NCBI GenBank assembly: GCA_013332095.1
Contig: JABENI010000016.1
Span: 62,001-126,000, forward strand
DNA from: Candidatus Bathyoplasma sp. NZ
GTDB lineage: Bacteria; Bacillota_I; Bacilli_A; MAG-NZ
Direction of reading: 5' to 3'
Length of the DNA stretch: 64,000 nt
Shown here: positions 1-64,000 of the stretch, one piece after another
Layout: every line of letters starts with the position of its first letter
How positions within the stretch are numbered: the stretch's first letter is position 1
Position numbers and translations under genes: made by a program
Notes under the pieces: generated by a model
What the model saw: the letters and a program-made list of their open reading frames with translations, nothing else
What the model was told of the DNA's origin: nothing
The model's database searches: none

Positions 1-707
1 TCTTCTAAAATGTCGAGTTTGTTAGGTGGATGTTCTTTTTTTAAAAAATAAGTTCTTTCGCCATGTGCGCTCGCATTTCTCACCATTCTTAACCAATCTA
101 GAGTTGCTCTTAACTCCTTTTGAGAATAATTTTTATTTGAAGTCACTCCATATCGAGTTGCTATTTCTTTTGAAATTTGTATCGGGCATTCAGCTAAAAA
201 TTTAATTAAATCATAAAATCTAATTGCTTTAAAAACAATCCATAATGGTATATCCCCTATATCATCAACTTTATTTCTATAATGAATTACATATTGATTT
301 TTTGAATCTTTCAGTGCTGTTTTCACATTATTTATAAAATTGTCAATATTTCTACAATAAAGTGTGGAATCATCCCATTTTTTATCTTTAGCATCTAAGT
401 ACGATGAAAATAAGTTAGAAAAGATTGCTCTGATATTATCTTCAACTAATGTTATATAATAAAACATATTCATACGAAGGTCCCTATCAAATTGGTACAA
501 TTTATGTAATGCATCTATGTTTGTGTTAGGTATATATATATGATTACCATCTCTATCTTTATTTTGAACAAATGGTGTTTTATAACCATTTATAAGATTA
601 AAGTATCCAATATTTTCTAGGATTAAGGGTGAGTTTGGTCCACAAGTTATTTTTTTTGTTTCTCGTAGGTACATAATTTGATTTTCAATTGACTTATAGG
701 TTTTCAT
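1..707 (-). CDS. Abi_2 (AbiD/AbiF-type) abortive infection protein, C-terminus cut by window edge
   Basis: The first 235 residues are present and the gene continues past the left edge. Family features seen are an N-terminal ENIGYFNLINGY segment (about residues 31-42), LYQFDRDLR (about 70-78), a helical middle, and a HEPN ribonuclease-type Rx4H motif, R210-NASA-H215. Abi_2/AbiF proteins are phage-abortive-infection factors related to the HEPN RNases from which Cas13 is thought to derive, so the inferred activity is RNA cleavage that halts growth of infected cells. The start at 707 follows GGGAG with proper spacing. Its own promoter and a hairpin RNA lie directly upstream. It is one of the few intact genes in a decaying plasmid-derived island, which suggests it is still under selection. 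The family call is good; the trigger and target are unknown. Confidence 0.85.
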   Translation of the reverse strand, partial: MKTYKSIENQIMYLRETKKITCGPNSPLILENIGYFNLINGYKTPFVQNKDRDGNHIYIPNTNIDALHKLYQFDRDLRMNMFYYITLVEDNIRAIFSNLFSSYLDAKDKKWDDSTLYCRNIDNFINNVKTALKDSKNQYVIHYRNKVDDIGDIPLWIVFKAIRFYDLIKFLAECPIQISKEIATRYGVTSNKNYSQKELRATLDWLRMVRNASAHGERTYFLKKEHPPNKLDILE

Positions 708-726
708 ACTAATCTCCCTTTAAATT

Positions 727-786
727 AAAAAACCTTGCCTGCAAGAGACAAGATTTTTCCCACTTGCATGAAATGGGTTCTTAACT
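727..786 (-). ncRNA. Two-hairpin small RNA between promoter and abi gene
   Basis: A transcript from the promoter at 793-821 would start near 786. It first forms a 7-bp hairpin (arms 771-777 and 759-765, loop 766-770) and then a 9-bp hairpin (arms 747-755 and 731-739, loop 740-746), extended by A-U pairs and ending in a U-run at 732-727. The second hairpin therefore looks like an intrinsic terminator placed before the abi start codon. The two loops are complementary (CUUGCA against UGCAAG, partly reaching into stem 1), so a kissing or pseudoknot contact is possible. AbiF proteins are reported to associate with a conserved RNA encoded next to them, and this element fits that arrangement. The hairpins are seen; the function is inferred. 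Confidence 0.6.
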
Positions 787-792
787 AATTAT

Positions 793-821
793 AGTTTAGC
801 ATCATATAAAACTGATGTCAA
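793..821 (-). promoter_or_regulatory. Promoter of small RNA / abi gene
   Basis: On the minus strand a perfect TTGACA (821-816) is followed by a 17-base spacer and TAAACT (798-793). This is a strong sigma-A-type promoter, and no other good promoter is seen between it and the abi start. Confidence 0.75.
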
Positions 822-1208
822 CAATTTTGTAGATTTAATATTGCAATTTACATTTATACTAGCTTGTTAGTATTGCTCTTGCTAATACGATTTTAGATGT
901 TATGATAATAGTGCACAGACAAAATTACTCACTCTACTTAATTGTATGAACTATTAACTTTGGTTGCCACTAGCAACTGCGATTTTTTAAAACGAGGGCA
1001 GATACTTCTTCGTGCGTGTATTGCTGGATATCTTTATTAATATATCTACTAAATATTAAGTGTATGGATTAAATCAACTATAGTTGTGAATTAATTATGA
1101 CAGCACATAATCTTATAATAAATTCATTGTAATCAGTTGATATATCAGAATTCCTTATAAAATTTAATAATACTTGTGCTATAGAAATCTACTTCTATCA
1201 GTGCGAGA
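822..1208. other. Non-coding stretch, no gene recognised
   Basis: I see no coding region with a plausible ribosome binding site here. The only structure noticed is a weak bulged hairpin at 870-888 (GTATTGC against GCTAATAC) with no T-run after it. Confidence 0.4.
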
Positions 1209-1252
1209 GTTTGTTACTTACAAACCTCCATTGAAATATGAAATTGAGGAGG
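1209..1252 (+). promoter_or_regulatory. Hairpins in leader of small peptide gene, with ribosome-site sequestration
   Basis: A 6-bp hairpin (1209-1214 with 1220-1225) is followed at once by CCTCC (1225-1229), which is complementary to the GGAGG ribosome binding site at 1248-1252. Pairing of the two would hide the ribosome binding site of the 36-residue peptide gene. This layout is common in type I toxin messenger RNAs. The pairing is seen in sequence only. Confidence 0.4.
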
Positions 1253-1259
1253 CTGAACT

Positions 1260-1370
1260 ATGTTTGAAATTATTAAAATTTTAAAATTAAAAGATAAAAG
1301 TTTAACAAAATTTTTTGTTTATGCTGTAGTATGCAGTTTTGTATTTGTACTTAATATGACAATTTGGTAA
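1260..1370 (+). CDS. 36-residue hydrophobic membrane peptide (possible type I toxin)
   Basis: The ATG at 1260 follows GGAGG with a 7-base gap, the best ribosome binding site in this part of the island. The peptide has a basic N-terminal half (FEIIKILKLKDKSLTKF) and a single hydrophobic segment (FVYAVVCSFVFVLNMTIW), so one transmembrane helix is predicted. Size, charge pattern and the hidden ribosome site resemble small membrane toxins of type I toxin-antitoxin systems. No antisense RNA was recognised with confidence, although the 3' end overlaps the broken gene on the opposite strand by 20 bases. I do not recognise the sequence; a leader peptide or a chance reading frame is possible. Confidence 0.45.
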   Translation: MFEIIKILKLKDKSLTKFFVYAVVCSFVFVLNMTIW

Positions 1371-1644
1371 ACAATAAGAAATCATTTTCTTTTTTATCTA
1401 TGTTATTTTCTTTATAAATTTTAAGAATATCTTTTAGAAAACCTGCTACTTCAATATCTCCTTTAAAAACTAATGTAATATTATTGGAATGATATGTTTG
1501 CTTGTTTTCACTACTTATAATATACATTGGTATATCTGTGTCAAAAGCTTAATTCTTGGATACCTCCATCTCACTATCTGCATAATAATTTAATAATCTA
1601 GTAATAATCATAGCATGATAATTATATTCTTCTTTATTAGCCAT
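1351..1644 (-). pseudogene. Small hypothetical gene interrupted by an in-frame TAA
   Basis: The frame opens at 1644 after GGAGGG and runs 31 codons to a TAA at 1551-1549. It then continues in the same frame for 65 more codons to a stop at 1353-1351. The predicted product would be about 97 residues, starting MANKEEYNYHAMIITRLL and with VFKGDIEVAGFLKDILKIY later. No family recognised. Because downstream codon use remains protein-like, a single recent nonsense mutation of an old gene is the simplest reading. The 3' end overlaps the small membrane peptide gene convergently. Confidence 0.5.
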
Positions 1645-1660
1645 ATTTTCACCCTCCGTT

Positions 1661-2077
1661 TTTACTTATTATATCAAAAAATTTTAAATATAAAATTGGG
1701 TTAATAAAATTTATTATCACCTTAAATTTATCTTTTAATGCATAAGAATAACGTTCAGTAATCAATTAAACTATTGACATATTGATAATTATTTTTCTTC
1801 GTACATTATTTTAAAATATAATTTCATATGACATTAAGTTTCTTTCTAAACTCTGGAAGAGAAATTATAAATGTTTTTTTTATGCAATTTTCCCATACAA
1901 ATCGGAGAAACCGACTTGTTATCAATTTTCAAATTTTGGAGTTTATCTTTTAATAAATTTTTAACATTTTCTTTTGTTTAAAATAATAATAAGATTTAAG
2001 TTTAGCCTACAAATTAATTGATGATAATTGATTTTAAAAAAATTGTCTTTAAAAGATAAATTTCTATCCTTTGCTCT
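1661..2077. other. Non-coding stretch with faint gene relic
   Basis: No intact gene. On the minus strand around 1985-1850 there is a stop-to-stop stretch of about 45 codons (with KNLLKDKLQNLKIDNK and KLHKKNIYNFSSRV) that lacks a start codon and ribosome site, possibly the remnant of a lost gene. A short inverted repeat, TCGG-agaaa-CCGA, lies near 1905. Confidence 0.3.
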
Positions 2078-3142
2078 CTACATGTGATAAAGTAAAAAAT
2101 CTGTTAAAGTCACATCAATTGGATAAGTTTTGAGCGTACTTGAATCTACAACATCTGCTATATTACTACTAAAAGTTAATTGCTCTAAAGGTGAATCATC
2201 TCCATAATAGAAATATTGTCCATAAGTAATGTTCTCAAAATCGGTAAATCCTAATGGAATTCTTAATGTTACATCACCTTTTGCTAATATATACGGATCC
2301 TCACTATCCCTAATTATCACATTTTGATTCCAAGTCGAAGTATTTCCGTAAATATCTGCTGCAGTGTATGTGATAACATAGTCTCCTGGTACGTTATAAG
2401 AATAAAAAGGTGACTTTGATACATCATAAATAACTCCATAGTATTTATCAATTGCGTAAACCGTTTTATGCTGTAGTCCAATACCAGTAGTATCATGATA
2501 TATATCTGGAACTGGTACCTGGTAGCCATCATCATACTGAAAAATTCTGGTCCAATTGTGTCCCATACTTCATCAAGCCAAAAGGGCTCTTTCAATCTTC
2601 TCTGTTCATCATATGCTGATAGTCCAAAGTTAGGTGTTAACTGATATGTATTTGCGTAATTTACTCCATCAAAACTATGTTCTAGCCTATAACGACTCAA
2701 GCCCTAAATCGTCATCACTATTACAATTCATATCTTCAACAGAAAATCTACCACTTTTAAGATTATAGTCATACCAATTTTCTGGTTGAAATTCAGGCGT
2801 CACATATGAATTTTCATAATGGTCAATATGTCCTCTATCTGTCCCCCAACGAAAATCTCCGTTACTATCTTTTTCACAGAAAAATTTATTTTGATAATAC
2901 ATCTTCTGTATTTTAAATGTAATTTTATCAATTTCAAATACATACTTTTTCCAATAAGATTGATATAGTTCATTTTCATGCCATGTCATAGCTTTGTTAT
3001 GTATATAATTAGGGTCATCTGTCGTTGCTAGTAATTTTGTTGCTTTGCTATCTTCAAAATATGATGCATCATTTTGATTAGGGTCGTTCATAAAATTTAA
3101 AAAAATGCACTCCAGCCATAAAATTATTAAAAATTTTTTCAT
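2078..3142 (-). pseudogene. Broken secreted/surface protein gene with Ig-like end
   Basis: Three overlapping frames read as one protein with two frameshifts, near 2700 and near 2545. The start at 3142 (MKKFLIILWLECIFL) resembles a short signal sequence and overlaps the stop of the upstream relaxase remnant (TAATG). The last third carries GDYVITYTAADIYGN, the pattern of bacterial Ig-like domains that follow a 'tYtatDayGN' consensus, so a secreted or surface location is inferred for the ancestor. The middle (EHSFDGVNYANTYQLTPNFG) is not recognised. The gene is not expected to make a working product unless the frameshifts are assembly errors. Confidence 0.6.
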
Positions 3143-4472
3143 TATCTTTCCCGTCCTTTATCTAATACCTTTCTTACAATATTTTCATAATGATTGTTCT
3201 CAACTAATTTTTCAACTAGAAATTATTTTTCTTTAGTTTCCTCATTTAAAAGTTTGCTTTCTGACATATATACATTTTCCAAATTATTAATATCCACTTC
3301 AGTAAGACCCATTTCTTTTAAATCATCAAATTTCTTACTATCTTTAAAATGTATAAGATTAGAAAGTTCTTCTAAGTTGTGTCTTCTATCTTTGATTAAT
3401 TATTTTGAAGCAAGCAAGTTAAATTGAAGTTCTGAACTTTTTGCTTCAAAGTGCTGTTCTGTTTGTATTTTATTTTCATGTACATAGACAAGCAAACTTT
3501 CCAGTTTTTTAACATTATCTTTGTAATATTTAATTGCTTTATTCTTTTTATCTTTAAATTCTTGTTCTCTTAAAATTTTCTTGATTTGATAAAATATATT
3601 ACTTATTTTTACCTCAAGATGTGTTTTAGGTATAAAATTTGATTTAAGTTTTCTAATTATTACACTTGGTTTCTTATCTTTAATAATATCTTTAGTATCA
3701 ATATCCAATCTATTGAGTTCGATTCTCGCTACAATATTTTCTTTAAAATATTGATACCCAAGAGATCTATCTCTCACAGATTTTTCCATTTTTGGATGAT
3801 GATAAGAAATCCATTTTCTATCTTTTCCATCTTTTGTTTCATCGCAAATTACCCACCCCCTTCTTCTAAGAATTAACAAGAAAGTTTCGAAATTATGAGT
3901 TTTTCTAATTACCTCATCAATTTCTTTTTTTAATGTTCTTTTCCAAGACTTTCCGTGCTTGGATTCAATCCACTCTTTGTATTTGACTGATTTACCTTTA
4001 TAATTTGATATATCAATTATACTTAAACCGTTTTGTAAACATAAGTAATGACTATATTCTCTAAATTCTTTAATTTTATTTTTATTTCTACATAATTTTT
4101 TACCATTTTCATAGTTTACAGAGTTCACAAGAATATGATTATGAATATGATCTTTGTCAATATGGGTTGAAATTACATACTCGAATCCTTTTAATTTTGC
4201 TTCACATAACTCCTTGGCCATTTCAAAAACTCTCGTTGGTCAACTTCGCCAGGTACAAAAGGTTGAATTATATGATGGCCTAAAACTCCTCTATTCTTAT
4301 CAAATTTTCGTTTCGTTAATTCCATTTGAAAAGAAGATAGTCCTTCAATACAATTTTGAAATTTCACAAAATGAAACTTATCTTCATTCAAAATGTAATT
4401 TATTGCTTTTTCCATTGTTACATGTATATCAATTATTTTTAGATATGCAATTTTTATCACTACCTTTAACAA
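3142..4472 (-). pseudogene. Broken mobilisation relaxase (MobA/MobP type)
   Basis: The relaxase domain is split by a 1-base shift in a T-run near 4230. Before it lie KAINYILNEDK and LGHHIIQPFVPGEVD; after it FEMAKELCEAKLKGFEYVI and the metal-binding HIDKDHIHNH motif. These match the N-terminal nuclease region of plasmid relaxases that nick oriT to start transfer. A TAA at 3402-3400 then interrupts the frame, which continues to a second TAA at 3225-3223 and finally ends at 3144-3142. The start overlaps the end of mobC, the normal gene order in mobilisable plasmids. With one frameshift and two nonsense codons the protein is almost certainly inactive. Confidence 0.75.
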
Positions 4473-4803
4473 TTATTTTTATATTCTTTAGAACCAGTTT
4501 TTTAAGTTCTTTATATTCCTTTGCAAGGTGATTTAAAATATCGATTGTAATATTTTTCTCAATATTTGCTATGTGTGCAATTTGATTTATATTAGTACCT
4601 ATTTTATTAATTTCATAAATTAACTTTTCTGCACCGCTAAAATCAACTTTGTTAACAACTAAATTTTTATTGTTTATGAGTTCTCTTATATAAGCTGAAA
4701 GTGTTATAAAACCCAAAATTTTTTGTTTTTCATTAAGTTTTTTTAATTCACTAATAGATAGTCTCACAATCACTCTATTATTTCTTAATTCATCTGATTT
4801 CAT
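4429..4803 (-). CDS. mobC: Relaxosome accessory protein MobC
   Basis: This 124-residue protein has the family's N-terminal ribbon-helix-helix-like segment (NNRVIVRLSISELKKLN, about residues 6-22) followed by a helical domain with GFITLSAYIRELI and INQIAHIANIEKN. MobC proteins bind near oriT and help the relaxase to nick. I chose the ATG at 4803 because AAAGGA precedes it by 8 bases and the family normally starts close to this point. The longer frame from 4869 would translate through the hairpin cluster proposed as oriT. The gene overlaps the relaxase start by 44 bases. It looks intact although its partner is broken. Confidence 0.75.
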   Translation of the reverse strand: MKSDELRNNRVIVRLSISELKKLNEKQKILGFITLSAYIRELINNKNLVVNKVDFSGAEKLIYEINKIGTNINQIAHIANIEKNITIDILNHLAKEYKELKKLVLKNIKIIVKGSDKNCISKNN

Positions 4804-4827
4804 ATTGAAATTCCTTTCAAAGGGGGA

Positions 4828-4888
4828 TTGGGTCTCCCAAATAAATCCTTTAGGATTTGAATTTGTCATACAAATTCTCTGCTTGCTA
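4828..4888. other. Candidate origin of transfer (oriT): three stacked inverted repeats
   Basis: Three short perfect inverted repeats stand next to each other just upstream of mobC: TTGGG-tct-CCCAA (4828-4840), AAATCCT-tt-AGGATTT (4843-4858) and GAATTTGT-cat-ACAAATTC (4859-4877). GCTTGCTA follows at 4881-4888 and resembles, from memory, the GCTTG/CCA nick region of pC221-type staphylococcal plasmids. Position beside mobC and a relaxase gene is typical of oriT. The exact nick site is inferred. Confidence 0.5.
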
Positions 4889-4974
4889 TTCTTTAATCAA
4901 GGTAAAAACAAACCTGAAAGTATATGCATGTATTTTATTTTTAAATTTTTATTTCGATTACTAATTTTTGTGTT

Positions 4975-5216
4975 CTATCTTACAATAGTATTATTGTTTT
5001 TAGAAAAACTCTCAACTGTTTTATTTAAATGTTCAAAATTTGGAGTTGGTTGTATTTTTCTAATCACTAAGCACTCTTCTCCAATAAATTCTAATGAGAT
5101 TTTATCTCCTGCTGCAAATCCAGCATTATAAAACATTAGCCATTTAACATTAAAGATGAAGTCGCCTTAGTGTTACCTCTTCCTCTGCAAATGGTAAATT
5201 CTCTACTATTAATCAT
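4975..5216 (-). pseudogene. Frameshifted small gene (AbrB/SymE-like fold suspected)
   Basis: The ATG at 5216 follows AAGGAGG by 10 bases and opens MINSREFTICRGRGNTKA, stopping after 26 codons at 5138-5136. A one-base shift gives a continuing frame, NVKWLMFYNAGFAAGDKI then EFIGEECLVIRKI, to a stop at 4977-4975. Joined, this is a roughly 80-residue protein with the 'GFaaGDKI...eeclvIrki' pattern of small beta-rich swapped-hairpin (AbrB/SymE-like) proteins. The family assignment is tentative. It lies between the replication and mobilisation genes of the island. Confidence 0.45.
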
Positions 5217-5287
5217 ATAATTAATTCCTCCTTATATTTTATATATCAATCTTTATTTAATATTTTTTTTTAAATCTCTATTTATAG

Positions 5288-5360
5288 AAGTATAAAGTTT
5301 TAAGCATTAAGGATAAATTTTATAATAACTAAGTATAAATATTTTGAACCAAGTATAAAT
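5288..5360 (-). repeat. Four-unit iteron array (candidate plasmid replication origin)
   Basis: Near-identical decamers AAGTATAAA(G/T) or AAGGATAAAT begin at 5288, 5309, 5331 and 5351, so the spacing is 21, 22 and 20 bases, about two helical turns. Direct repeats of this spacing next to a Rep gene are typical binding sites of iteron-type initiators. The array lies just past the 3' end of the rep gene in very AT-rich DNA, where an origin could melt. It is too short and regular to be a CRISPR. Confidence 0.55.
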
Positions 5361-5420
5361 TTTAATTTTTAAGACAAAAGTAAAGAAATTTTCTTATAAT
5401 ATTTTTTTAATTTCTGTAAT

Positions 5421-6113
5421 TTAAAAGGCAATATTTGGATACTCTTTAATAATTGCATCTTTTTTTATTAACGATTTTATTGAAGAAAAAATCAAATTCA
5501 GATGGCTTTTAGGATAATTTCTAAACTCTACTACCAATCTATCTATCCTCTTACACCGGTTTACATACTTGCAAACTTCATCTAAGAAGCTAACACTTAC
5601 CTTATCTATGTAGTATCCTATATGCTTTTGCATTTGCCTATTATTTGATTGTTTTCTTAAATATCTATGATAAATACCCATCGATACCTCTTTGGTTACT
5701 TTTATGATTTTTGAAAACACTCTATATCTAGAAAATTTTTTTTCATAAGTTGTAAGTTCTTCAGAGTTCCAATTCATATTTTTTATACATTTTTCTATTT
5801 TATTTAAATTTAAATAAACATTTCTTCTTTTGCCTTTTAGTCCCTTATTGGTTGTAGTTACATACTTAGCAAATTCAAATTTCTTAATAACTTTCATAGT
5901 ATATTTAACAGTTGCTAAATTGCTATCAAACTTATTTACTAGATACTCATTTGACATAAATATTCGATTATTCCCTTCAACTATAAAAATTACTAGGTAA
6001 GTTAATGCCCTAACCCATAATGGAATACTATGGTCCATGTAATAACTCTCAATATTACCCACATAATGATAGTTTAGATTCAATCTAACTCTCTTCATTT
6101 TTTTATCGTTCAT
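5421..6113 (-). CDS. Putative plasmid replication initiator (winged-helix Rep-like)
   Basis: This 230-residue basic protein starts at 6113 after AAAGGAG (6 bases away). The centre (PLWVRALTYLVIFI, then FMSNEYLVNKFDSNLATVKYTMKVIKKFEF) reads as a winged helix of the type found in firmicute plasmid Rep and DnaD/RepA-like initiators. The C-terminal half is helical, with many Lys and Arg. Its neighbours support a replication role: iterons immediately downstream, a possible antisense RNA over its leader, and mobilisation genes further on. The exact Rep family was not recognised, and a phage replication protein is an alternative. Confidence 0.55.
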   Translation of the reverse strand: MNDKKMKRVRLNLNYHYVGNIESYYMDHSIPLWVRALTYLVIFIVEGNNRIFMSNEYLVNKFDSNLATVKYTMKVIKKFEFAKYVTTTNKGLKGKRRNVYLNLNKIEKCIKNMNWNSEELTTYEKKFSRYRVFSKIIKVTKEVSMGIYHRYLRKQSNNRQMQKHIGYYIDKVSVSFLDEVCKYVNRCKRIDRLVVEFRNYPKSHLNLIFSSIKSLIKKDAIIKEYPNIAF

Positions 6114-6157
6114 CAGTTTCTCCTTTAAATTAATTTTAAGAGTTGTTAAAAGAGTTC

Positions 6158-6235
6158 TATGATGACACAATATTTATAAGTTGATCTGTTTTCATCATTA
6201 GAGGCTAGCAAGTTATTGAAGTAACTTGTTTTTTT
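6158..6235 (+). ncRNA. Candidate antisense RNA over rep leader, with strong terminator
   Basis: A clear plus-strand terminator stands at 6209-6235 (CAAGTTA-ttgaag-TAACTTG, then seven T). No plus-strand gene precedes it. A TATGAT at 6158-6163 with a poor -35 (TTTAAG, 17 bases upstream) could drive a ~65-nt RNA complementary to the leader of the minus-strand rep gene. Counter-transcribed RNAs control copy number in many plasmids. The terminator is convincing; the promoter and the role are speculative. Confidence 0.35.
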
Positions 6236-6272
6236 ATATTAAGTTTTAACAACCAAAGTTCTTATAACGCAC

Positions 6273-6310
6273 AAAAAGAACTCTATGGATTAGTTCCATA
6301 CAGTTCTTTT
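6273..6310 (-). terminator. Terminator of tRNA cluster, bidirectional
   Basis: Arms 6273-6282 (AAAAAGAACT) and 6302-6310 (AGTTCTTTT) enclose a second stem, ATGGA/TCCAT (6285-6289, 6295-6299). On the minus strand it ends in a T-run after tRNA-Pro, and it also works as a boundary between core chromosome and island. Confidence 0.7.
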
Positions 6311-6429
6311 CATTTAAAAACAATGGGTCGGAAATCATACAATAATAATGCTAGAATTATATAATAATAGACCTATTATAGAGATATAAATATATTTTAC
6401 TAATATATATATGTCTTTTATACTTCATT

Positions 6430-6506
6430 TGGTCGGGAAGACAGGATTTGAACCTGCGACCCCCTGGTCCCAAACCAGGTGCTCTACCAAGCTGAGCCAC
6501 TTCCCG
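6430..6506 (-). tRNA. tRNA-Pro (TGG)
   Basis: A full 77-base cloverleaf on the minus strand: acceptor CGGGAAG/CTTCCCG with discriminator A, anticodon loop TTTGGGA in a CCTGG/CCAGG stem, T-arm GTTCAAATC, and encoded CCA. It is the last of three tRNAs in one unit and lies closest to the island. Confidence 0.95.
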
Positions 6507-6525
6507 AGTACTTTATTTAATTTTA

Positions 6526-6602
6526 TGGCGCGCCCAACAGGAGTCGAACCCACAACCTCTTGATCCGTAGTCAAGCGCTCTATCCAATTGAGCTATGGGC
6601 GC
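6526..6602 (-). tRNA. tRNA-Arg (ACG)
   Basis: A 77-base cloverleaf: acceptor GCGCCCA/TGGGCGC, anticodon loop CTACGGA within CTTGA/TCAAG, T-loop TTCGACT, CCA encoded. The A34 of ACG would need conversion to inosine, as is usual for bacterial tRNA-Arg. Middle gene of the cluster. Confidence 0.95.
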
Positions 6603-6615
6603 TTTTTGAAATAAA

Positions 6616-6691
6616 TGGCGGTCCAGACGGGAATCGAACCCGCGATCTCCAGTGTGACAGACTAGCATGTTAACCGCTACACCACTGGACC
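6616..6691 (-). tRNA. tRNA-Asp (GTC)
   Basis: A 76-base cloverleaf: acceptor GGTCCAG/CTGGACC, anticodon loop CTGTCAC, T-loop TTCGATT, discriminator G and encoded CCA. First gene of the unit, close to the promoter at 6709-6737. Confidence 0.95.
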
Positions 6692-6708
6692 AAGTATCTC
6701 GCTCAACT

Positions 6709-6737
6709 ATTGTATCAAATTTTTCTATTCCTTGCAA
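6709..6737 (-). promoter_or_regulatory. Promoter of the tRNA cluster
   Basis: Minus strand TTGCAA (6737-6732), a 17-base spacer and TACAAT (6714-6709), about 18 bases before tRNA-Asp. Confidence 0.75.
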
Positions 6738-6792
6738 TAGTTTTATGAATTTTTTTTATTTTTTTATAACTATTACTTAATCCAAAATTTTC

Positions 6793-6821
6793 TTTCAAAT
6801 ATATGACATATATGATATAAT
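6793..6821 (+). promoter_or_regulatory. gltA promoter with palindromic operator
   Basis: TTTCAA (6793-6798), 17 bases, then a perfect TATAAT (6816-6821). The spacer contains the perfect palindrome ATATATG-a-CATATAT (6799-6813), which would sit directly under RNA polymerase. A repressor responding to citrate or carbon/nitrogen state is a natural guess; the protein is unknown. Confidence 0.65.
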
Positions 6822-6856
6822 GAAAGTCACTCAATTTTTTTTAGGAGGTGAAAAAA

Positions 6857-8176
6857 ATGAATAACCTAATCGCACAATTTCTAGAAGACACAATTGAAAA
6901 AAATAAAATTAGTCCCCAAGATTATCTTAAACACAACGTTAAACGTGGCTTAAGAAACGAAAATGGCACTGGAGTACTGGTAGGATTAACTAAAATTTCT
7001 GACGTTCAAGGTTACGAAATCAATGATGGAAATAAAATCAACATTGAAGGTAGATTATACTACCGTGATATCGAACTTAAGAGTTTAGTTAAAAAAACTG
7101 CTAGTGCCTACCATGATGCTTATGAACAAACTATGTTTTTACTATTATTTGCCTATTTACCATCCAAAGAAGAACTAATCGCTTTTAAATCTTTTTTATT
7201 TAGTCAAACTAAATTAAACGATTCTTATTTAAGAGACAATATTTTAAACTTACCTAGTAAGGATATTATGAACAAAATGCAAAGAAGCGTTTTAATGTTA
7301 TACTCTTACGATGACGACCCTGATAACACAGATGTCTTTGAAACATTAAACAAAGGAGTATCCATAATTGCCAAAATGCCCTTGATAATATCTTATGCTC
7401 AACAAGCAAAAATACATTTTTTTGAAAAACAAAGCATGACTATTAGACATTATAAAAAAGATTTATCAATCGCTGAAAATATTCTTCATTTAGCAAGAAA
7501 TGAATCAGCTTTTAGTGATAAGGAAGCAGAGATTTTGGATTTACTTTTGGTTATCCACGCTGAACACGGGGGAGCTAATAACTCGACATTTACCAATATC
7601 GTAATTAGTTCTACAGGAACTGATATTTACTCAGCTTTATCTGGTGCTATCGGTTCTTTGAAAGGACCTAAACACGGAGGAGCAAATAAAAAAGTTAACG
7701 AAATGATTTTGGCAATAAAAAAAGAAATAGGTATTAGTTGTGATGATGAAGAAATAAAAACTGTTTTGAATAAAATTTTAGATAAAAATTTTTATGATAA
7801 CAGTGGTTTAATTTACGGAATCGGACATGCAGTTTACACTTTATCGGATCCTCGTACTATTTTATTAAAAGACCAAACTAAAGACTTAGCTATTGAAAAA
7901 GACCGTATAGAAGAATATTTCTTTTTTGCTAAAATTGAAACTATCTCTCAACAATTATTAAAAGAAAGAAAAGGCGAAGACTTTAACTGTTGTGCTAACG
8001 TTGATTTCTACAGTGGATTTGTCTACGATATGTTAAATATCCCCATTGACTTAATTACCCCAATTTTCGCCACTAGCAGAATGATTGGTTGGCTAGCACA
8101 CAACTTAGAAAACAAATTATACTGTAACAGAATTATTCGCCCTGCGTCTAAATATGTTAGTGGTATTCAGAAATAG
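6857..8176 (+). CDS. gltA: Citrate synthase
   Basis: This 439-residue enzyme condenses acetyl-CoA and oxaloacetate to citrate. It has the family's catalytic regions HAEHGGANNSTFT (about residue 234), GPKHGGANKKV (about 275) and GIGHAVYTLSDPRT (about 320), and a C-terminal ARG-type substrate segment near 410. I use the ATG at 6857, which follows AGGAGG by 8 bases; the GTG at 6848 lies inside the ribosome binding site. The gene is followed after 9 bases by icd, so both are co-transcribed. With icd and the convergent acn it forms the oxidative branch to 2-oxoglutarate for glutamate synthesis. A 2-methylcitrate synthase cannot be excluded by sequence alone, but the context argues for citrate. Confidence 0.93.
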   Translation: MNNLIAQFLEDTIEKNKISPQDYLKHNVKRGLRNENGTGVLVGLTKISDVQGYEINDGNKINIEGRLYYRDIELKSLVKKTASAYHDAYEQTMFLLLFAYLPSKEELIAFKSFLFSQTKLNDSYLRDNILNLPSKDIMNKMQRSVLMLYSYDDDPDNTDVFETLNKGVSIIAKMPLIISYAQQAKIHFFEKQSMTIRHYKKDLSIAENILHLARNESAFSDKEAEILDLLLVIHAEHGGANNSTFTNIVISSTGTDIYSALSGAIGSLKGPKHGGANKKVNEMILAIKKEIGISCDDEEIKTVLNKILDKNFYDNSGLIYGIGHAVYTLSDPRTILLKDQTKDLAIEKDRIEEYFFFAKIETISQQLLKERKGEDFNCCANVDFYSGFVYDMLNIPIDLITPIFATSRMIGWLAHNLENKLYCNRIIRPASKYVSGIQK

Positions 8177-8185
8177 GAGGAAGAT

Positions 8186-9184
8186 ATGTACAATATAACG
8201 TTATTTGAGGGCGATGGCATCGGACCAGAAATTACCCGCGAGGTAAAAAGGGTCTTAGCTGCTTTAAACATCCCCATCACTTGGGATGAGCATTTAATCG
8301 GCGCTAGAAGTTTTGAAAAATCTCAACAGCTGATAACTGAAGCCTCAAAAGAATCTATTAAAAAAAACAAAGTTGCTTTAAAAGGTCCTGTTACCACACC
8401 AATTGGTAAAGGATTTAGAAGTGTCAACGTTGAACTAAGAAAATTATTTGACCTTTACTCAAACGTCAGACCAGCAATTAGTTTACCGAATACAATGAGT
8501 CGATATCAAAATATTGACTTAGTGGTGGTAAGAGAAAACACTGAAGGCTTATATATGGGAATCGAACATAAAATCGGTGACTACGCCGCTGAAAGTATCA
8601 AATTAGTCACTAGAAAAGGTAGTGAGCGCATTATTAGATACGCCTTTGAACACGCTGTAAAACACGACAGAAAAAGAGTAACTTGTGTTCATAAAGCAAA
8701 CATTTTAAAACTGACTGATGGCTTATTTTTAGAAATATTTAATCAAATTAAAGATGAATACCCAAATATTGAAGCAGATGATAAAATTGTCGATAATATC
8801 TGTATGCAATTAGTGATGTATCCAGAAAATTATGATGTTTTAGTTATGACAAACTTATACGGTGACATCATAAGTGACTTAGCAAGTGGCTTAATAGGTG
8901 GATTAGGGTTATTACCTGGTGCCAATATTTCTGAAGAATTCGCTGTTTTTGAAGCAGTTCATGGTAGTGCACCGGATATCGCCGGACAAAACATTGCTAA
9001 TCCAACTGCTCTACTACTATCAGCTGCATTGATGTTAGACCATTTAGGTGAAACGGAAAATGCTAAAAAAATCAGAGATTCAATTAAAATTACTTTGGAG
9101 AAAAAACAATCTTTAACTAGAGATTTAGGTGGAAGTGGTTCAACTACAGAATTTACCGATGCCATAATTTCAAACTTAAAATAA
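8186..9184 (+). CDS. icd: Isocitrate dehydrogenase, probably NAD-dependent
   Basis: This 332-residue beta-decarboxylating dehydrogenase turns isocitrate into 2-oxoglutarate. The substrate loop RSVNVELR (about residue 80) carries the Ser and Asn typical of isocitrate rather than isopropylmalate enzymes, and DLYSNVRP follows. The cofactor region reads [15 protein letters not shown] (about 263-277). The Asp there is the NAD-type residue, where NADP enzymes have Lys-Tyr. NAD use is therefore inferred from motif. A ribosome site (GGAGG) precedes the ATG at 8186. Second gene of the gltA operon, ended by a strong terminator. Confidence 0.92.
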
Positions 9185-9186
9185 AT

Positions 9187-9214
9187 AAAAAAGTCTAAAG
9201 ATAGACTTTTTTTA
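9187..9214. terminator. Terminator between icd and the convergent flavoprotein gene
   Basis: Stem AAAAGTCT/AGACTTTT around loop AAAGAT, with T-runs on both strands, so it can stop both converging transcripts. Confidence 0.8.
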
Positions 9215-9222
9215 TTTTAAAC

Positions 9223-9780
9223 TTAATTATTTAAGGCTGTTGCTAACTTCTCGATTTGCTTGTTAACACTTGCTTCTTCTGCTGGATTTACTCGGTCAGA
9301 ATTGGCAAAGATGATTTCACCACAACAATTAGCATTAAGTACCTCTAATACCCCGTCACAAACTATTTTAGCTGCTAAAAACTGATTTTCAAACTTCGGT
9401 GCTCCACCAACGAGAAGGTAACCACCTTTTCTATTTTTTTTTGCTAACTTATCTCCTCTTACTGCACTTGCCCAGTAAACTTGTAAGCGGTCAATAACCG
9501 ATTTTAAAGGACCCGTGATACAGTGAAAATAAACCGGTGAGGCAATAATAATATTATCAGCATCGGTTATTTTAGAATAAATTTGTTGCATATCATCTTT
9601 TATTCTACATTCAGGTTTCTCCCAACAGTAGCGACAATCAACACAGGGACTGATATTTTGATTATCTCTGTAAATATCAATAACTTCAATATCTCCAGCA
9701 AGTTTTTGGATAAGTTTATCTAAAATTATTTTAGTATATCCATCTTTTCTGGCTGAACCAAAAAAAACTAATGTTTTCAT
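9223..9780 (-). CDS. NADPH-dependent FMN reductase / flavodoxin-like oxidoreductase
   Basis: A 185-residue flavodoxin-fold protein. The N-terminal FFGSARKDGYT loop would bind FMN phosphate. ASPVYFHCITGPLKSVIDR (about 77-95) is the family's second flavin-binding region. A Cys cluster CVDCRYCWEKPEC lies at about 46-58, as in the iron-sulfur-flavoprotein branch, but the spacing is not the classic one. The role is two-electron reduction of quinones, nitro compounds or metals; the substrate is unknown. I place the start at 9780, which follows GGAGGG, rather than at an upstream ATG. Transcribed away from acn with a 62-base gap. Confidence 0.8.
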   Translation of the reverse strand: MKTLVFFGSARKDGYTKIILDKLIQKLAGDIEVIDIYRDNQNISPCVDCRYCWEKPECRIKDDMQQIYSKITDADNIIIASPVYFHCITGPLKSVIDRLQVYWASAVRGDKLAKKNRKGGYLLVGGAPKFENQFLAAKIVCDGVLEVLNANCCGEIIFANSDRVNPAEEASVNKQIEKLATALNN

Positions 9781-9842
9781 CTTACCCTCCTCTTTCAATA
9801 AGTTAAGATATTAAAAAAATAGTTTTTCAACTAAATTTTTAA

Positions 9843-11747
9843 TTAAGATAAATAATTAAGTAAGCCACCTTTTTTAACAATATCGATATCTTGAGTGGAT
9901 AAATTATGCTCTACTTGATATTCTTGATTCTTAGTTATATTTTTGGCCAATAAAGTTTTTCCCTCAAGCAAACAATTTTTGGTCACTATTTCTAAGTTGT
10001 CTCCTTGTGTTATTTTATTGTAGTCGCTCTTATTAACAAACACTAACGGTAAAATTCCAAAATTAATTAAATTTTGTCGATGAATTCTCGCAAAACTATT
10101 AACGATCACTGCTTTTATTCCTAAGTACATCGGTGCCAAAGCGGCGTGCTCTCTACTTGAACCTTGACCGTAATTTTCACCACCAACGATAATTCCACCG
10201 TTTTCTCTTTGACAATTTTCAGAAAAATTAGCATCAACTTGATAAAAGACAAATTCAGAAATCTTTTCAATGTTCGAACGATACGGTAAAACTTTAGCCC
10301 CTGCCGGCATAATATGATCAGTTGTGATATTATCTTCAACTTTTAAAATAACTTTTTTATTAATAACATCCTCAAGTTCAATATTTTTCGGTAACGGTTT
10401 AATATTTGGTCCCCGAACAACTTCAATATTTGGAGTAAACTCTTCAATAATCATTCGGTCATCAATTATTAATTCTTCTCTTAAAAAATCAACTTTTTCT
10501 ACTTTTGCTTCTACGGGGTTACTGATAACTCCCCTTAAAGCACTGTAAGCTGCTGTTTCTGGACTTACTAGATAAATATTCGCACTTTTAGTTCCACTTC
10601 TACCAAAGAAATTGCGGTTAAAAGTTCTTAAACTTACGGCATCAGTACTAGGTGATTGCCCCATTCCGATACACGGACCACAAACTGATTCTAAAATTCT
10701 CGCTCCACTAGAAATTAAATCTTGTAAAGCACCACTTCTAGCTAACATTTCATAAACTTGTCTACTTCCTGGAGAAATTGTTAAACTAACTTGCTCGTTA
10801 ACAACTTTTCCTTTTAAAATATTAGCTACTTTCATTAAGTCAGCATAAGAGGAATTAGTACAACTTCCGATACAAACTTGATCTATTTTTTTTCCTTTTA
10901 ACTGTTCGATTGTTTTAATATTATCCGGACTGTGAGGACAAGCTGCTAACGGTTGTAACTTTGCTAAGTCGACTGTATACACTTGATCGTAAACAGCATC
11001 GCTATCAGCTGAAATTTCTACGAATACCTCTTCTCTCCCTTGAGCTTTTAAAAACGCTAACGTTATTTCATCACTAGGGAAAATTGAAGTTGTTGCTCCT
11101 AACTCTGCTCCCATGTTAGTTATTGTTGAACGCTCGGGAACAGTTAAAGTTTTAACCCCTTCTCCAGCGTATTCAATTACTTTTCCTACTCCACCTTTGA
11201 CTCCTAACAAACGTAAAACTTCTAAAATAATATCTTTAGCACTTACCCCATTTTTCAAACGATGAAGAAGTTCAACTTTCACTACTTCAGGACTTTTCAA
11301 ATAAAACTCACGTCCAGCCATTGCACAAGCAACATCTAATCCACCTGCTCCAATCGCAATCATTGCCATCGCTCCCGATGTCGGTGTATGTGAATCAGAT
11401 CCTAATAAAGTTTTTCCTGGTGCGGAAAAGCGTTCTAAATGGACTTGATGACAAATCCCGTTGCCTGCTCTAGAAAATTTAATGCCATATTTTTGAGCGA
11501 CTAATTGTAAATACTTGTGGTCATCAGCATTCTCAAATCCACTTTGCAAAGTGTTATGATCGATATAACTAACCGACAACTCTGTTTTTACTCTAGTTAT
11601 TTTAAGCGCCTCTAATTGTAAGTAAGCCATTGTTCCTGTAGCATCTTGCGTCAGCGTTTGGTCAATTTTAATTCCTATCTGCTTACCTTTAATCATCTCA
11701 CCTTTTACGAGGTGATGTTTTAAAATTTTTTCAGTTAATGTTGGCAT
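9843..11747 (-). CDS. acn: Aconitate hydratase (short, ~640-residue type)
   Basis: This 634-residue enzyme isomerises citrate to isocitrate. 4Fe-4S ligands are in GSCTNSS (about residue 295) and CGPCIGMG (about 354). The substrate region DSHTPTSGA is near 118, and the swivel domain with GGENYGQGSSREHAA is near 520. The length matches the compact mitochondrial/clostridial class rather than the 900-residue AcnA. It stands alone and convergent to gltA-icd, completing the same three-step branch. The start follows GGAG. Short homoaconitases look similar, but the adjacent gltA and icd favour aconitase. Confidence 0.92.
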   Translation of the reverse strand: MPTLTEKILKHHLVKGEMIKGKQIGIKIDQTLTQDATGTMAYLQLEALKITRVKTELSVSYIDHNTLQSGFENADDHKYLQLVAQKYGIKFSRAGNGICHQVHLERFSAPGKTLLGSDSHTPTSGAMAMIAIGAGGLDVACAMAGREFYLKSPEVVKVELLHRLKNGVSAKDIILEVLRLLGVKGGVGKVIEYAGEGVKTLTVPERSTITNMGAELGATTSIFPSDEITLAFLKAQGREEVFVEISADSDAVYDQVYTVDLAKLQPLAACPHSPDNIKTIEQLKGKKIDQVCIGSCTNSSYADLMKVANILKGKVVNEQVSLTISPGSRQVYEMLARSGALQDLISSGARILESVCGPCIGMGQSPSTDAVSLRTFNRNFFGRSGTKSANIYLVSPETAAYSALRGVISNPVEAKVEKVDFLREELIIDDRMIIEEFTPNIEVVRGPNIKPLPKNIELEDVINKKVILKVEDNITTDHIMPAGAKVLPYRSNIEKISEFVFYQVDANFSENCQRENGGIIVGGENYGQGSSREHAALAPMYLGIKAVIVNSFARIHRQNLINFGILPLVFVNKSDYNKITQGDNLEIVTKNCLLEGKTLLAKNITKNQEYQVEHNLSTQDIDIVKKGGLLNYLS

Positions 11748-11800
11748 TTTCTTTACTCCTAACTTTTTGTATTAGTATAACATATATTTGCTATATTAAA

Positions 11801-11820
11801 AGAAGTGAAAAATCACTTCT
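11801..11820 (-). terminator. Terminator at end of the lysine operon
   Basis: Perfect stem AGAAGTGA/TCACTTCT overlapping the dapH stop codon, followed on the minus strand by a short TTTAAT tail. Moderately strong. Confidence 0.55.
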
Positions 11821-12511
11821 ATAATTTTCTTAAATCTGCTACAATTTCCGTCTTTGCTTCCGTTTTTTGATCAACTTTTTTAATAATTTTAGCCGGTGCT
11901 CCAGCAACCACTACTCCACTAGGAACATTTTTCGTTACGATAGCTCCGGCTGCTACAACACTTCCTGCCCCAATTCTGACTCCTTCTAAAACTACTGCAT
12001 TTGCTCCGATAACAACATTATCTTCAACAACTACCGGATTAGCACTAGGTGGTTCTATTACTCCTGCTAATACACTTCCTGCCCCTATATGACAGTTTTT
12101 TCCCACAATTGCTCTCCCACCTAAAACAGTGTTCATATCAATCATTGTTCCATCGCCGATAACCGAGCCGATATTAATCGTCGCCCCCATCATAATTACC
12201 ACGTTATTCCCAATCTCTACTTTATCTCTAATAAATGCCCCTGGCTCAATTCTAGCATTGATATTTTTTAAATCTAACAGTGGAATTGCGGAGTTTCGAC
12301 AATCGTTTTCAATATGATATGAATAATCACTACCTGCTAAAATAGGTTTAATTAAACTGTAGTCCCCTATCAAAATAGTTGTCTTGCCACAATCAAATAC
12401 TTTTATTCCTGCTGTTTTGGCTATTTTTCCGTCTACATAAACTTTTACTGGTGTCGTTTTGGTAGAATTTTTAATATATTGAATTACCTCTTCTCCATGA
12501 TTAATACTCAT
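11819..12511 (-). CDS. dapH: Tetrahydrodipicolinate N-acetyltransferase
   Basis: A 230-residue left-handed beta-helix acyltransferase that acetylates tetrahydrodipicolinate in the acetyl branch of the diaminopimelate pathway. The N-terminal domain (to about residue 85) is followed by hexapeptide repeats such as [20 protein letters not shown] and [19 protein letters not shown]. The start at 12511 has GGAGG 9 bases upstream; an upstream in-frame ATG overlaps dapB and lacks such a site. Last gene of the operon. No dapL or dapE is present in the window, so acetyl-diaminopimelate processing genes must be elsewhere. Confidence 0.93.
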
Positions 12512-12512
12512 A

Positions 12513-13244
12513 TTACTGATCCTCCCTAAATAGGACATCTTCCATCGTGTAGCGTCCTGGTTTTTGCTTAACTAAAAACTTTGCTGCGTGGATTGCTCCC
12601 GTTGCGAATAAATTTTTGGAAAAAGCTTCGTGTTTAATTTCGATAACTTCATCTAGTCCAGCGTAAATAACGGTGTGTTCACCGGCGATACTTCCACCTC
12701 TGATTACACTTACTCCGATCTCATTTCTCTCTCTTTTCTGATTACCATGTCTACCGTATTTAAGTGGTCTTTCTTCTTCTAAAGACTGATTGATGGAGCG
12801 TAATAATAATTTTGCTGTCCCACTTGGTGAATCTAATTTCATATTATGATGTTTTTCTACTAACTCGATATCATATCCAGGTAATCTTTTAGTGACATCT
12901 TTAACAATTTTATTCATCACGTTAACACCTAATGAAGTATTAGCTGCTAAAATTATCGGTACAGTAGTTTGCTCGATTAATTTTAATTGCAAATCATCGT
13001 GACCTGTTGTCGCAATTAAAACCGCAACTTTGTTTTTGTTTGCATATTTTAATATTTCACTCAAAAATGAAAAATGCGAAAAATCTATGATTACATCTGG
13101 TACTGCAGTTACTTCCTCAAAGTTTTTAAAACAATTTTCCCCAATCGTTGAAACTACACCGATTAACTCAGTTTCTCTATCGTTGTTTATTGCTTCAACA
13201 ACTCTTTTTCCCATTGCACCGTTTCCAACAACTAATATCTTCAT
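12513..13244 (-). CDS. dapB: 4-hydroxy-tetrahydrodipicolinate reductase
   Basis: This 243-residue reductase uses NAD(P)H to make tetrahydrodipicolinate. A Rossmann loop GNGAMGKRV is at the N-terminus, and the catalytic [13 protein letters not shown] loop is near residue 135. I take the ATG at 13244 (MKILVVG), the family's usual start, preceded by GGGTGA; a GTG nine bases upstream is less likely. It stops one base before the dapH start and begins just after dapA, so translation is tightly coupled. Confidence 0.93.
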
Positions 13245-13256
13245 TTTATTCACCCA

Positions 13257-14138
13257 CTAAATCAATTTTAATTTATTTAATTCTTCTTTTATTGGATCAA
13301 TTAATTTTTCATCCAATTCAAATAATGGTAACCTTAAATTCATACTATCATAACCGATTAAATTTAAACTTTTTTTAACTGGTATTGGGTTTACTTCACA
13401 ATACATTAATTTTTCTAATTTGCTAATTTTTGCAAAAAGTTGCTCTGCTTTTTGATATTCTTTCTTCAACGCTAAATCACAAATATCACTAATTTCTTGA
13501 GGGATGATATTAGCAATAACACTGATTAAACCACTTCCACCTGATTTTATTATTTCAACTGCTTTATTATCATTTCCTGAATACAGTGAAAAATTCGCAT
13601 TTAGTAAAGGTAATATCTCTTTTAAATACTCACTGTTTCCACTCGCTTCTTTTATCCCGATAATATTATCAAATTGACTTAATTTTTTAATATTTTCTAT
13701 CGATAAATTAACGTTTGTTCTCGATGGAACATTATAAAGAATAATTGGTAATTTAGTATTTTCCGCCAAAAACTTGTAGTGCTCATAAATACCTCTTTCA
13801 CTACCTTTATTATAATACGGCGTAACAATTAATAATCCATCCGCCCCTAATTGTTCAGCAATTGCTTGAAACTCTTTTGCCTTGGTCGTTGAATTAGACC
13901 CTGTCCCCACAATTACTGGTACTCTTTTATCTACTATTTCGATACAGCGTTTCACAACAGCCTTATATTCTTCCATCCTTAAAGTCGTTGCTTCACCTGT
14001 TGTTCCTAAACATATAATAGCTTTACTTCCATTATTTATTTGAAATTCAATCAATTGTTTATAAGTATTATAATCGACACTCAAATCACTATTAAATGGA
14101 GTAACTATCGCTACACTACTACCGCTAAATAAATCCAT
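13257..14138 (-). CDS. dapA: 4-hydroxy-tetrahydrodipicolinate synthase
   Basis: A 293-residue TIM-barrel aldolase condensing pyruvate with aspartate semialdehyde. GTTGEATTL (about residues 44-52), the tyrosine of YNVPSRTN (about 134) and the Schiff-base lysine in GIKEASG (about 163) are all present. The ATG overlaps the asd stop (TAATG), so the two are coupled. First committed step of the diaminopimelate branch. The usual feedback site residues were not evaluated. Confidence 0.95.
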   Translation of the reverse strand: MDLFSGSSVAIVTPFNSDLSVDYNTYKQLIEFQINNGSKAIICLGTTGEATTLRMEEYKAVVKRCIEIVDKRVPVIVGTGSNSTTKAKEFQAIAEQLGADGLLIVTPYYNKGSERGIYEHYKFLAENTKLPIILYNVPSRTNVNLSIENIKKLSQFDNIIGIKEASGNSEYLKEILPLLNANFSLYSGNDNKAVEIIKSGGSGLISVIANIIPQEISDICDLALKKEYQKAEQLFAKISKLEKLMYCEVNPIPVKKSLNLIGYDSMNLRLPLFELDEKLIDPIKEELNKLKLI

Positions 14139-15136
14139 TAAACCCTCCCTTTAGACAATCTTATCAAAGCTTCAGCAATTTGAATGGTATTAGTTGCTGC
14201 ACCTTTTCTAATATTATCTGCTACACAATAAATCAATATCCCATTATCGCTAGCTAAATTTTTTCTAATTCTTCCTACATAAACATCATCATTTCCGTTT
14301 GCTACTTCGGCTAATGGATAGATGTTCTCCCTTGGGTTATCGGACAAAACAATTCCCTTAGTTTCAGCTAATTTTTTATGATATAACTGAATATCAATTG
14401 CCTTTTCACATTCACAACTGATATTTACTGCATGGGAATTCATCAGCGGTACCCTGACACAAGTTGCGCTAACTTTTAAATTTGGCTTTCTTAAAATTTT
14501 TTGCGTTTCCTTAACCATCTTCATCTCTTCTTTGGTATAACCGTTTTCCATAAAAACATCAATGTGCGGTAAACAATTATCAGAAATCGAGTAGGGATAA
14601 GTAGTTGGGGCTAATCCTTTTTTAGTATTTTCTAAATCTTTAACTCCATTTACTCCACTACCACTAACTGCTTGGTATGTAGTATAAATTACTTTTGTGA
14701 CATTAAATAGATCATCTAATACTTTTAAAGGCAAAACAGCCTGGGTCGTTGAACAATTTGGATTCGCAATAATTCCCTTGTGCTTTAATGCCTCTAAGGC
14801 ATTAACTTCCGGTACGATTAAAGGAACATCCTCATCCTCTCTAAAGGCACTTGAGTTATCGATAACCACTGCCCCATTAGCTGCAGCAATTGGCGAAAAT
14901 TTTTTACTAATTTCCCCACCTGCACTAAATAAAGCAAAATCTATTTCTTTGAAAGAATTTTCCGTCAACTCTTCTACGACGATATCTTGACCTTTAAAGT
15001 TCAAAACTTTTCCCTTGGAATTTTTCGATGCTAAAAATTTAATCTTACCAATGGGAAAATTTCTCTCCGCTAAAATCTCAATCATTTTACGGCCTACCAT
15101 TCCAGTAGCTCCTACGACCGCAACATTATATTTCAT
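14138..15136 (-). CDS. asd: Aspartate-semialdehyde dehydrogenase
   Basis: A 332-residue NADPH enzyme reducing aspartyl phosphate. N-terminal VVGATGMVGRKM binds the nucleotide, and NPNCSTTQ (about residue 128) holds the catalytic Cys. The start at 15136 (MKYNVAVVG) is preceded by GGGAGG; a longer frame to 15151 would start inside dapF. It sits between dapF and dapA in the operon. Its product can also feed threonine and methionine, although no genes for those are near. Confidence 0.95.
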   Translation of the reverse strand: MKYNVAVVGATGMVGRKMIEILAERNFPIGKIKFLASKNSKGKVLNFKGQDIVVEELTENSFKEIDFALFSAGGEISKKFSPIAAANGAVVIDNSSAFREDEDVPLIVPEVNALEALKHKGIIANPNCSTTQAVLPLKVLDDLFNVTKVIYTTYQAVSGSGVNGVKDLENTKKGLAPTTYPYSISDNCLPHIDVFMENGYTKEEMKMVKETQKILRKPNLKVSATCVRVPLMNSHAVNISCECEKAIDIQLYHKKLAETKGIVLSDNPRENIYPLAEVANGNDDVYVGRIRKNLASDNGILIYCVADNIRKGAATNTIQIAEALIRLSKGRV

Positions 15137-15138
15137 TA

Positions 15139-15948
15139 TTATTCCTCCCAATCCCCCGTTAAAATTTTTTTCGCTGGTCCTATCATATATACAGCATCAT
15201 CAGTTAATTCAATAATTAAATGACCTAAAGGCAAACTCACTTTGACCTTTTTAGAAACTTTGCCCAAATTATTTAAAGTAACAACTGCCGCACAAGCACC
15301 AGTTCCACAGGCATACGTTAACCCAACTCCTCGCTCAAACGTTTTCAATGTCAACTCATTTTCACTGTTAACTTTGACAAAATTAACGTTTGTTCTATCA
15401 GGAAAATAATCGTGTTTTTCGATTAAGGCACCGTATTCAATAACTTCTTTTTCCTTCAGCTCTTTCACCATAATTACAGTATGAATAGTCCCGATAAAAA
15501 GTGTTGCACAATTGAATGTTTTTTGCTTAATTTCCAGTTTGTACAACCGATTATCACCGTCAAAATTCATCGGTATTTCTTCTTTATTATAATTAGGTTT
15601 ACCGATATCAACTTTGACCATAAACGGTTCAACAGTTTCGATATTTAAGCTTAAAACTCCGGCACCGGTAATACAATCAAATCTTCTTTCAGGAAGCATT
15701 TTGTTGTCAGATAAATATTTGGCAAAACAGCGAATACCGTTACCACACATTTTTGCTATTGTCCCATCTTGATTGTAAAAAATCATTTCTAAAGGGTCTG
15801 TTTTAACTAAAATCATTCCATCAGCACCGACTCCAATATTAACATCGCAGATTTTTTTAGCTAACTTCTCTAAATTTAAATTTTCTACAGTTAAATAATC
15901 GAAGAGGATAAAAGAATTTCCTAAACCCTGATATTTGGAAAATTTCAT
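15139..15948 (-). CDS. dapF: Diaminopimelate epimerase
   Basis: A 269-residue enzyme interconverting LL- and meso-diaminopimelate. Both catalytic cysteines are seen, in MCGNGIRCFA (about residue 74) and ACGTGACAA (about 213). The ATG at 15948 lies one base beyond the lysC stop; the codons upstream of it belong to lysC. Meso-diaminopimelate is the substrate of the LysA encoded upstream and is used in the peptidoglycan of many Bacillota. Confidence 0.95.
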   Translation of the reverse strand: MKFSKYQGLGNSFILFDYLTVENLNLEKLAKKICDVNIGVGADGMILVKTDPLEMIFYNQDGTIAKMCGNGIRCFAKYLSDNKMLPERRFDCITGAGVLSLNIETVEPFMVKVDIGKPNYNKEEIPMNFDGDNRLYKLEIKQKTFNCATLFIGTIHTVIMVKELKEKEVIEYGALIEKHDYFPDRTNVNFVKVNSENELTLKTFERGVGLTYACGTGACAAVVTLNNLGKVSKKVKVSLPLGHLIIELTDDAVYMIGPAKKILTGDWEE

Positions 15949-15949
15949 A

Positions 15950-17155
15950 TTAATTTTCCTGCAAATCAAATTCTTTAGCTAAATTAATTACAGCCTCCGT
16001 TAATTTGTTTAAATTTACTGTTATCGAAATACTAATTTCACTAGTAGTAATATGATAGGCTTTTATCTTTTCTCTTCTAAGTACTTTAAAAATCCTATTT
16101 ACTACCCCAGATTGACTATTCATTCCGATACCTACCACGCTAATTTTAGCATACTTTTGCTCTTTTGTTACCTTCAACTTTAACTGTTTCAACGCTACAA
16201 TTGCCTGATCTAAACTATTTTCAATTTCTTTGGCACAACTAAATGTTAAAATTAACGATTCACTGCCGATAAAGTTTTGTGTAATCATATCAATATTTAC
16301 TTTATAGTCTCCTAAAATAGCAAAAATTTCCCCAACAATATCAAAAGAAAAGTTTTGTGCATCAATCGTTGTCATAATTAAATTTTCATCAATACTTAAA
16401 CCTGTTATTAAGTTTTTTTCTAAAAATTGACTACTACTCATAACCGTAGTTCCTCCATCTCTTGTTAAAGATTTTTTCAACTTAAGTTCTACCTTATATT
16501 TTTTGGCTAAAACTACACTTCTCGTTTCTAAAACACCTGCACCGAGTGCTGCCATTTCAATCATCTCACAATATGATATGCTATTTAATTTTCTTGCACC
16601 GGGCAAAAATCTTGGGTCGCAAGTATAAATACCATCGACATCAGTATATATTTCACAAGGACAGTTCAAAGTAACTGCGAAAGCAACCGCTGTTGTATCT
16701 GAACCCCCTCTACCTAAAGTAGTAATATCTTTATTTAAACTTACACCTTGAAAGCCGGTAATTACTACAATTTTATTATCGTTTAACTCTTGCTCTATCT
16801 TCGCTTTATCAATTCTCTTTATTAAGCTCTTTTGATGATCTGCTGTTGTTTCAATTCCGGCCTGAAATCCAGTCATACTGACAGCAGATTGTCCTTTTGC
16901 CTGTAGAGCAAGTGCTAATATCGCTGCTGTTTGTTGTTCCCCTGTTGCTAATAAAGCCGCTAACTCTCGACCACTCGCCTCTGGATTAACTTCACTAGCC
17001 AACTTAATTAACAGATCAGTAGTTTTTCCCATCGCACTAACGACAACAACCACCTTATTACCCCTTTTAGTAGTCGCGATTAAGTCATCGGCAATTTGTT
17101 TAATCTTTGCGGTAGTGGCTACACTTGTCCCTCCGTATTTACGTACTAAGTACAT
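15950..17155 (-). CDS. lysC: Aspartate kinase
   Basis: A 401-residue kinase with KYGGTSVA at the N-terminus, GRGGSDTTAVAFA near residue 150 and two C-terminal ACT-type modules (from about 260), the usual site of feedback by lysine or threonine. Presence in a lysine-riboswitch operon suggests this is the lysine-sensitive isozyme. Its start overlaps the lysA stop (TAATG), and its end is one base from dapF. Confidence 0.95.
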   Translation of the reverse strand: MYLVRKYGGTSVATTAKIKQIADDLIATTKRGNKVVVVVSAMGKTTDLLIKLASEVNPEASGRELAALLATGEQQTAAILALALQAKGQSAVSMTGFQAGIETTADHQKSLIKRIDKAKIEQELNDNKIVVITGFQGVSLNKDITTLGRGGSDTTAVAFAVTLNCPCEIYTDVDGIYTCDPRFLPGARKLNSISYCEMIEMAALGAGVLETRSVVLAKKYKVELKLKKSLTRDGGTTVMSSSQFLEKNLITGLSIDENLIMTTIDAQNFSFDIVGEIFAILGDYKVNIDMITQNFIGSESLILTFSCAKEIENSLDQAIVALKQLKLKVTKEQKYAKISVVGIGMNSQSGVVNRIFKVLRREKIKAYHITTSEISISITVNLNKLTEAVINLAKEFDLQEN

Positions 17156-18462
17156 TATAAGTTATCTCCTAATAAAATATCATTTTTTATTAAATCTTCT
17201 AAAGACTGCGCTTTGATAACTTCTTTAACTTTACCATCATCGACAAATACTACCCCCGGCTTAGTTATTCTATTGTAGTTACTACTCATTGAATATCCAT
17301 AAGCCCCTGTACTAAAAACAACAAGATAGTCCCCAATTTCCGATTTGGCTACTTGACAATTATTTATTAAAACATCACCTGATTCACAGCATTGTCCAGC
17401 GATTGTCCTTACTTCTAACTCAGCTTTCATCTTATTTACAACTGCACATTCATATTTTGCTTGGTATAAGGCAGGTCTAATATTATCGCTCATTCCACCG
17501 TTGACAAATAAATAATTTTTTCCCCCAAAAGTATTTTTTTTAGCACCGATTTTATATAGACTTACTCCAGCGTTCCCGACAATACTTCTTCCTGGTTCAA
17601 TTACTAGTGAATCAATTTTTATCTCATTATCTGTTAAATACTTTTCCACGTTAGTTATTAAATTTTGAACGATACTCTCGGTACTTTCAGGGTCATCTTC
17701 TTCAGTATAGTATATTCCGAATCCTCCACCTAAGTTTAATTCACTTACTTTGATCTTAGTTTCAGAATTAATTTTTTTAATAAAACTAAGCATCGTATAA
17801 GCTGCTTTAGAAAATGAGTTCCCAGCAAATATTTGTGAGCCGATATGACAATGAACTCCTTTAAAAATTAATAATTTTTCTCGATCTATTTCTTTAATCA
17901 GGCTGAATACTTTTTGATCGTTATAAGTACTTACCCCAAATTTAGAAGTAAAGTTAGCAGTTTGAATATAATCGTGAGTATGTACATCTATTCCCGGATT
18001 TAACCGAAGCATAATATTGATGCCTTTATTTAATCTCTTAGTAATTTTTTTAATATTTTCTAATTCATATTCATTATCTAAGACAATACAGCCAATCTGA
18101 CTCTCAATAGCTAATGTCAATCCTTCGATTGATTTGTTGTTTCCGTGAAAATAAATTTTACTTGGCTCAGTCTTTGCTTTTAAAGCAGTGTACAGTTCTC
18201 CTAGACTAACTACATCTACACCTAGCCCATGTTTATTACACAGTTCGTACATCGCTAAACAAGAAAATGCTTTTGAAGCATATAGGACTTTCGTTTTAAA
18301 CATCGCTGATTTAAATTGTTCAATATATTCTTTCATACATTTTTCAATTAATTTTTGATCGTAAACATAGAGAGGTGTTTTAAACTTCTTACCTATTTCA
18401 CTATAACTAACATTTCCTACAGTTAATTGATTATTTACTATTTTGTGGGTTCCAAATAACAT
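17155..18462 (-). CDS. lysA: Diaminopimelate decarboxylase
   Basis: A 435-residue PLP enzyme of alanine-racemase fold that makes L-lysine from meso-diaminopimelate. The PLP lysine is in YASKAFSC (about residue 63), with GGGFGIYYTEED near 235, EPGRSIVGNAG near 295 and the active-site CCESGDVL near 350. It is the first gene after the riboswitch, with only a modest ribosome site (GATGGTGA). Being first, it gets the highest transcription when lysine is scarce. Confidence 0.95.
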   Translation of the reverse strand: MLFGTHKIVNNQLTVGNVSYSEIGKKFKTPLYVYDQKLIEKCMKEYIEQFKSAMFKTKVLYASKAFSCLAMYELCNKHGLGVDVVSLGELYTALKAKTEPSKIYFHGNNKSIEGLTLAIESQIGCIVLDNEYELENIKKITKRLNKGINIMLRLNPGIDVHTHDYIQTANFTSKFGVSTYNDQKVFSLIKEIDREKLLIFKGVHCHIGSQIFAGNSFSKAAYTMLSFIKKINSETKIKVSELNLGGGFGIYYTEEDDPESTESIVQNLITNVEKYLTDNEIKIDSLVIEPGRSIVGNAGVSLYKIGAKKNTFGGKNYLFVNGGMSDNIRPALYQAKYECAVVNKMKAELEVRTIAGQCCESGDVLINNCQVAKSEIGDYLVVFSTGAYGYSMSSNYNRITKPGVVFVDDGKVKEVIKAQSLEDLIKNDILLGDNL

Positions 18463-18483
18463 TATTTCACCATCTTTCTATAA

Positions 18484-18508
18484 ACAAAAAAAGTACCCCG
18501 AGGCACTT
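18484..18508 (-). terminator. Riboswitch-controlled terminator before lysA
   Basis: On the minus strand, stem AAGTGCC/GGTACTT with loop TCGG, directly followed by seven T. It lies between the lysine aptamer and lysA, the position of an attenuator formed when lysine is bound. Confidence 0.85.
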
Positions 18509-18526
18509 GAATAAATAAATTTTTAT

Positions 18527-18686
18527 TTTTTAGCACCGCTACTTTTAAGTAGGAGCATTGTAAGTATTCCTTACAATACCATATAGTCTTTATGCCTAAA
18601 AACTACATTCGGCGATGGTTACCTTTCCTATACTTCTTCGTTTGCCAACTCTGTATAGTACTCTGATACACCGCTTCCTCTAATAT
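18527..18686 (-). promoter_or_regulatory. Lysine riboswitch (L box)
   Basis: Minus-strand leader with conserved L-box pieces in order: TTAGAGG at the 5' side, AGTACTATACAGAG, then GGAAAGG and CATCGCCGAA, and closure by a 3' strand ending in GCTAA that can pair with the 5' TTAG. It lies in the leader of lysA, upstream of an intrinsic terminator. Expected behaviour from the family: lysine binding favours termination of the seven-gene operon. Confidence 0.92.
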
Positions 18687-18698
18687 TTAATTTATTGG

Positions 18699-18727
18699 AG
18701 TATATCATTTAATTACTGTAAAGTCAA
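18699..18727 (-). promoter_or_regulatory. Promoter of the lysine operon
   Basis: Minus strand TTGACT (18727-18722), 17 bases, TATACT (18704-18699), about 13 bases before the first conserved L-box sequence. Confidence 0.85.
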
Positions 18728-18864
18728 GAATATTTAAAATAACTTCTGCTATTTTTCCAAATGATAAATTTTAAAATGTATGTTAAAATTTATCTGATGT
18801 CTGTATATTTTAAAAGATTAAAAATGAGGTATAATCAATAGTAAGGTTATTAGGAGCGATTAAA

Positions 18865-19710
18865 ATGGAAAAAAAAATTAGAAAGTTATGCTGTCAAGTT
18901 TTCGATGTTGAAGACTTTGAAGTAATAAAAAAATTTAAAGGTGGTAGAAGTAACCACATTTTTCTAGTTAAAGTAAATGACCAATTACTTACTGTTAGAA
19001 TATCTATTCCCTCGAATAAGCAGTATGTTAATCGTCAAGAGGAAGCACGCAACTCAAAGTTAGTTAAACAGTTAAACTTAAATAAAGAATCACTTTATTT
19101 TGATTTAGAAACGGGCGATGAAATTTGTAAATACATCGAAGGTGAAACTTTAAAAACGGCTCAATTAGATTATCAAAAAATTGCCAAAGTTTTAAAAATT
19201 TTACACAATAGTAAATTAATTGCCGAAAATGATTATGATTTTTTTAACCGCTTAGAGAAATTACAAAAAAACACTAAAATCATCGACTGCGAGTTTTTCC
19301 AAGTTAAAAAGCAGTTTTTAAAATATAAAAGTTTTTTAAATAATTTTGAAAAAACTTTATGTCACTGTGACTCAGGAATAACTAATTTTATTGTTGCTAG
19401 TGATGGAAGATATTATTTAATCGACTGGGAATTTTCAGCGAACAACGACCCTTATTACGACATTGCTTGTCTTGCTGACGCTAGTCTAGACGATGCATTA
19501 AAAGTTTTAACTGCTTATTTAGGCAATGTCCCAACTGTTGAAAATATCAACCGTTTAATTTTATGGCGAATTTCTCAGTGTCTACAGTGGTTCTTAGTTG
19601 CTGAACAAAAAGATGAACAAGGTTTAAGTGAAAAGTTAAATATCGATTTCAAAAAAATTTCTGGCAATTATTTATTAACTGTTAAACAATTATTTAAGCA
19701 ACTAAAATAA
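18865..19710 (+). CDS. Choline kinase/aminoglycoside phosphotransferase-like protein (LicA-type)
   Basis: A 281-residue kinase-fold protein. An N-terminal lobe with GGRSNHIFLVKV (about residues 27-38) binds ATP, the catalytic loop LCHCDSGITNF has the HxD...N pattern (about 164-174), and LIDWEFS (about 184) supplies the metal-binding Asp. These fit the choline/ethanolamine kinase and APH group. LicA-like phosphorylation of choline for decorating cell-wall polymers is plausible, but no licB/licC/licD genes are adjacent, so the substrate is open. A ribosome site AGGAG precedes the ATG. Single-gene unit with its own terminator. Confidence 0.75.
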   Translation: MEKKIRKLCCQVFDVEDFEVIKKFKGGRSNHIFLVKVNDQLLTVRISIPSNKQYVNRQEEARNSKLVKQLNLNKESLYFDLETGDEICKYIEGETLKTAQLDYQKIAKVLKILHNSKLIAENDYDFFNRLEKLQKNTKIIDCEFFQVKKQFLKYKSFLNNFEKTLCHCDSGITNFIVASDGRYYLIDWEFSANNDPYYDIACLADASLDDALKVLTAYLGNVPTVENINRLILWRISQCLQWFLVAEQKDEQGLSEKLNIDFKKISGNYLLTVKQLFKQLK

Positions 19711-19738
19711 AAAAGGTAATGCATTTACCTTTTTTTTA
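19711..19738. terminator. Bidirectional terminator
   Basis: Stem AAAAGGTAA/TTACCTTTT with eight T on the plus strand, between two convergent genes. Confidence 0.8.
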
Positions 19739-19746
19739 AATTAATT

Positions 19747-20622
19747 TTATTTTGTTTTTTTTCTAACTATACTATCCATGGTAGCATCCGTTTTGATATC
19801 TTTCCAATATGTCCAACCGTTTGCAGCTCTTCCAGCAATTACCGCTGCGGCAATGCTAGGACTATTAAATTCATAATCTTTGGTGAATTCATAAAATCCT
19901 TCTATCTCTTTCATAACACCCAGACGAATAAGTTCAGTTCTGTTTTTTACGATAAAAGAGTCTCCTAGAATGCTGTCAACAACTCCTTTTCTAGCAAGTG
20001 AGCCTTTTAGTACGTAATATTTATCATTGATAATTTTACATTTGCCATCAAAACCAAGTGTTTCACTTTTAAACTGATACGTTACCGTATTGTCTTCTTT
20101 AATTTGTTCCACTTTTGCTACAGGATTAAACACATTAACACTCAATGCTTGAATTAATAGTTTGATAATTTCAAAATACTGTAAACATTCTGCTTCTTTG
20201 GGCTCAGTAATAGTAGATCGTTGGCCATCATTTTTATTTTCGACATTAAATCTTCCTGCTTCTTTTGCTTTTTTAATCATTAAATTTTCCAAATAGTGTA
20301 AATGTGCTTTATCAAAACTGCCGGTATCATTTAAAATCACATAGCCAGTATCCCAAAAATCCTTGTTTTCTCGATGAGATTTTAAACGATTAAATAAGTT
20401 ATCTGTTTCACCAAAATAGACTTGTTCCTTACCATCCATACTTTTACCGTATAACATGTAACAACCGTTAATATCTTTAAATCTTTTCCCAACGTTATCT
20501 AATTCTATGATGTTAAAAGCAATTATTTTTAATGGTCTAACGGTATCTCTAGCAATTCTAATGGCATTCGGTTCCCCTGTCGGTAAATATATCTCTATCG
20601 TTCTACTATTTTCTAAACTCAT
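19747..20622 (-). CDS. GIY-YIG nuclease-family protein with DUF4357-like C-terminus
   Basis: A 291-residue protein. GCYMLYGK and VYFGETDNLFNRLKSHRENK (about residues 54-80) form a GIY-YIG core with the family Arg, and the C-terminal 70 residues (RKGVVDSILGDSFI through SPSIAAAVIAGRAANGWTYWK) match the DUF4357 pattern. Such proteins occur singly or near restriction genes, and the function is unknown; DNA cleavage or repair is possible. The start at 20622 follows AAAGGAG; an upstream ATG lacks a site. No partner genes nearby. Confidence 0.75.
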   Translation of the reverse strand: MSLENSRTIEIYLPTGEPNAIRIARDTVRPLKIIAFNIIELDNVGKRFKDINGCYMLYGKSMDGKEQVYFGETDNLFNRLKSHRENKDFWDTGYVILNDTGSFDKAHLHYLENLMIKKAKEAGRFNVENKNDGQRSTITEPKEAECLQYFEIIKLLIQALSVNVFNPVAKVEQIKEDNTVTYQFKSETLGFDGKCKIINDKYYVLKGSLARKGVVDSILGDSFIVKNRTELIRLGVMKEIEGFYEFTKDYEFNSPSIAAAVIAGRAANGWTYWKDIKTDATMDSIVRKKTK

Positions 20623-20864
20623 TTTATTTCTCCTTTTTATCAGAAAATGTTTCATAATTTCATCCTAAATTATATCATATTACTCCATATTTTCCCATTT
20701 ATTTATCTATTTCTCTTATAAATACTAAATTAAATCTAATTTTAGACAAATAAAAAAAGCTGATGTTAAAGGAGAGGCAAACAACAAGCTAATTTTAATC
20801 AATTCCATTTATTTTATATTTCCTAGTTTTGTATTATTTTTTTTAAAATTTCAGATACTTACAT

Positions 20865-20941
20865 TGGGGCGACCGATGGGAATCGAACCCACGCATGTCG
20901 GAACCACAATCCAATGTGTTAACCACTTCACCACGATCGCC
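20865..20941 (-). tRNA. tRNA-His (GTG)
   Basis: A 77-base cloverleaf on the minus strand with anticodon loop TTGTGGT. The extra 5' G (G-1) opposite discriminator C is the histidine identity feature, and acceptor GCGATCG pairs CGGTCGC. CCA is encoded. Confidence 0.95.
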
Positions 20942-20957
20942 ATCTCAATACATAATC

Positions 20958-20986
20958 ATTCTAGCATAAAGAAGAAGAATTGTCTA
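20958..20986 (-). promoter_or_regulatory. Promoter of tRNA-His
   Basis: TAGACA (20986-20981), 17 bases, TAGAAT (20963-20958) on the minus strand, 16 bases before the tRNA. Confidence 0.7.
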
Positions 20987-21113
20987 GTATAAACGATATT
21001 TATTAATCTATTCACAAAATAATACATTTTTTCCCATTTATATACTATAATGGTAGATTTTGGGTAACATATTATTGTATAATTTATATAACTAATATAT
21101 AAGGAGGAATAAT

Positions 21114-22493
21114 ATGTTTAACGACCTAGAATTAAAAGATATTTTAAATATTGGGTTGAGCACAGGTGCAGATTTATGTGAAATTTATTTTGAGGACAAA
21201 ACTAAAAATGTTTTAGAAGCTGAAGGCGGTCTTATCTCCAGTGCTAACAACGCTCACACCAGGGGAGCGGGAGTTAGAATAATTAAAGATGACTTTGTTG
21301 TTTACGGCTATACTAACGAATTAAATTTTAAAAACTTAACTAACTTAACCGCCGATTTAGCCAGTTCATTCACCGGAAATAAAAAAACTTGTTTGGACTT
21401 TGTTAAAGAAAACCGGAGTCCGTTTAAAATTATCAAACATCCTGAGGATGTCTCAATTGAAGAAAAAGCTGAAATAATTAAAAAAATGCACGACTATGCT
21501 TTTAACTACGATCAATGCATAACGCAAACTAAAGGAATTCTTTTAGATGAATCACAAGATATTTCAATCGTTAACTCTAACGGTAAATACGTTGCTGACA
21601 CTCGTGTCAGAACAAGATTTTATATTATCTCAATTGCTAAACACAACGACGCTATCCAAACAGGATCAGAAGGTCCTGGTGGACAAGTGGGATATGAACT
21701 ATTTGACCAAATAGATTTAAAAAAAGTTTGTCTAGAATCAGCGAGAACAGCTAAAAAAATGGTCTACGCAGATGAATGTCCATCTAAAGAAATGCCGGTT
21801 ATTATCCATAACGGTTTTGGCGGAGTAATTTTTCACGAAGCCTGTGGACATCCTTTAGAAGCGAGCGGTGTGGCTAAAGGATTATCCGTTTTCACTGGCA
21901 AACTAGGTCAACAAATAGCTTCGACACTAGTTACCGCAATCGATGACGGTACTATTGAGAATGGTTGGGGCTCAAGTATTTTTGATGATGAAGGAAATTT
22001 ACCTCAAAAAAATATTCTGATTGAAAACGGTATTTTAAAAAATTATTTAATCGATGAATTTAACGGCAAAAAAATGAATTTAAGCAGCAACGGTGCCTGT
22101 AGAAGAGAATCGTATAAACACCTACCTACATCGCGCATGAGTAATACTTATATTGATAATGGTGAAAGCACTTTTGAAGAAATTATCCAAAAGACAAAAT
22201 ACGGTCTATTTGCTAAAAAATTAGGTGGCGGTAGTGTTAATCCGGCGACTGGTGATTTCAACTTCTCGGTATTAGAAGGTTACATTGTCGAAGATGGCAA
22301 AATTGGTAAACCGGTTAAAGGGGCGACCTTAGTTGGTAACGGAGCAAATGCTCTAATGAAAATTGATATGGTTGCTAACAATTTATTAAGAGCTCAAGGA
22401 ATGTGCGGTGCCTCTAGTGGTGCACTAGCTGCTGATGTAGGACAACCGACTATCAGAGTATCAAAAATGACAGTAGGTGGAAGAGGTGAATAA
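21114..22493 (+). CDS. tldD: Metalloprotease TldD
   Basis: This 459-residue subunit of the TldD-TldE peptidase carries the zinc motif in FHEACGHPLEA (HExxxH, about residue 240) and the family's C-terminal GGSVNPATGDFNF and QGMCGASSGALAADVGQP. The heterodimer digests unfolded peptides and in some species matures microcins or degrades antitoxins. The gene overlaps nothing, and tldE begins one base after its stop. AAGGAGG precedes the ATG. No peptide-modification cluster is adjacent, so a housekeeping role is most likely. Confidence 0.92.
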   Translation: MFNDLELKDILNIGLSTGADLCEIYFEDKTKNVLEAEGGLISSANNAHTRGAGVRIIKDDFVVYGYTNELNFKNLTNLTADLASSFTGNKKTCLDFVKENRSPFKIIKHPEDVSIEEKAEIIKKMHDYAFNYDQCITQTKGILLDESQDISIVNSNGKYVADTRVRTRFYIISIAKHNDAIQTGSEGPGGQVGYELFDQIDLKKVCLESARTAKKMVYADECPSKEMPVIIHNGFGGVIFHEACGHPLEASGVAKGLSVFTGKLGQQIASTLVTAIDDGTIENGWGSSIFDDEGNLPQKNILIENGILKNYLIDEFNGKKMNLSSNGACRRESYKHLPTSRMSNTYIDNGESTFEEIIQKTKYGLFAKKLGGGSVNPATGDFNFSVLEGYIVEDGKIGKPVKGATLVGNGANALMKIDMVANNLLRAQGMCGASSGALAADVGQPTIRVSKMTVGGRGE

Positions 22494-22494
22494 G

Positions 22495-23802
22495 ATGATT
22501 TTTAAATTAGCTAAAGAAATGAAGATTGAAGATTTAGAAATTTACACAGCTAAATCGGCTAACAAAAGTTTAAAAACATTCAATCAAAAAATTGAATCTT
22601 ACAAGATATCAAACCAAAATATTTTATCTATTCGGGGAATTTACAATTCTAAAATGGGATATGTTTACACGGAAGATTTAGAAGAGGATCCCCAACAATT
22701 ACTAGCAAAGTTAATTGATAATTCCACAGTTATTACCAATACTGATATCGAACAAATATTCGGTGATAAAGTTGTTTATAAAGAAGCTGAAAAAATTTCT
22801 ACGCAAAAAATAACTTATCAAGAAAGTTTTGATCTGTTAGTTAAGACCGAAAAATTAATAAAAAATTACAGCGATAAAATTACTGATACCAGCGGTTCTT
22901 ATACTGATTCAACCAGTGCGATTACTATTTGTAATTCTAAAGGGTTAAACTTGAGTAAAAAAATAAGATATTTCTTTGTCTATCTAAGCGCTATTGCTAA
23001 AGACAACAACGATACAACTAACGCTTATGAATATCAACTGACAAGAAATTTCTCTTCGCTTGATTCTCGAAAACTAGCTCAAGAAACGGCTAAAAATGCT
23101 ATCGAAGCAATAGGTGCTAAACCTTGCCCTTCTAAAAAATATAATTTACTATTAAAAAATAGTGTGAGTAGCGATATTTTAGACCAATTAAAAGGACAGT
23201 TTTATGCTAGTAATGTGCAAAAACAAATGTCCAGTTTAAGCGGTAAATTAAACCAAAAAATAGTTGGTGAAGCAATCTCTATAACCGATAATCCTTTTAT
23301 TGAATGTGCTATTAATAATGATCCTTTTGATGATGAGGGGGTTCCTACAACTACAACTGCTATTATTCAAAACGGTAAACTGGTTAATTATTTATACAAT
23401 TTAAAATCAGCTAAAAAAGATAACGTAAAAACAACAGGTAACGGCTTTAAAGGTTCCGTTGCTGCTAAAGTAGGTACCAGTTCGACTAACATTTTCATCG
23501 AACCCAAAGATAGTTCTTTTCAAGAATTACTAACAACTTTAAACGAAGGAATTTATATTACCGAAGTCAGTGGTACTAATTCGGGAATCAATAAAATAAA
23601 TGGTGATTTTTCTTTACAAGCAAGTGGCTTTTTAGTTAAAGATGGTAAAATTGGTCAACCCGTTAAACTAATAACCATTGCTGACAACTATTTTAAAATG
23701 TTAGAAAAAGTAATCAAAGTTGGAAACGACCTTAAATTGGATTATTCAGGAGTAGGTAGTCCTTCTTTATTAGTAGCTGATATTTCTGTATCTGGACAAT
23801 AA
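22495..23802 (+). CDS. tldE: TldE/PmbA, inactive partner subunit of TldD
   Basis: This 435-residue homologue lacks HExxxH, as expected of TldE, but keeps the paired C-terminal fold (IYITEVSGTNSGINKINGDFSL, then GFLVKDGKIGQP). I choose the ATG at 22495 with AGAGGTG upstream. It is translationally coupled to tldD (TAAG-ATG). No terminator is obvious before the next gene, which starts 95 bases on. Confidence 0.9.
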   Translation: MIFKLAKEMKIEDLEIYTAKSANKSLKTFNQKIESYKISNQNILSIRGIYNSKMGYVYTEDLEEDPQQLLAKLIDNSTVITNTDIEQIFGDKVVYKEAEKISTQKITYQESFDLLVKTEKLIKNYSDKITDTSGSYTDSTSAITICNSKGLNLSKKIRYFFVYLSAIAKDNNDTTNAYEYQLTRNFSSLDSRKLAQETAKNAIEAIGAKPCPSKKYNLLLKNSVSSDILDQLKGQFYASNVQKQMSSLSGKLNQKIVGEAISITDNPFIECAINNDPFDDEGVPTTTTAIIQNGKLVNYLYNLKSAKKDNVKTTGNGFKGSVAAKVGTSSTNIFIEPKDSSFQELLTTLNEGIYITEVSGTNSGINKINGDFSLQASGFLVKDGKIGQPVKLITIADNYFKMLEKVIKVGNDLKLDYSGVGSPSLLVADISVSGQ

Positions 23803-23897
23803 TCGTTGCCTTTAAAATAATCTTTTAAATGCGCATTAATAGTTTACTTTTTAAGCATATGTTATACTGTTATAAATAAAAGTAAAGGAGTGTTACG

Positions 23898-24296
23898 ATG
23901 CGTTTTAGTGAATCTTTAGAAAATTTAATTGAAATAGTATATTTACTAAATAACGGTGATAAATTTATCGGCGTTAGAGTAACTGACATTGCCGAGTCAT
24001 TAAACATTAAAAAATCTAGCGTCCATGAACTAGTAAAAAAATTAAAAACTGAAAACATTTTAATTCACGAAAAGTATGGAAATGTCTTTTTGACTGATTT
24101 AGGTTGCCAACTAGCTACTGAAATATATAATAAACATTTAATCCTGTTAGAATTTTTAACAGAAGTTGTCGGCGTATCTAAAGAAAACGCTATAAAAGAA
24201 GCTTGCCAACTAGAACACATATTGAGTTCTGAAACCATTACTAAACTTAAAATTTTATTAAATAAACATAAATCTAAACAACTTATAGCCAAATAA
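23898..24296 (+). CDS. DtxR-family metal-responsive regulator
   Basis: A 132-residue protein with an N-terminal winged helix (RVTDIAESLNIKKSSVHELVKKL, about residues 31-53) and the dimerisation/metal region KEACQLEHILS (about 99-109). The Cys at the DtxR Cys-102 position points to iron- or cobalt-type rather than MntR-type metal sites. No SH3-like third domain. It is convergent with the molybdenum/tungsten cofactor genes, so control of them is possible but unproven. AAAGGAG precedes the ATG. Confidence 0.82.
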   Translation: MRFSESLENLIEIVYLLNNGDKFIGVRVTDIAESLNIKKSSVHELVKKLKTENILIHEKYGNVFLTDLGCQLATEIYNKHLILLEFLTEVVGVSKENAIKEACQLEHILSSETITKLKILLNKHKSKQLIAK

Positions 24297-24323
24297 AAAG
24301 CCCTTAAAGAAGGCTTTTTTTAT
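24296..24323. terminator. Bidirectional terminator
   Basis: AAAAGCC/GGCTTTT around a 9-base loop, followed by T-runs, between the convergent regulator and cofactor operon. Confidence 0.8.
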
Positions 24324-26191
24324 TTTATAATCTCTCCAGAATCCGTAGTTTGATAACCACCTATCGCTGCTAATTTTTCTTTTAATTCAGCACTGTTTAA
24401 TACTTCTAAAAACTTTTGCACCTTACTTGTCTTAAACACTTCCTTACTTATTAAAAAATCATAGTGTTCTTTCCCCACTTCAATAAATTCTAACCCTTTC
24501 AAATTAGCTATTGATTTAATTGCTAATCCAGCATCAGCTCTTCCTTTTTCAACTTCACTAGCAATTAACATGTGCGTTGTTAATTCATAATCATAACCTT
24601 TTATTTCATGGCAGCCGATACCTTCCTTTTCTAATAAATAATCAAATAAAACTCTCGTTCCACTACCTCGTTGTCGATTGACAAATAAACATTTTTTTAA
24701 ATCTTTTAACGATTTTATATTTTTAGGATTCCCTTTTTTTAAAACTATCCCTTGAGTACGGGTGACTCCCCGAACTAAATAAGCATCTAAATTGTATTTA
24801 TCAATAATTGATTGATTATAAACACCATTATCTAAAAGGTGAATTGGTGCGATATGACACTCTTTGTTTTTAATTGCTAAAACTCCCCCAAACGAGCCTA
24901 CATGGATAGAGGATAACGTCCATTTATCATTCATTAAACCACTGATATAATCCATTAGAATATCGTGACTACCAATTGAAATCACCGTATTTTTAATAAC
25001 AGCTATTTCTTTTAACAACGATATTTTAACTAGTTCACCTTTTTCAATTCCTTCGGTATTTTTATCAATTTTAAGCAATCCGTCAGCTCTTAATAAACTA
25101 GTAGTTATCCCCGCTCCTCTTTTAAGCGGAGTTGCGATGAATTGGTCGTTAATAAATCCCAGTTTAACTCTAACGAATTCACTGTATTTTAAAGAAGAGT
25201 AGATTTTTTTATTTACTTTTGCTAAAACCTGCTCTCTTTTAATTTCTCTTTGCTTTAAAATTTTTAAGACTAAACGTTTCACCACTAAATCAAACCCAAT
25301 AAATGTCGATACGGGATATCCTGGTAATCCAATAATCATACATTTATCTATTTTTCCTATAATAACGGGCTTCCCTGGTTTGACATTTATTCCATGCAGA
25401 TAAACTTCTCCTAATTGTTCGATGGCTGCTTTGACAAAATCTTTTGTTCCTGCACTAGAACCGGCTCCAACAATAATAAAATCGACTGCTTTCGTCGCCT
25501 TAGTTAAAACATTTTTTAACAATTGATAATCATCTTTGATACAAGGGATTTTTTGATAATTAACTCCTAATTCAGTTAAACTATTGCCTATATAGTGCGA
25601 ATTAGTATCAATTATTTTACCTATTTCAATTTCGTTAACGTCATCGATTATTTCAGTCCCAGTAGGAATAATGGCAAATTTTGGCGTTCTAATAACTTTA
25701 ATTTTTTCCACTCCGCCACCTAACATACTAGCAATATCTACCGGCCTAATTTTGTGATTTTTTAAGATTAACAGTTCCCCTTCCACAATATCTTCCCCTA
25801 TTGGCCGAATATGTTCAAAAATATTTACTGGCTTAATAATATATTGTTGATGATCTTTTTCAATTACATCCTCTATCATAATTACCGCATCGTATTTTTC
25901 GGGAACTTGATTACCGGTATTAATATATTCAAAATCAGTTAATAAAATCATCTTCGACTCACTAGCTAATTCGGTGTCTTGATGCTTTACAGCTATCCCA
26001 TCCATTGCGCTGGCATTATAAAAAGGGCTGGAAACTTTCGCAATAACTTCAGCAAAAGTAATTCTCCCTAACGACTCCGTAACCAAAATTTCTTCTTCTT
26101 TAATCTGATAATTAATATCTTTTAAAACAAAATCAATAACTGTTTCGATACTCTCTTCATCAGTAACGTTCAAATATATATTTCTCTTCAT
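24320..26191 (-). CDS. MoeA-periplasmic-binding-protein-like fusion (molybdenum/tungsten insertase)
   Basis: A 623-residue two-domain protein. Residues 1-400 are MoeA (molybdotransferase that inserts molybdate or tungstate into adenylated molybdopterin), with SPFYNASAMDGIAV near 55, VGAGSSAGTKDF near 248 and GLPGYPVSTFIG near 298. From about residue 402 a PBP-like domain follows (IGSHDILMDYI, then FVNRQRGSGTRVLFDYLL). This architecture is known in clostridia. There is no signal peptide, so the PBP-like part is cytoplasmic and may bind the oxyanion or a ligand internally rather than serve the transporter. Last gene of the operon tupB-tupC-moeA-moeA2, 4 bases after moeA. Confidence 0.88.
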   Translation of the reverse strand: MKRNIYLNVTDEESIETVIDFVLKDINYQIKEEEILVTESLGRITFAEVIAKVSSPFYNASAMDGIAVKHQDTELASESKMILLTDFEYINTGNQVPEKYDAVIMIEDVIEKDHQQYIIKPVNIFEHIRPIGEDIVEGELLILKNHKIRPVDIASMLGGGVEKIKVIRTPKFAIIPTGTEIIDDVNEIEIGKIIDTNSHYIGNSLTELGVNYQKIPCIKDDYQLLKNVLTKATKAVDFIIVGAGSSAGTKDFVKAAIEQLGEVYLHGINVKPGKPVIIGKIDKCMIIGLPGYPVSTFIGFDLVVKRLVLKILKQREIKREQVLAKVNKKIYSSLKYSEFVRVKLGFINDQFIATPLKRGAGITTSLLRADGLLKIDKNTEGIEKGELVKISLLKEIAVIKNTVISIGSHDILMDYISGLMNDKWTLSSIHVGSFGGVLAIKNKECHIAPIHLLDNGVYNQSIIDKYNLDAYLVRGVTRTQGIVLKKGNPKNIKSLKDLKKCLFVNRQRGSGTRVLFDYLLEKEGIGCHEIKGYDYELTTHMLIASEVEKGRADAGLAIKSIANLKGLEFIEVGKEHYDFLISKEVFKTSKVQKFLEVLNSAELKEKLAAIGGYQTTDSGEIIK

Positions 26192-26195
26192 AATT

Positions 26196-27395
26196 TTATC
26201 CTAACAAATAGACTTTTACTAAACTATTTTTTTCTAATCCTTCAGTTGCCGAATCGATTATAATATAGCCATCAGCTTTTGCTAAACTGCTAATCATGCC
26301 TGATTTCGTATATATCGGTCTAATAAATTCACCAGTTATCTCCACAATCTGATAAGTAGTTCTACCGAAGCCGGTATGAATATTTTCTGCTAATTTTTTT
26401 TCAGTATAGGTAATTGTTTCTTCTTTTGATTTTCTAATACTTCTGATGATATCTTTGATAAATGTATTTAAAACAATATAGGCACTTAAAGGCTGTCCTG
26501 GCAAACCAAAAAAAATCTTTTCCCCACAACTAGCTAAAACCGTTGGCTTTCCTGGTTTAATACTAATTCCATGTACCAGAATACTAGCTCCAACTTTGTT
26601 TAAAACATCAATTGTAAAATCTTTTATTCCCACACTAGTTCCCCCAGAACTGATAATTAAATCGTAATTTTTAAATCCCTCAGTAACTGTCTTTTGGTAT
26701 AACTCTAAATCATCATTTATCAAAGTAGTATCTGCAGTTACTGACAGTTTTTTCAAATAATTTAATATTAGACAACTGTTAATATCTCTAATTTCACCTA
26801 TTTTAGGCTTTTTACTAGGTTCAATTATTTCATCACCGACGGCAATTATCAATACTTTCATTTGACGATAAACATTTATTTTCCTTATTCCTAAAGCCAT
26901 CATCAAGCCGATATCTCTAGGCTCGATAGTAGTTCCCTTTTCAATTAGAATATCGTTTATTTTAACATCTTCACCTTTTAAAAAAACATTTTCATTTTTT
27001 CTTGTACTTTTATTGATAAATATTTCTGCATCTAAATTTTCGGTATTTTCAATCATTACGACACTGTCGCTCCCTTTCGGTAAAAAACCGCCTGTCGGGA
27101 CATAGACTGTAGTAGTATCAGTAACCGCTAAATTACTTACTTTTCCCATCTTTACTTCTCCTAAATTTTTCAGCAAAACAGGGATATCAAAACTAGCTAG
27201 TTTTACAATATTAGCTTTCGTAGCGTAGCCATCAACTGTACTTCGGTTAAAACTAGGTATTTCTTCATTTGCTAAAATATTTTCACTGACGACTCGACCT
27301 AGACTTTTTTCTGTCAAAATATCAATTGTTTCCAATTCTATTTTTAAATTTTTTATTATCGCTTTTACTTCAGCAATCTCTTTTACTTTAAACAC
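26196..27395 (-). CDS. moeA: Molybdopterin molybdenumtransferase MoeA
   Basis: A 399-residue MoeA with SFNRSTVDGYA near residue 45, GTTIEPRDIGLMMALG near 150, SSGGTSVGIKDF near 245 and GLPGQPLSAYI near 295. It is a second, single-domain copy beside the fusion protein. Two paralogues often indicate separate tungsten and molybdenum insertion. It overlaps tupC by 8 bases. Confidence 0.92.
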   Translation of the reverse strand: MFKVKEIAEVKAIIKNLKIELETIDILTEKSLGRVVSENILANEEIPSFNRSTVDGYATKANIVKLASFDIPVLLKNLGEVKMGKVSNLAVTDTTTVYVPTGGFLPKGSDSVVMIENTENLDAEIFINKSTRKNENVFLKGEDVKINDILIEKGTTIEPRDIGLMMALGIRKINVYRQMKVLIIAVGDEIIEPSKKPKIGEIRDINSCLILNYLKKLSVTADTTLINDDLELYQKTVTEGFKNYDLIISSGGTSVGIKDFTIDVLNKVGASILVHGISIKPGKPTVLASCGEKIFFGLPGQPLSAYIVLNTFIKDIIRSIRKSKEETITYTEKKLAENIHTGFGRTTYQIVEITGEFIRPIYTKSGMISSLAKADGYIIIDSATEGLEKNSLVKVYLLG

Positions 27396-27960
27396 CTATC
27401 CGGTACTCCTTATCCTTTAAGTTTTCGATAAAACTTTTATTATGAGAAACTATAATAATATTGATCTTCTTCTTTAACGTTTTGATTAAATTTTCTAACT
27501 CCTCAATTGATTCTAAATCTAAATGTGTCGTCGGCTCATCTAATAAAAGTACTTTTGGTGAGAAAATAATACTTCTTATAATTGCTACTTTCATTTTCTC
27601 TCCACTAGATAACTTAGTAGCGTTTTTATTTAACAGATGATGGATATTTAATTTTTCTGTCAATAAATTAATTTTATCTTGATAATCAAGAAGGGCTAAT
27701 TTTCTAATTGTCAGTGGATAAACAATGTTTTCATAAACAGTTTTATTAAACATCACTGCTTCTTGTGAGACATATGTTCCTACAGCGTTTATCTCTCCTT
27801 GATAATCAACGACATTTCCCATTGCTTTCAGTAAAGTCGTTTTTCCCGTTCCATTTCTACCGGTGATGAAAGTTATATTTTTATCTTTAAAAAGATAATC
27901 TTTAAAACAAATTTTTAACTCTTTGTAACTTACACAGACACAATTGATTGAAATATCCAT
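27388..27960 (-). CDS. tupC: Tungstate/molybdate ABC transporter ATP-binding protein
   Basis: A 190-residue ABC ATPase: Walker A GRNGTGKTT (about 34-42), signature LSSGEKMKVA (about 117) and Walker B VLLLDEPTTHLD (about 137). It is shorter than most transport ATPases but complete. It overlaps tupB by one base, so it belongs to that permease. Confidence 0.85.
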   Translation of the reverse strand: MDISINCVCVSYKELKICFKDYLFKDKNITFITGRNGTGKTTLLKAMGNVVDYQGEINAVGTYVSQEAVMFNKTVYENIVYPLTIRKLALLDYQDKINLLTEKLNIHHLLNKNATKLSSGEKMKVAIIRSIIFSPKVLLLDEPTTHLDLESIEELENLIKTLKKKINIIIVSHNKSFIENLKDKEYRIGV

Positions 27961-28646
27961 TATTTATCATCCCTTAACTTTATAATTATTGATGTCACAA
28001 TAAAGGCAATTATTAGTAATATTATTCCCATCGCAATCGACTCGGTATAGTCTCCCATACTAGTAGTCCAAGTAATATAAGTTGTTATTACTCGCGTTTT
28101 TCCTTGAATATTTCCTCCGACTAACATCACAGCACCAACTTCCGAGATTGCTCGAGAAAAGCCCAATACAATTGCCATATAAATAAACGGCTTAGTTTCT
28201 AATATTATTAATTTAATTATATCTTTAGTGTTTCCACCTAACGTTTTGCATGTTTCAATTAATTTTTGATTCAATTCTTCCGTTGAAGTAATAATATTTC
28301 CGATGATAATCGGTATGATTAATAAAGTTTGCGAAATAATCATCGCTATTGGGGTAAATAAAAGTTCTAGACTTCCTAATGGACCTTGATTCGAAAGTAA
28401 CAATAAAACAAAAAGTCCCAGAACTACAGGTGGAATCGCCATAAATGTATAGATAAATCTTTTCAGTATTTTTTTAAACTTGAATTTTTTGACCGAAATT
28501 ATTATCGCCACAGGAACACTTATCAATGTCGCAATAATTGTAGAGAGACCTGAAACCAGCAAAGACAAAAAAATCACTGAGTAAACTTCTGGATCAAAAC
28601 TTATAAGCAACTTAAATGCTTCTACTACTCCTTCGATAATTATCAT
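27960..28646 (-). CDS. tupB: Tungstate-type ABC transporter permease
   Basis: A 228-residue inner-membrane protein with about five hydrophobic helices. The permease coupling motif is in ETCKTLGGNTKDIIKLIILE, and the surrounding sequence (FSRAISEVGAVMLVGGNI) matches the tungstate/molybdate permease group. The substrate-binding protein TupA, normally encoded next to it, is not in the window. Linkage to two moeA genes supports tungstate or molybdate as cargo. Confidence 0.85.
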   Translation of the reverse strand: MIIIEGVVEAFKLLISFDPEVYSVIFLSLLVSGLSTIIATLISVPVAIIISVKKFKFKKILKRFIYTFMAIPPVVLGLFVLLLLSNQGPLGSLELLFTPIAMIISQTLLIIPIIIGNIITSTEELNQKLIETCKTLGGNTKDIIKLIILETKPFIYMAIVLGFSRAISEVGAVMLVGGNIQGKTRVITTYITWTTSMGDYTESIAMGIILLIIAFIVTSIIIKLRDDK

Positions 28647-28773
28647 AGTTCCCCCTTAATCTTTAAAAAATAATAATCGTGTAATCAAATGCTAGTTAAT
28701 TAATTTATTCTTCTTTAACTATTATACCACTTATAACAATAACAATTTTAATATCTTTATTTATTCCTTTTTC

Positions 28774-28817
28774 AGACACCGAAAGCGCATTGTATCTTTA
28801 ATAAATGCGACCAGTCT
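28774..28817 (+). ncRNA. Structured element in the tupB-moaB intergenic region
   Basis: AGAC/GTCT (28774-28777 with 28814-28817) and CGCATT/AATGCG (28786-28791 with 28804-28809) form a two-part stem separated by an asymmetric loop, ACCGAAAG opposite ACCA. Conserved-looking purine loops of this kind occur in riboswitch aptamers and kink-turns. A promoter-like TATAAT for tupB lies between it and tupB (near 28725), so if transcribed it belongs to the moaB side. It does not fit the Moco RNA consensus as I know it. Function unknown. Confidence 0.35.
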
Positions 28818-28931
28818 AAGTTGGTAATTTCTTTTAAGAAATACTTTTGGAATTTACTCTATTGTATCAAATAATTCATTACAATGGTACATTATCGAAT
28901 TTTATAGTAAAATAATAAGGAGGTGATTAAA

Positions 28932-29423
28932 ATGTTTAAAGTTGGAATAATCGTTGCCAGTGATAAAGGCTCTAAAGGTGAGCGTCTTGATCTGAGTGGT
29001 GAAGTAATTAAAAAAATAATGTTAACAGAAGGCTACGATGTCGTTGATAAGTTAATAATAGCTGATGAATTTGACCTTTTAAGTCAACAGATGATCAAAT
29101 GGTCTGATTCAGGTGAAGTTGATTTAATTTTAACAACAGGCGGTACTGGTTTTTCTAAAAGAGATATCACTCCGGAAGCAACACAATTAGCAATTGAAAG
29201 AGTGGTTCCGGGATTTAATGAAGTTATGCGCAGTGAATCGTTAAAATTGACTCCTAAAGCGATGCTTTCAAGAGGAATTTCCGGAATTAGAAAAAATACT
29301 TTAATTATTAACTTGCCGGGTAGTCCCAAAGCTGTTGAAGAATGTTTAGGATGTATTTTACCTGGGTTAGGACATGGAATAAATATTTTATTAGGTCTTA
29401 AATCAGAATGCGGTAGAAAATAA
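28932..29423 (+). CDS. moaB: Molybdopterin adenylyltransferase (MoaB/MogA family)
   Basis: A 163-residue protein that activates molybdopterin with ATP ahead of metal insertion by MoeA. TTGGTGFSKRDITPEAT (about 69-85) and the C-terminal LPGSPKAVEECL are the family's nucleotide and pterin sites. I use the ATG at 28932, since the GTG at 28923 lies in the AAGGAGGTG ribosome site. Divergent from tupB. The earlier pathway genes moaA, moaC, moaD and moaE are not in the window. Confidence 0.9.
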   Translation: MFKVGIIVASDKGSKGERLDLSGEVIKKIMLTEGYDVVDKLIIADEFDLLSQQMIKWSDSGEVDLILTTGGTGFSKRDITPEATQLAIERVVPGFNEVMRSESLKLTPKAMLSRGISGIRKNTLIINLPGSPKAVEECLGCILPGLGHGINILLGLKSECGRK

Positions 29424-29487
29424 TTTAATTATTTACTATTGCTTAAATATTTGCTATAATTTTCTTACTATAGAAAGGGGATTGCAG

Positions 29488-30552
29488 ATGAATATCAAAG
29501 TAAACAAGTCAAAAAATTTAAAAGAAAAAGTTAAATCATCACAATTAGGCTTTGGCCAAGTATTTACAGACCACATGTTTAAAATAAAATATCATTCAGA
29601 TAAAGGCTGGTATAATGCCGAAATAATTCCTTATGGAGACATTTCACTTTCCCCAGCAGCTACTGTATTTCATTACGGACAAGAAACTTTTGAAGGTTTA
29701 AAAGCATATAAATCAAAGAGTGGACAAATTCGTCTCTTCAGACCACGAGAAAATTTTAAACGTTTAAATAAATCTAATCAGCGTCTGTGTATGCCAACTG
29801 TCAATATCGATGATATGATGAAAGCCTTAAAACAGTTAATTAAATTAGAGGAAAGTTGGATTCCTACCGAAGAGGGTACTTCTTTATATATCAGACCTTT
29901 TGTAATCGCCACTAATCCTTATTTAGGAGTTAAAGCAAGTGATATTTATGAATTATATATCATCCTTTCCCCAGTTGGTTCTTATTATAAAACAGGATTA
30001 ACACCAACCAAAATTTTAGTTGAAGAGAATTTTGTCAGAGCAGTAAAAGGGGGAACAGGTACGGCAAAAGCCGGTGGAAACTACGCTGCGAGTTTACAAA
30101 GTATTAAAAACGCTCAAGACAAAGGTTGTAACCAAGTATTATTTCTCGATGCAATTGAGCGAAGATATGTAGAGGAAATCGGTACTAGTAATGCTTTTTT
30201 TAAAATTGATGAGGTAGTTTATACCCCACCTTTAACCGGTACTATTTTACCTGGTATTACTAGAGCTTCGGTAATTGAATTATTAAAAAGCAAAAAGATT
30301 GAGGTTGTTGAAAAACGTTTGACAATTGAAGAAATTTATCAAGCATCTCTAAGCGGTAGTTTAAAAGAAATTTTCGCAACAGGAACAGCAGCAGTTATTT
30401 CTCCAATAGGTGAGTTAATTTGGAACGATAAATCAATAGTTGCGAACGACCGTTTAATCGGTCCAATTTCTCAGTTAATTTACGAACAAATTACTGATAT
30501 TCAAGTAGGTAATATTGATGATCCGTTTAATTGGATTGAGATTATTGAATAA
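29488..30552 (+). CDS. ilvE: Branched-chain amino acid aminotransferase
   Basis: A 354-residue fold-type IV PLP enzyme that transaminates leucine, isoleucine and valine with 2-oxoglutarate. HYGQETFEGLKAY (about 62-74), the PLP lysine in GTAKAGGNYAAS (about 192) and the EIGTSNAFF segment (about 231) match class II BCATs. The start at 29488 follows AAAGGGGA; a TTG two codons earlier is less likely. No ilv biosynthetic genes are adjacent. Single gene with a strong terminator. Confidence 0.93.
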   Translation: MNIKVNKSKNLKEKVKSSQLGFGQVFTDHMFKIKYHSDKGWYNAEIIPYGDISLSPAATVFHYGQETFEGLKAYKSKSGQIRLFRPRENFKRLNKSNQRLCMPTVNIDDMMKALKQLIKLEESWIPTEEGTSLYIRPFVIATNPYLGVKASDIYELYIILSPVGSYYKTGLTPTKILVEENFVRAVKGGTGTAKAGGNYAASLQSIKNAQDKGCNQVLFLDAIERRYVEEIGTSNAFFKIDEVVYTPPLTGTILPGITRASVIELLKSKKIEVVEKRLTIEEIYQASLSGSLKEIFATGTAAVISPIGELIWNDKSIVANDRLIGPISQLIYEQITDIQVGNIDDPFNWIEIIE

Positions 30553-30579
30553 AATAAATCTATTAATAAATTACATACT

Positions 30580-30612
30580 GTTAACGGACAAAAAAAGTCT
30601 GTTAACTTTTTT
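30580..30612 (+). terminator. Terminator of ilvE
   Basis: 10-bp stem GTTAACGGAC/GTCTGTTAAC (one G-T pair) followed by six T. Confidence 0.85.
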
Positions 30613-30639
30613 CCGTTTATATATTATCTTTAAAGAAGT

Positions 30640-30935
30640 GATTTTACAGTAAAGCAAAAAGGTGATAAAAATAAATTTTGGAAGATAAATAAACTATTTG
30701 AAGTTACAATAGCAGATATCACAATAATATGGACTAATAATAACAAAATATGATTTCACAATCGATATTGATGTGCTTAATGATGTGTTATAACATCTAG
30801 CTTAGATGAATTTGTAAATACTGCTCAGAGGACAAATAATATCTTCCAAACAATAAAAAACTATATTATATTATTACGACAACAATCGATTTAGTTTAAA
30901 ATAAAAAAATAAAAGCCCTATTGAATATAGTGATA
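30640..30935. repeat. Decayed repeat segment, copy 1
   Basis: This stretch shares diverged sequence with 36680-37205 and 39780-40135. Shared landmarks include a GATGTGCTTAAT block and, closer to the right end, AAATAATATC...CAAACAATAAAA, TTTAGTTTAAAAT and AAAGCCCTATTGAATA. No open frame survives. It ends in one arm of the terminator hairpin split by the IS element (30913-30925). Confidence 0.5.
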
Positions 30936-31001
30936 TGATACTTCCAAAGTAGACATGTAATTTATAAAAATTACATTATATATTTTGGAGGTATTTTTAT
31001 T

Positions 31002-31483
31002 ATGGGAAGAAATTCAAAAATAAGCAAAGAAATTAAAACAAAAGTATGCAAGGACTACAAAAATGGTATAGGCGATTTTCAAAGTATTAGTAATGCATTA
31101 GGAGTTCATATGGGCACGGTACGTGAGTGTTATTGAACTAAAAGATTATAATCCAAAATTTGAGTTGTATACGTGTAAGAATAGAAATTGTTACTTTTGT
31201 ACTAGAAAATGAAATGGACTATAAGAGTGCTATTAGTAAATATTGTGTTAAATATCAATCCATTTACTCGTGGACTAAGAGGTATCTATCAAATGGTAAT
31301 GAAGATCTTAAAGATAATAAACGAGGTCCTAAAAATTATTCTGTTAATTTAGATTCATTAAGTGAGATAGAGCGATTAAAACACGAACTTGAAGTCGAAA
31401 GAAAGAAACGTGAATTTGCTGAATTGAAAGTGGAAGTTCTTAAAAAAAAACAAGATATCGAGGAAAAACTCTATCGAAAATAA
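31002..31483 (+). pseudogene. IS3 orfA (helix-turn-helix transposase subunit), broken
   Basis: The ATG at 31002 follows GGAGGT. A 44-codon frame (SKISKEIKTKVCKDYKNG, then ALGVHMGTVRECY) ends in TGA at 31134-31136. A second open stretch in another frame resumes at about 31160 (EIVTFVLENEMDYKSAISKY, YSWTKRYLSNG) and ends with the leucine-zipper-like helix ERLKHELEVERKKREFAELK. Together they cover a two-HTH OrfA with stop and frameshift damage. Confidence 0.75.
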
Positions 31484-31521
31484 GACAAATATCAATTTAT
31501 GAGTCAATTGACTTTTTTTCA

Positions 31522-32355
31522 TTGAAAGGAATTAAGGTTAGCAAGTTATGTAATATGCAAAATATCCCAAGAAGTTCTTATTATAAATACAAAAACCGTA
31601 TAAAACCAAACAAAGAGATTCAAGATGAAACATTGTGCAATTTAATAAATGAATATCATTTGCTGTTTGCTCAAACATTAGGCTATAGGCAAATAACTGT
31701 ATTTATTAATAGACTAAACTCAAAAATCCTACAGTAAGGGATATATTTACCAATTAATGAAACACCTAGGACTGAAATCCTAGAATAAGAAGAAAAAAAG
31801 TTAACAGAAAAAGAATTAAGCCTGAATATACTGCCGAAAATATTCTTTCAAGAAATTTTGTTGCAGATAAACCGAATGAAAAGTGGTTGACTGATGTTAC
31901 TGAATTTAAGATAAATGGAGAAGCAAAGAGGCTTTATTTGAGTCCAATCTTGGACCTATACGATAAAAGTATTATTACTTATAATTTATCTACAGGAATA
32001 ATAATCAATTAGTATTTAAGATGTTTGACGATGCCTTAATTAAATATCCATTAGCTAAATCTATCTTCCATAGTGACTAGGCTAGCAGTGTACATGTAAG
32101 TCTTACAAGGCTAAGTTAGTTAAACAAGAGATTACCCAAAGCATGTCAAGAGCTGGTAAAGGCATTGATAATGGACCTATGGAAAGTTTTTTCGGAACAT
32201 TAAAATCTGAAATTTATATTGGAAAGGAATTCGCAAACTATAAAGATCTTGAAATGAAAATAAGCAAGTTTATATATTATTATAATAACCGCAGGTATCA
32301 AGAAAAATTAAAATGCATGAGTCCGATGGAATATCGAATTCATGCATTACAATAG
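31522..32355 (+). pseudogene. IS3 orfB (DDE transposase), broken
   Basis: Fragments in order: VSKLCNMQNIPRSSYYKYK and LGYRQITVFINRL, a broken middle with DKPNEKWLTDVTEF (first catalytic Asp) and SPILDLYDKSIITY (second region), then GIDNGPMESFFGTLKSEIY with the catalytic Glu and IYYYNNRRYQEKL at the end (32143-32355). Several stops and shifts separate the parts. Confidence 0.8.
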
Positions 32356-32400
32356 TTTTATTTAATTATGTGTCTACTTGACAAGTACCAGTTCACTATC

Positions 32401-32413
32401 TTCAATAAGGCTT
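32401..32413 (-). terminator. Right arm of the split terminator of the large Ig-repeat gene
   Basis: TTCAATAAGGCTT here pairs (with G-U pairs on the minus strand) with AAGCCCTATTGAA at 30913-30925, now 1.5 kb away because the IS lies between them. The intact equivalents are at 37186-37249 and 40118-40150. Confidence 0.6.
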
Positions 32414-32528
32414 CAATTAATATTTATTTATCTATCCGCTAATTCCTAATCATTCATTCATTAGCAACCCTTTTTTTAATTTTTTCCCTTCACTACTTAG
32501 TATATCTTCTTTTTTATTTTTGATTAAT

Positions 32529-35500
32529 TTAAGGAAAATCAACAGTTGTTATTGGTATATAGCCAAAGAATGGTGTATTTTCTCCTACATCATAATAAAC
32601 TGTATAAGTAGCAATGTTTCCTGAACGATCACGTACTCTTATACCGTTTTGTCCATTTCTTAAATGAATATCAGTTATTTTAAAAGTTGGTTTTACAGTT
32701 ATCCAATTTTCATCATTTACTTGGTATCCTGTAAGTCTTTCATCAGATTCAAATGTATATACTGAATCATTAACTACACTAGCTCCTCCAAAAATTGGAA
32801 CTGAAACATCATAAGCACCAGTATTAATTACTGACCCAAAGTTTTCAATAAGTATTTCTCTATTTGTACCACCTGTACTTCCACTAGAAATGATCACTTT
32901 ATTGCCTTTTGATCCGCCTCCAAATGTGTTAAAATTCGTTTTTCCAACAAAAGTTTTATTGATATATATCTCTGCCTTAGGTAATCTCCCTATTGCTCCT
33001 GCTGTTTTAGGAATATGAATCACAAAGTCAAATGAATCGCCAGCTTTTACTTTTGGTGCCTTTACCGTTCGCGAAATTCCGATAGCAGGAACACCAGCAT
33101 TACCATTTAGGATTACACTCCCATCAACCGTAGCTATTTCCACATACTCCCCTGAATAAGTAATATTTAAACCATAACGCCTATTCGAACTACTACCTGT
33201 AATCATTTCAGCTTCAAATTGTAGTCCTACAAATGCACCATATCCTTCTTGAAAATTTCCTGCATAAGTATTTTGAGCAGGAACGATAACTCTCCCTCTA
33301 ACAACTCCACCATTACTGTATAAATTATTATAATCATCTTTATCCAATAGTCTAACCGTTTGCAAAATTGCAGTAGAACTATCATCTAATTGTTGGAGCA
33401 CTTTTACTTGTTCTCCAGCAACATCAAGTTCATAAATCTTATAACAAGCGGCTCCATTACCGTACTCCTGCTTACAATTTCCATCTTCATCAAATATATC
33501 TGGAGTTATTGCTCCTGCTCCGTTAAATTGCCAATTAGCATCACTGTCCCATGGAAGTAACCCTTTAGAAGCGTAAAACATTAGGTTATCATTACCAGTT
33601 GTTTTTGCTTGAATCGGAAATGTATCACCTACATCACCTTCAACACTTTTCAACAGTAATCGATGTGGTAAATTATCTCCAATATAAATAGTATATTCAC
33701 CTTTAAAAGAAGGAGTAATTGCTACAAATTTACCTCCATCTAGTGAATATTCTACTATTGGCTCATTTGTCGTAAAAACATACTGTTGTGCTAATGTCCA
33801 ATTGCTACCTTCTAATATCCAATTTCCTCTCGTTATTGTAGGTGTTCCTAATGTTCTTGCTCTAAATGTTGCACTTACTTCTACTGCCTTATTTCCTGCT
33901 GCATCAGTTACATTATATTTTACTATTACCTTGTTTCCTGCTGTTTCTAATTCTATTATTGCTGCTGTTAAATTTACTAATGAAGTTGTTCCATCTGCTT
34001 TAAAATATGTTACCTCTACTCTATCACTTATATCTACACCTGTATAATCCTTTGCTGTTGCTGTTGGTGCTTTCCAAGTTCCAGAATCTTCTGTAATTAC
34101 TGTTGCATCATCTATTGGCTCTATTACTGGTAGTTCATTATCTAGTCCTGCAGGTGTAAATGTTGCAAATACTTCTGCTGCTTCATTATAGGATCTATCC
34201 TCTGCATCATATCTTACTACTACAGCTCTTCCTGCTGCTAATTCTGTTCTTGCTATATCTAAATTTATCCATCTAATTCCATCTGCTTTCAAGTAGTTTG
34301 CATATACTCTTAACCCTGTATCTATATTATCTATTACTGTTACTGTTGCTATTGGTGCTTCCCAAGTTGAAATATCTTCTGTTTCTACTGTCGTATCATC
34401 TATTGGCTCAATTACTGGTGCTTCATCATCTGAATAAACAAATCCTTTTCTAGTAATGGCAACATTACCTGCTGCATCACTTACATTATATTCTAAATTT
34501 ACACCTCGTCCTGCATATAATTCTGTTCTTGCTGTTGCTAAATCTATCAGTTCACGGGGAAAACTTGCTGAATAGTATGTTACTACAGCTATTAACTCGG
34601 TATCAATATTTTCGGTTACCGTTGCTATTGGTGCTGTCCAACTCAAAGCATTTTCCATTTCTACAAATATAAAATTTACAGCACTTAGATGATCTTTTCT
34701 AAATCCTTCTACTTCTATTACTGGTGGTGTAATATCTACTGATCCTGTATTAATTACTGTAAATGTTGCACTTACTTTTTCTGCTTCATTACCTGCTGCA
34801 TCTCTTACTCTATATGTTACTACCACCGTTCTTCCTGCTTTTAATTCATTTATTACTTCAAATAATTCTATATATTTTCCATCTGGTCTGCTATGTGTTA
34901 AATATATAGAATCACTTATATCTCCATCTATATCATCAATTGCTGTTGTTGTTGGTGCTTTCCAAAATGGTGTCTCCTCTAAATCCACTATTGCTCCGTC
35001 TACTGGCTCTATTACTGGCGCTGTATAATCTGTACGCAAACCTAGAACTACAGCAGATCTATTTCCTGCTGTATCATACACAATATAAGCTATCTGTACA
35101 GTTCCGTATGTTTTTAATTCTGCTTTTACTGCTGCAAAATCTGCTAAATAATCATCATCGTAATTTATCATAGCTGCTATATCTGCAGTTAATCCCTTAT
35201 CTATATTATCTGTTACTGTCATTGTTGGTGCTGTCCAATTTGAAACATCCTCTATTTCTAAATTTATGTAAACATTAATTACATTTCCGTAAAAGTCATC
35301 AACCTCTCCTTCATATCCTTCTACTTCTATTACTGGAAATGTATTGTCTATTGCTGTAAATGTTGCACTTACTTCTACTGCCTTATTTCCTGCTGCATCT
35401 TTCACATTATATTTTACTACTACACTTCTTCCGCGATATAATGCTATTCTTGCTTCTTCTTCATTTAACAATTGTGTTTCATCTGCTTTAAAGTACGTTA

Positions 35501-35774
35501 CTACTATATAATCACTTATATCTCCATCTATATCATCATTTGCTCTTGTTGGTGGTGCAGTCCAAGTTGAAGCATCTTCTGTATTTACTGCTACTCCTAA
35601 TACTGGTTCTATTGTTGGTGCTATAGTATCTGATCCTCTAAGTGTTGTACTTATTTCTTCTTCTGCATTTACCTCTTTTTCTATAAATCTTGGTGCTAAG
35701 AACGCTACTATTGTTAATGTTATTACCATCAATAAGTAACCTATTCTTTTAAAAATGTTTTTTCTTTCTTTCAT
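32529..35774 (-). CDS. Secreted protein with six Ig-like repeats and a lectin-like domain
   Basis: A 1081-residue protein with an N-terminal signal peptide (KRIGYLLMVITLTIVAFLAP, likely cleaved near VNA-EEE at about 38). Six ~100-residue Ig-like repeats (about 45-640) follow, each with 'apviEp.dg..v...d...W.aP' and ending 'vvvkYnvsDAAGNkavevsatF', as in DUF5011-type domains. Residues about 690-960 form a compact beta-rich region with YASKGLLPWDSDANW and AFVGLQFEAE, resembling legume-lectin-like domains. A last Ig-like unit (ESDERLTGYQVND, then VRDRSGNIATYTVYY) ends the protein. No LPXTG or other anchor is visible, so release or non-covalent wall binding is expected. Adhesion or glycan binding is inferred. 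Confidence 0.8.
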   Translation of the reverse strand: MKERKNIFKRIGYLLMVITLTIVAFLAPRFIEKEVNAEEEISTTLRGSDTIAPTIEPVLGVAVNTEDASTWTAPPTRANDDIDGDISDYIVVTYFKADETQLLNEEEARIALYRGRSVVVKYNVKDAAGNKAVEVSATFTAIDNTFPVIEVEGYEGEVDDFYGNVINVYINLEIEDVSNWTAPTMTVTDNIDKGLTADIAAMINYDDDYLADFAAVKAELKTYGTVQIAYIVYDTAGNRSAVVLGLRTDYTAPVIEPVDGAIVDLEETPFWKAPTTTAIDDIDGDISDSIYLTHSRPDGKYIELFEVINELKAGRTVVVTYRVRDAAGNEAEKVSATFTVINTGSVDITPPVIEVEGFRKDHLSAVNFIFVEMENALSWTAPIATVTENIDTELIAVVTYYSASFPRELIDLATARTELYAGRGVNLEYNVSDAAGNVAITRKGFVYSDDEAPVIEPIDDTTVETEDISTWEAPIATVTVIDNIDTGLRVYANYLKADGIRWINLDIARTELAAGRAVVVRYDAEDRSYNEAAEVFATFTPAGLDNELPVIEPIDDATVITEDSGTWKAPTATAKDYTGVDISDRVEVTYFKADGTTSLVNLTAAIIELETAGNKVIVKYNVTDAAGNKAVEVSATFRARTLGTPTITRGNWILEGSNWTLAQQYVFTTNEPIVEYSLDGGKFVAITPSFKGEYTIYIGDNLPHRLLLKSVEGDVGDTFPIQAKTTGNDNLMFYASKGLLPWDSDANWQFNGAGAITPDIFDEDGNCKQEYGNGAACYKIYELDVAGEQVKVLQQLDDSSTAILQTVRLLDKDDYNNLYSNGGVVRGRVIVPAQNTYAGNFQEGYGAFVGLQFEAEMITGSSSNRRYGLNITYSGEYVEIATVDGSVILNGNAGVPAIGISRTVKAPKVKAGDSFDFVIHIPKTAGAIGRLPKAEIYINKTFVGKTNFNTFGGGSKGNKVIISSGSTGGTNREILIENFGSVINTGAYDVSVPIFGGASVVNDSVYTFESDERLTGYQVNDENWITVKPTFKITDIHLRNGQNGIRVRDRSGNIATYTVYYDVGENTPFFGYIPITTVDFP

Positions 35775-35806
35775 TAAAAAATCCTCCTTTAATTTTACAT
35801 ATCCTA

Positions 35807-35834
35807 ATTATACCATATTATGGCAATTTTGAAA
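35807..35834 (-). promoter_or_regulatory. Promoter of the large Ig-repeat gene
   Basis: TTTCAA (35834-35829), 16 bases, TATAAT (35812-35807) on the minus strand, with the palindrome CCATAATATGG in the spacer. The second Ig-repeat gene has a related upstream sequence (CCATAACATG, then TTACAAT). Confidence 0.55.
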
Positions 35835-36660
35835 AAATTAATGCAACTAATGCCAATTTCTAATGTTATCTATTCTCCCTAAACTAATTTTTTTAATCTG
35901 AACATATCCATTCCAACTAAATTTGTCTATTTTAGTTTTAATTATTTTTTATCGATATTATTTCAAATTTACAAATTGATCTATTTTAACGACCGAAAAA
36001 AGCCGTTAACTATTTTTTATGCTTATGTTTATATTTAAAGGAGTGATTTTATCAGTAGATTAAAAAAATAGTAAAAATAAATTTGAGAGCTAAGAAAAAA
36101 ATTGAAAATTGTAAGAATTTTGAAAACTCAAAAAAAAAACAATAAGTAAAGGAGTAGCATATCAGATAGTATGTTATATCCTCAATTAAAAAATATTATG
36201 AAAGTGTCATTAATCATACAAGAAAACAAGGTAATCCTTTCGAATGGTTAAAATCTAAACAAAATCTCCAAAAAATGATTTATTAGAATATGAAACTAAA
36301 GTTAGAAACCGCTGTTTTAAAAAAACGATTAATTTTTGAAAAAAAGATCAACCGAAAGAAATAATTATAAGATTGTCTTCAGTTACTGGAGAATTCAAAA
36401 ATGGCTATAATGTTTAATTGACTATCTAAGTTTTTTTCAGTCTCAAAAAATAGCTACCATAATTATCTGAAACATGAGGATAAACATTTAAATCAAAATC
36501 AACCGAATCATGATGAACTATCTAAAGAAATACTGCAAGTAAATAAAAAACATCTTTCTTGTGATGATAGAAAAATAAATGAATATCTTAAAAGAAGACC
36601 TAAGGTGGTTGTTTCAGATTGGCAATTCAATAAATATTATCAAAAATTAAAGGCTTAATC
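35835..36660. other. Relics of mobile genes, no intact gene
   Basis: Mostly broken frames. At 36425-36658 a plus-strand frame reads SVSKNSYHNYLKHEDKH, then DELSKEILQVNKKHLSCDDR and a stop, which resembles the N-terminal part of an IS3 OrfB. Near 36170 another piece reads SSIKKYYESVINHTRKQGNP. Source families otherwise unrecognised. Confidence 0.45.
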
Positions 36661-36679
36661 AAAATTTAAAAATAGTTAT

Positions 36680-37185
36680 CTTAAAATTGGCTTTAGGTAG
36701 ATAAAGTTTCTCAGAAAACTTATTTCTTGAGATGTAAGTAAACCATTTGAAATTGTAATAGCAGGTACGCCATAATAAATATTAAAAGATATGGTTTAAT
36801 AATATACAATGATGTGCTTAATAAGGCATTATATCATCTGACTTATATGAAATTATGAAAGAGTATTTAAACAAAACAAATGATGTCTTAAAAAAACAAA
36901 AGAAAACATGGATATATTAACTAGGATACAATTTTATCCACCGATCAAAGTTCAACATATGATTCAAGATCATTCAAAAAAGATCATCAAAATTATAAGA
37001 TAAAAAAATCAATATTCCAAATGAGAACTACAAGAGATAATCAGTAATAAAATTGTTAATTAGTTCAATTAAGTGGGAATTAAAATCCGATTTTAATTCA
37101 AGTAAAGCAAATAATATCCTCCAAACAATAAAAGGTTATTATCTCATCACAACAATGTTTGATTTAGTTTAAAATTTAAAAACAA
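36680..37185. repeat. Decayed repeat segment, copy 2
   Basis: Alignable by eye with 39780-40117 over about 350 bases (TATTAACTAGGATAC, then CACCGA(T/C)CAA, AAATAATATC...CAAACAATAAAA and TTTAGTTTAAAAT are shared) and, more weakly, with 30640-30912. All three stand directly downstream of a terminator hairpin of the Ig-repeat gene type. Confidence 0.55.
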
Positions 37186-37249
37186 AAGCCCTATTGAATA
37201 TAGTGAACTGGTACTTGTCAAGTACCAGTTATAAAATTCAATAAGACTT
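37186..37249 (-). terminator. Terminator of second Ig-repeat gene, enclosing a 25-base perfect palindrome
   Basis: Outer arms AAGCCCTATTGAA (37186-37198) and TTCAATAAGACTT (37237-37249) pair through G-U on the minus strand and are followed there by T-rich sequence. The loop holds a 12-bp perfect inverted repeat with a single-base centre (37206-37230, AACTGGTACTTG-t-CAAGTACCAGTT), very similar to the sequences flanking and ending the IS3 element at the paralogous site. Confidence 0.65.
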
Positions 37250-37343
37250 CAATTAATATTTATTTATCTCTTTGTTAACAGTACTCAAATTATTGATTAG
37301 CATTCTTTTTTTAAATTTTTATCTTCACTACTAAATATATTTT

Positions 37344-39452
37344 TTATCTCCATCTTGATTTCCATCGTGGATAAGGCATAACCATATCCTCAACCTCTAT
37401 TACAGGTACGTAGGGTGTGGGTTCAAAATCTTCTTCATTTATATTTTTTTCTACAAGATAATAAACTGTATAGATAGCAATGTTTCCTGCAATATCACGT
37501 ACTATAAAATTATTCCCTCCTTTTCTTAAAAGAATATCATCTATTTTGAAAGATGGCGTTATAGATACCCATTTGTCGCCATTTAATTTGTATCCTGTAA
37601 TGTTTTCATTAGATTCAAATGTATATATTGGATTGTTAACGACACCATTTCCTCCAAAAGTTGGAGCTGTAACATCATAAGTCCTAGTATTAATTACTGA
37701 CCCAAAGTTTTCAATCAGTATTGCTCTATTTGTCCCCTTTGTACTTCCGCTAGAAATGATCACTTTATTGTCTGATGATCCACCTGGATTAAAGTTCGTT
37801 TGTCCAACATAAATTCCATTCACGTATATCGCTGCCTTAGGTAATATTCCTATTGGTCCTGTTGATTTAGGAATATGAAGCTCAAAGTCTAATGAGTCTC
37901 CAATTTTTACTTCTGGCAGATATACAGATTTCGAACTTCCTTTAGCAACATCTTGCTTACCATTTAGAACTTTACTTCCTTCGGTTGTAACTATTTTTAC
38001 ATACTCACCTGAATAAGTAATATTTAAACCATAACGCCTATTGGTATTACTACCTGGAATCTTTCCAGCTTCAAATTGTAGTCCTACAAATGCACCATAT
38101 CCTACCGCTTGAGAATTTCCTGCATAATTCTGAGTATTAGGATCTCCTATTCCTGCATAAGTATCTTGAGCAGGAAGTATAACTCTCCCTCTAACAGCTC
38201 CACCATTACGGTATAAATTATTATAATCATCTCTATCCAATAGTCTAACCGTTTGCAAGATTGCAGTAGAACTATCATCTAACTGTTGGAGCACTTTTAC
38301 CTGTTTTCCATCAACATCAAGTTCATAAATCTTATAACAAGCTGCTCCCTCACCGTACTCCTGCTTACAATTTCCATCTGCATCTAATATATTTGGAGTT
38401 ATTGACCCTGTTCCGCCATATTCCCAATTAGAATCATTGTCCCATGGAAGTAATCCTTTAGAAGCATAAAACATTAGATTATCATTATTCTTTAATATTA
38501 CTTGAATCGGAAATGTTTCACTTATATTCCCTTTAAAATTTTTGAACTGTAATTGATGGGAAAATTTATTTCCAATATCAATATGATATTTACCACCAAC
38601 ACGAGGGCCAATTGCTATAAAATTCCCTCCATCTAGTGAATACGATACTATTGCCTCATTTGTTGTAAAAGCATATTGTTGTGTTAATGTCCAATTTCCT
38701 GTCATTATCGTAGTTAATCCTATTTTTTTTGCTCTAAATGTTGCGATTACTTCATCTGCTGCATTTCCTGCTGCATCACTTACATTATATTTTACTACTA
38801 TATTTCTTCCTGCTACTAATTCTTGTCTTGCTGCATCTAAATCTACTAATGGAGTCGTTTGATCTTTTTTGAAATATGTTATTACTATATTATCACTTAT
38901 ATCTCCATCTTTATTATCCTGTGCTGTTGTTGATGGTGCTGTCCAATTTAAAGCATCCTCCGTATTTACTTCTCCTCCTACTACTGGATTTATTACTGGT
39001 ACGAGTTTGTCCGTTATTGAAAATATTGCGCTTACTTCTTTTGCTGCATTTCCTGCTGCATCACTTACGTTATATCTTACTATTATATATTTTCGTGTTA
39101 TTAATTCTACTCTTGCAGCTTTTAAATTTATTGAAGTTGTTCCATCTCCTTTAAAGTACGTTTCTGTTGCTACTAATCCTGTATCTAAATTATCTGTTAC
39201 AGTTGCTGTTGGTGGTGTCCACCTTAAAGCATCTTCCTTTTGTACCCATATTTCAGTTTTACCGTTCTTTAATTCATACCCTTCTATTTCTATTACTGGC
39301 GCTTCTTTATCTGGTGCTACAATTGGTACTGGTCCTTCTGAAGCGTTTATCTCTTTTTCTATAAATTTTGGTGCTAAGAACGCTACTATTGTTAATGTTA
39401 TTATCATCAATAAGTAACCTATTCTTTTAAAAATGTTTTTTCTTTCTTTCAT
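37344..39452 (-). CDS. Secreted protein with two Ig-like repeats and a lectin-like domain
   Basis: A 702-residue paralogue of the 1081-residue protein. The signal peptide is almost identical (KRIGYLLMIITLTIVAFLAP). Two Ig-like repeats (about 48-245) replace six. The lectin-like region (about 310-590, with YASKGLLPWDNDSNWEYGG and GAFVGLQFEAGKIPG) is strongly conserved, with one insertion near 455 (GDPNTQNYAGNSQ). After the final Ig-like unit the tail is different (EDFEPTPYVPVIEVEDMVMP, then a basic end). Differences in repeat number suggest recombination between repeats. No wall anchor is visible. Confidence 0.8.
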   Translation of the reverse strand: MKERKNIFKRIGYLLMIITLTIVAFLAPKFIEKEINASEGPVPIVAPDKEAPVIEIEGYELKNGKTEIWVQKEDALRWTPPTATVTDNLDTGLVATETYFKGDGTTSINLKAARVELITRKYIIVRYNVSDAAGNAAKEVSAIFSITDKLVPVINPVVGGEVNTEDALNWTAPSTTAQDNKDGDISDNIVITYFKKDQTTPLVDLDAARQELVAGRNIVVKYNVSDAAGNAADEVIATFRAKKIGLTTIMTGNWTLTQQYAFTTNEAIVSYSLDGGNFIAIGPRVGGKYHIDIGNKFSHQLQFKNFKGNISETFPIQVILKNNDNLMFYASKGLLPWDNDSNWEYGGTGSITPNILDADGNCKQEYGEGAACYKIYELDVDGKQVKVLQQLDDSSTAILQTVRLLDRDDYNNLYRNGGAVRGRVILPAQDTYAGIGDPNTQNYAGNSQAVGYGAFVGLQFEAGKIPGSNTNRRYGLNITYSGEYVKIVTTEGSKVLNGKQDVAKGSSKSVYLPEVKIGDSLDFELHIPKSTGPIGILPKAAIYVNGIYVGQTNFNPGGSSDNKVIISSGSTKGTNRAILIENFGSVINTRTYDVTAPTFGGNGVVNNPIYTFESNENITGYKLNGDKWVSITPSFKIDDILLRKGGNNFIVRDIAGNIAIYTVYYLVEKNINEEDFEPTPYVPVIEVEDMVMPYPRWKSRWR

Positions 39453-39779
39453 TAAAATTCCCCCTTAATGTCTATATATTTTAATTGTAACATGTTATGG
39501 TAAAAAATAGTATTTTTTATTTTTTTCATCATTTAACAACTGATATTGTTAGTTCAAGTACTGCCACTATCAGCCAGTGTGTTTGCTACTACTAGTGTTT
39601 TCCTAATATTATTTTTTCGCTTTAATTTACTCCAATTTCTAATGCTATTTTTTATTCTTAAACTAATATTTTTGATCTTGACATATCTGTTCCAACTAGA
39701 CTTGTCTATTTTAGTTTTAATTATTTTGTAACATATCTCTATTTTTTATTGAGTATTATTCTAAATTTATGAATTTGAT

Positions 39780-40117
39780 TTAGAAGAATTTAATCATGAA
39801 GAATATTTAAATACCATCACAGAGCACTAATAATATCTCGAAACAAAAGAAAAAGAAGATATATTAACTAGGATACGATTTTGCCCACCGACCAAGTAAA
39901 TATTTACCCGAGGAACACTCGAAAAAAATCATAAAAATTATGAGATAAAAGATTAATGTCCGAAGCGGAACTCTAAGTAATAGAATCGTTAAATAGATGA
40001 ATTAAGTGGAATGAAAATTTGATTTTAATTCAGTTAAAGCAAATAATATCTATCAAACAATAAAAGATTACATACGTTATTGCAACAATGATTGATTTAG
40101 TTTAAAATTAAAAAATA
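39780..40117. repeat. Decayed repeat segment, copy 3
   Basis: The third copy, closest to copy 2. No surface-protein gene remains next to it on the right; the neighbour is a PEP-carboxykinase-like gene with its own terminator, so an Ig-repeat gene may have been lost here. 39453-39779 shows nothing I recognise. Confidence 0.5.
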
Positions 40118-40150
40118 AAAACCCTATTGAATAGAGATTCAACAAAACTT
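40118..40150 (-). terminator. Orphan terminator of the Ig-repeat family type
   Basis: AAAACCCTATTGAAT (40118-40132) and ATTCAACAAAACTT (40137-40150) pair on the minus strand with G-U pairs and a loop of only AGAG, then a T-rich tail. It is the simple form, without IS or palindrome in the loop. Confidence 0.55.
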
Positions 40151-40264
40151 AAATTAATATTTACTTAGTATCGTTAACTCTTAACCAATTCAATTAATGA
40201 TTCTTTTTTTATTTTACAAGCGAATTATCAGTAAAATTTTATAGTAAAAAAATAGTTTGTAAAT

Positions 40265-40294
40265 AAAAAGGAACTGAATTATCAATTCCTTTTT
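40265..40294 (-). terminator. Terminator of the PEPCK-like gene
   Basis: AAAAAGGAA/TTCCTTTTT stem with T-runs on both strands, 10 bases after the stop codon. Confidence 0.75.
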
Positions 40295-40303
40295 ATTTAT
40301 AAC

Positions 40304-42034
40304 TTATTTAACACTTTTAATCCACTCTAACAATTTTAAGGCGGCATCTTTTGGACCTGCCATTTCCCGTCCTGGGATACCCAATTGAGTATAAATTTGA
40401 CCTACTGGTATTTTGTTCTCAAACAGTTGATCGTAAACTTTATCAATTAAAATATCACATTGTTCTTTTCTTTGAACTGGTCCAAATGGATTTGCAAAAT
40501 AACTATCTACAAGTCCTTCTTCGGTAGTAGTTCCTTTAGCTTTTCTTCTACCTGAAACAAATATTTTTTTCGCATCATCGACATTATTGAAGAAAGTTAA
40601 ACAGCTATCTAATTTTTCATAGTTATTAGCATACAACAATATGTCTACTTCATAACCCTTCATAATTACATCATACGGTGCTACTGGAATTAGTAATCGC
40701 GCATTTTGTCTATGAGGATTCATAAATATTCCTCGGTCTAATTCTTGATAAGCGTATCCATCATCTAAATCATCAACTCTAACGAATGCTCCCGTTTCAG
40801 TTCCGTAACCGATAACTTTTCCATCTTCAATTTTAAAAGTTCCCATATCATCAAAAATAATTTTTAAATCTTTTAGTTTACTTGCACTTAAAACTCTAAA
40901 GGCCTCTAAACTTTCGCTTTTACCAGCACCACTATCTCCAACAATCGCAATGTTTGCTTTTGTACCATCTATCATCGTAACCGCAACCATCGCTCCATGA
41001 ATAGGTAAATGCCCATTATCTAACATTTTAATATTATGTAAAGTTAATAACATTTTTTTCATATATCCAAAATAATCAATTTCATCAGATGCATTGGCAA
41101 ATCCAACATAAATATCATTTTTTTTATCAATATAATAACTCGGTGGTATCTCTTGATCTAAATCTGCTCCAAATACATAAATTAAATCCGGTTTTCTGCC
41201 ACTAAAATCTTCTTTTTTAACTAATTCAAATAAATTACATAGCGAAACACCATGATTAATATATTTTCTATTGAAATAGGTATAAGTTAAAAATTCTCCT
41301 ACTAAAGCGGGATAACATAACCAATCATCTTCGTTTAAATTAATTTTGCTAATCGGATTGAAATCAATTTCAGAAAATATCCCTGCCCTTTTATTTTTTT
41401 TAGGATAGGTAATAAAAGGAGCTCGCAAAATTACTGAACTGATAAAATTAATTCCCGATAATCCTTCATAACCTACAGGTTTATCCCACTTGTTTCCCGT
41501 AACCATTAACCCAACGTTTAAGCCAGCTTGAAGTTGACGGTAAACGTTAAATTTTCCCCCTAAAATATTAGTTAATATTCTACGGTAGGTAAATAATATT
41601 AAATCTGTAAATTTGTTAGTTTCTTCAATAAAATTTAATCCTTCAATACCTTCTGCCTCTTCTCTTGAATAGACTAATGCATATCTTTCTAATTTTCTCC
41701 AATAATTATACAGTCCATCAACAAATTCGACTAACTCATCGTGCAAGCCGTTAATTTTTTCTGTTTTAGCATTTAATTCTACAACTTGATCAAAATTTAA
41801 TATTAACAATAATTTGAATAAATCAATAAAACTTGTGATGAGTTCCTCTTCACTATCGTTTATTGTATTAAATTTCTCGATTAATAATTGATTATTTTTT
41901 TCTAAATTTTTTATGTACGATGCCAATATCTTATTAAACAAATTACTTTCGATAATTTCAATTGATTTTGTACAATATTTTTTACTAAAATTCATTAAAA
42001 CATTTGTTTCTGAACACAAAAATTCTTTTCTCAT
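40304..42034 (-). CDS. PEP carboxykinase/HPr kinase-like P-loop protein
   Basis: A 576-residue protein. The first 350 residues are helical and not recognised. A Walker A of the HPr-kinase/PEP-carboxykinase superfamily, GDSGAGKSES, lies near residue 366, followed by IIFDDMGTF (Asp pair, about 395), GYGTETGAFVRVDDL and an AYQELDRGIFMNPHRQNARL stretch, which fit the catalytic half of PEPCK-like enzymes. Such long PEPCK-like proteins occur in Bacillota without a proven role; gluconeogenesis and protein phosphorylation are both possible. It follows jetC by 53 bases, but a TATAAT at 42068-42063 suggests its own promoter. It is not a JetD. Confidence 0.6.
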   Translation of the reverse strand: MRKEFLCSETNVLMNFSKKYCTKSIEIIESNLFNKILASYIKNLEKNNQLLIEKFNTINDSEEELITSFIDLFKLLLILNFDQVVELNAKTEKINGLHDELVEFVDGLYNYWRKLERYALVYSREEAEGIEGLNFIEETNKFTDLILFTYRRILTNILGGKFNVYRQLQAGLNVGLMVTGNKWDKPVGYEGLSGINFISSVILRAPFITYPKKNKRAGIFSEIDFNPISKINLNEDDWLCYPALVGEFLTYTYFNRKYINHGVSLCNLFELVKKEDFSGRKPDLIYVFGADLDQEIPPSYYIDKKNDIYVGFANASDEIDYFGYMKKMLLTLHNIKMLDNGHLPIHGAMVAVTMIDGTKANIAIVGDSGAGKSESLEAFRVLSASKLKDLKIIFDDMGTFKIEDGKVIGYGTETGAFVRVDDLDDGYAYQELDRGIFMNPHRQNARLLIPVAPYDVIMKGYEVDILLYANNYEKLDSCLTFFNNVDDAKKIFVSGRRKAKGTTTEEGLVDSYFANPFGPVQRKEQCDILIDKVYDQLFENKIPVGQIYTQLGIPGREMAGPKDAALKLLEWIKSVK

Positions 42035-42087
42035 CTAACCATCCTCTCAAAATAATTTCTTAATTATATCACAACTTCCAACAAAAA

Positions 42088-45000
42088 TCAGTTCTTTTTT
42101 AAATTTAACTTATTCAAACTGAAAACCCAAGATTGATTTTTTTCTCTGGTAACAATCAATGTTGATTCCACATAAGGGTAAATATCTTCAACTTTTTGTG
42201 GTGGTGTTGATAAAATAACTTGTAATCCTAATTGTCCTAAAAACTTCATTACAGCTTCAGTTCTAATACTATCAATTTTATCGAAAGCCTCATCAAATAA
42301 TACAATACCTATTGAACTAACTTCCAGATTAGATTTTTGGTAGATTTTTACAAAAGTTGAGGCCATTGAAACGTAGTAGGGAATTTGTGTTTCCCCTCCA
42401 CTTTTTTCTCTAGAAATTTCTGATAGTAGACTAACACTATTTTCCGCATGAATAATTTCAATGTCATAATCCATGTAAGTCCGATAATCTAACATTTCAA
42501 TTATCATTTGCTCATTCAAATCGTCTTGAATCAAATAATCCATCAATTCATCTAAAATTTCACCGTATTCTTTTAAAAATTTTTCACTAAATCCCTCAAC
42601 ATTGTCATGGAATTTGGTGCAATTATAAAACATTTCATAATATGCTAAATGAGTAGTATTTGGCATTATTTTGAATCGATAGTGATCTGTTCCAAACTTT
42701 ATTGCATCAAGCGATTGATTTAGAGCAGCAAAATAGTTGTGGGCGTTAACAATACTTTCGTAAATTCTAAATAAAAAATGTTCCTTTAATTCTTTTTCAC
42801 TTCTTTTTCTCGATTCTTCTACTTTTCCGGTGAATTTTAATAAATGCGAATTTCTAAGTCTTTGCAGTTCTTCATAAAATTCTTCAATATTATCTAATCC
42901 ATCCTCGCCCTTGAAGTCGTGTTTAGTAATATATACTTTTTGGAGCAGTACTAATTCATTTATTTTTTCAAAATAAATTTTTCTATTTTTATTTAATTGA
43001 AGTTCAATATTTTTAAAAGTTGTCTTATAATCTAGATTTTTATACTGCAAATATTTTTCTCTCGCTTGTTCAATAATATCGACAACTTCAATTTCATAGT
43101 CAACTAATTCTTGTCTGCTCTGACCTAACTTAATTGTTATTTCTTCCACATTATTTAATTCTATCAACTGGTGTTCTAATATATTAATTTCTTTAGTGAT
43201 TTCCGATTGTCTTTTAGAAAATTCAATTACCTCTGTTTCAACAGCAGTTAACATTTTCCTTTTATCATCAATCGATAAATTTTCTAACGAATCGATAGTT
43301 TTATCAATCTCTTTTAATTTATTGATAGCATTCAAACGATTTATTTTAATATCAAATTTTTGTAAAACTGTCGCTAAATTATTTAAACTAAGATAACTAT
43401 CTTGACTATTTAATTCGGTAATATCGTTATTAATTTTTATCAATATCTCTTTTTTACTATTTACTTTTTCCCCATTTCTTACTAACTGTGTTTCGTAGGC
43501 TTTATTTCCGATATAAAGTTTATTGTAATTAAATCTATTTAATTCGCTTAAAACAAATCCTCGGTAAATTAGACAATCTTTTGTTACCGCTACATTATGT
43601 TTAGGTAAATCGTTTGCTTTTGAACATCTTACGACATTATTTAAACGATAATTAACATAGTATTTAGCTAACTGGTATTCACTTGTCACTAGCGATGCTA
43701 ATGAGTCTTCTTTTTCGTAATCATACTTAATAATTTTTCTAGTATCAACTATCGAAATGCTTTGTTTATATTTTGATCTAATGTTTTTGTATATTTTAAG
43801 TGCTTCTAAAAAATGTTCTGGTTCAATTAAAATGTTAAAACGATCTTTACCTAAATAACCTTCAATTGCATTTTGCCATTCAATATCGCTTATATCTAAA
43901 ACTTGGCACAGAATAATTGGATTAATTTCACTTTTTTTATATTTTTCTGCTAATTTTTCTTTAAGTTCATTTTTAAATTTTAAGACTTCACTATTAATTA
44001 AAACCTTTCGTTCATTCAATAATTTGTTTTCTTGATATAATTCTTTCAATTCTTTTTCAACTGTTGTTTTTTGAATATTTTCTTTGAAAACTTTATTTTT
44101 AATCTCATTTTTGATTTTAGAAATAAAGTCGTAGTAATTATTTATTACTACTGAAAATTCATTTAAATTAAGTAAATTTATTTCACAGTTCTCATACTGC
44201 AAAAAGGCATTTAAATAAGTACTATCATATCCTGAATTAAGTAGTTCTTTAGCTCTTGCCAACTCTTTTGAAATAATAACGTTGATTTTATCATCGTTTG
44301 CCGTTAAAACTGTAATTTTTTCAAGTATTTCACTACGATCTAGTTTTAATCTTTTAAAAACTTTATAATCATCATCAACTAACAACGATAAATTTAAGTC
44401 GTCTTTTTTAGATATTAGACTATCTAACTTTCCGTTTATTTCTAACAACCTAGTTTTATAATTGTTTACTTCTAAATCAATTTTTTGTTTTAAGATATTA
44501 TTTTCCGATATTTTATCTTCTAGATAATCTAATTTTAATCTTTTGTGTATATATAAATCATGTCTAATTTTAACATCGTACTCATTTACTTTTTGATGAA
44601 TATTTTCGACCATTTCCAAATCTGCAATTTTTTCATTTATCTCATCTAGTAAGAGGCTAAACTCTTTGTAAGTTTTTATGTTCCCGATTAAATACTCCAC
44701 ATCTAAATTTCTCTCTTCTAAAATATAAGTATAAATGAAATCTTTTACATTATTTATCGGTTTAAACGCCAGTGCTTTAGGCAGTAGATCAAAATAATTA
44801 TAATCAAAAATTTCTAGTTTTTCGCTAATTAATTCTCTTGCTGCCTTTAAGGTATTAGTGTGTTTATAATTTAATTTTGAAGACTTTAAAAACGCCTTAA
44901 ATTCTTTAATATTTTTGGAGTATTTATCAGTTATATAAAGTTGATCATCAATTTGAAAATCATCGATTGCATAAAATAGTGAATTGGGAGTTGACAGGAC

Positions 45001-45342
45001 ATCTTTACTATCTAAAACAACTCCATAAACTAAACTGCGATCATTTTTATCATCGTAAAATTCTAAACTAATATGACAACTAATATCTCCAGCTCGTAAA
45101 TATTTTTGATTACTCTTTCCAAGTTTTCCTCTAATATATGATGTAGCAGTTCTTTTATTTCCATCGTTTGCTGCAATATTAAATCGATATTTCCCCGGTG
45201 CTAATACAAACTGTAGGGCATCTAAAATCGTCGATTTACCAGCTCCATTTTCTCCAGTAATTAAAGTGTTTCCCTCAATTTCTATCGTTTCATTGCTAAA
45301 ATAATGCCAATTAATCAGCTTGATTTTCTTTAGTTTCTTCAT
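42088..45342 (-). CDS. jetC: SMC-like ATPase JetC (MukB/MksB type)
   Basis: A 1084-residue SMC-type ATPase: Walker A GENGAGKSTILDAL (about residues 28-41), long coiled-coil arms with a hinge-like middle (about 270-880), signature KSGGETQIPYY (about 982) and Walker B VLFDEAFDKID (about 1010). In Wadjet and MksBEF complexes this subunit extrudes DNA loops. The start at 45342 has GAGGA 5 bases upstream and overlaps jetB by 32 bases. It ends in TGA, the clearest use of that stop in the window. The family is secure; defence versus chromosome organisation is undecided because JetD is absent nearby. Confidence 0.85.
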   Translation of the reverse strand: MKKLKKIKLINWHYFSNETIEIEGNTLITGENGAGKSTILDALQFVLAPGKYRFNIAANDGNKRTATSYIRGKLGKSNQKYLRAGDISCHISLEFYDDKNDRSLVYGVVLDSKDVLSTPNSLFYAIDDFQIDDQLYITDKYSKNIKEFKAFLKSSKLNYKHTNTLKAARELISEKLEIFDYNYFDLLPKALAFKPINNVKDFIYTYILEERNLDVEYLIGNIKTYKEFSLLLDEINEKIADLEMVENIHQKVNEYDVKIRHDLYIHKRLKLDYLEDKISENNILKQKIDLEVNNYKTRLLEINGKLDSLISKKDDLNLSLLVDDDYKVFKRLKLDRSEILEKITVLTANDDKINVIISKELARAKELLNSGYDSTYLNAFLQYENCEINLLNLNEFSVVINNYYDFISKIKNEIKNKVFKENIQKTTVEKELKELYQENKLLNERKVLINSEVLKFKNELKEKLAEKYKKSEINPIILCQVLDISDIEWQNAIEGYLGKDRFNILIEPEHFLEALKIYKNIRSKYKQSISIVDTRKIIKYDYEKEDSLASLVTSEYQLAKYYVNYRLNNVVRCSKANDLPKHNVAVTKDCLIYRGFVLSELNRFNYNKLYIGNKAYETQLVRNGEKVNSKKEILIKINNDITELNSQDSYLSLNNLATVLQKFDIKINRLNAINKLKEIDKTIDSLENLSIDDKRKMLTAVETEVIEFSKRQSEITKEINILEHQLIELNNVEEITIKLGQSRQELVDYEIEVVDIIEQAREKYLQYKNLDYKTTFKNIELQLNKNRKIYFEKINELVLLQKVYITKHDFKGEDGLDNIEEFYEELQRLRNSHLLKFTGKVEESRKRSEKELKEHFLFRIYESIVNAHNYFAALNQSLDAIKFGTDHYRFKIMPNTTHLAYYEMFYNCTKFHDNVEGFSEKFLKEYGEILDELMDYLIQDDLNEQMIIEMLDYRTYMDYDIEIIHAENSVSLLSEISREKSGGETQIPYYVSMASTFVKIYQKSNLEVSSIGIVLFDEAFDKIDSIRTEAVMKFLGQLGLQVILSTPPQKVEDIYPYVESTLIVTREKNQSWVFSLNKLNLKKN

Positions 45343-45922
45343 TGTTATCCTCACTTTTGTAACTGTCTAATTTACTGTATACATCTTTAATTTCATCAAC
45401 ATTTATCGCAATTTCAATCGCTGGATAAATTGTTACAAGATCTGTTACCTTAAATTGAGTCGTACTGTTAATATTGATTAAACTGTATTTTTTAAATAAA
45501 ATTAAACATTCCGATATCTTCGTTTTGTTTAAGCCTTCAAATCCAATTACATTGAACATATCGTGAATATCTGATATTTTAACTTCTACATTTTTATTTA
45601 AAGTAATTTCTTTTTTATTCTCTTCATACAACAGTCTTAAAATAAGTAAAAATATTGAGTCCAGTAGTTTTAAATTTATTTTATTTGTTCCATGAATATT
45701 ACTGATACTTATTACTCCAAGTTTATTATTAATTTCTAATTCAATGTCCATCAACAATAAATACTCTTTAAATATTTCAAAATGCTTACTTATGAAAAAG
45801 TAGGCACTAGTACTATCTTTTTTAACTTTCACTAAATAATTTACTTGAAGTAGTTTGTTTACATAGAGTGAAAAACTCTTTTTGTCTTGGATTGTTAACT
45901 CATTATATTTACTGAACCACAT
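45311..45922 (-). CDS. jetB: JetB (MukE/MksE-like, DUF6063-type)
   Basis: A 203-residue winged-helix-like subunit: N-terminal NELTIQDKKSFSLYVNKLLQ, beta segment KDSTSAYFFISKHFEIFKEY and C-terminal YPAIEIAINVDEIKDVYSKL. In this complex class it bridges the kleisin (JetA) and the ATPase. It overlaps jetA by 14 bases and jetC by 32, so all three are co-translated. Assigned mainly from size, order and general pattern. Confidence 0.75.
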   Translation of the reverse strand: MWFSKYNELTIQDKKSFSLYVNKLLQVNYLVKVKKDSTSAYFFISKHFEIFKEYLLLMDIELEINNKLGVISISNIHGTNKINLKLLDSIFLLILRLLYEENKKEITLNKNVEVKISDIHDMFNVIGFEGLNKTKISECLILFKKYSLININSTTQFKVTDLVTIYPAIEIAINVDEIKDVYSKLDSYKSEDNNEETKENQAD

Positions 45923-47339
45923 AATTTTCTCTCCTTATAACAAAGTTTCTAAAGTTGATATCATTTCTTGTCGCTGTTTCATTTAAAAAATCTATTTTAT
46001 AAATATCGCTTTTATTACTATAAATAATGATGAATATTAAATAAACAAAGTCATCTATCGTTTCTAATTTTAAGTCTGTTGCCTGTAATCTTTTCTTTTT
46101 TCCCAAACATTTTTCAACATACTCTTCTATCACTTTTAACGAATGTTTGGAATTCCTGATTTTATTTAATACTATCTCATTGACCTCTTTATTAATCGTT
46201 AAATCCAACTCTAAACGTTTGTTTTTACTGTTATTTCTAGCCTGTTTAACTTTATACAATGAACTGGTAGTCAAATTGTTAAAAGTGAATGCAGACAGGA
46301 TGTTTTTCATTATATTTGCATGATAATTTTCTTCTTCTTGGTGAATCATCATCGTCTTTATAATGGTCTTCAAATACCCTTCAACATCATCGTAATTATT
46401 TACAATAAATCGCGTTTTTTTCAAAATGATATTGGAGTATAAATAGTTTTCTTCTTCTATTGAATAAACAATTTCACTAATGTTTTGCACTGAACTCAAA
46501 GAATATTTTAACATTTCCATTATTTGTTGTTTTGCTTCTATAACATCTCTTGCATAATCAAATTTAACAAATTCTAAGGCAACTTTGTCAATATATTTAG
46601 GATTTTGAATTTTTTTGATTAAGTTATTTACAATATTTGCTTTGTATTTACTAATATTGTCCAATGTTTTAATTTTATGGAAATTTTTATTCAAGATTTC
46701 ATTAGTATATTCAGTAAAAAATTCTTTAATTACATTGTCGGTAGACATACCAATTTTTACTGTATCGGAGTATTTTTTAATACTGTAATTCAATTGTTTT
46801 AAAGAATTGATCAAATGTTTTAAATTATCGTATACTTGAATAATTATTGTACTTTCATTTAGGTCTTTAGCTTTTAATAAATTATTTACGGTATGAGCGT
46901 ACCCATCAATTTCTACTTTACTAGAGTAATAATATTTCACTTTTTCCTGTTCTTCAACAGTTTTCGATTGATAACTATTATTAACAATTTCCATTATAGC
47001 GTTCACAAAAGGTATTGCTTCATTAGCAAAAAAAACATTTTTAGTATAGTCTCTATTTAAGCCTTCTAAAATCCAGCCGGTATCTTTAAGTTTTCTAATA
47101 ATTATGTTAGCTTTTTCCACAAGAGACGATGAATCATCTTCAAATTCATTAAATTCTTCCAATATCTCACTGTTTAACAGTTCTATTATATCGCTAACTA
47201 ATTCTTTTCTAGAATAAGAAAAACTATTCTCGCTTTCAGTTTTTTCAAAAATCAACCTTAAACATTTGGCGTAAAATTCTTTATTTTTAGAATTTAAAAT
47301 GCTAAAAAAGTTATTGTTTATCACATTAAAAATATTCAT
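45909..47339 (-). CDS. jetA: JetA (kleisin, Wadjet type III, DUF5716-type)
   Basis: A 476-residue mostly helical protein, first in the operon. The N-terminal FSYSRKELVSDIIELLN resembles the winged helix of kleisins, and the helical middle (DYARDVIEAKQQIMEMLKYS) and end follow. Kleisins link the two ATPase heads and the MukE-like subunit. The start at 47339 has GGGAG 13 bases upstream, a little far. A small inverted repeat CGTAAT/ATTACG (47367-47384) upstream could be an operator. Confidence 0.75.
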   Translation of the reverse strand: MNIFNVINNNFFSILNSKNKEFYAKCLRLIFEKTESENSFSYSRKELVSDIIELLNSEILEEFNEFEDDSSSLVEKANIIIRKLKDTGWILEGLNRDYTKNVFFANEAIPFVNAIMEIVNNSYQSKTVEEQEKVKYYYSSKVEIDGYAHTVNNLLKAKDLNESTIIIQVYDNLKHLINSLKQLNYSIKKYSDTVKIGMSTDNVIKEFFTEYTNEILNKNFHKIKTLDNISKYKANIVNNLIKKIQNPKYIDKVALEFVKFDYARDVIEAKQQIMEMLKYSLSSVQNISEIVYSIEEENYLYSNIILKKTRFIVNNYDDVEGYLKTIIKTMMIHQEEENYHANIMKNILSAFTFNNLTTSSLYKVKQARNNSKNKRLELDLTINKEVNEIVLNKIRNSKHSLKVIEEYVEKCLGKKKRLQATDLKLETIDDFVYLIFIIIYSNKSDIYKIDFLNETATRNDINFRNFVIRRENYVVQ

Positions 47340-47560
47340 CGTTTTGATTTTGCTCCCTTGTAAAAACGTAATATTACTATTACGAATTATACTTTCCTTT
47401 AGTTATGTTTACTTGTTATATCTATCAAACATCTAAATAAAATTATTACTTCTTTGTCTATAATTATAGCATAAAATATCTTTTTTTGTTGTTCTAAATA
47501 ACTAATTTTTGATCAGTTATCTTGACTAAATGATTAATTGTAGTAATCACATTAATTTTT

Positions 47561-48268
47561 TTATGTTTTACTAGAGTTTTCTACTAGTTTTAAAATACCA
47601 TTCAATTCATCTTCAGTTAAATTTCTCCATTGTCCTACTTCTAAATCTAATTTTACATTCATAATTCTAATCCTCTTTAATTTTTTTACTTCGTAATCAA
47701 AATGGTTGCACATTCTCCTTATTTGTCTATTTAATCCTTCTATTAAAACTATTTTGAATTTAAACTTATTTATTTTGTAAACATTACATTTTTTTGTTAC
47801 TGTATCTAAAATTGGAACTCCCTCACTCATGTTTTTTATAAATTTGTCAGTGATTTCTTTATCGACAGTTACTACGTACTCTTTTTGATGTTGGTTCCCA
47901 GCTCTTAAAATTTTATTTACTATATCACCGTCGTTAGTCATAAAAATTAAGCCTTCACTAGCTTTGTCTAATCGGCCAATATGGAAAATTCTTTCTTTAT
48001 AATTGATGTAGTCAACGATGTTCCCTTTAATTTTTCTATCTGTGGTCGAGGTGATGCCAACTGGTTTATTAAAAGCTAAATAGATTTTTTTATTTTGATC
48101 AACTATTATTTTCCCATCGACTTTTACTAAATCAAATTCTGTTATTTTTTCTCCTAATGTAGGTATTTTTTCATTTATAGTCACTCTGTTTTCTTCAATC
48201 AATCTATCTGCTTCTCTTCTTGAACAAAAACCTACCTCGCTTAAAAATTTATTTATTCTTTTTTCCAT
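47561..48268 (-). CDS. rluF: Pseudouridine synthase, RluF type
   Basis: A 235-residue enzyme of the RsuA/RluB/RluF group. An S4 RNA-binding domain (RINKFLSEVGFCSRREADRL) is at the N-terminus, the catalytic Asp is in IGRLDKASEGLIF (about residue 98), and LNRQIRRMCNHF near 180 is the RluF-like end. The expected target is 23S rRNA near position 2604 (E. coli numbering). Separate promoter assumed; it lies just past the ribosomal operon terminator. Confidence 0.85.
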   Translation of the reverse strand: MEKRINKFLSEVGFCSRREADRLIEENRVTINEKIPTLGEKITEFDLVKVDGKIIVDQNKKIYLAFNKPVGITSTTDRKIKGNIVDYINYKERIFHIGRLDKASEGLIFMTNDGDIVNKILRAGNQHQKEYVVTVDKEITDKFIKNMSEGVPILDTVTKKCNVYKINKFKFKIVLIEGLNRQIRRMCNHFDYEVKKLKRIRIMNVKLDLEVGQWRNLTEDELNGILKLVENSSKT

Positions 48269-48356
48269 CTAATCACCTATCTTTACTAAATTATTATAAC
48301 ATATCTTAAATTAAAAAATTAGACTATTAAAACTCCATGTTTTAAAAATTTGAACA

Positions 48357-48388
48357 GAAAAAAAATTGACCATAGATTATATGTTCAA
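48357..48388 (-). terminator. Terminator of the ribosomal superoperon
   Basis: Minus-strand stem TTGAACATA/TATGGTCAA (one mismatch) with a T-run of about nine, after rplQ. Confidence 0.75.
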
Positions 48389-48407
48389 CTTTATTATAAA
48401 TATTTAA

Positions 48408-48776
48408 TTACACTAATTCAATAATTGCCATTTCAGCACCATCACCACGACGAGGACCTAATTTTAATACTCTCGTATATCCACCTTGTCTCTCAACATA
48501 ACGAGGAGCAATGTCATCAAATAATTTTTGTACAGCATTTTGACCAGTTTCAGTATTAGCAACTTCGTATCTGACAGTTGCTCCTGCTTTCTTTCTGGCT
48601 GCTAAAGTCCCTTTTTTACCAAGAGTGATCATTTTCTCAGCTAATCTTTTTAATTCTTTAGCTTTCATTTCTGTAGTTTCGATTCTCTCATTGATAATTA
48701 AGTCTGTAACTAAGTCACGTAATAATGCTTTACGTTGACTGCTAGTACGTCCTAATTTTCGGTAACCTCTTGCCAT
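48408..48776 (-). CDS. rplQ: 50S ribosomal protein L17
   Basis: 122 residues, with the conserved start [18 protein letters not shown] and the end [10 protein letters not shown]. Binds 23S rRNA around the tunnel exit. Last gene of the operon, 18 bases after rpoA, with GGAGG upstream. Slightly longer than the ~120-residue norm of the phylum. Confidence 0.97.
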
Positions 48777-48794
48777 AGTACCCCTCCTTTGAAA

Positions 48795-49751
48795 TTAGTT
48801 GTTTTTCAAATTTAATTGTAATTCATCAAGTTTATCTTTTACTTCTTTTAAAGACTTACGTCCTAAATTACGGATAGTCATCATGTCTTCTTCAGACTTT
48901 AACACTAGTTCACCTACTGTTTGAATTCCTGCACGTTTTAGACTGTTGTATGATCTTACAGAAAAATCTAATTCTTCAATTGAAGTATCTAATAATTTAG
49001 CATTATCTTCATCTTCAGTTTCTGTAATGAATTCTGATTCTCTAGCTTTTTCACTTATTTCTGTAATCACTTCTAAATGTCCCATCATGATATTAGCAGC
49101 TATCCCTAAAGCGTCAGCTGGATTAATTGAACCGTTTGTTGTTACTTCAATAGATAATTCATCATGATTGGCACTATTATCTACTAATATTTTTTCAACA
49201 TTATATTTTACATTAGTTATTGGTGTGTAAATCGAATCAATCGGAATTGTTCCAATAGGTGCCCCTTCAGTTTTGTTGTTTTTACCGTTTACGTATCCGA
49301 CACCTTTTTTTGCTATCATGATAATTTTTAATTTACCATCTTTAGCAAGATTTACAATAACTTTATCTTTATTAATAATTTTAACATCGCTATCACAAAT
49401 AATGTCTCCAGCAGTTACTGGACCTTCGCCAACAGCAATCAATTCTAATTTTTTTTCAACGTTAGGATCATTGCTGTCTATTGTTAGTACTACTCCTTTA
49501 AGGTTTAATATAATCTCTGTTACATCTTCGATTACACCCTCAAGCGAAGAAAACTCATGATAGATATCTTCTATTAAGACACTTGTAATAGCAGCTCCTG
49601 GTAAAGAAGATAATAATACTCTTCTTAATGAATTCCCTAAAGTAATTCCAAAACCTCTTTCAAGTGGTTTAATAACAAATTTCCCATAAAACTTGTCTTT
49701 ATCATACGCTTCTACTTTAGTGTTAGGCTTTTCGAATTTCATATCTTTCAT
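48795..49751 (-). CDS. rpoA: RNA polymerase alpha subunit
   Basis: 318 residues: N-terminal assembly domain (ERGFGITLGNSLRRVLLSS, about 32-50) and C-terminal DNA- and activator-binding domain (RAGIQTVGELVLKSEEDMM, then RNLGRKSLKEVKDKL, about 270-312). AGGGAGGG lies 8 bases before the ATG. Sits in the usual alpha-operon place between rpsK and rplQ. Confidence 0.97.
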   Translation of the reverse strand: MKDMKFEKPNTKVEAYDKDKFYGKFVIKPLERGFGITLGNSLRRVLLSSLPGAAITSVLIEDIYHEFSSLEGVIEDVTEIILNLKGVVLTIDSNDPNVEKKLELIAVGEGPVTAGDIICDSDVKIINKDKVIVNLAKDGKLKIIMIAKKGVGYVNGKNNKTEGAPIGTIPIDSIYTPITNVKYNVEKILVDNSANHDELSIEVTTNGSINPADALGIAANIMMGHLEVITEISEKARESEFITETEDEDNAKLLDTSIEELDFSVRSYNSLKRAGIQTVGELVLKSEEDMMTIRNLGRKSLKEVKDKLDELQLNLKNN

Positions 49752-49775
49752 TTTTGAAGCCCTCCCTATTAATTA

Positions 49776-50162
49776 TTAACCATGACGGCGTTTTTTTGCT
49801 TTACAGCCATTATGAGGTAAAGGTGTCACATCTTTAATAGATGTAATTTCTAATCCGGCTATTTGCAGTGCTCTAATAGCTGCTTCTCTACCTGGACCAG
49901 GACCTTTAATATTTACCTCAACTTTTTGAACTCCGTGGTCTTGCGCTGCTTTTGCACATGCTTCTGAAGCTAACTGTGCAGCAAAAGGAGTTGATTTTTT
50001 GGAACCTTTAAAACCTAAAGCTCCTCCACTACTCCATGCAATCGCATTACCTGCATCATCCGTAATAGTTATAATAGTATTATTGAAAGTCGATTGAATA
50101 TGTGCAACACCGGTTGGTATATTCTTTTTAACACGACGTTTTCTTTTAGTTGTTTTTGCCAT
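49776..50162 (-). CDS. rpsK: 30S ribosomal protein S11
   Basis: 128 residues, with [18 protein letters not shown] and the C-terminal [16 protein letters not shown] typical of S11. Part of the platform of the 30S subunit, near the Shine-Dalgarno helix. 15 bases after rpsM. Confidence 0.97.
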
Positions 50163-50177
50163 TTAACTACTACCTCC

Positions 50178-50543
50178 TTATTTCTTTTTACCCGATGTAG
50201 TCCTTTTAGGACCTTTGCGAGTACGAGCATTATTTTTCGTGTGCTGTCCACGAACTGGTAATCCTTTACGATGTCTAATTCCACGATAAGAAGCAATTTC
50301 CATCAAACGTTTGATGTTAAATGATCTTTCTCTTCTTAAATCACCTTCAGTAATATATTTTTCTACTTCGGCTCTAATTAGACCTAATTCTTCATCAGTT
50401 AATTCTTTCACGCGTTTTTCCTCACTAATACTAACAGCGTTTAAAATATTTTGAGCTGTTTGCTTACCGATTCCATAAACATATGTCAATGAAATAACAA
50501 TACGTTTATCACGTGGAATATCTACACCACTAATACGTGCCAT
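50178..50543 (-). CDS. rpsM: 30S ribosomal protein S13
   Basis: 121 residues, [18 protein letters not shown] at the start and a basic tail [14 protein letters not shown]. Contacts the P-site tRNA and the B1 bridges. Follows rpmJ by 15 bases. Confidence 0.97.
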
Positions 50544-50558
50544 AAATACACCTCCATT

Positions 50559-50672
50559 TTATCCTTGTCTTTGTTTGTGTTTTGGGTTTTCACATATAAT
50601 CATTACTTTTCCTTTACGACGAATGACTTTGCATTTATCACAAATAGGTTTAACAGACGCTCTTACTTTCAT
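50559..50672 (-). CDS. rpmJ: 50S ribosomal protein L36, zinc-binding form
   Basis: 37 residues ([15 protein letters not shown], then [12 protein letters not shown]). The CxxC, later Cys and His make the zinc-ribbon (C+) form. The start at 50672 has AGGAGG upstream. In the standard place between infA and rpsM. Confidence 0.95.
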
Positions 50673-50700
50673 CTTTTTACCTCCTTTAATCCCTTAAGGA

Positions 50701-50919
50701 TTATTTATGACGATAAGTAATTCGCCCACGTGTTAAATCGTATGGTGATATTTCAACCGTTACTTTATCTCCCGGTAAGATGCGTATGTAATGCATACGG
50801 ATTTTACCAGAAACGTGTGCTAATACTTTATGTCCATTTTCTAGTTTGACATTAAATTGTGTATTTGGAAGAACATCTAGAATAGTTCCTTCCATTTCAA
50901 TTACGTTATCTTTTGCCAT
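50701..50919 (-). CDS. infA: Translation initiation factor IF-1
   Basis: 72 residues of S1/OB fold ([20 protein letters not shown], then RGRITYRHK). Normal length for the family. Blocks the A site during initiation. Between map and rpmJ, as in other Bacillota. Confidence 0.97.
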
Positions 50920-50930
50920 AAGAATCCTCC

Positions 50931-51677
50931 TTAAGTCGTCGTTAATATTTCACAGCTATCTTCTGTGACTAAGATAGTGTGTTCGAAATGAGCACTTTTT
51001 GCTCTATCTACAGTTTTAACTGTCCAGCCATCAATTAATGTTTTAACTTTTTTAGTTCCTTTATTAATCATGGGTTCTATAGCGAGAGTCATCCCCGCTT
51101 TTAAAACTGGACCTTTCCCTTTTTCTCCAAAATTTGGAATTGTTGGGGCTTCATGTAATTGTTGTCCGATACCATGACCGGTAAATTCTTCAACAACTCC
51201 ATAATTATACTCTTTAATAAAACTTTCTATTGCGTTAGAAATATCACTAACTCTATTTCCTACTTTTGCAAACTCTAAACCTTTGAATAAAGATTTTTCA
51301 GTTATTTCTAATAATAATTGATCTTCTTTGGAAATTTTTCCAACTGGATAAGTCCAAGCTGAATCTCCGTGATAACCTTTATAATTAGCACCAATATCAA
51401 CCGATATAATATCTCCTTGTTTAAGTCGATAACTACTTGGCATTCCATGAACTACAACATCGTTAACCGATATACAAGTAGCATAAGGAAACCCAGCGTA
51501 CCCTTTAAATGAAGGTATAGCCCCATTGTCTAAAATAAGTTTTTCTACAAATTGGTCTACTTCATTAGTGGTAATTCCCGGTTTAATAAATTTACTAATC
51601 TCTTGATGACACAATCCAACAATTTTACCTGCTCGTCTCATTAATTTAATTTCTCTCTCGGATTTAATTGTTATCAT
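50931..51677 (-). CDS. map: Methionine aminopeptidase, type I
   Basis: 248 residues. Metal and substrate residues are in VVHGMP (about 78), [16 protein letters not shown] (about 95), [14 protein letters not shown] (about 168) and AIEPMINKG (about 203). Removes the first Met of new proteins. It starts inside the end of adk (14-base overlap), so translation is coupled. Confidence 0.96.
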
Positions 51678-52320
51678 TTTCAGAAATTCCTATGCAGATT
51701 TTTTTAAATATAGTTCCGATAGGATTCCCTCCGTTGACTGTAACAATAAGATCGAGATTTTTATAATATTTTAGCAGATCTGCTGAATTATTTAAATAAA
51801 CTTTAATCCGATTTTCTACTGTTTCTTGGCAATCATCAGGTCTGATTATTAAATCTGCTCCGCATCTATCACATACGTTTTCCACCTTAGGCGGTTGCGT
51901 TTTAAGATGATAACTGCTTCCACATTTTGGACAAACTCTACGTCCACTTAACCTTTTAATAATTAATTCAGTATCCGCTTCAACATTTATCACTTTATCT
52001 AATTTTTTACCTTGTGATTTTAAAATTTTTTGTAAACATTCTGCCTGCTCTAACGTTCTAGGAAATCCATCTAATAAAAATCCATTTTGGCAATCCTTTT
52101 TAGTTAATCTTTCCTCAACCATTCTAACAGTTACAGAATCAGGTACATACTCACCACTATCTAAATATCCTTTAGCTAGTAGTCCTACTTCTGTTTTTTC
52201 AGCTACTGCTGTTCTGAACATATCTCCAGTTGATACATGTATGATATTATATTTTTCACATATATATTTTGACTGTGTACCTTTTCCACTACCTGGAGGT
52301 CCCATAATTAATAAATTCAC
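51664..52320 (-). CDS. adk: Adenylate kinase with zinc-type lid
   Basis: 218 residues: P-loop [10 protein letters not shown] (7-16), FLLDGFPRT (about 82) and a lid with two Cys pairs (CPKCGSS and CDRCGAD) that bind zinc, as in Gram-positive enzymes. Starts at a GTG that overlaps the secY stop by one base (TAGTG). Confidence 0.96.
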
Positions 52321-53591
52321 TATCTTATAAATCCTTTGTACTCTTGCTTGTTTGCTTCAGTTTGAACCTGTTTAAATGTTTCTACAGCCACACCTACAAC
52401 AATCAATAAACTAGTTCCACCGACTTGTACGCTAGTTGGCAAATTAAATATCCATATACTAATTAGTGGAATTGAAGCTACAATTGCTAAATACAAAGCA
52501 CCTAATAAAGTAACTTTAAACATTACTCTAGAGATGTAAAGTTCCGTTTCTTCTCCTGGTCTAATACCTGGAATAAATGCATTTTGCTTAGATAAATTAT
52601 CAGAAATTTTTTCTGGATTAATTTGCATAAACGCATAGAAGAAAGTAAATACATAAATTAATATAATATACAACATAAACCCTAGCGGTTTAGCTTGCGA
52701 AAATATTTCAGTCATTACGGTTAATGATGTTCCTGAAACATTTAAATATCCAATAATCGTTAACGGTAGCGATAGTAATGTTACCGCAAAAATTACTGGT
52801 ACAACTCCGGCAGAGTTTAATTTAATTGGTACTGAAGAATCATGCTTTCCTCTTAATTGCGAACTTCCTCTATTAGCATATTGAATAGGTATTTTTCTGA
52901 TAACTGCTTGCATGTAAATTACAGCTAACAATACTACTAACATTAATAAAACAACTATCGCAAATTGAGTATATGACCAAAGATTCGCTGTATCAATTGA
53001 TACGAAAGTTTGCCACAATGATCTATACATAGTCGGCATTGATGAAATAATACCGGCAGCAATAATCATTGAAACTCCATTTCCTATTCCTTTTACTGTG
53101 ATTTGATCACCTAACCATAATAAGAACGCTGTCCCAGCTGTTATTGTTATCGCTAAATAGACAAATACTAAGGGATTTGCTTCAACACCAATATCAAATA
53201 TAGTGATTCCGATAGTCAACGCTAATGCTTGTACAAAAGCTAAAAATATTGCTAAATATCTTGTTAATTGCGTTATTTTTTGTTTTCCAGTCGGTCCTTC
53301 TTCAGCCCACTCGCTAATTTTAGGAACAATATCCATTTGTAAAATTTGTACAACGATACTAGCTGTAATGTATGGCCCTACTCCTAAGGCAACTACACTG
53401 AAGTTCTTAAGTGCCCCACCACTGAATGCATTAAATACACCCATTAAATCATTATCAAAGAAAGTTTCCGGTATATTAATCATTGGAATTGTAATAAATA
53501 CTGCTACTCTATACAATAAAAACGCCAACAATGTAAATACAATTTTTTTCTTTAAATCTTTATTTTTAAGTACTAATTTTAGCGTATTCAC
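52320..53591 (-). CDS. secY: Protein translocase subunit SecY
   Basis: 423 residues with ten predicted membrane helices and the conserved IPMINIPETFF, RYLAIFLAFVQAL and INPEKISDNLSKQNAFIPGI segments. Forms the membrane channel with SecE and SecG. The GTG start overlaps the rplO stop by one base. Confidence 0.97.
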   Translation of the reverse strand: MNTLKLVLKNKDLKKKIVFTLLAFLLYRVAVFITIPMINIPETFFDNDLMGVFNAFSGGALKNFSVVALGVGPYITASIVVQILQMDIVPKISEWAEEGPTGKQKITQLTRYLAIFLAFVQALALTIGITIFDIGVEANPLVFVYLAITITAGTAFLLWLGDQITVKGIGNGVSMIIAAGIISSMPTMYRSLWQTFVSIDTANLWSYTQFAIVVLLMLVVLLAVIYMQAVIRKIPIQYANRGSSQLRGKHDSSVPIKLNSAGVVPVIFAVTLLSLPLTIIGYLNVSGTSLTVMTEIFSQAKPLGFMLYIILIYVFTFFYAFMQINPEKISDNLSKQNAFIPGIRPGEETELYISRVMFKVTLLGALYLAIVASIPLISIWIFNLPTSVQVGGTSLLIVVGVAVETFKQVQTEANKQEYKGFIR

Positions 53592-54028
53592 TAAATCACC
53601 TCTAATGTTGAGCCAGAAGAATTAATTTTTTCTACAGCAGATTTAGTTGCTTTATGGACTTTAATAGTCAATTTTTTTTCTAAATTACCTTCTCCTAAAA
53701 CTTTTACACCATTAAGTATTTTTCTAATAATTTTTTTTTCTATTAACAGTTCAGGAGTAACAACTGTTCCATCTTCGAATACATTTAAAACTTTCAAATT
53801 AACAATAGCATATTCTTTACGAGTGAAATTTGTAAATCCACGTTTAGGTAATCTTTTGAATAATGGTGTTTGCCCACCTTCAAATCCTAAACGAACCCCT
53901 CCACCAGTACGAGAATTTTGACCATTGTGTCCTTTACCGGCAGTTTTTCCAGTCCCTGAACCGATACCACGTCCCACTCTTTTACGTGGTCTGCTTCCTT
54001 GAACAGGTTTTATTTCATGTAATCTCAT
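53591..54028 (-). CDS. rplO: 50S ribosomal protein L15
   Basis: 145 residues, with [20 protein letters not shown] and the Gly/Arg-rich N-terminal extension that reaches into 23S rRNA. Ends over the secY start. Confidence 0.97.
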
Positions 54029-54043
54029 TTGGTTATCTCCCCT

Positions 54044-54223
54044 CTATTTCTCAGTTACTTCAACTAAATGAGAAATTATCTTTACCATACCTCTAATTTG
54101 AGGATTATCTACTTTAGTGACAACTCTATTCATTTTAGTCAACCCTAAAGCTTTTGCAGTTAATTTTTGGTTTTTTGGACGTCCTATCGTAGATCTCACT
54201 AACTTTATATCAATAGTTTTCAT
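54044..54223 (-). CDS. rpmD: 50S ribosomal protein L30
   Basis: 59 residues (MKTIDIKLVRSTIGRPKN, then TKVDNPQIRGMVKII). Complete and of usual bacterial length. The start at 54223 is 2 bases after rpsE; GAGGTTAC serves as ribosome site. Confidence 0.95.
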   Translation of the reverse strand: MKTIDIKLVRSTIGRPKNQKLTAKALGLTKMNRVVTKVDNPQIRGMVKIISHLVEVTEK

Positions 54224-54225
54224 AA

Positions 54226-54822
54226 TTAGTAACCTCTAATTTCATCTAATTCTTTGCCACGTAAAGCAGCCACATCTTCTCTAGTTCTTAATTCGCCTAA
54301 ACCTTTATGGATAGCTCTTATCATATTGATTGGCGTATTTGAACCTAACGATTTACTTAAGATATCCTGTACTCCAGCTAATTCTAATATCGCACGAACA
54401 GGTCCACCTGCAATAACCCCTGTCCCTGGACTAGCTGGTCTCAATAATACTTTTCCAGCACCAAATTCACAAACTATTTGATGAGGAATTGTAGTCCCTA
54501 CCATTGCTACTGTAATTAAATTGCGTTTTGCGGCTTCAATGGCTTTTCTAATTGCGTCTGGTACTTCTTGAGCTTTACCAGTCCCAAATCCAACTTTTCC
54601 TTTTTTATCTCCAATTACTACTAACGCAGCAAATCTAAAACGGCGTCCACCTTTAACAACTTTAGTAACGCGGTTAATCGTAACTACACGCTCTTCAAAT
54701 TGTTTTTCAACTACTCTTTTATTACGGCGATTGTTTTTTCTCGGTCTTCTTTTATTATCGAATGACCCTTTTGCATTGTTAAAATTAGTTTTTGGAGTAC
54801 TTTTTGGCACACTATTTTCCAT
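54226..54822 (-). CDS. rpsE: 30S ribosomal protein S5
   Basis: 198 residues, about 30 longer than B. subtilis S5 because of an N-terminal Asn/Lys/Arg-rich extension (to about 40) before the core [18 protein letters not shown]. The C-terminal fold GQKDILSK-like region ([19 protein letters not shown]) is normal. Acts at the mRNA entry channel. Confidence 0.96.
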
Positions 54823-54836
54823 TTATATCATCCTCC

Positions 54837-55187
54837 TTAGAATTTTAACCCAGCTTCGCGAGCAGCTTCAGCTAAAGCTTTAACTCTACCGTGGTATAAA
54901 TAACCTCCACGATCGAATACAACTTTCGTAATACCCTTTTCGCTTGCGGCTTTCGCAACTAAAGTTCCTACTTCTTTAGCAGCATTAACATCAGCACCTT
55001 TTTCAATTTTAAGACTACTAGCACTAGCTAGTGTAAGCCCACTTACATCATCAATTACTTGTGCTGAAATATTTTTATTTGAACGAAAGACAGACAATCT
55101 TGGAATATTAGGAGTTCCGGATATCTTTCCTCTAATACGTCTGCGTCTTTTCAAACGACTATTTTTACGATTAAACATTTTTATCAT
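54837..55187 (-). CDS. rplR: 50S ribosomal protein L18
   Basis: 116 residues, with [32 protein letters not shown] and the end [20 protein letters not shown]. Binds 5S rRNA. 14 bases between it and rpsE. Confidence 0.96.
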
Positions 55188-55203
55188 CTAGATGACTCCC
55201 TTC

Positions 55204-55740
55204 CTAAGCTTTCTTACCTTCTTTACGACGAATGTGCTCATCAGAATATCTTATTCCTTTACCTAGATACGGCTCTGGTTTACGAACTTCTCTGATATTT
55301 GCAGCAAATTCCCCCACTACTTGTCTATCAAAACCACTAATAATAACATTAACTGGTTTTGGAACTTCTATTGAAATCCCTTTAGGAATATCAAATTCTA
55401 CTGGATGTGAATATCCAACATTTAAAACTAATTTTTTACCTTGTAATTGTGCACGATAACCTACACCTTTGATTACTAACTCTTTTTTAAACCCTTCTGA
55501 TACTCCAACAACCATATTATTTAATAGTGCTCTTGTAGTTCCATGAAAAGTTTTATGTAGTTTTGAATCAGAAGGTCTCTCAACAATCACATTGTTTTCT
55601 TCCATAATGATTTTCATATCTTTATGAAAACTATTAGTTAACTCGCCCTTAGGTCCTTTTACAACTACTGTATTATTAGCAGCAAATGTAACAGTAACCC
55701 CACTAGGAACAGTTATTGGTTTTTTTCCAATTCTACTCAT
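55204..55740 (-). CDS. rplF: 50S ribosomal protein L6
   Basis: 178 residues from MSRIGKKPI, the usual start; GGAGG precedes 55740. End has [20 protein letters not shown]. Binds near the GTPase centre. An upstream in-frame ATG overlaps rpsH and is not needed. Confidence 0.96.
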
Positions 55741-55754
55741 TTTGAGTACCTCCT

Positions 55755-56153
55755 TTACCAAATATATGCAATTATTTCTCCACCAATTTTTTGTTTTTTT
55801 GCTTCTTTTCCTGTCATTACACCTCTTGATGTAGAAAGAATAGCAACACCTAAACCACTTAGTACTTTAGGAATATCATTGCTTGAAGCATAAACTCTTA
55901 ATCCTGGTTTCGAAATTCTTCTTAATCCTTTAATAACTCTTTCTTTTAAGTCCGAATATTTCAGATAAACTTTTATAATACCTTGTTTGTCGTCCTCAAC
56001 AAATTCTATGTTTTTGATAAACCCTTCATTTTTCATTACCTCTAAAACAGATAATTTAACTTTAGAGCCCGGCATCTCAACAACTTCGTGACGCATTTGA
56101 TTAGCATTACGAACGCGAGTAAGCATATCTGCAATAGGATCTGTCATTACCAT
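55755..56153 (-). CDS. rpsH: 30S ribosomal protein S8
   Basis: 132 residues, [17 protein letters not shown] at the start and [20 protein letters not shown] at the end. Central-domain assembly protein and, in other bacteria, the spc-operon repressor. Confidence 0.97.
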
Positions 56154-56190
56154 AATTTTGCCTCCTTCCCAAGCTTTTGAGAATAAAATT

Positions 56191-56376
56191 TTACCAACTA
56201 GCTTTTCTAACTCCAGGCACTTGCCCTAGGTAAGCTAATTCTCTAAAACAAATACGGCAAACACCGAATTTGCGAATAACAGCATGCGGTCTACCACATC
56301 TGTTACAACGTGTATAAGCTCTCGAAGAGAACTTAGCAGGTCGTTGTTGTTTTACAATCAATGCTTTTTTAGCCAT
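56191..56376 (-). CDS. rpsZ: 30S ribosomal protein S14, zinc type
   Basis: 61 residues, the short zinc-binding form: CNRCGR and CRICF give the four Cys ligands. Found in the normal S14 position between rplE and rpsH. Confidence 0.96.
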
Positions 56377-56388
56377 TTTCTCTCCTCC

Positions 56389-56928
56389 TTACTTTTTAAA
56401 CGGCATTCCTAAATGAGTTAGTAAACTTTTAGCTTCCTCATCAGTTTTTGCTGTTGTAACAATTACTATATCCATACCTCTAATCTTTTTGATTTTATCA
56501 TAATCAATTTCAGTAAAGATGATTTGTTCTTTTATACCTAACGTATAGTTTCCTCTTCCGTCAAACGAATTTTTGCTAACACCGTGAAAATCTCTAACAC
56601 GAGGCAAGGTAATAGAAACTAGTTTATCTAAAAAATCATACATTCTTTCGCCACGTAAAGTAACTTTACATCCAATAGGATATCCTTCACGTACTTTAAA
56701 GTTTGCGATTGAATTTTTTGCTTTTGTAACTACTGGTTTTTGTCCAGCAATCAAAGTTAATTCTGCTACAGCATCATCTAATAATTTAGAATTAGCAACA
56801 GCGTCTCCAACACCCATATTAATGACTATTTTATTAACTGTCGGAACTTCCATTATTGATTTATAACTAAACTCTTTAAATAGTGTTGGTTTAACAACAT
56901 CAGTATATTTTGTAAATAAGCGATTCAT
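56389..56928 (-). CDS. rplE: 50S ribosomal protein L5
   Basis: 179 residues, with [16 protein letters not shown] and [19 protein letters not shown]. Binds 5S rRNA and contacts the 30S head. Standard length. Confidence 0.97.
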
Positions 56929-56956
56929 CCTACGCTTATCCTCCTTCCTGAATTAT

Positions 56957-57268
56957 TTATTTGTCTAACAATTCCCCAGACTTTTTAGCATAACGAATTT
57001 TTTTTCCATCGACAAATTTATATCCAACTTTAGTAGCCACTTTAGTCTTAGGGTCCTGAATTGCTATATTTGAAGCATGAATTGGAGCATTTAAATCAAC
57101 AATTCCACCTTCAGGATTACTTTGACTAGGTTTAACATGTTTTTTAACACTGTTAACTCCTTCAACAACTACTTTGTTTTCTTTGGCTAATACTTTAGTA
57201 ACTTTTCCTACTTTTTTTTTATCTTTTCCAGATAAAACAACTACAGTATCTCCCTTTTTAATATACAT
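56957..57268 (-). CDS. rplX: 50S ribosomal protein L24
   Basis: 103 residues with a KOW motif ([20 protein letters not shown]) and [20 protein letters not shown]. Assembly initiator of the 50S subunit. Confidence 0.97.
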
Positions 57269-57291
57269 AGTAAATACCTTCCTTTCGTAGG

Positions 57292-57660
57292 CTATAGAAC
57301 TTCTGGTGCTAAAGATACAATTTTCATGAAATCCTTATCCCGTAATTCTCTAGCAACAGGACCAAATATACGAGTACCTCTAGGGCTTTTATCATCTTTA
57401 ATAATAACTGCAGCGTTATCATCAAATTTAATAGAGACTCCATCATCTCTTCTCAGTCCATGTTTAGTACGAACTACTACAGCTTTGATTACCTCTCCCT
57501 TTTTTACTTGTCCACCAGGAGCAGCGGATTTAACTGTAGCGACAATAACATCTCCAACATTTGCATATTTTCTTCCAGTTCCACCTAAAACTTTAATAGT
57601 TAAAATTTCACGTGCTCCAGAATTATCAGCTACTTTTAATCTAGATTCTTGTTGAATCAT
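57292..57660 (-). CDS. rplN: 50S ribosomal protein L14
   Basis: 122 residues ([19 protein letters not shown], then [20 protein letters not shown]). Highly conserved, exact family length. Confidence 0.97.
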
Positions 57661-57685
57661 GACAGAATCCTCCTTCTAGATAAGA

Positions 57686-57943
57686 CTAAATTCTTTCTTG
57701 TACTACTTCAACTAAACGAAATCTTTTATTTTTTGATAACGGTCTAGTTTCCATGATTTTGACAATATCTCCATTTTTTGCGATATTATTTTCATCATGT
57801 GCAGTAAATTTTTTTGTTTTTTTTACTAATTTATGATACATTTTATGTTTTTGTTTCGTTCTAATTACGACAGTGATTGTTTTGTCCATTTTATCAGAAA
57901 TCACTTCTCCAACATAAACTTTACGATTATTTCGTTCTTCCAT
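57686..57943 (-). CDS. rpsQ: 30S ribosomal protein S17
   Basis: 85 residues with [16 protein letters not shown] and the family end [17 protein letters not shown]. Binds 16S rRNA early in assembly. One base separates it from rpmC. Confidence 0.96.
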
Positions 57944-57944
57944 A

Positions 57945-58154
57945 TTAATTTACCCCCTGCTCAATGTTTTTCTCACGTTCAGTAATAATTGTGTACATTC
58001 TAGCAATATCTTTCTTAATTTTAGAAAGTTTGGCAGTATTTTGTAATTGACCTACAGCTGCTTGAAATCTTAATTCAAATAATTCTTTTTTTAAATTTGA
58101 AATTTCAGTAACTATTTCGGCAGTGTCCATTTTTCTGATTTCATTAGTTTTCAC
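57945..58154 (-). CDS. rpmC: 50S ribosomal protein L29
   Basis: 69 residues. I choose the GTG at 58154 (reading MKTNEIRKM), which matches the family start and has GGTGGTGA upstream; it overlaps the rplP stop by 11 bases. [18 protein letters not shown] is the L29 signature helix. Confidence 0.93.
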
Positions 58155-58578
58155 TGTTATCACCACCATTTTCTCTCTTTACAAACTTGCATTTAACCGG
58201 TAATTTATGCATTGCAAGTCGTAATGCTTCTCTAGCAGTTTCTTCATCTACTCCTGCTAATTCAAACATTACTTTTTCTCTTTTCACTACTGCAACCCAA
58301 CCATCAGGCGCTCCTTTTCCAGAACCCATTCGTACTTCTAACGGTTTCGCAGTTTTAGCTAAATGTGGGAATATTTTAATCCATACTTGTCCTTGACGCT
58401 TCATATATCTTGTCATAGCGATACGGGCAGCTTCTATTTGTCTGTTTGTTACCCAAGCACTAGTAACAGCTTGTAACCCATATTCACCGAATTGAACAGT
58501 TCTTCCACCTTTAGCAACACCTCTATCATGTGGAACTCTATGTGGTCTTCTATACTTTGTTCTCTTTGGCATTAACAT
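58144..58578 (-). CDS. rplP: 50S ribosomal protein L16
   Basis: 144 residues with [12 protein letters not shown] at the start and [15 protein letters not shown]. Sits near the A-site tRNA elbow. 6 bases after rpsC, with GGAGAG as ribosome site. Confidence 0.97.
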
Positions 58579-58584
58579 AGTTGA

Positions 58585-59232
58585 TTACTCTCCTTTTTTC
58601 TTAGGAAGCACTTCACCTTTGTAGATCCATACTTTAATTCCTAGTTTTCCATAAGTAGTATCTGCTTCTGCTGTTGCGTAATCAATATCAGCTCTTATGG
58701 TATGAAGTGGTACATTCCCTTCAGAATAACCTTCACTTCTAGCCATTTCAGCTCCACCTAAGCGACCTGCTACAAGTGTTTTACACCCTTTTGCTCCATT
58801 TTTAATTGCTCTTTGAATAGCAATTTTTTGTGCTCTACGAAACGAAGCTCTGTTTTCTAATTGTTCTGCTATGCTTTTCGCAACTAAATAAGCATCTACT
58901 TCTGGAGTTTTAATTTCAATGATATACATCATTACATTTTTACCCGTTAATTTTTTTAGTGCTTCTACCGCAGCCATTTTTGTTTTACCATCTTGCCCTA
59001 TTATAGCACCTGGTTTAGCAGTGTGTACAATTATGTCAACTTTGTCTTTTGATTTTCTTTCAATAACAACTTTTGACACTGCGGCGTTACTAAATGAAGA
59101 TGCTACTAATTTTCTGATTTTTAAATCTTCATTTAAGATTGCTGGTACTTCTTTTTGATCAAAGAACCACTTTGCATCCCAATCACGAATAACTCCAACA
59201 CGCAATCCGACAGGACTTACCTTTTGACCCAT
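58585..59232 (-). CDS. rpsC: 30S ribosomal protein S3
   Basis: 215 residues: [23 protein letters not shown] domain with [18 protein letters not shown] (about 75-92) and C-terminal [17 protein letters not shown]. The KH GXXG loop is GQDG. Part of the mRNA entry helicase. Confidence 0.97.
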
Positions 59233-59244
59233 ATTGTGCCCCCT

Positions 59245-59580
59245 CTACTCTTTCTCTGCAACGAACAAAGTAATGCTACTTGTTCTTTTTAAAATTTTAC
59301 TTGCACTACCTCTTGCTCTGGGCCTAATTCTTTTTAAAGTTCGACCATCATCAGCAAAAATAGTTTTTATATACAAATTATTTATATCTAAATCGTGGTT
59401 ATGCTCAGCATTTGCCATCGCACTCATAATTAATTTTTCAATATCATGAGCAGATCTTTTATTTGTATTTTTTAAAATTGAAATTGCTTTTCCACAACTA
59501 TGTCCACGAACTAAGTCGATAACTAATCTAACTTTACGAGGAGCGATGCGGATCATTTTTTTATAAGCTTTTACTTCCAC
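59245..59580 (-). CDS. rplV: 50S ribosomal protein L22
   Basis: 111 residues, with [18 protein letters not shown] and [19 protein letters not shown] (the loop lining the exit tunnel). Confidence 0.97.
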
Positions 59581-59592
59581 TATTAGTTCCTC

Positions 59593-59871
59593 CTATTTTC
59601 TCTTAGTTTTTTTATCTTTTTCGTGTCCGTAATAAGTTCTAGTAGGAGCAAATTCTCCTAATTTATGTCCTACCATGTCTTCAGTTATATATACCGGTAC
59701 ATGCTCACGTCCATTGTGAACAGCTATAGTACATCCAACAAAACTTGGGAAAACAGTTGACCTTCTTGACCAAGTTTGAATAACTTGTTTTTTTTTCGCT
59801 GTCTTTAATGCCTCTACTTTTTTTAATAAGTGTAGATCAGCGAATGGTCCTTTCTTAAGTGAACGAGCCAT
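59593..59871 (-). CDS. rpsS: 30S ribosomal protein S19
   Basis: 92 residues, [19 protein letters not shown] and [19 protein letters not shown]. Standard length; pairs with S13 in the head. Confidence 0.97.
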
Positions 59872-59889
59872 ATAATAACCTCCTTTATG

Positions 59890-60717
59890 TTACTTACGTC
59901 TACGAACGATAAGTTTAGATGATTTTTTATTTTTACTACGAGTTTTCATCCCCAAAGTAGGTTTACCCCAAGGAGTAACTGGTTGTTTTCTCCCAATTGG
60001 TGATCTACCTTCACCACCACCGTGAGGGTGATCGTTAGGATTCATTACTGAACCACGGACTGTAGGTTTAATACCCATATGTCTTTTTCTACCAGCTTTA
60101 CCGATATTAACTAATCCATGGAATTCATTACCAACTTCTCCGATTGTAGCACGACAAGTATTTAATATTTTTCTAACTTCACCAGAAGTTAGTCTAATTA
60201 ATACATATTTATCTTCACGACCTAAAATCTCTGCACTAGCTCCTGCAGAACGAACTAATTGTCCACCTCTACCAGGATATAACTCAACATTATGTACAGT
60301 AGTCCCTACAGGGATATTGATTAAAGGTAGTGCATTCCCAGGTTTAATATCTGCTCCTGCTCCAGATTCTATAGTAACACCAACTTCAGATCCTTTGAAA
60401 GCTATAATATATTTTTTATCTCCATCTAAGTAATGAACTAAAGCTATATTAGCACTTCTGTTTGGATCGTATTCGATGGTTGCTATTTTTGCAGGTACAC
60501 CATCTTTACTACGTTTGAAGTCAATAATACGATATTTCCTCTTGTGTCCTCCAGCTTGATGACGAACAGTAATTTTACCTTGATTATTACGTCCACCATT
60601 TTTACTTAAAGGAGCCAACAATGACCTTTCAGGTTTATTAGTAGTAATTTCTTTATAATCTAAAGAAGTCATATTTCTTCTACCATTTGTCGTAGGTTTA
60701 TAAATCCTTATACCCAT
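59890..60717 (-). CDS. rplB: 50S ribosomal protein L2
   Basis: 275 residues with [18 protein letters not shown] and the peptidyl-transferase-proximal end [17 protein letters not shown]. Needed for subunit association. Confidence 0.97.
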
Positions 60718-60734
60718 TAACTTATCCTCCTTTA

Positions 60735-61019
60735 TTAAATCTCAAAGATATCGATAGATTGTCCTACTTTTATCGTTACAATAGCTTTTTTAACTTTTGC
60801 TTTATAACCTTGGTGACTACCGACTCTTTTTTTCTTAGCTTTACCGTTAATAATATTGACTTTTAAGACATCAACATTAAACAACTGTTTTACAGCTTCT
60901 TTTACTTCAATTTTATTTACATCTTGCGAAACTTCAAAGGTGTATTTTCCCGACTCGACTAGTTTCATACTTTTTTCAGTGACGATAGGATTTCTTAAAA
61001 CTTCATATACACTTTTCAT
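60735..61019 (-). CDS. rplW: 50S ribosomal protein L23
   Basis: 94 residues, [19 protein letters not shown] and [19 protein letters not shown]. Docking site of trigger factor and SRP at the tunnel exit. The start overlaps the rplD stop (TAATG). Confidence 0.96.
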
Positions 61020-61642
61020 TATCCTAACACCTCCACGATTTTTTCAGCAGCTCCTAATGTAAGAACTACATTTTTAGCTTTTAAGATGTCGTATACACTT
61101 ATGTGATTCCACGTGTTTATTTCAACACCAGTTATATTTCTACCACTTAATTCTAATGTTTGATTAGCCTCTGGCAAAATCACTAAAATTCTCCCATCAA
61201 CTTTTAAGTTATCCATTACTTCTTTAAAAGACTTTGTTTTAATTTCATTTAATTCGAAGTTATTCAAAACTACTAATTCGTTGTCTTTTATTTTAGATGA
61301 ATATGCAGATTTTAAAGCTAATCTTCTTACTTTTCTATTTATCTGTAAAGAATAATCTCTCGGTGTAGGAGCAAAAACAACTCCTCCTCCACGCCATTGT
61401 GGTGATCTAATTGAGCCTTGTCTGGCACGACCAGTCCCCTTTTGACGCCAAGGTTTTCTCCCCCCACCACTGACTTCAGCTCGCGTTTTAGCTTTTTGAG
61501 TTCCTTGACGCATTGCAGCTCTTTGAGCTTTTACAACTTCGTATAATGCTTGCTGATTAGGTTCGATTCCAAAAATCGATTCATTTAATTCGATTTCTTC
61601 AACCTTATCTCCAGCTTGATTTAACAACGCAACTTTTGGCAT
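61019..61642 (-). CDS. rplD: 50S ribosomal protein L4
   Basis: 207 residues from MPKVALLNQAGDKV, with GGAGG upstream of 61642. The long basic loop with GGRKPWRQKGTGRARQG enters the tunnel. In some bacteria L4 also represses its own operon. Confidence 0.96.
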   Translation of the reverse strand: MPKVALLNQAGDKVEEIELNESIFGIEPNQQALYEVVKAQRAAMRQGTQKAKTRAEVSGGGRKPWRQKGTGRARQGSIRSPQWRGGGVVFAPTPRDYSLQINRKVRRLALKSAYSSKIKDNELVVLNNFELNEIKTKSFKEVMDNLKVDGRILVILPEANQTLELSGRNITGVEINTWNHISVYDILKAKNVVLTLGAAEKIVEVLG

Positions 61643-61669
61643 CTTAAATCCTCCTTTCCAGTTCAATCA

Positions 61670-62296
61670 TTATTTTTTTACCGCTTTTTTAATAGTTACA
61701 AACGATCTGTTAACACCTGGTACATTTCCTTTAATAAGCAATAGACCACGTTCAGCATCTACTTTAACTATTTCTAAGTTTTGTAAAGTAACAGTTTCGC
61801 TACCCATGTGCCCTGGTAAGTTTTTACCTTTTCTAACTCTGTTTGGATCAACTGGTCCCATAGACCCTGGTGCTCTGTGATGATGTGAACCATGTGACAT
61901 AGGTCCTATAGCTTGACCATGTCTCTTAATCGATCCTTGGAATCCTTTACCTTTTGATACACCTTGCACGTCTACGTACTCACCAGCTTTGAATACAGTA
62001 ACGGGCACCTCCTGACCAACTTCGTATTCAAACATTTCTGTTCCTCGAAGTTCTTTCAGGTAGCGCTTAGGTGCTGAATCTGATTTTTTCAAATGTCCAG
62101 CAAATGGTTTATTAGTTGATTTGAGAGTCTTTTCTCCAAACCCTAATTGAACAGCTTCATAACCATCATTTTCTACATCTTTCTTTTGTAAAACGATGTT
62201 CCCTTTTACATTGATGACAGTAACCGGTACTAACTTTCCTTCTTCACTGAAGATTTGAGTCATACCTATCTTTTTACCTAAGATTCCTTTAGCCAT
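61670..62296 (-). CDS. rplC: 50S ribosomal protein L3
   Basis: 208 residues ([39 protein letters not shown] loop near the peptidyl transferase centre). Standard length. Confidence 0.97.
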
Positions 62297-62316
62297 GAGT
62301 TACACCTCCTATTTTA

Positions 62317-62619
62317 TTATTTTATTACAATTTCTACACCAGACGGTAAGTCTAAGTGCATTAACGAATCAATTGTCTGTGGAGTTGGATCCACAATATC
62401 AATCATCCGTTTGTGAGTTCTTCTTTCAAACTGCTCACGAGAGTCCTTGTTAACATGTGGACTTCTTAAAATCGTGAAGATTTCCGTTTTAGTCGGTAGT
62501 GGTACTGGCCCAACCACCTTAGAACCTGTTTTTTTAGCTGTATCAACAATTTTATATGCCGATTGATCAATTAAACTATGATCATAAGCTCTTAACTTAA
62601 TACGTATTTTATTTGCCAT
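62317..62619 (-). CDS. rpsJ: 30S ribosomal protein S10
   Basis: 100 residues from [18 protein letters not shown], with GGAGGAG upstream of 62619. [20 protein letters not shown] is the family core. First gene of the superoperon; also the NusE transcription factor. Confidence 0.97.
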
Positions 62620-62640
62620 CTTTTTCACTCCTCCTTGCAT

Positions 62641-62735
62641 TAGAAGCTAGCTACGTGCAAATAACCCAACATTAGGGCTTAGGCAACGCTTCCCCGTGTG
62701 TCGGCAACCTTGCACCTCTTTGCCTGCAATTTACT
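62641..62735 (-). promoter_or_regulatory. Structured leader of the S10 operon
   Basis: The ~95-nt leader between promoter and rpsJ contains an outer pairing GTGCAA/TTGCAC and an inner hairpin AAGCCC/GGGTT with a bulge. A ribosomal S10 leader is known from Firmicutes. I match it by position and general structure only. Confidence 0.5.
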
Positions 62736-62764
62736 ATTATACAAAAGAACTCAGATAAAATCAA
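62736..62764 (-). promoter_or_regulatory. Promoter of the ribosomal superoperon
   Basis: TTGATT (62764-62759), 17 bases, perfect TATAAT (62741-62736) on the minus strand. An inverted repeat AACTCGG/CTGAGTT overlaps the -35 side and could end the upstream transcript. Confidence 0.85.
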
Positions 62765-62788
62765 GCCTTTTCCGAGTTTTTTTATTTT

Positions 62789-63438
62789 TTATTTAATTTT
62801 AATTGTTATCTCCTTAGATTTTTCATCTAAACTATTTGCTATAGTTGCTCTTAAAGCGAAAAAATCATTGACTGATAATTTTCTAGTTGTAACAATTTTA
62901 ATCTCTCCTGAGTTTAAAATTGTTAAATAAATACTTTATCTGAAACAGATTTACTATGACTTAGTGACCATTTTACCTCGTTACCTTGAAAGTCTACTGT
63001 TGGTAATTGAATGACTAAGTTACGATGGCTATTTAACACCTCAACGTCATTTAATTCTTCCATCCACTGATTAATCAAATTTTGTGTTTTGCTTTTATTA
63101 ATAATTGTTATCGGTCATGATTTCTCAAACTTAACCATTTCTGAATTTAATGCAAAACTAGCTATTTCTTCTACTGTAAAATTAGCATCTTCAAAAAAAT
63201 GTTGCCTAATTATTAAACCATTTCTATCCACAAACAAATCATAATCATCAACTTCAAAAGTTATATCAATCCCATCATTGCGATAGTAATTACTAAATTT
63301 TAAATTATCCAATCTAAGATTAGAAAAATCAATCTCATTTAGAACTTTTTGTACTTTTTGTTCTAAATAGTTTTTATCGATTGCTAATACTTTTACTATT
63401 TTAATGATATCATCTTTTTCTGTTCCAATATTTAACAT
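62789..63438 (-). pseudogene. Decayed C-terminal part of an extracellular Ig-like protein
   Basis: From ATG 63438 the frame (NIGTEKDDIIKIVKVLAI and EVDDYDLFVDRNGLIIRQ) runs to TGA at 63117-63115. It continues in frame (TQNLINQWMEELNDVEVL, LVIQLPTVDFQGNEVKWSLS) until a shift near 62925, then YLTILNSGEIKIVTTRKLS and LRATIANSLDEKSKEITIKI to TAA at 62791-62789. The last 110 residues match atypical bacterial Ig-like domains of the 'lp...G..i.WsS...G.v..r' type. The ATG overlaps the upstream stop as TGATG. Damage suggests a dead gene or gene end. Confidence 0.5.
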
Positions 63439-64000
63439 CAGCAATCAATTCTATTGTTTGAACTTTTTCTTATACAATCTACTTCAACTAAGTATCCTTC
63501 TTCAGTTTCAATTAATTTAGCATCTGAATAACTACTGATAAACCATTGATACTCTATTCCTTCTACAACATTTCTTTTAGTTAAGATAAAATCATCATTT
63601 ACAGTGTTACTTATTTCATCAAACAAAATAAAATCTCTAATTTTTTTAATTGCATTATCAGTTGTTAAACTTTCTATTGTCTGCTCTCTGTTCGATTCAT
63701 TAGAATCGAAGAGATCATTATCATTTATATCAATATAACTGTAAACTTTTACTATTTCATTTTCCTGTAGTGAACCTTTTATTTTCCCTAAAGAATTTAA
63801 AAATTCTGTTTTAGTTGAATAATATTTAATTTCTACTACATCACTTGTTGGAAAGTCTAATTTTATGCCTTCTAATGCAAAATAATAGGGTATGCCAACA
63901 GCCAAAGAATTTAAAATTTTTTGATAGTACAGGTCTGCTTTAAACACTGCAATTTCATAGTTTACTGTATTTAATATTTTTCCACTTACGCTATTTTTTA
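63438..64000 (-). CDS. Hypothetical protein, 5' end beyond the window
   Basis: An open frame entering from the right edge (SGKILNTVNYEIAVFKADLY and so on) and ending at TGA 63440-63438 with DCIRKSSNNRIDC. It has beta-rich, acidic, repeat-like segments (FALEGIKLDFPTSDVVEI, YSYIDINDNDLFDSNES). No catalytic motif seen. Probably the upstream part of the surface-type gene that is decayed at 62789-63438. Domain identity unknown. Confidence 0.45.
   Translation of the reverse strand, partial: KNSVSGKILNTVNYEIAVFKADLYYQKILNSLAVGIPYYFALEGIKLDFPTSDVVEIKYYSTKTEFLNSLGKIKGSLQENEIVKVYSYIDINDNDLFDSNESNREQTIESLTTDNAIKKIRDFILFDEISNTVNDDFILTKRNVVEGIEYQWFISSYSDAKLIETEEGYLVEVDCIRKSSNNRIDC

Follow-up and report, generated by a model that had tools for sequence, protein, structure and literature searches.

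Wadjet type I systems (JetABCD, also called MksBEFG or EptABCD) are the described systems most like the locus analyzed here. A review that asks how SMC complexes can function in chromosome maintenance as well as in immunity suggests that both MukBEF and MksBEF are former defense systems (PMC10586767). MukBEF of enterobacteria is an SMC-like complex that apparently replaces SMC-ScpAB as the chromosome organizer, and MksBEF of Pseudomonas aeruginosa, which is thought to be JetABCD minus JetD, is reported to act on the chromosome (PMC10586767). That MksBEF derives from JetABCD by loss of JetD has, as a principle, been proposed before (PMC10586767). P. aeruginosa also has SMC (PMC7485682).

The operon studied here lies in the window (the whole stretch of DNA analyzed, 64,000 nucleotides), and its parts are given in Table 1. 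All four protein-coding frames, which span 40304-47339 on the minus strand, are open and complete. jetA and jetB overlap by 14 bases; jetB and jetC overlap by 44 bases if jetC starts at a GTG and by 32 if it starts at the ATG four codons later. The motifs of JetC are intact (Walker A, GENGAGKST; signature, SGGETQ; Walker B, IVLFDEAFD). The frames, the Pfam and PADLOC matches, and these motifs bear out the claim of the first-pass annotation that jetA, jetB, and jetC are overlapping and complete. Its label of Wadjet III was rejected: type III subunits do not score best in PADLOC, and the best models are JetA1, JetB1, and JetC1, all of type I. By these scores and Pfam, JetA, JetB, and JetC of Wadjet type I stand together in one operon, and the system is type I by sequence.

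TABLE 1 Positions in the window of the jetABC genes, the gap downstream of jetC, and the neighboring gene
Feature	Coordinates	Strand	Basis
jetA (kleisin-like subunit, 476 aa)	45909..47339	minus	PF18982, E = 6e-61; PADLOC JetA1, 278 bits
jetB (KITE-like subunit, 203 aa)	45311..45922	minus	DUF4194, E = 2e-22; PADLOC JetB1, 165 bits
jetC (SMC-like ATPase, 1088 aa)	42088..45354	minus	PADLOC JetC1, 869 bits; motifs; profile versus solved JetC chains
jetC-PEPCK gap, 53 bp, where jetD would be expected	42035..42087	minus	Sequence and ORFs
PEPCK/HPr-kinase-like P-loop protein, 576 aa	40304..42034	minus	NF006821, E = 2.7e-5; distribution in relatives; family alignment

The first-pass annotation had also noted that jetD was missing beside jetABC, and this was confirmed: the gap downstream of jetC held no relic of a jetD gene. 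Nor did the whole genome hold a match to PF09983, PF11795, or a purpose-built profile made from 16 JetD proteins, so the suggestion that JetD might be supplied from elsewhere in the genome was not upheld. Searches for SMC-ScpAB, likewise proposed in the first pass, gave no match to the SMC hinge, ScpA, or ScpB profiles in the window genome or in two genomes of the same family, G002 and G003 (Bacillus subtilis and other controls were positive).

The operon thus resembles Wadjet type I in its JetA, JetB, and JetC homologues, gene order, overlaps, and PADLOC models, and some of its nearest JetC relatives outside the window's family belong to operons of Haloplasma-type genomes that have JetD. It differs in that neither operon nor genome has JetD, and its host lacks SMC-ScpAB, whereas SMC-ScpAB is present in 10 of the 17 genomes of the class that carry JetD. 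Like a nuclease-less JetABC/MksBEF condensin, it has an SMC-like ATPase with intact motifs, kleisin and KITE subunits, and no JetD/MksG gene. The likeness to P. aeruginosa MksBEF is one of description, and unlike that bacterium the window genome has no SMC that we could find. The locus is set apart from MukBEF by the JetC family profile, which is closer to solved JetC chains (E = 2e-34) than to MukB (E = 2e-15). With SMC-ScpAB it shares a presumed role, chromosome condensation and segregation; JetC is of a different SMC lineage.

Because JetD is missing, the complex should not cleave plasmids by the known mechanism, as the first pass had predicted from the sequence. Of the three options that it offered for jetABC (service as a condensin, use of a nuclease encoded elsewhere, or work with the PEPCK-like protein), the first is favored because SMC, ScpA, and ScpB are missing too. 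Our reading, which we think probable, is that a Wadjet I jetABC has permanently lost JetD and now acts as the condensin of the chromosome. The SMC motor JetC, the kleisin JetA, and the KITE subunit JetB would extrude loops of chromosomal DNA in place of SMC-ScpAB, the parts for ATP-driven DNA translocation having been kept and the cutting part lost. Since extrusion without JetD would no longer end in a cut, the motor would be harmless to chromosome and plasmids alike. As no other SMC condensin was found, loop extrusion and segregation of the chromosome is the most economical role. With P. aeruginosa MksBEF as the precedent (PMC10586767), we infer that JetABC without JetD extrudes loops, acts on the chromosome, and substitutes for SMC. 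Besides the intact operon and ATPase motifs, this reading draws support from the class survey, genomes with two JetA loci of which only one has JetD, the spread of JetD-less operons over several separate JetC clades, purifying selection, the near fixation of JetA in family f9, and the position of sepF next to jetC in family f21, all described below.

We surveyed 395 genomes of the class (presumably Bacilli), not scoring weak matches to PF09983 (E > 1e-12) as JetD or to the SMC hinge (E > 1e-8; G053, G129, G198, G212, and G383) as SMC. JetA was found in 115 genomes; with G020, in which JetA is cut by a contig end, there were 116 JetABC genomes. Convincing JetD (E < 1e-15) was present in only 17 genomes, in 15 of them sharing a contig with JetABC genes; the other two were G321, in which JetD lies beside a second jetBC where JetA was not recognized, and G267, which has no JetABC in view. 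Nearly all of the Clostridia loci retrieved by name have JetD, and Acholeplasma-type and phytoplasma loci are without it. SMC or ScpA was present in 184 genomes and absent from 211. JetABC occurred in 14 of the former versus 102 of the latter (Fisher P = 2e-20, ignoring kinship), and SMC-ScpAB was missing from 95 of the 99 JetABC genomes without JetD versus 7 of the 17 with it (P = 2e-7, again ignoring kinship). A kinship-aware test on the JetC tree, which offers only 5 independent JetD contrasts, gave no significant association of JetD with SMC.

Several observations count against the condensin reading. Neither type I JetABC nor SMC/ScpA was found in 109 of the 395 genomes; therefore, SMC can be lost in the absence of JetABC, and JetABC is not a necessary substitute. 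The independent lineages are few, JetD-less copies in Haloplasma-type (f7) genomes coexist with SMC, and the genes flanking jetABC vary between genera of the window's family. Its nearest relatives, G002 and G003, have JetABC (JetC about 50% identical) with genes for a MalK-type ABC ATPase and an alpha-amylase downstream.

The JetC tree bears on how often JetD presence has changed. Seven changes in the JetD label are required on a 123-row tree, 6 of them forced by well-supported branches; on a 68-row mixture-model tree from which the longest branches were left out, it needs 4 changes, 3 of them forced. Approximately unbiased (AU) tests (41 rows, LG+G4) rejected a single clade of all JetD-less rows (P = 4.6e-7) as well as a clade uniting the window's family and those f7 copies that lack JetD (P = 1.2e-6). 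A clade of the window's family with JetD-less families f20 to f22 was not rejected (P = 0.20). The window's clade stands beside JetD-bearing f7 copies (support, 92 to 96). The presence of JetD has thus changed repeatedly, with loss as the simplest explanation, and an independent loss by the window's family appears likely, though not proven.

JetA was present in 68 of the 88 genomes of family f9, which by its named members is Acholeplasmataceae. Most of the genomes lacking it belong to genus g197 or to g131, a genus of small genomes that is probably Phytoplasma; JetA is missing altogether from several small g131 genomes assembled as one contig. At three phytoplasma loci (L126, L129, and L131), JetB and JetC follow a gene of 260 aa that does not match JetA but occupies the position of jetA. 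In the JetD-less family f21, sepF lies directly downstream of jetC at 7 of 8 loci (L154, L155, L157, L158, L159, L186, and L188); the two genes often touch or overlap, an arrangement suggestive of one operon. The adjacency of sepF, a cell division gene, is a link to cell division. Three Haloplasma-type f7 genomes, G031, G042, and G061 (loci L032/L034, L172/L173, and L174/L175), carry SMC-ScpAB, JetABCD, and a separate JetD-less JetABC, possibly an intermediate state.

The strongest rival to the condensin reading is that JetABC is still a defense system, in which loop extrusion alone would silence or sequester plasmid or phage DNA or an unrelated nuclease would be recruited from elsewhere. The proteins do belong to a defense family, and a search for JetD cannot detect a nuclease of another family. 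We nevertheless consider this unlikely: the genes are present in most f9 genomes, in contrast to the usual patchiness of defense genes, their distribution tracks the absence of SMC, and no JetD-like protein was found in trans. In addition, several genomes have JetD-less copies alongside separate JetABCD copies: G031, G042, G061, G069, G157, G328, and G383 each have two JetA loci, only one of which is accompanied by JetD (in G069 the locus with JetD looks broken). The first pass had noted that a captured plasmid in the same chromosome would fit a noncleaving system. A MobA/VirD2-type relaxase gene does exist close to the window's left end (3400-4221, minus strand; E = 4.8e-16), a trace of a mobile element, but this is weak evidence, as a mobilization remnant reveals little of what JetABC does at present.

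A second alternative, which we regard as very improbable, is that jetABC is the decaying remnant of a Wadjet system, left with no present function once its nuclease was lost. The loss of JetD itself fits such decay, as do the small-genome g131 relatives that have lost jetA and the short gene found in its place at phytoplasma loci. Against it stand the full-length frames and intact motifs, as well as the ratios of nonsynonymous to synonymous change (dN/dS) between JetD-less relatives. These were 0.04 to 0.06 for jetA and jetB in G002 versus G003 (dS was saturated, and jetC was not computable) and 0.02 to 0.04 in another JetD-less pair. The JetD-less jet genes are under purifying selection, and JetABC has been retained at deep divergence within JetD-less clades.

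It is also conceivable that the organism has JetD or SMC-ScpAB and that the draft assembly misses it, the genome (1.82 Mb) being in 44 contigs and 97.35% complete. The PF11795 result is uninformative alone because that model misses the genuine JetD of a relative. PF09983 and the 16-protein profile, however, do find JetD in f7 relatives (E = 1e-30 to 1e-158); the latter detects it in G020 (E = 5e-151) and G031 (E = 5e-158) and finds nothing in the window genome, G002, or G003. G002, a single contig that is 93% complete, likewise has no JetD, SMC, ScpA, or ScpB, and the DNA downstream of jetC in the window is contiguous and occupied by another gene. We consider an assembly gap slightly less probable still than decay. 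The N terminus of JetB, examined as a marker of contact with JetD, showed no clear pattern.

That other gene encodes the PEPCK-like protein, whose resemblance to PEP carboxykinase is weak, the NF006821 match lying far under that model's cut-off. Its GDSGAGKSE motif resembles the P-loop of HPr kinase. The family is strongly conserved and poorly annotated in the class, with GDSGAGKSE and DDMG invariant (the window protein and L039 and L041 to L046). The gene is present in 13 of 40 relatives, the window genome included, and the 12 other proteins are 42 to 54% identical; the remaining JetC-bearing relatives do not have the gene. The gap contains an extended -10-like sequence, TGATATAAT, which was picked by eye and is absent from the list given by a consensus promoter scan; promoter and terminator sites were no more numerous than in shuffled sequences. 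That the PEPCK-like protein is a new effector of JetABC, as its adjacency on the same strand might hint, we give almost no credence, since the gap contains a promoter-like site, JetC is absent from 11 of the 12 other carriers and encoded on a different contig in the twelfth (G003), and among the 40 relatives the gene adjoins jetC only in the window genome. This distribution largely refutes the partnership raised in the first pass, which had named linkage confined to this genome as the outcome that would count against it, and we judge the neighbor to be outside the jetABC system and there by chance. Farther along the same strand, at 32529-35774 and 37344-39452, are genes for two large, related secreted proteins with near-identical N termini and repeated HYR/OmpL47-like domains.

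The window operon is therefore best seen as real and as an example of something broader that seems not to have been described: type I JetABC lacking JetD in genomes that also lack SMC-ScpAB. Among titles and abstracts of the open-license literature (searched for Wadjet, JetABC/JetD, phytoplasma, Acholeplasma, and condensin), we found no report of JetD-less JetABC in these lineages. Because many relatives show the same pattern, a defense machine has probably been repurposed for chromosome organization. A broader proposition, on which we are evenly divided, is that type I Wadjet was domesticated several separate times across Bacilli, acholeplasmas and phytoplasmas among them. JetD would have been lost and JetABC become the sole condensin of genomes without SMC-ScpAB, organizing the chromosomes of entire families; one of these would encode it in an operon shared with sepF. 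The genomes look like several replicates of a transition from defense to chromosome maintenance, with possible intermediates in which SMC, JetABCD, and JetABC alone occur together in one genome. Tools that call Wadjet from JetABC genes may overcount defense systems in these families. Species that have JetABC and neither JetD nor SMC would make it possible to test directly if a Wadjet motor is able to organize a chromosome.
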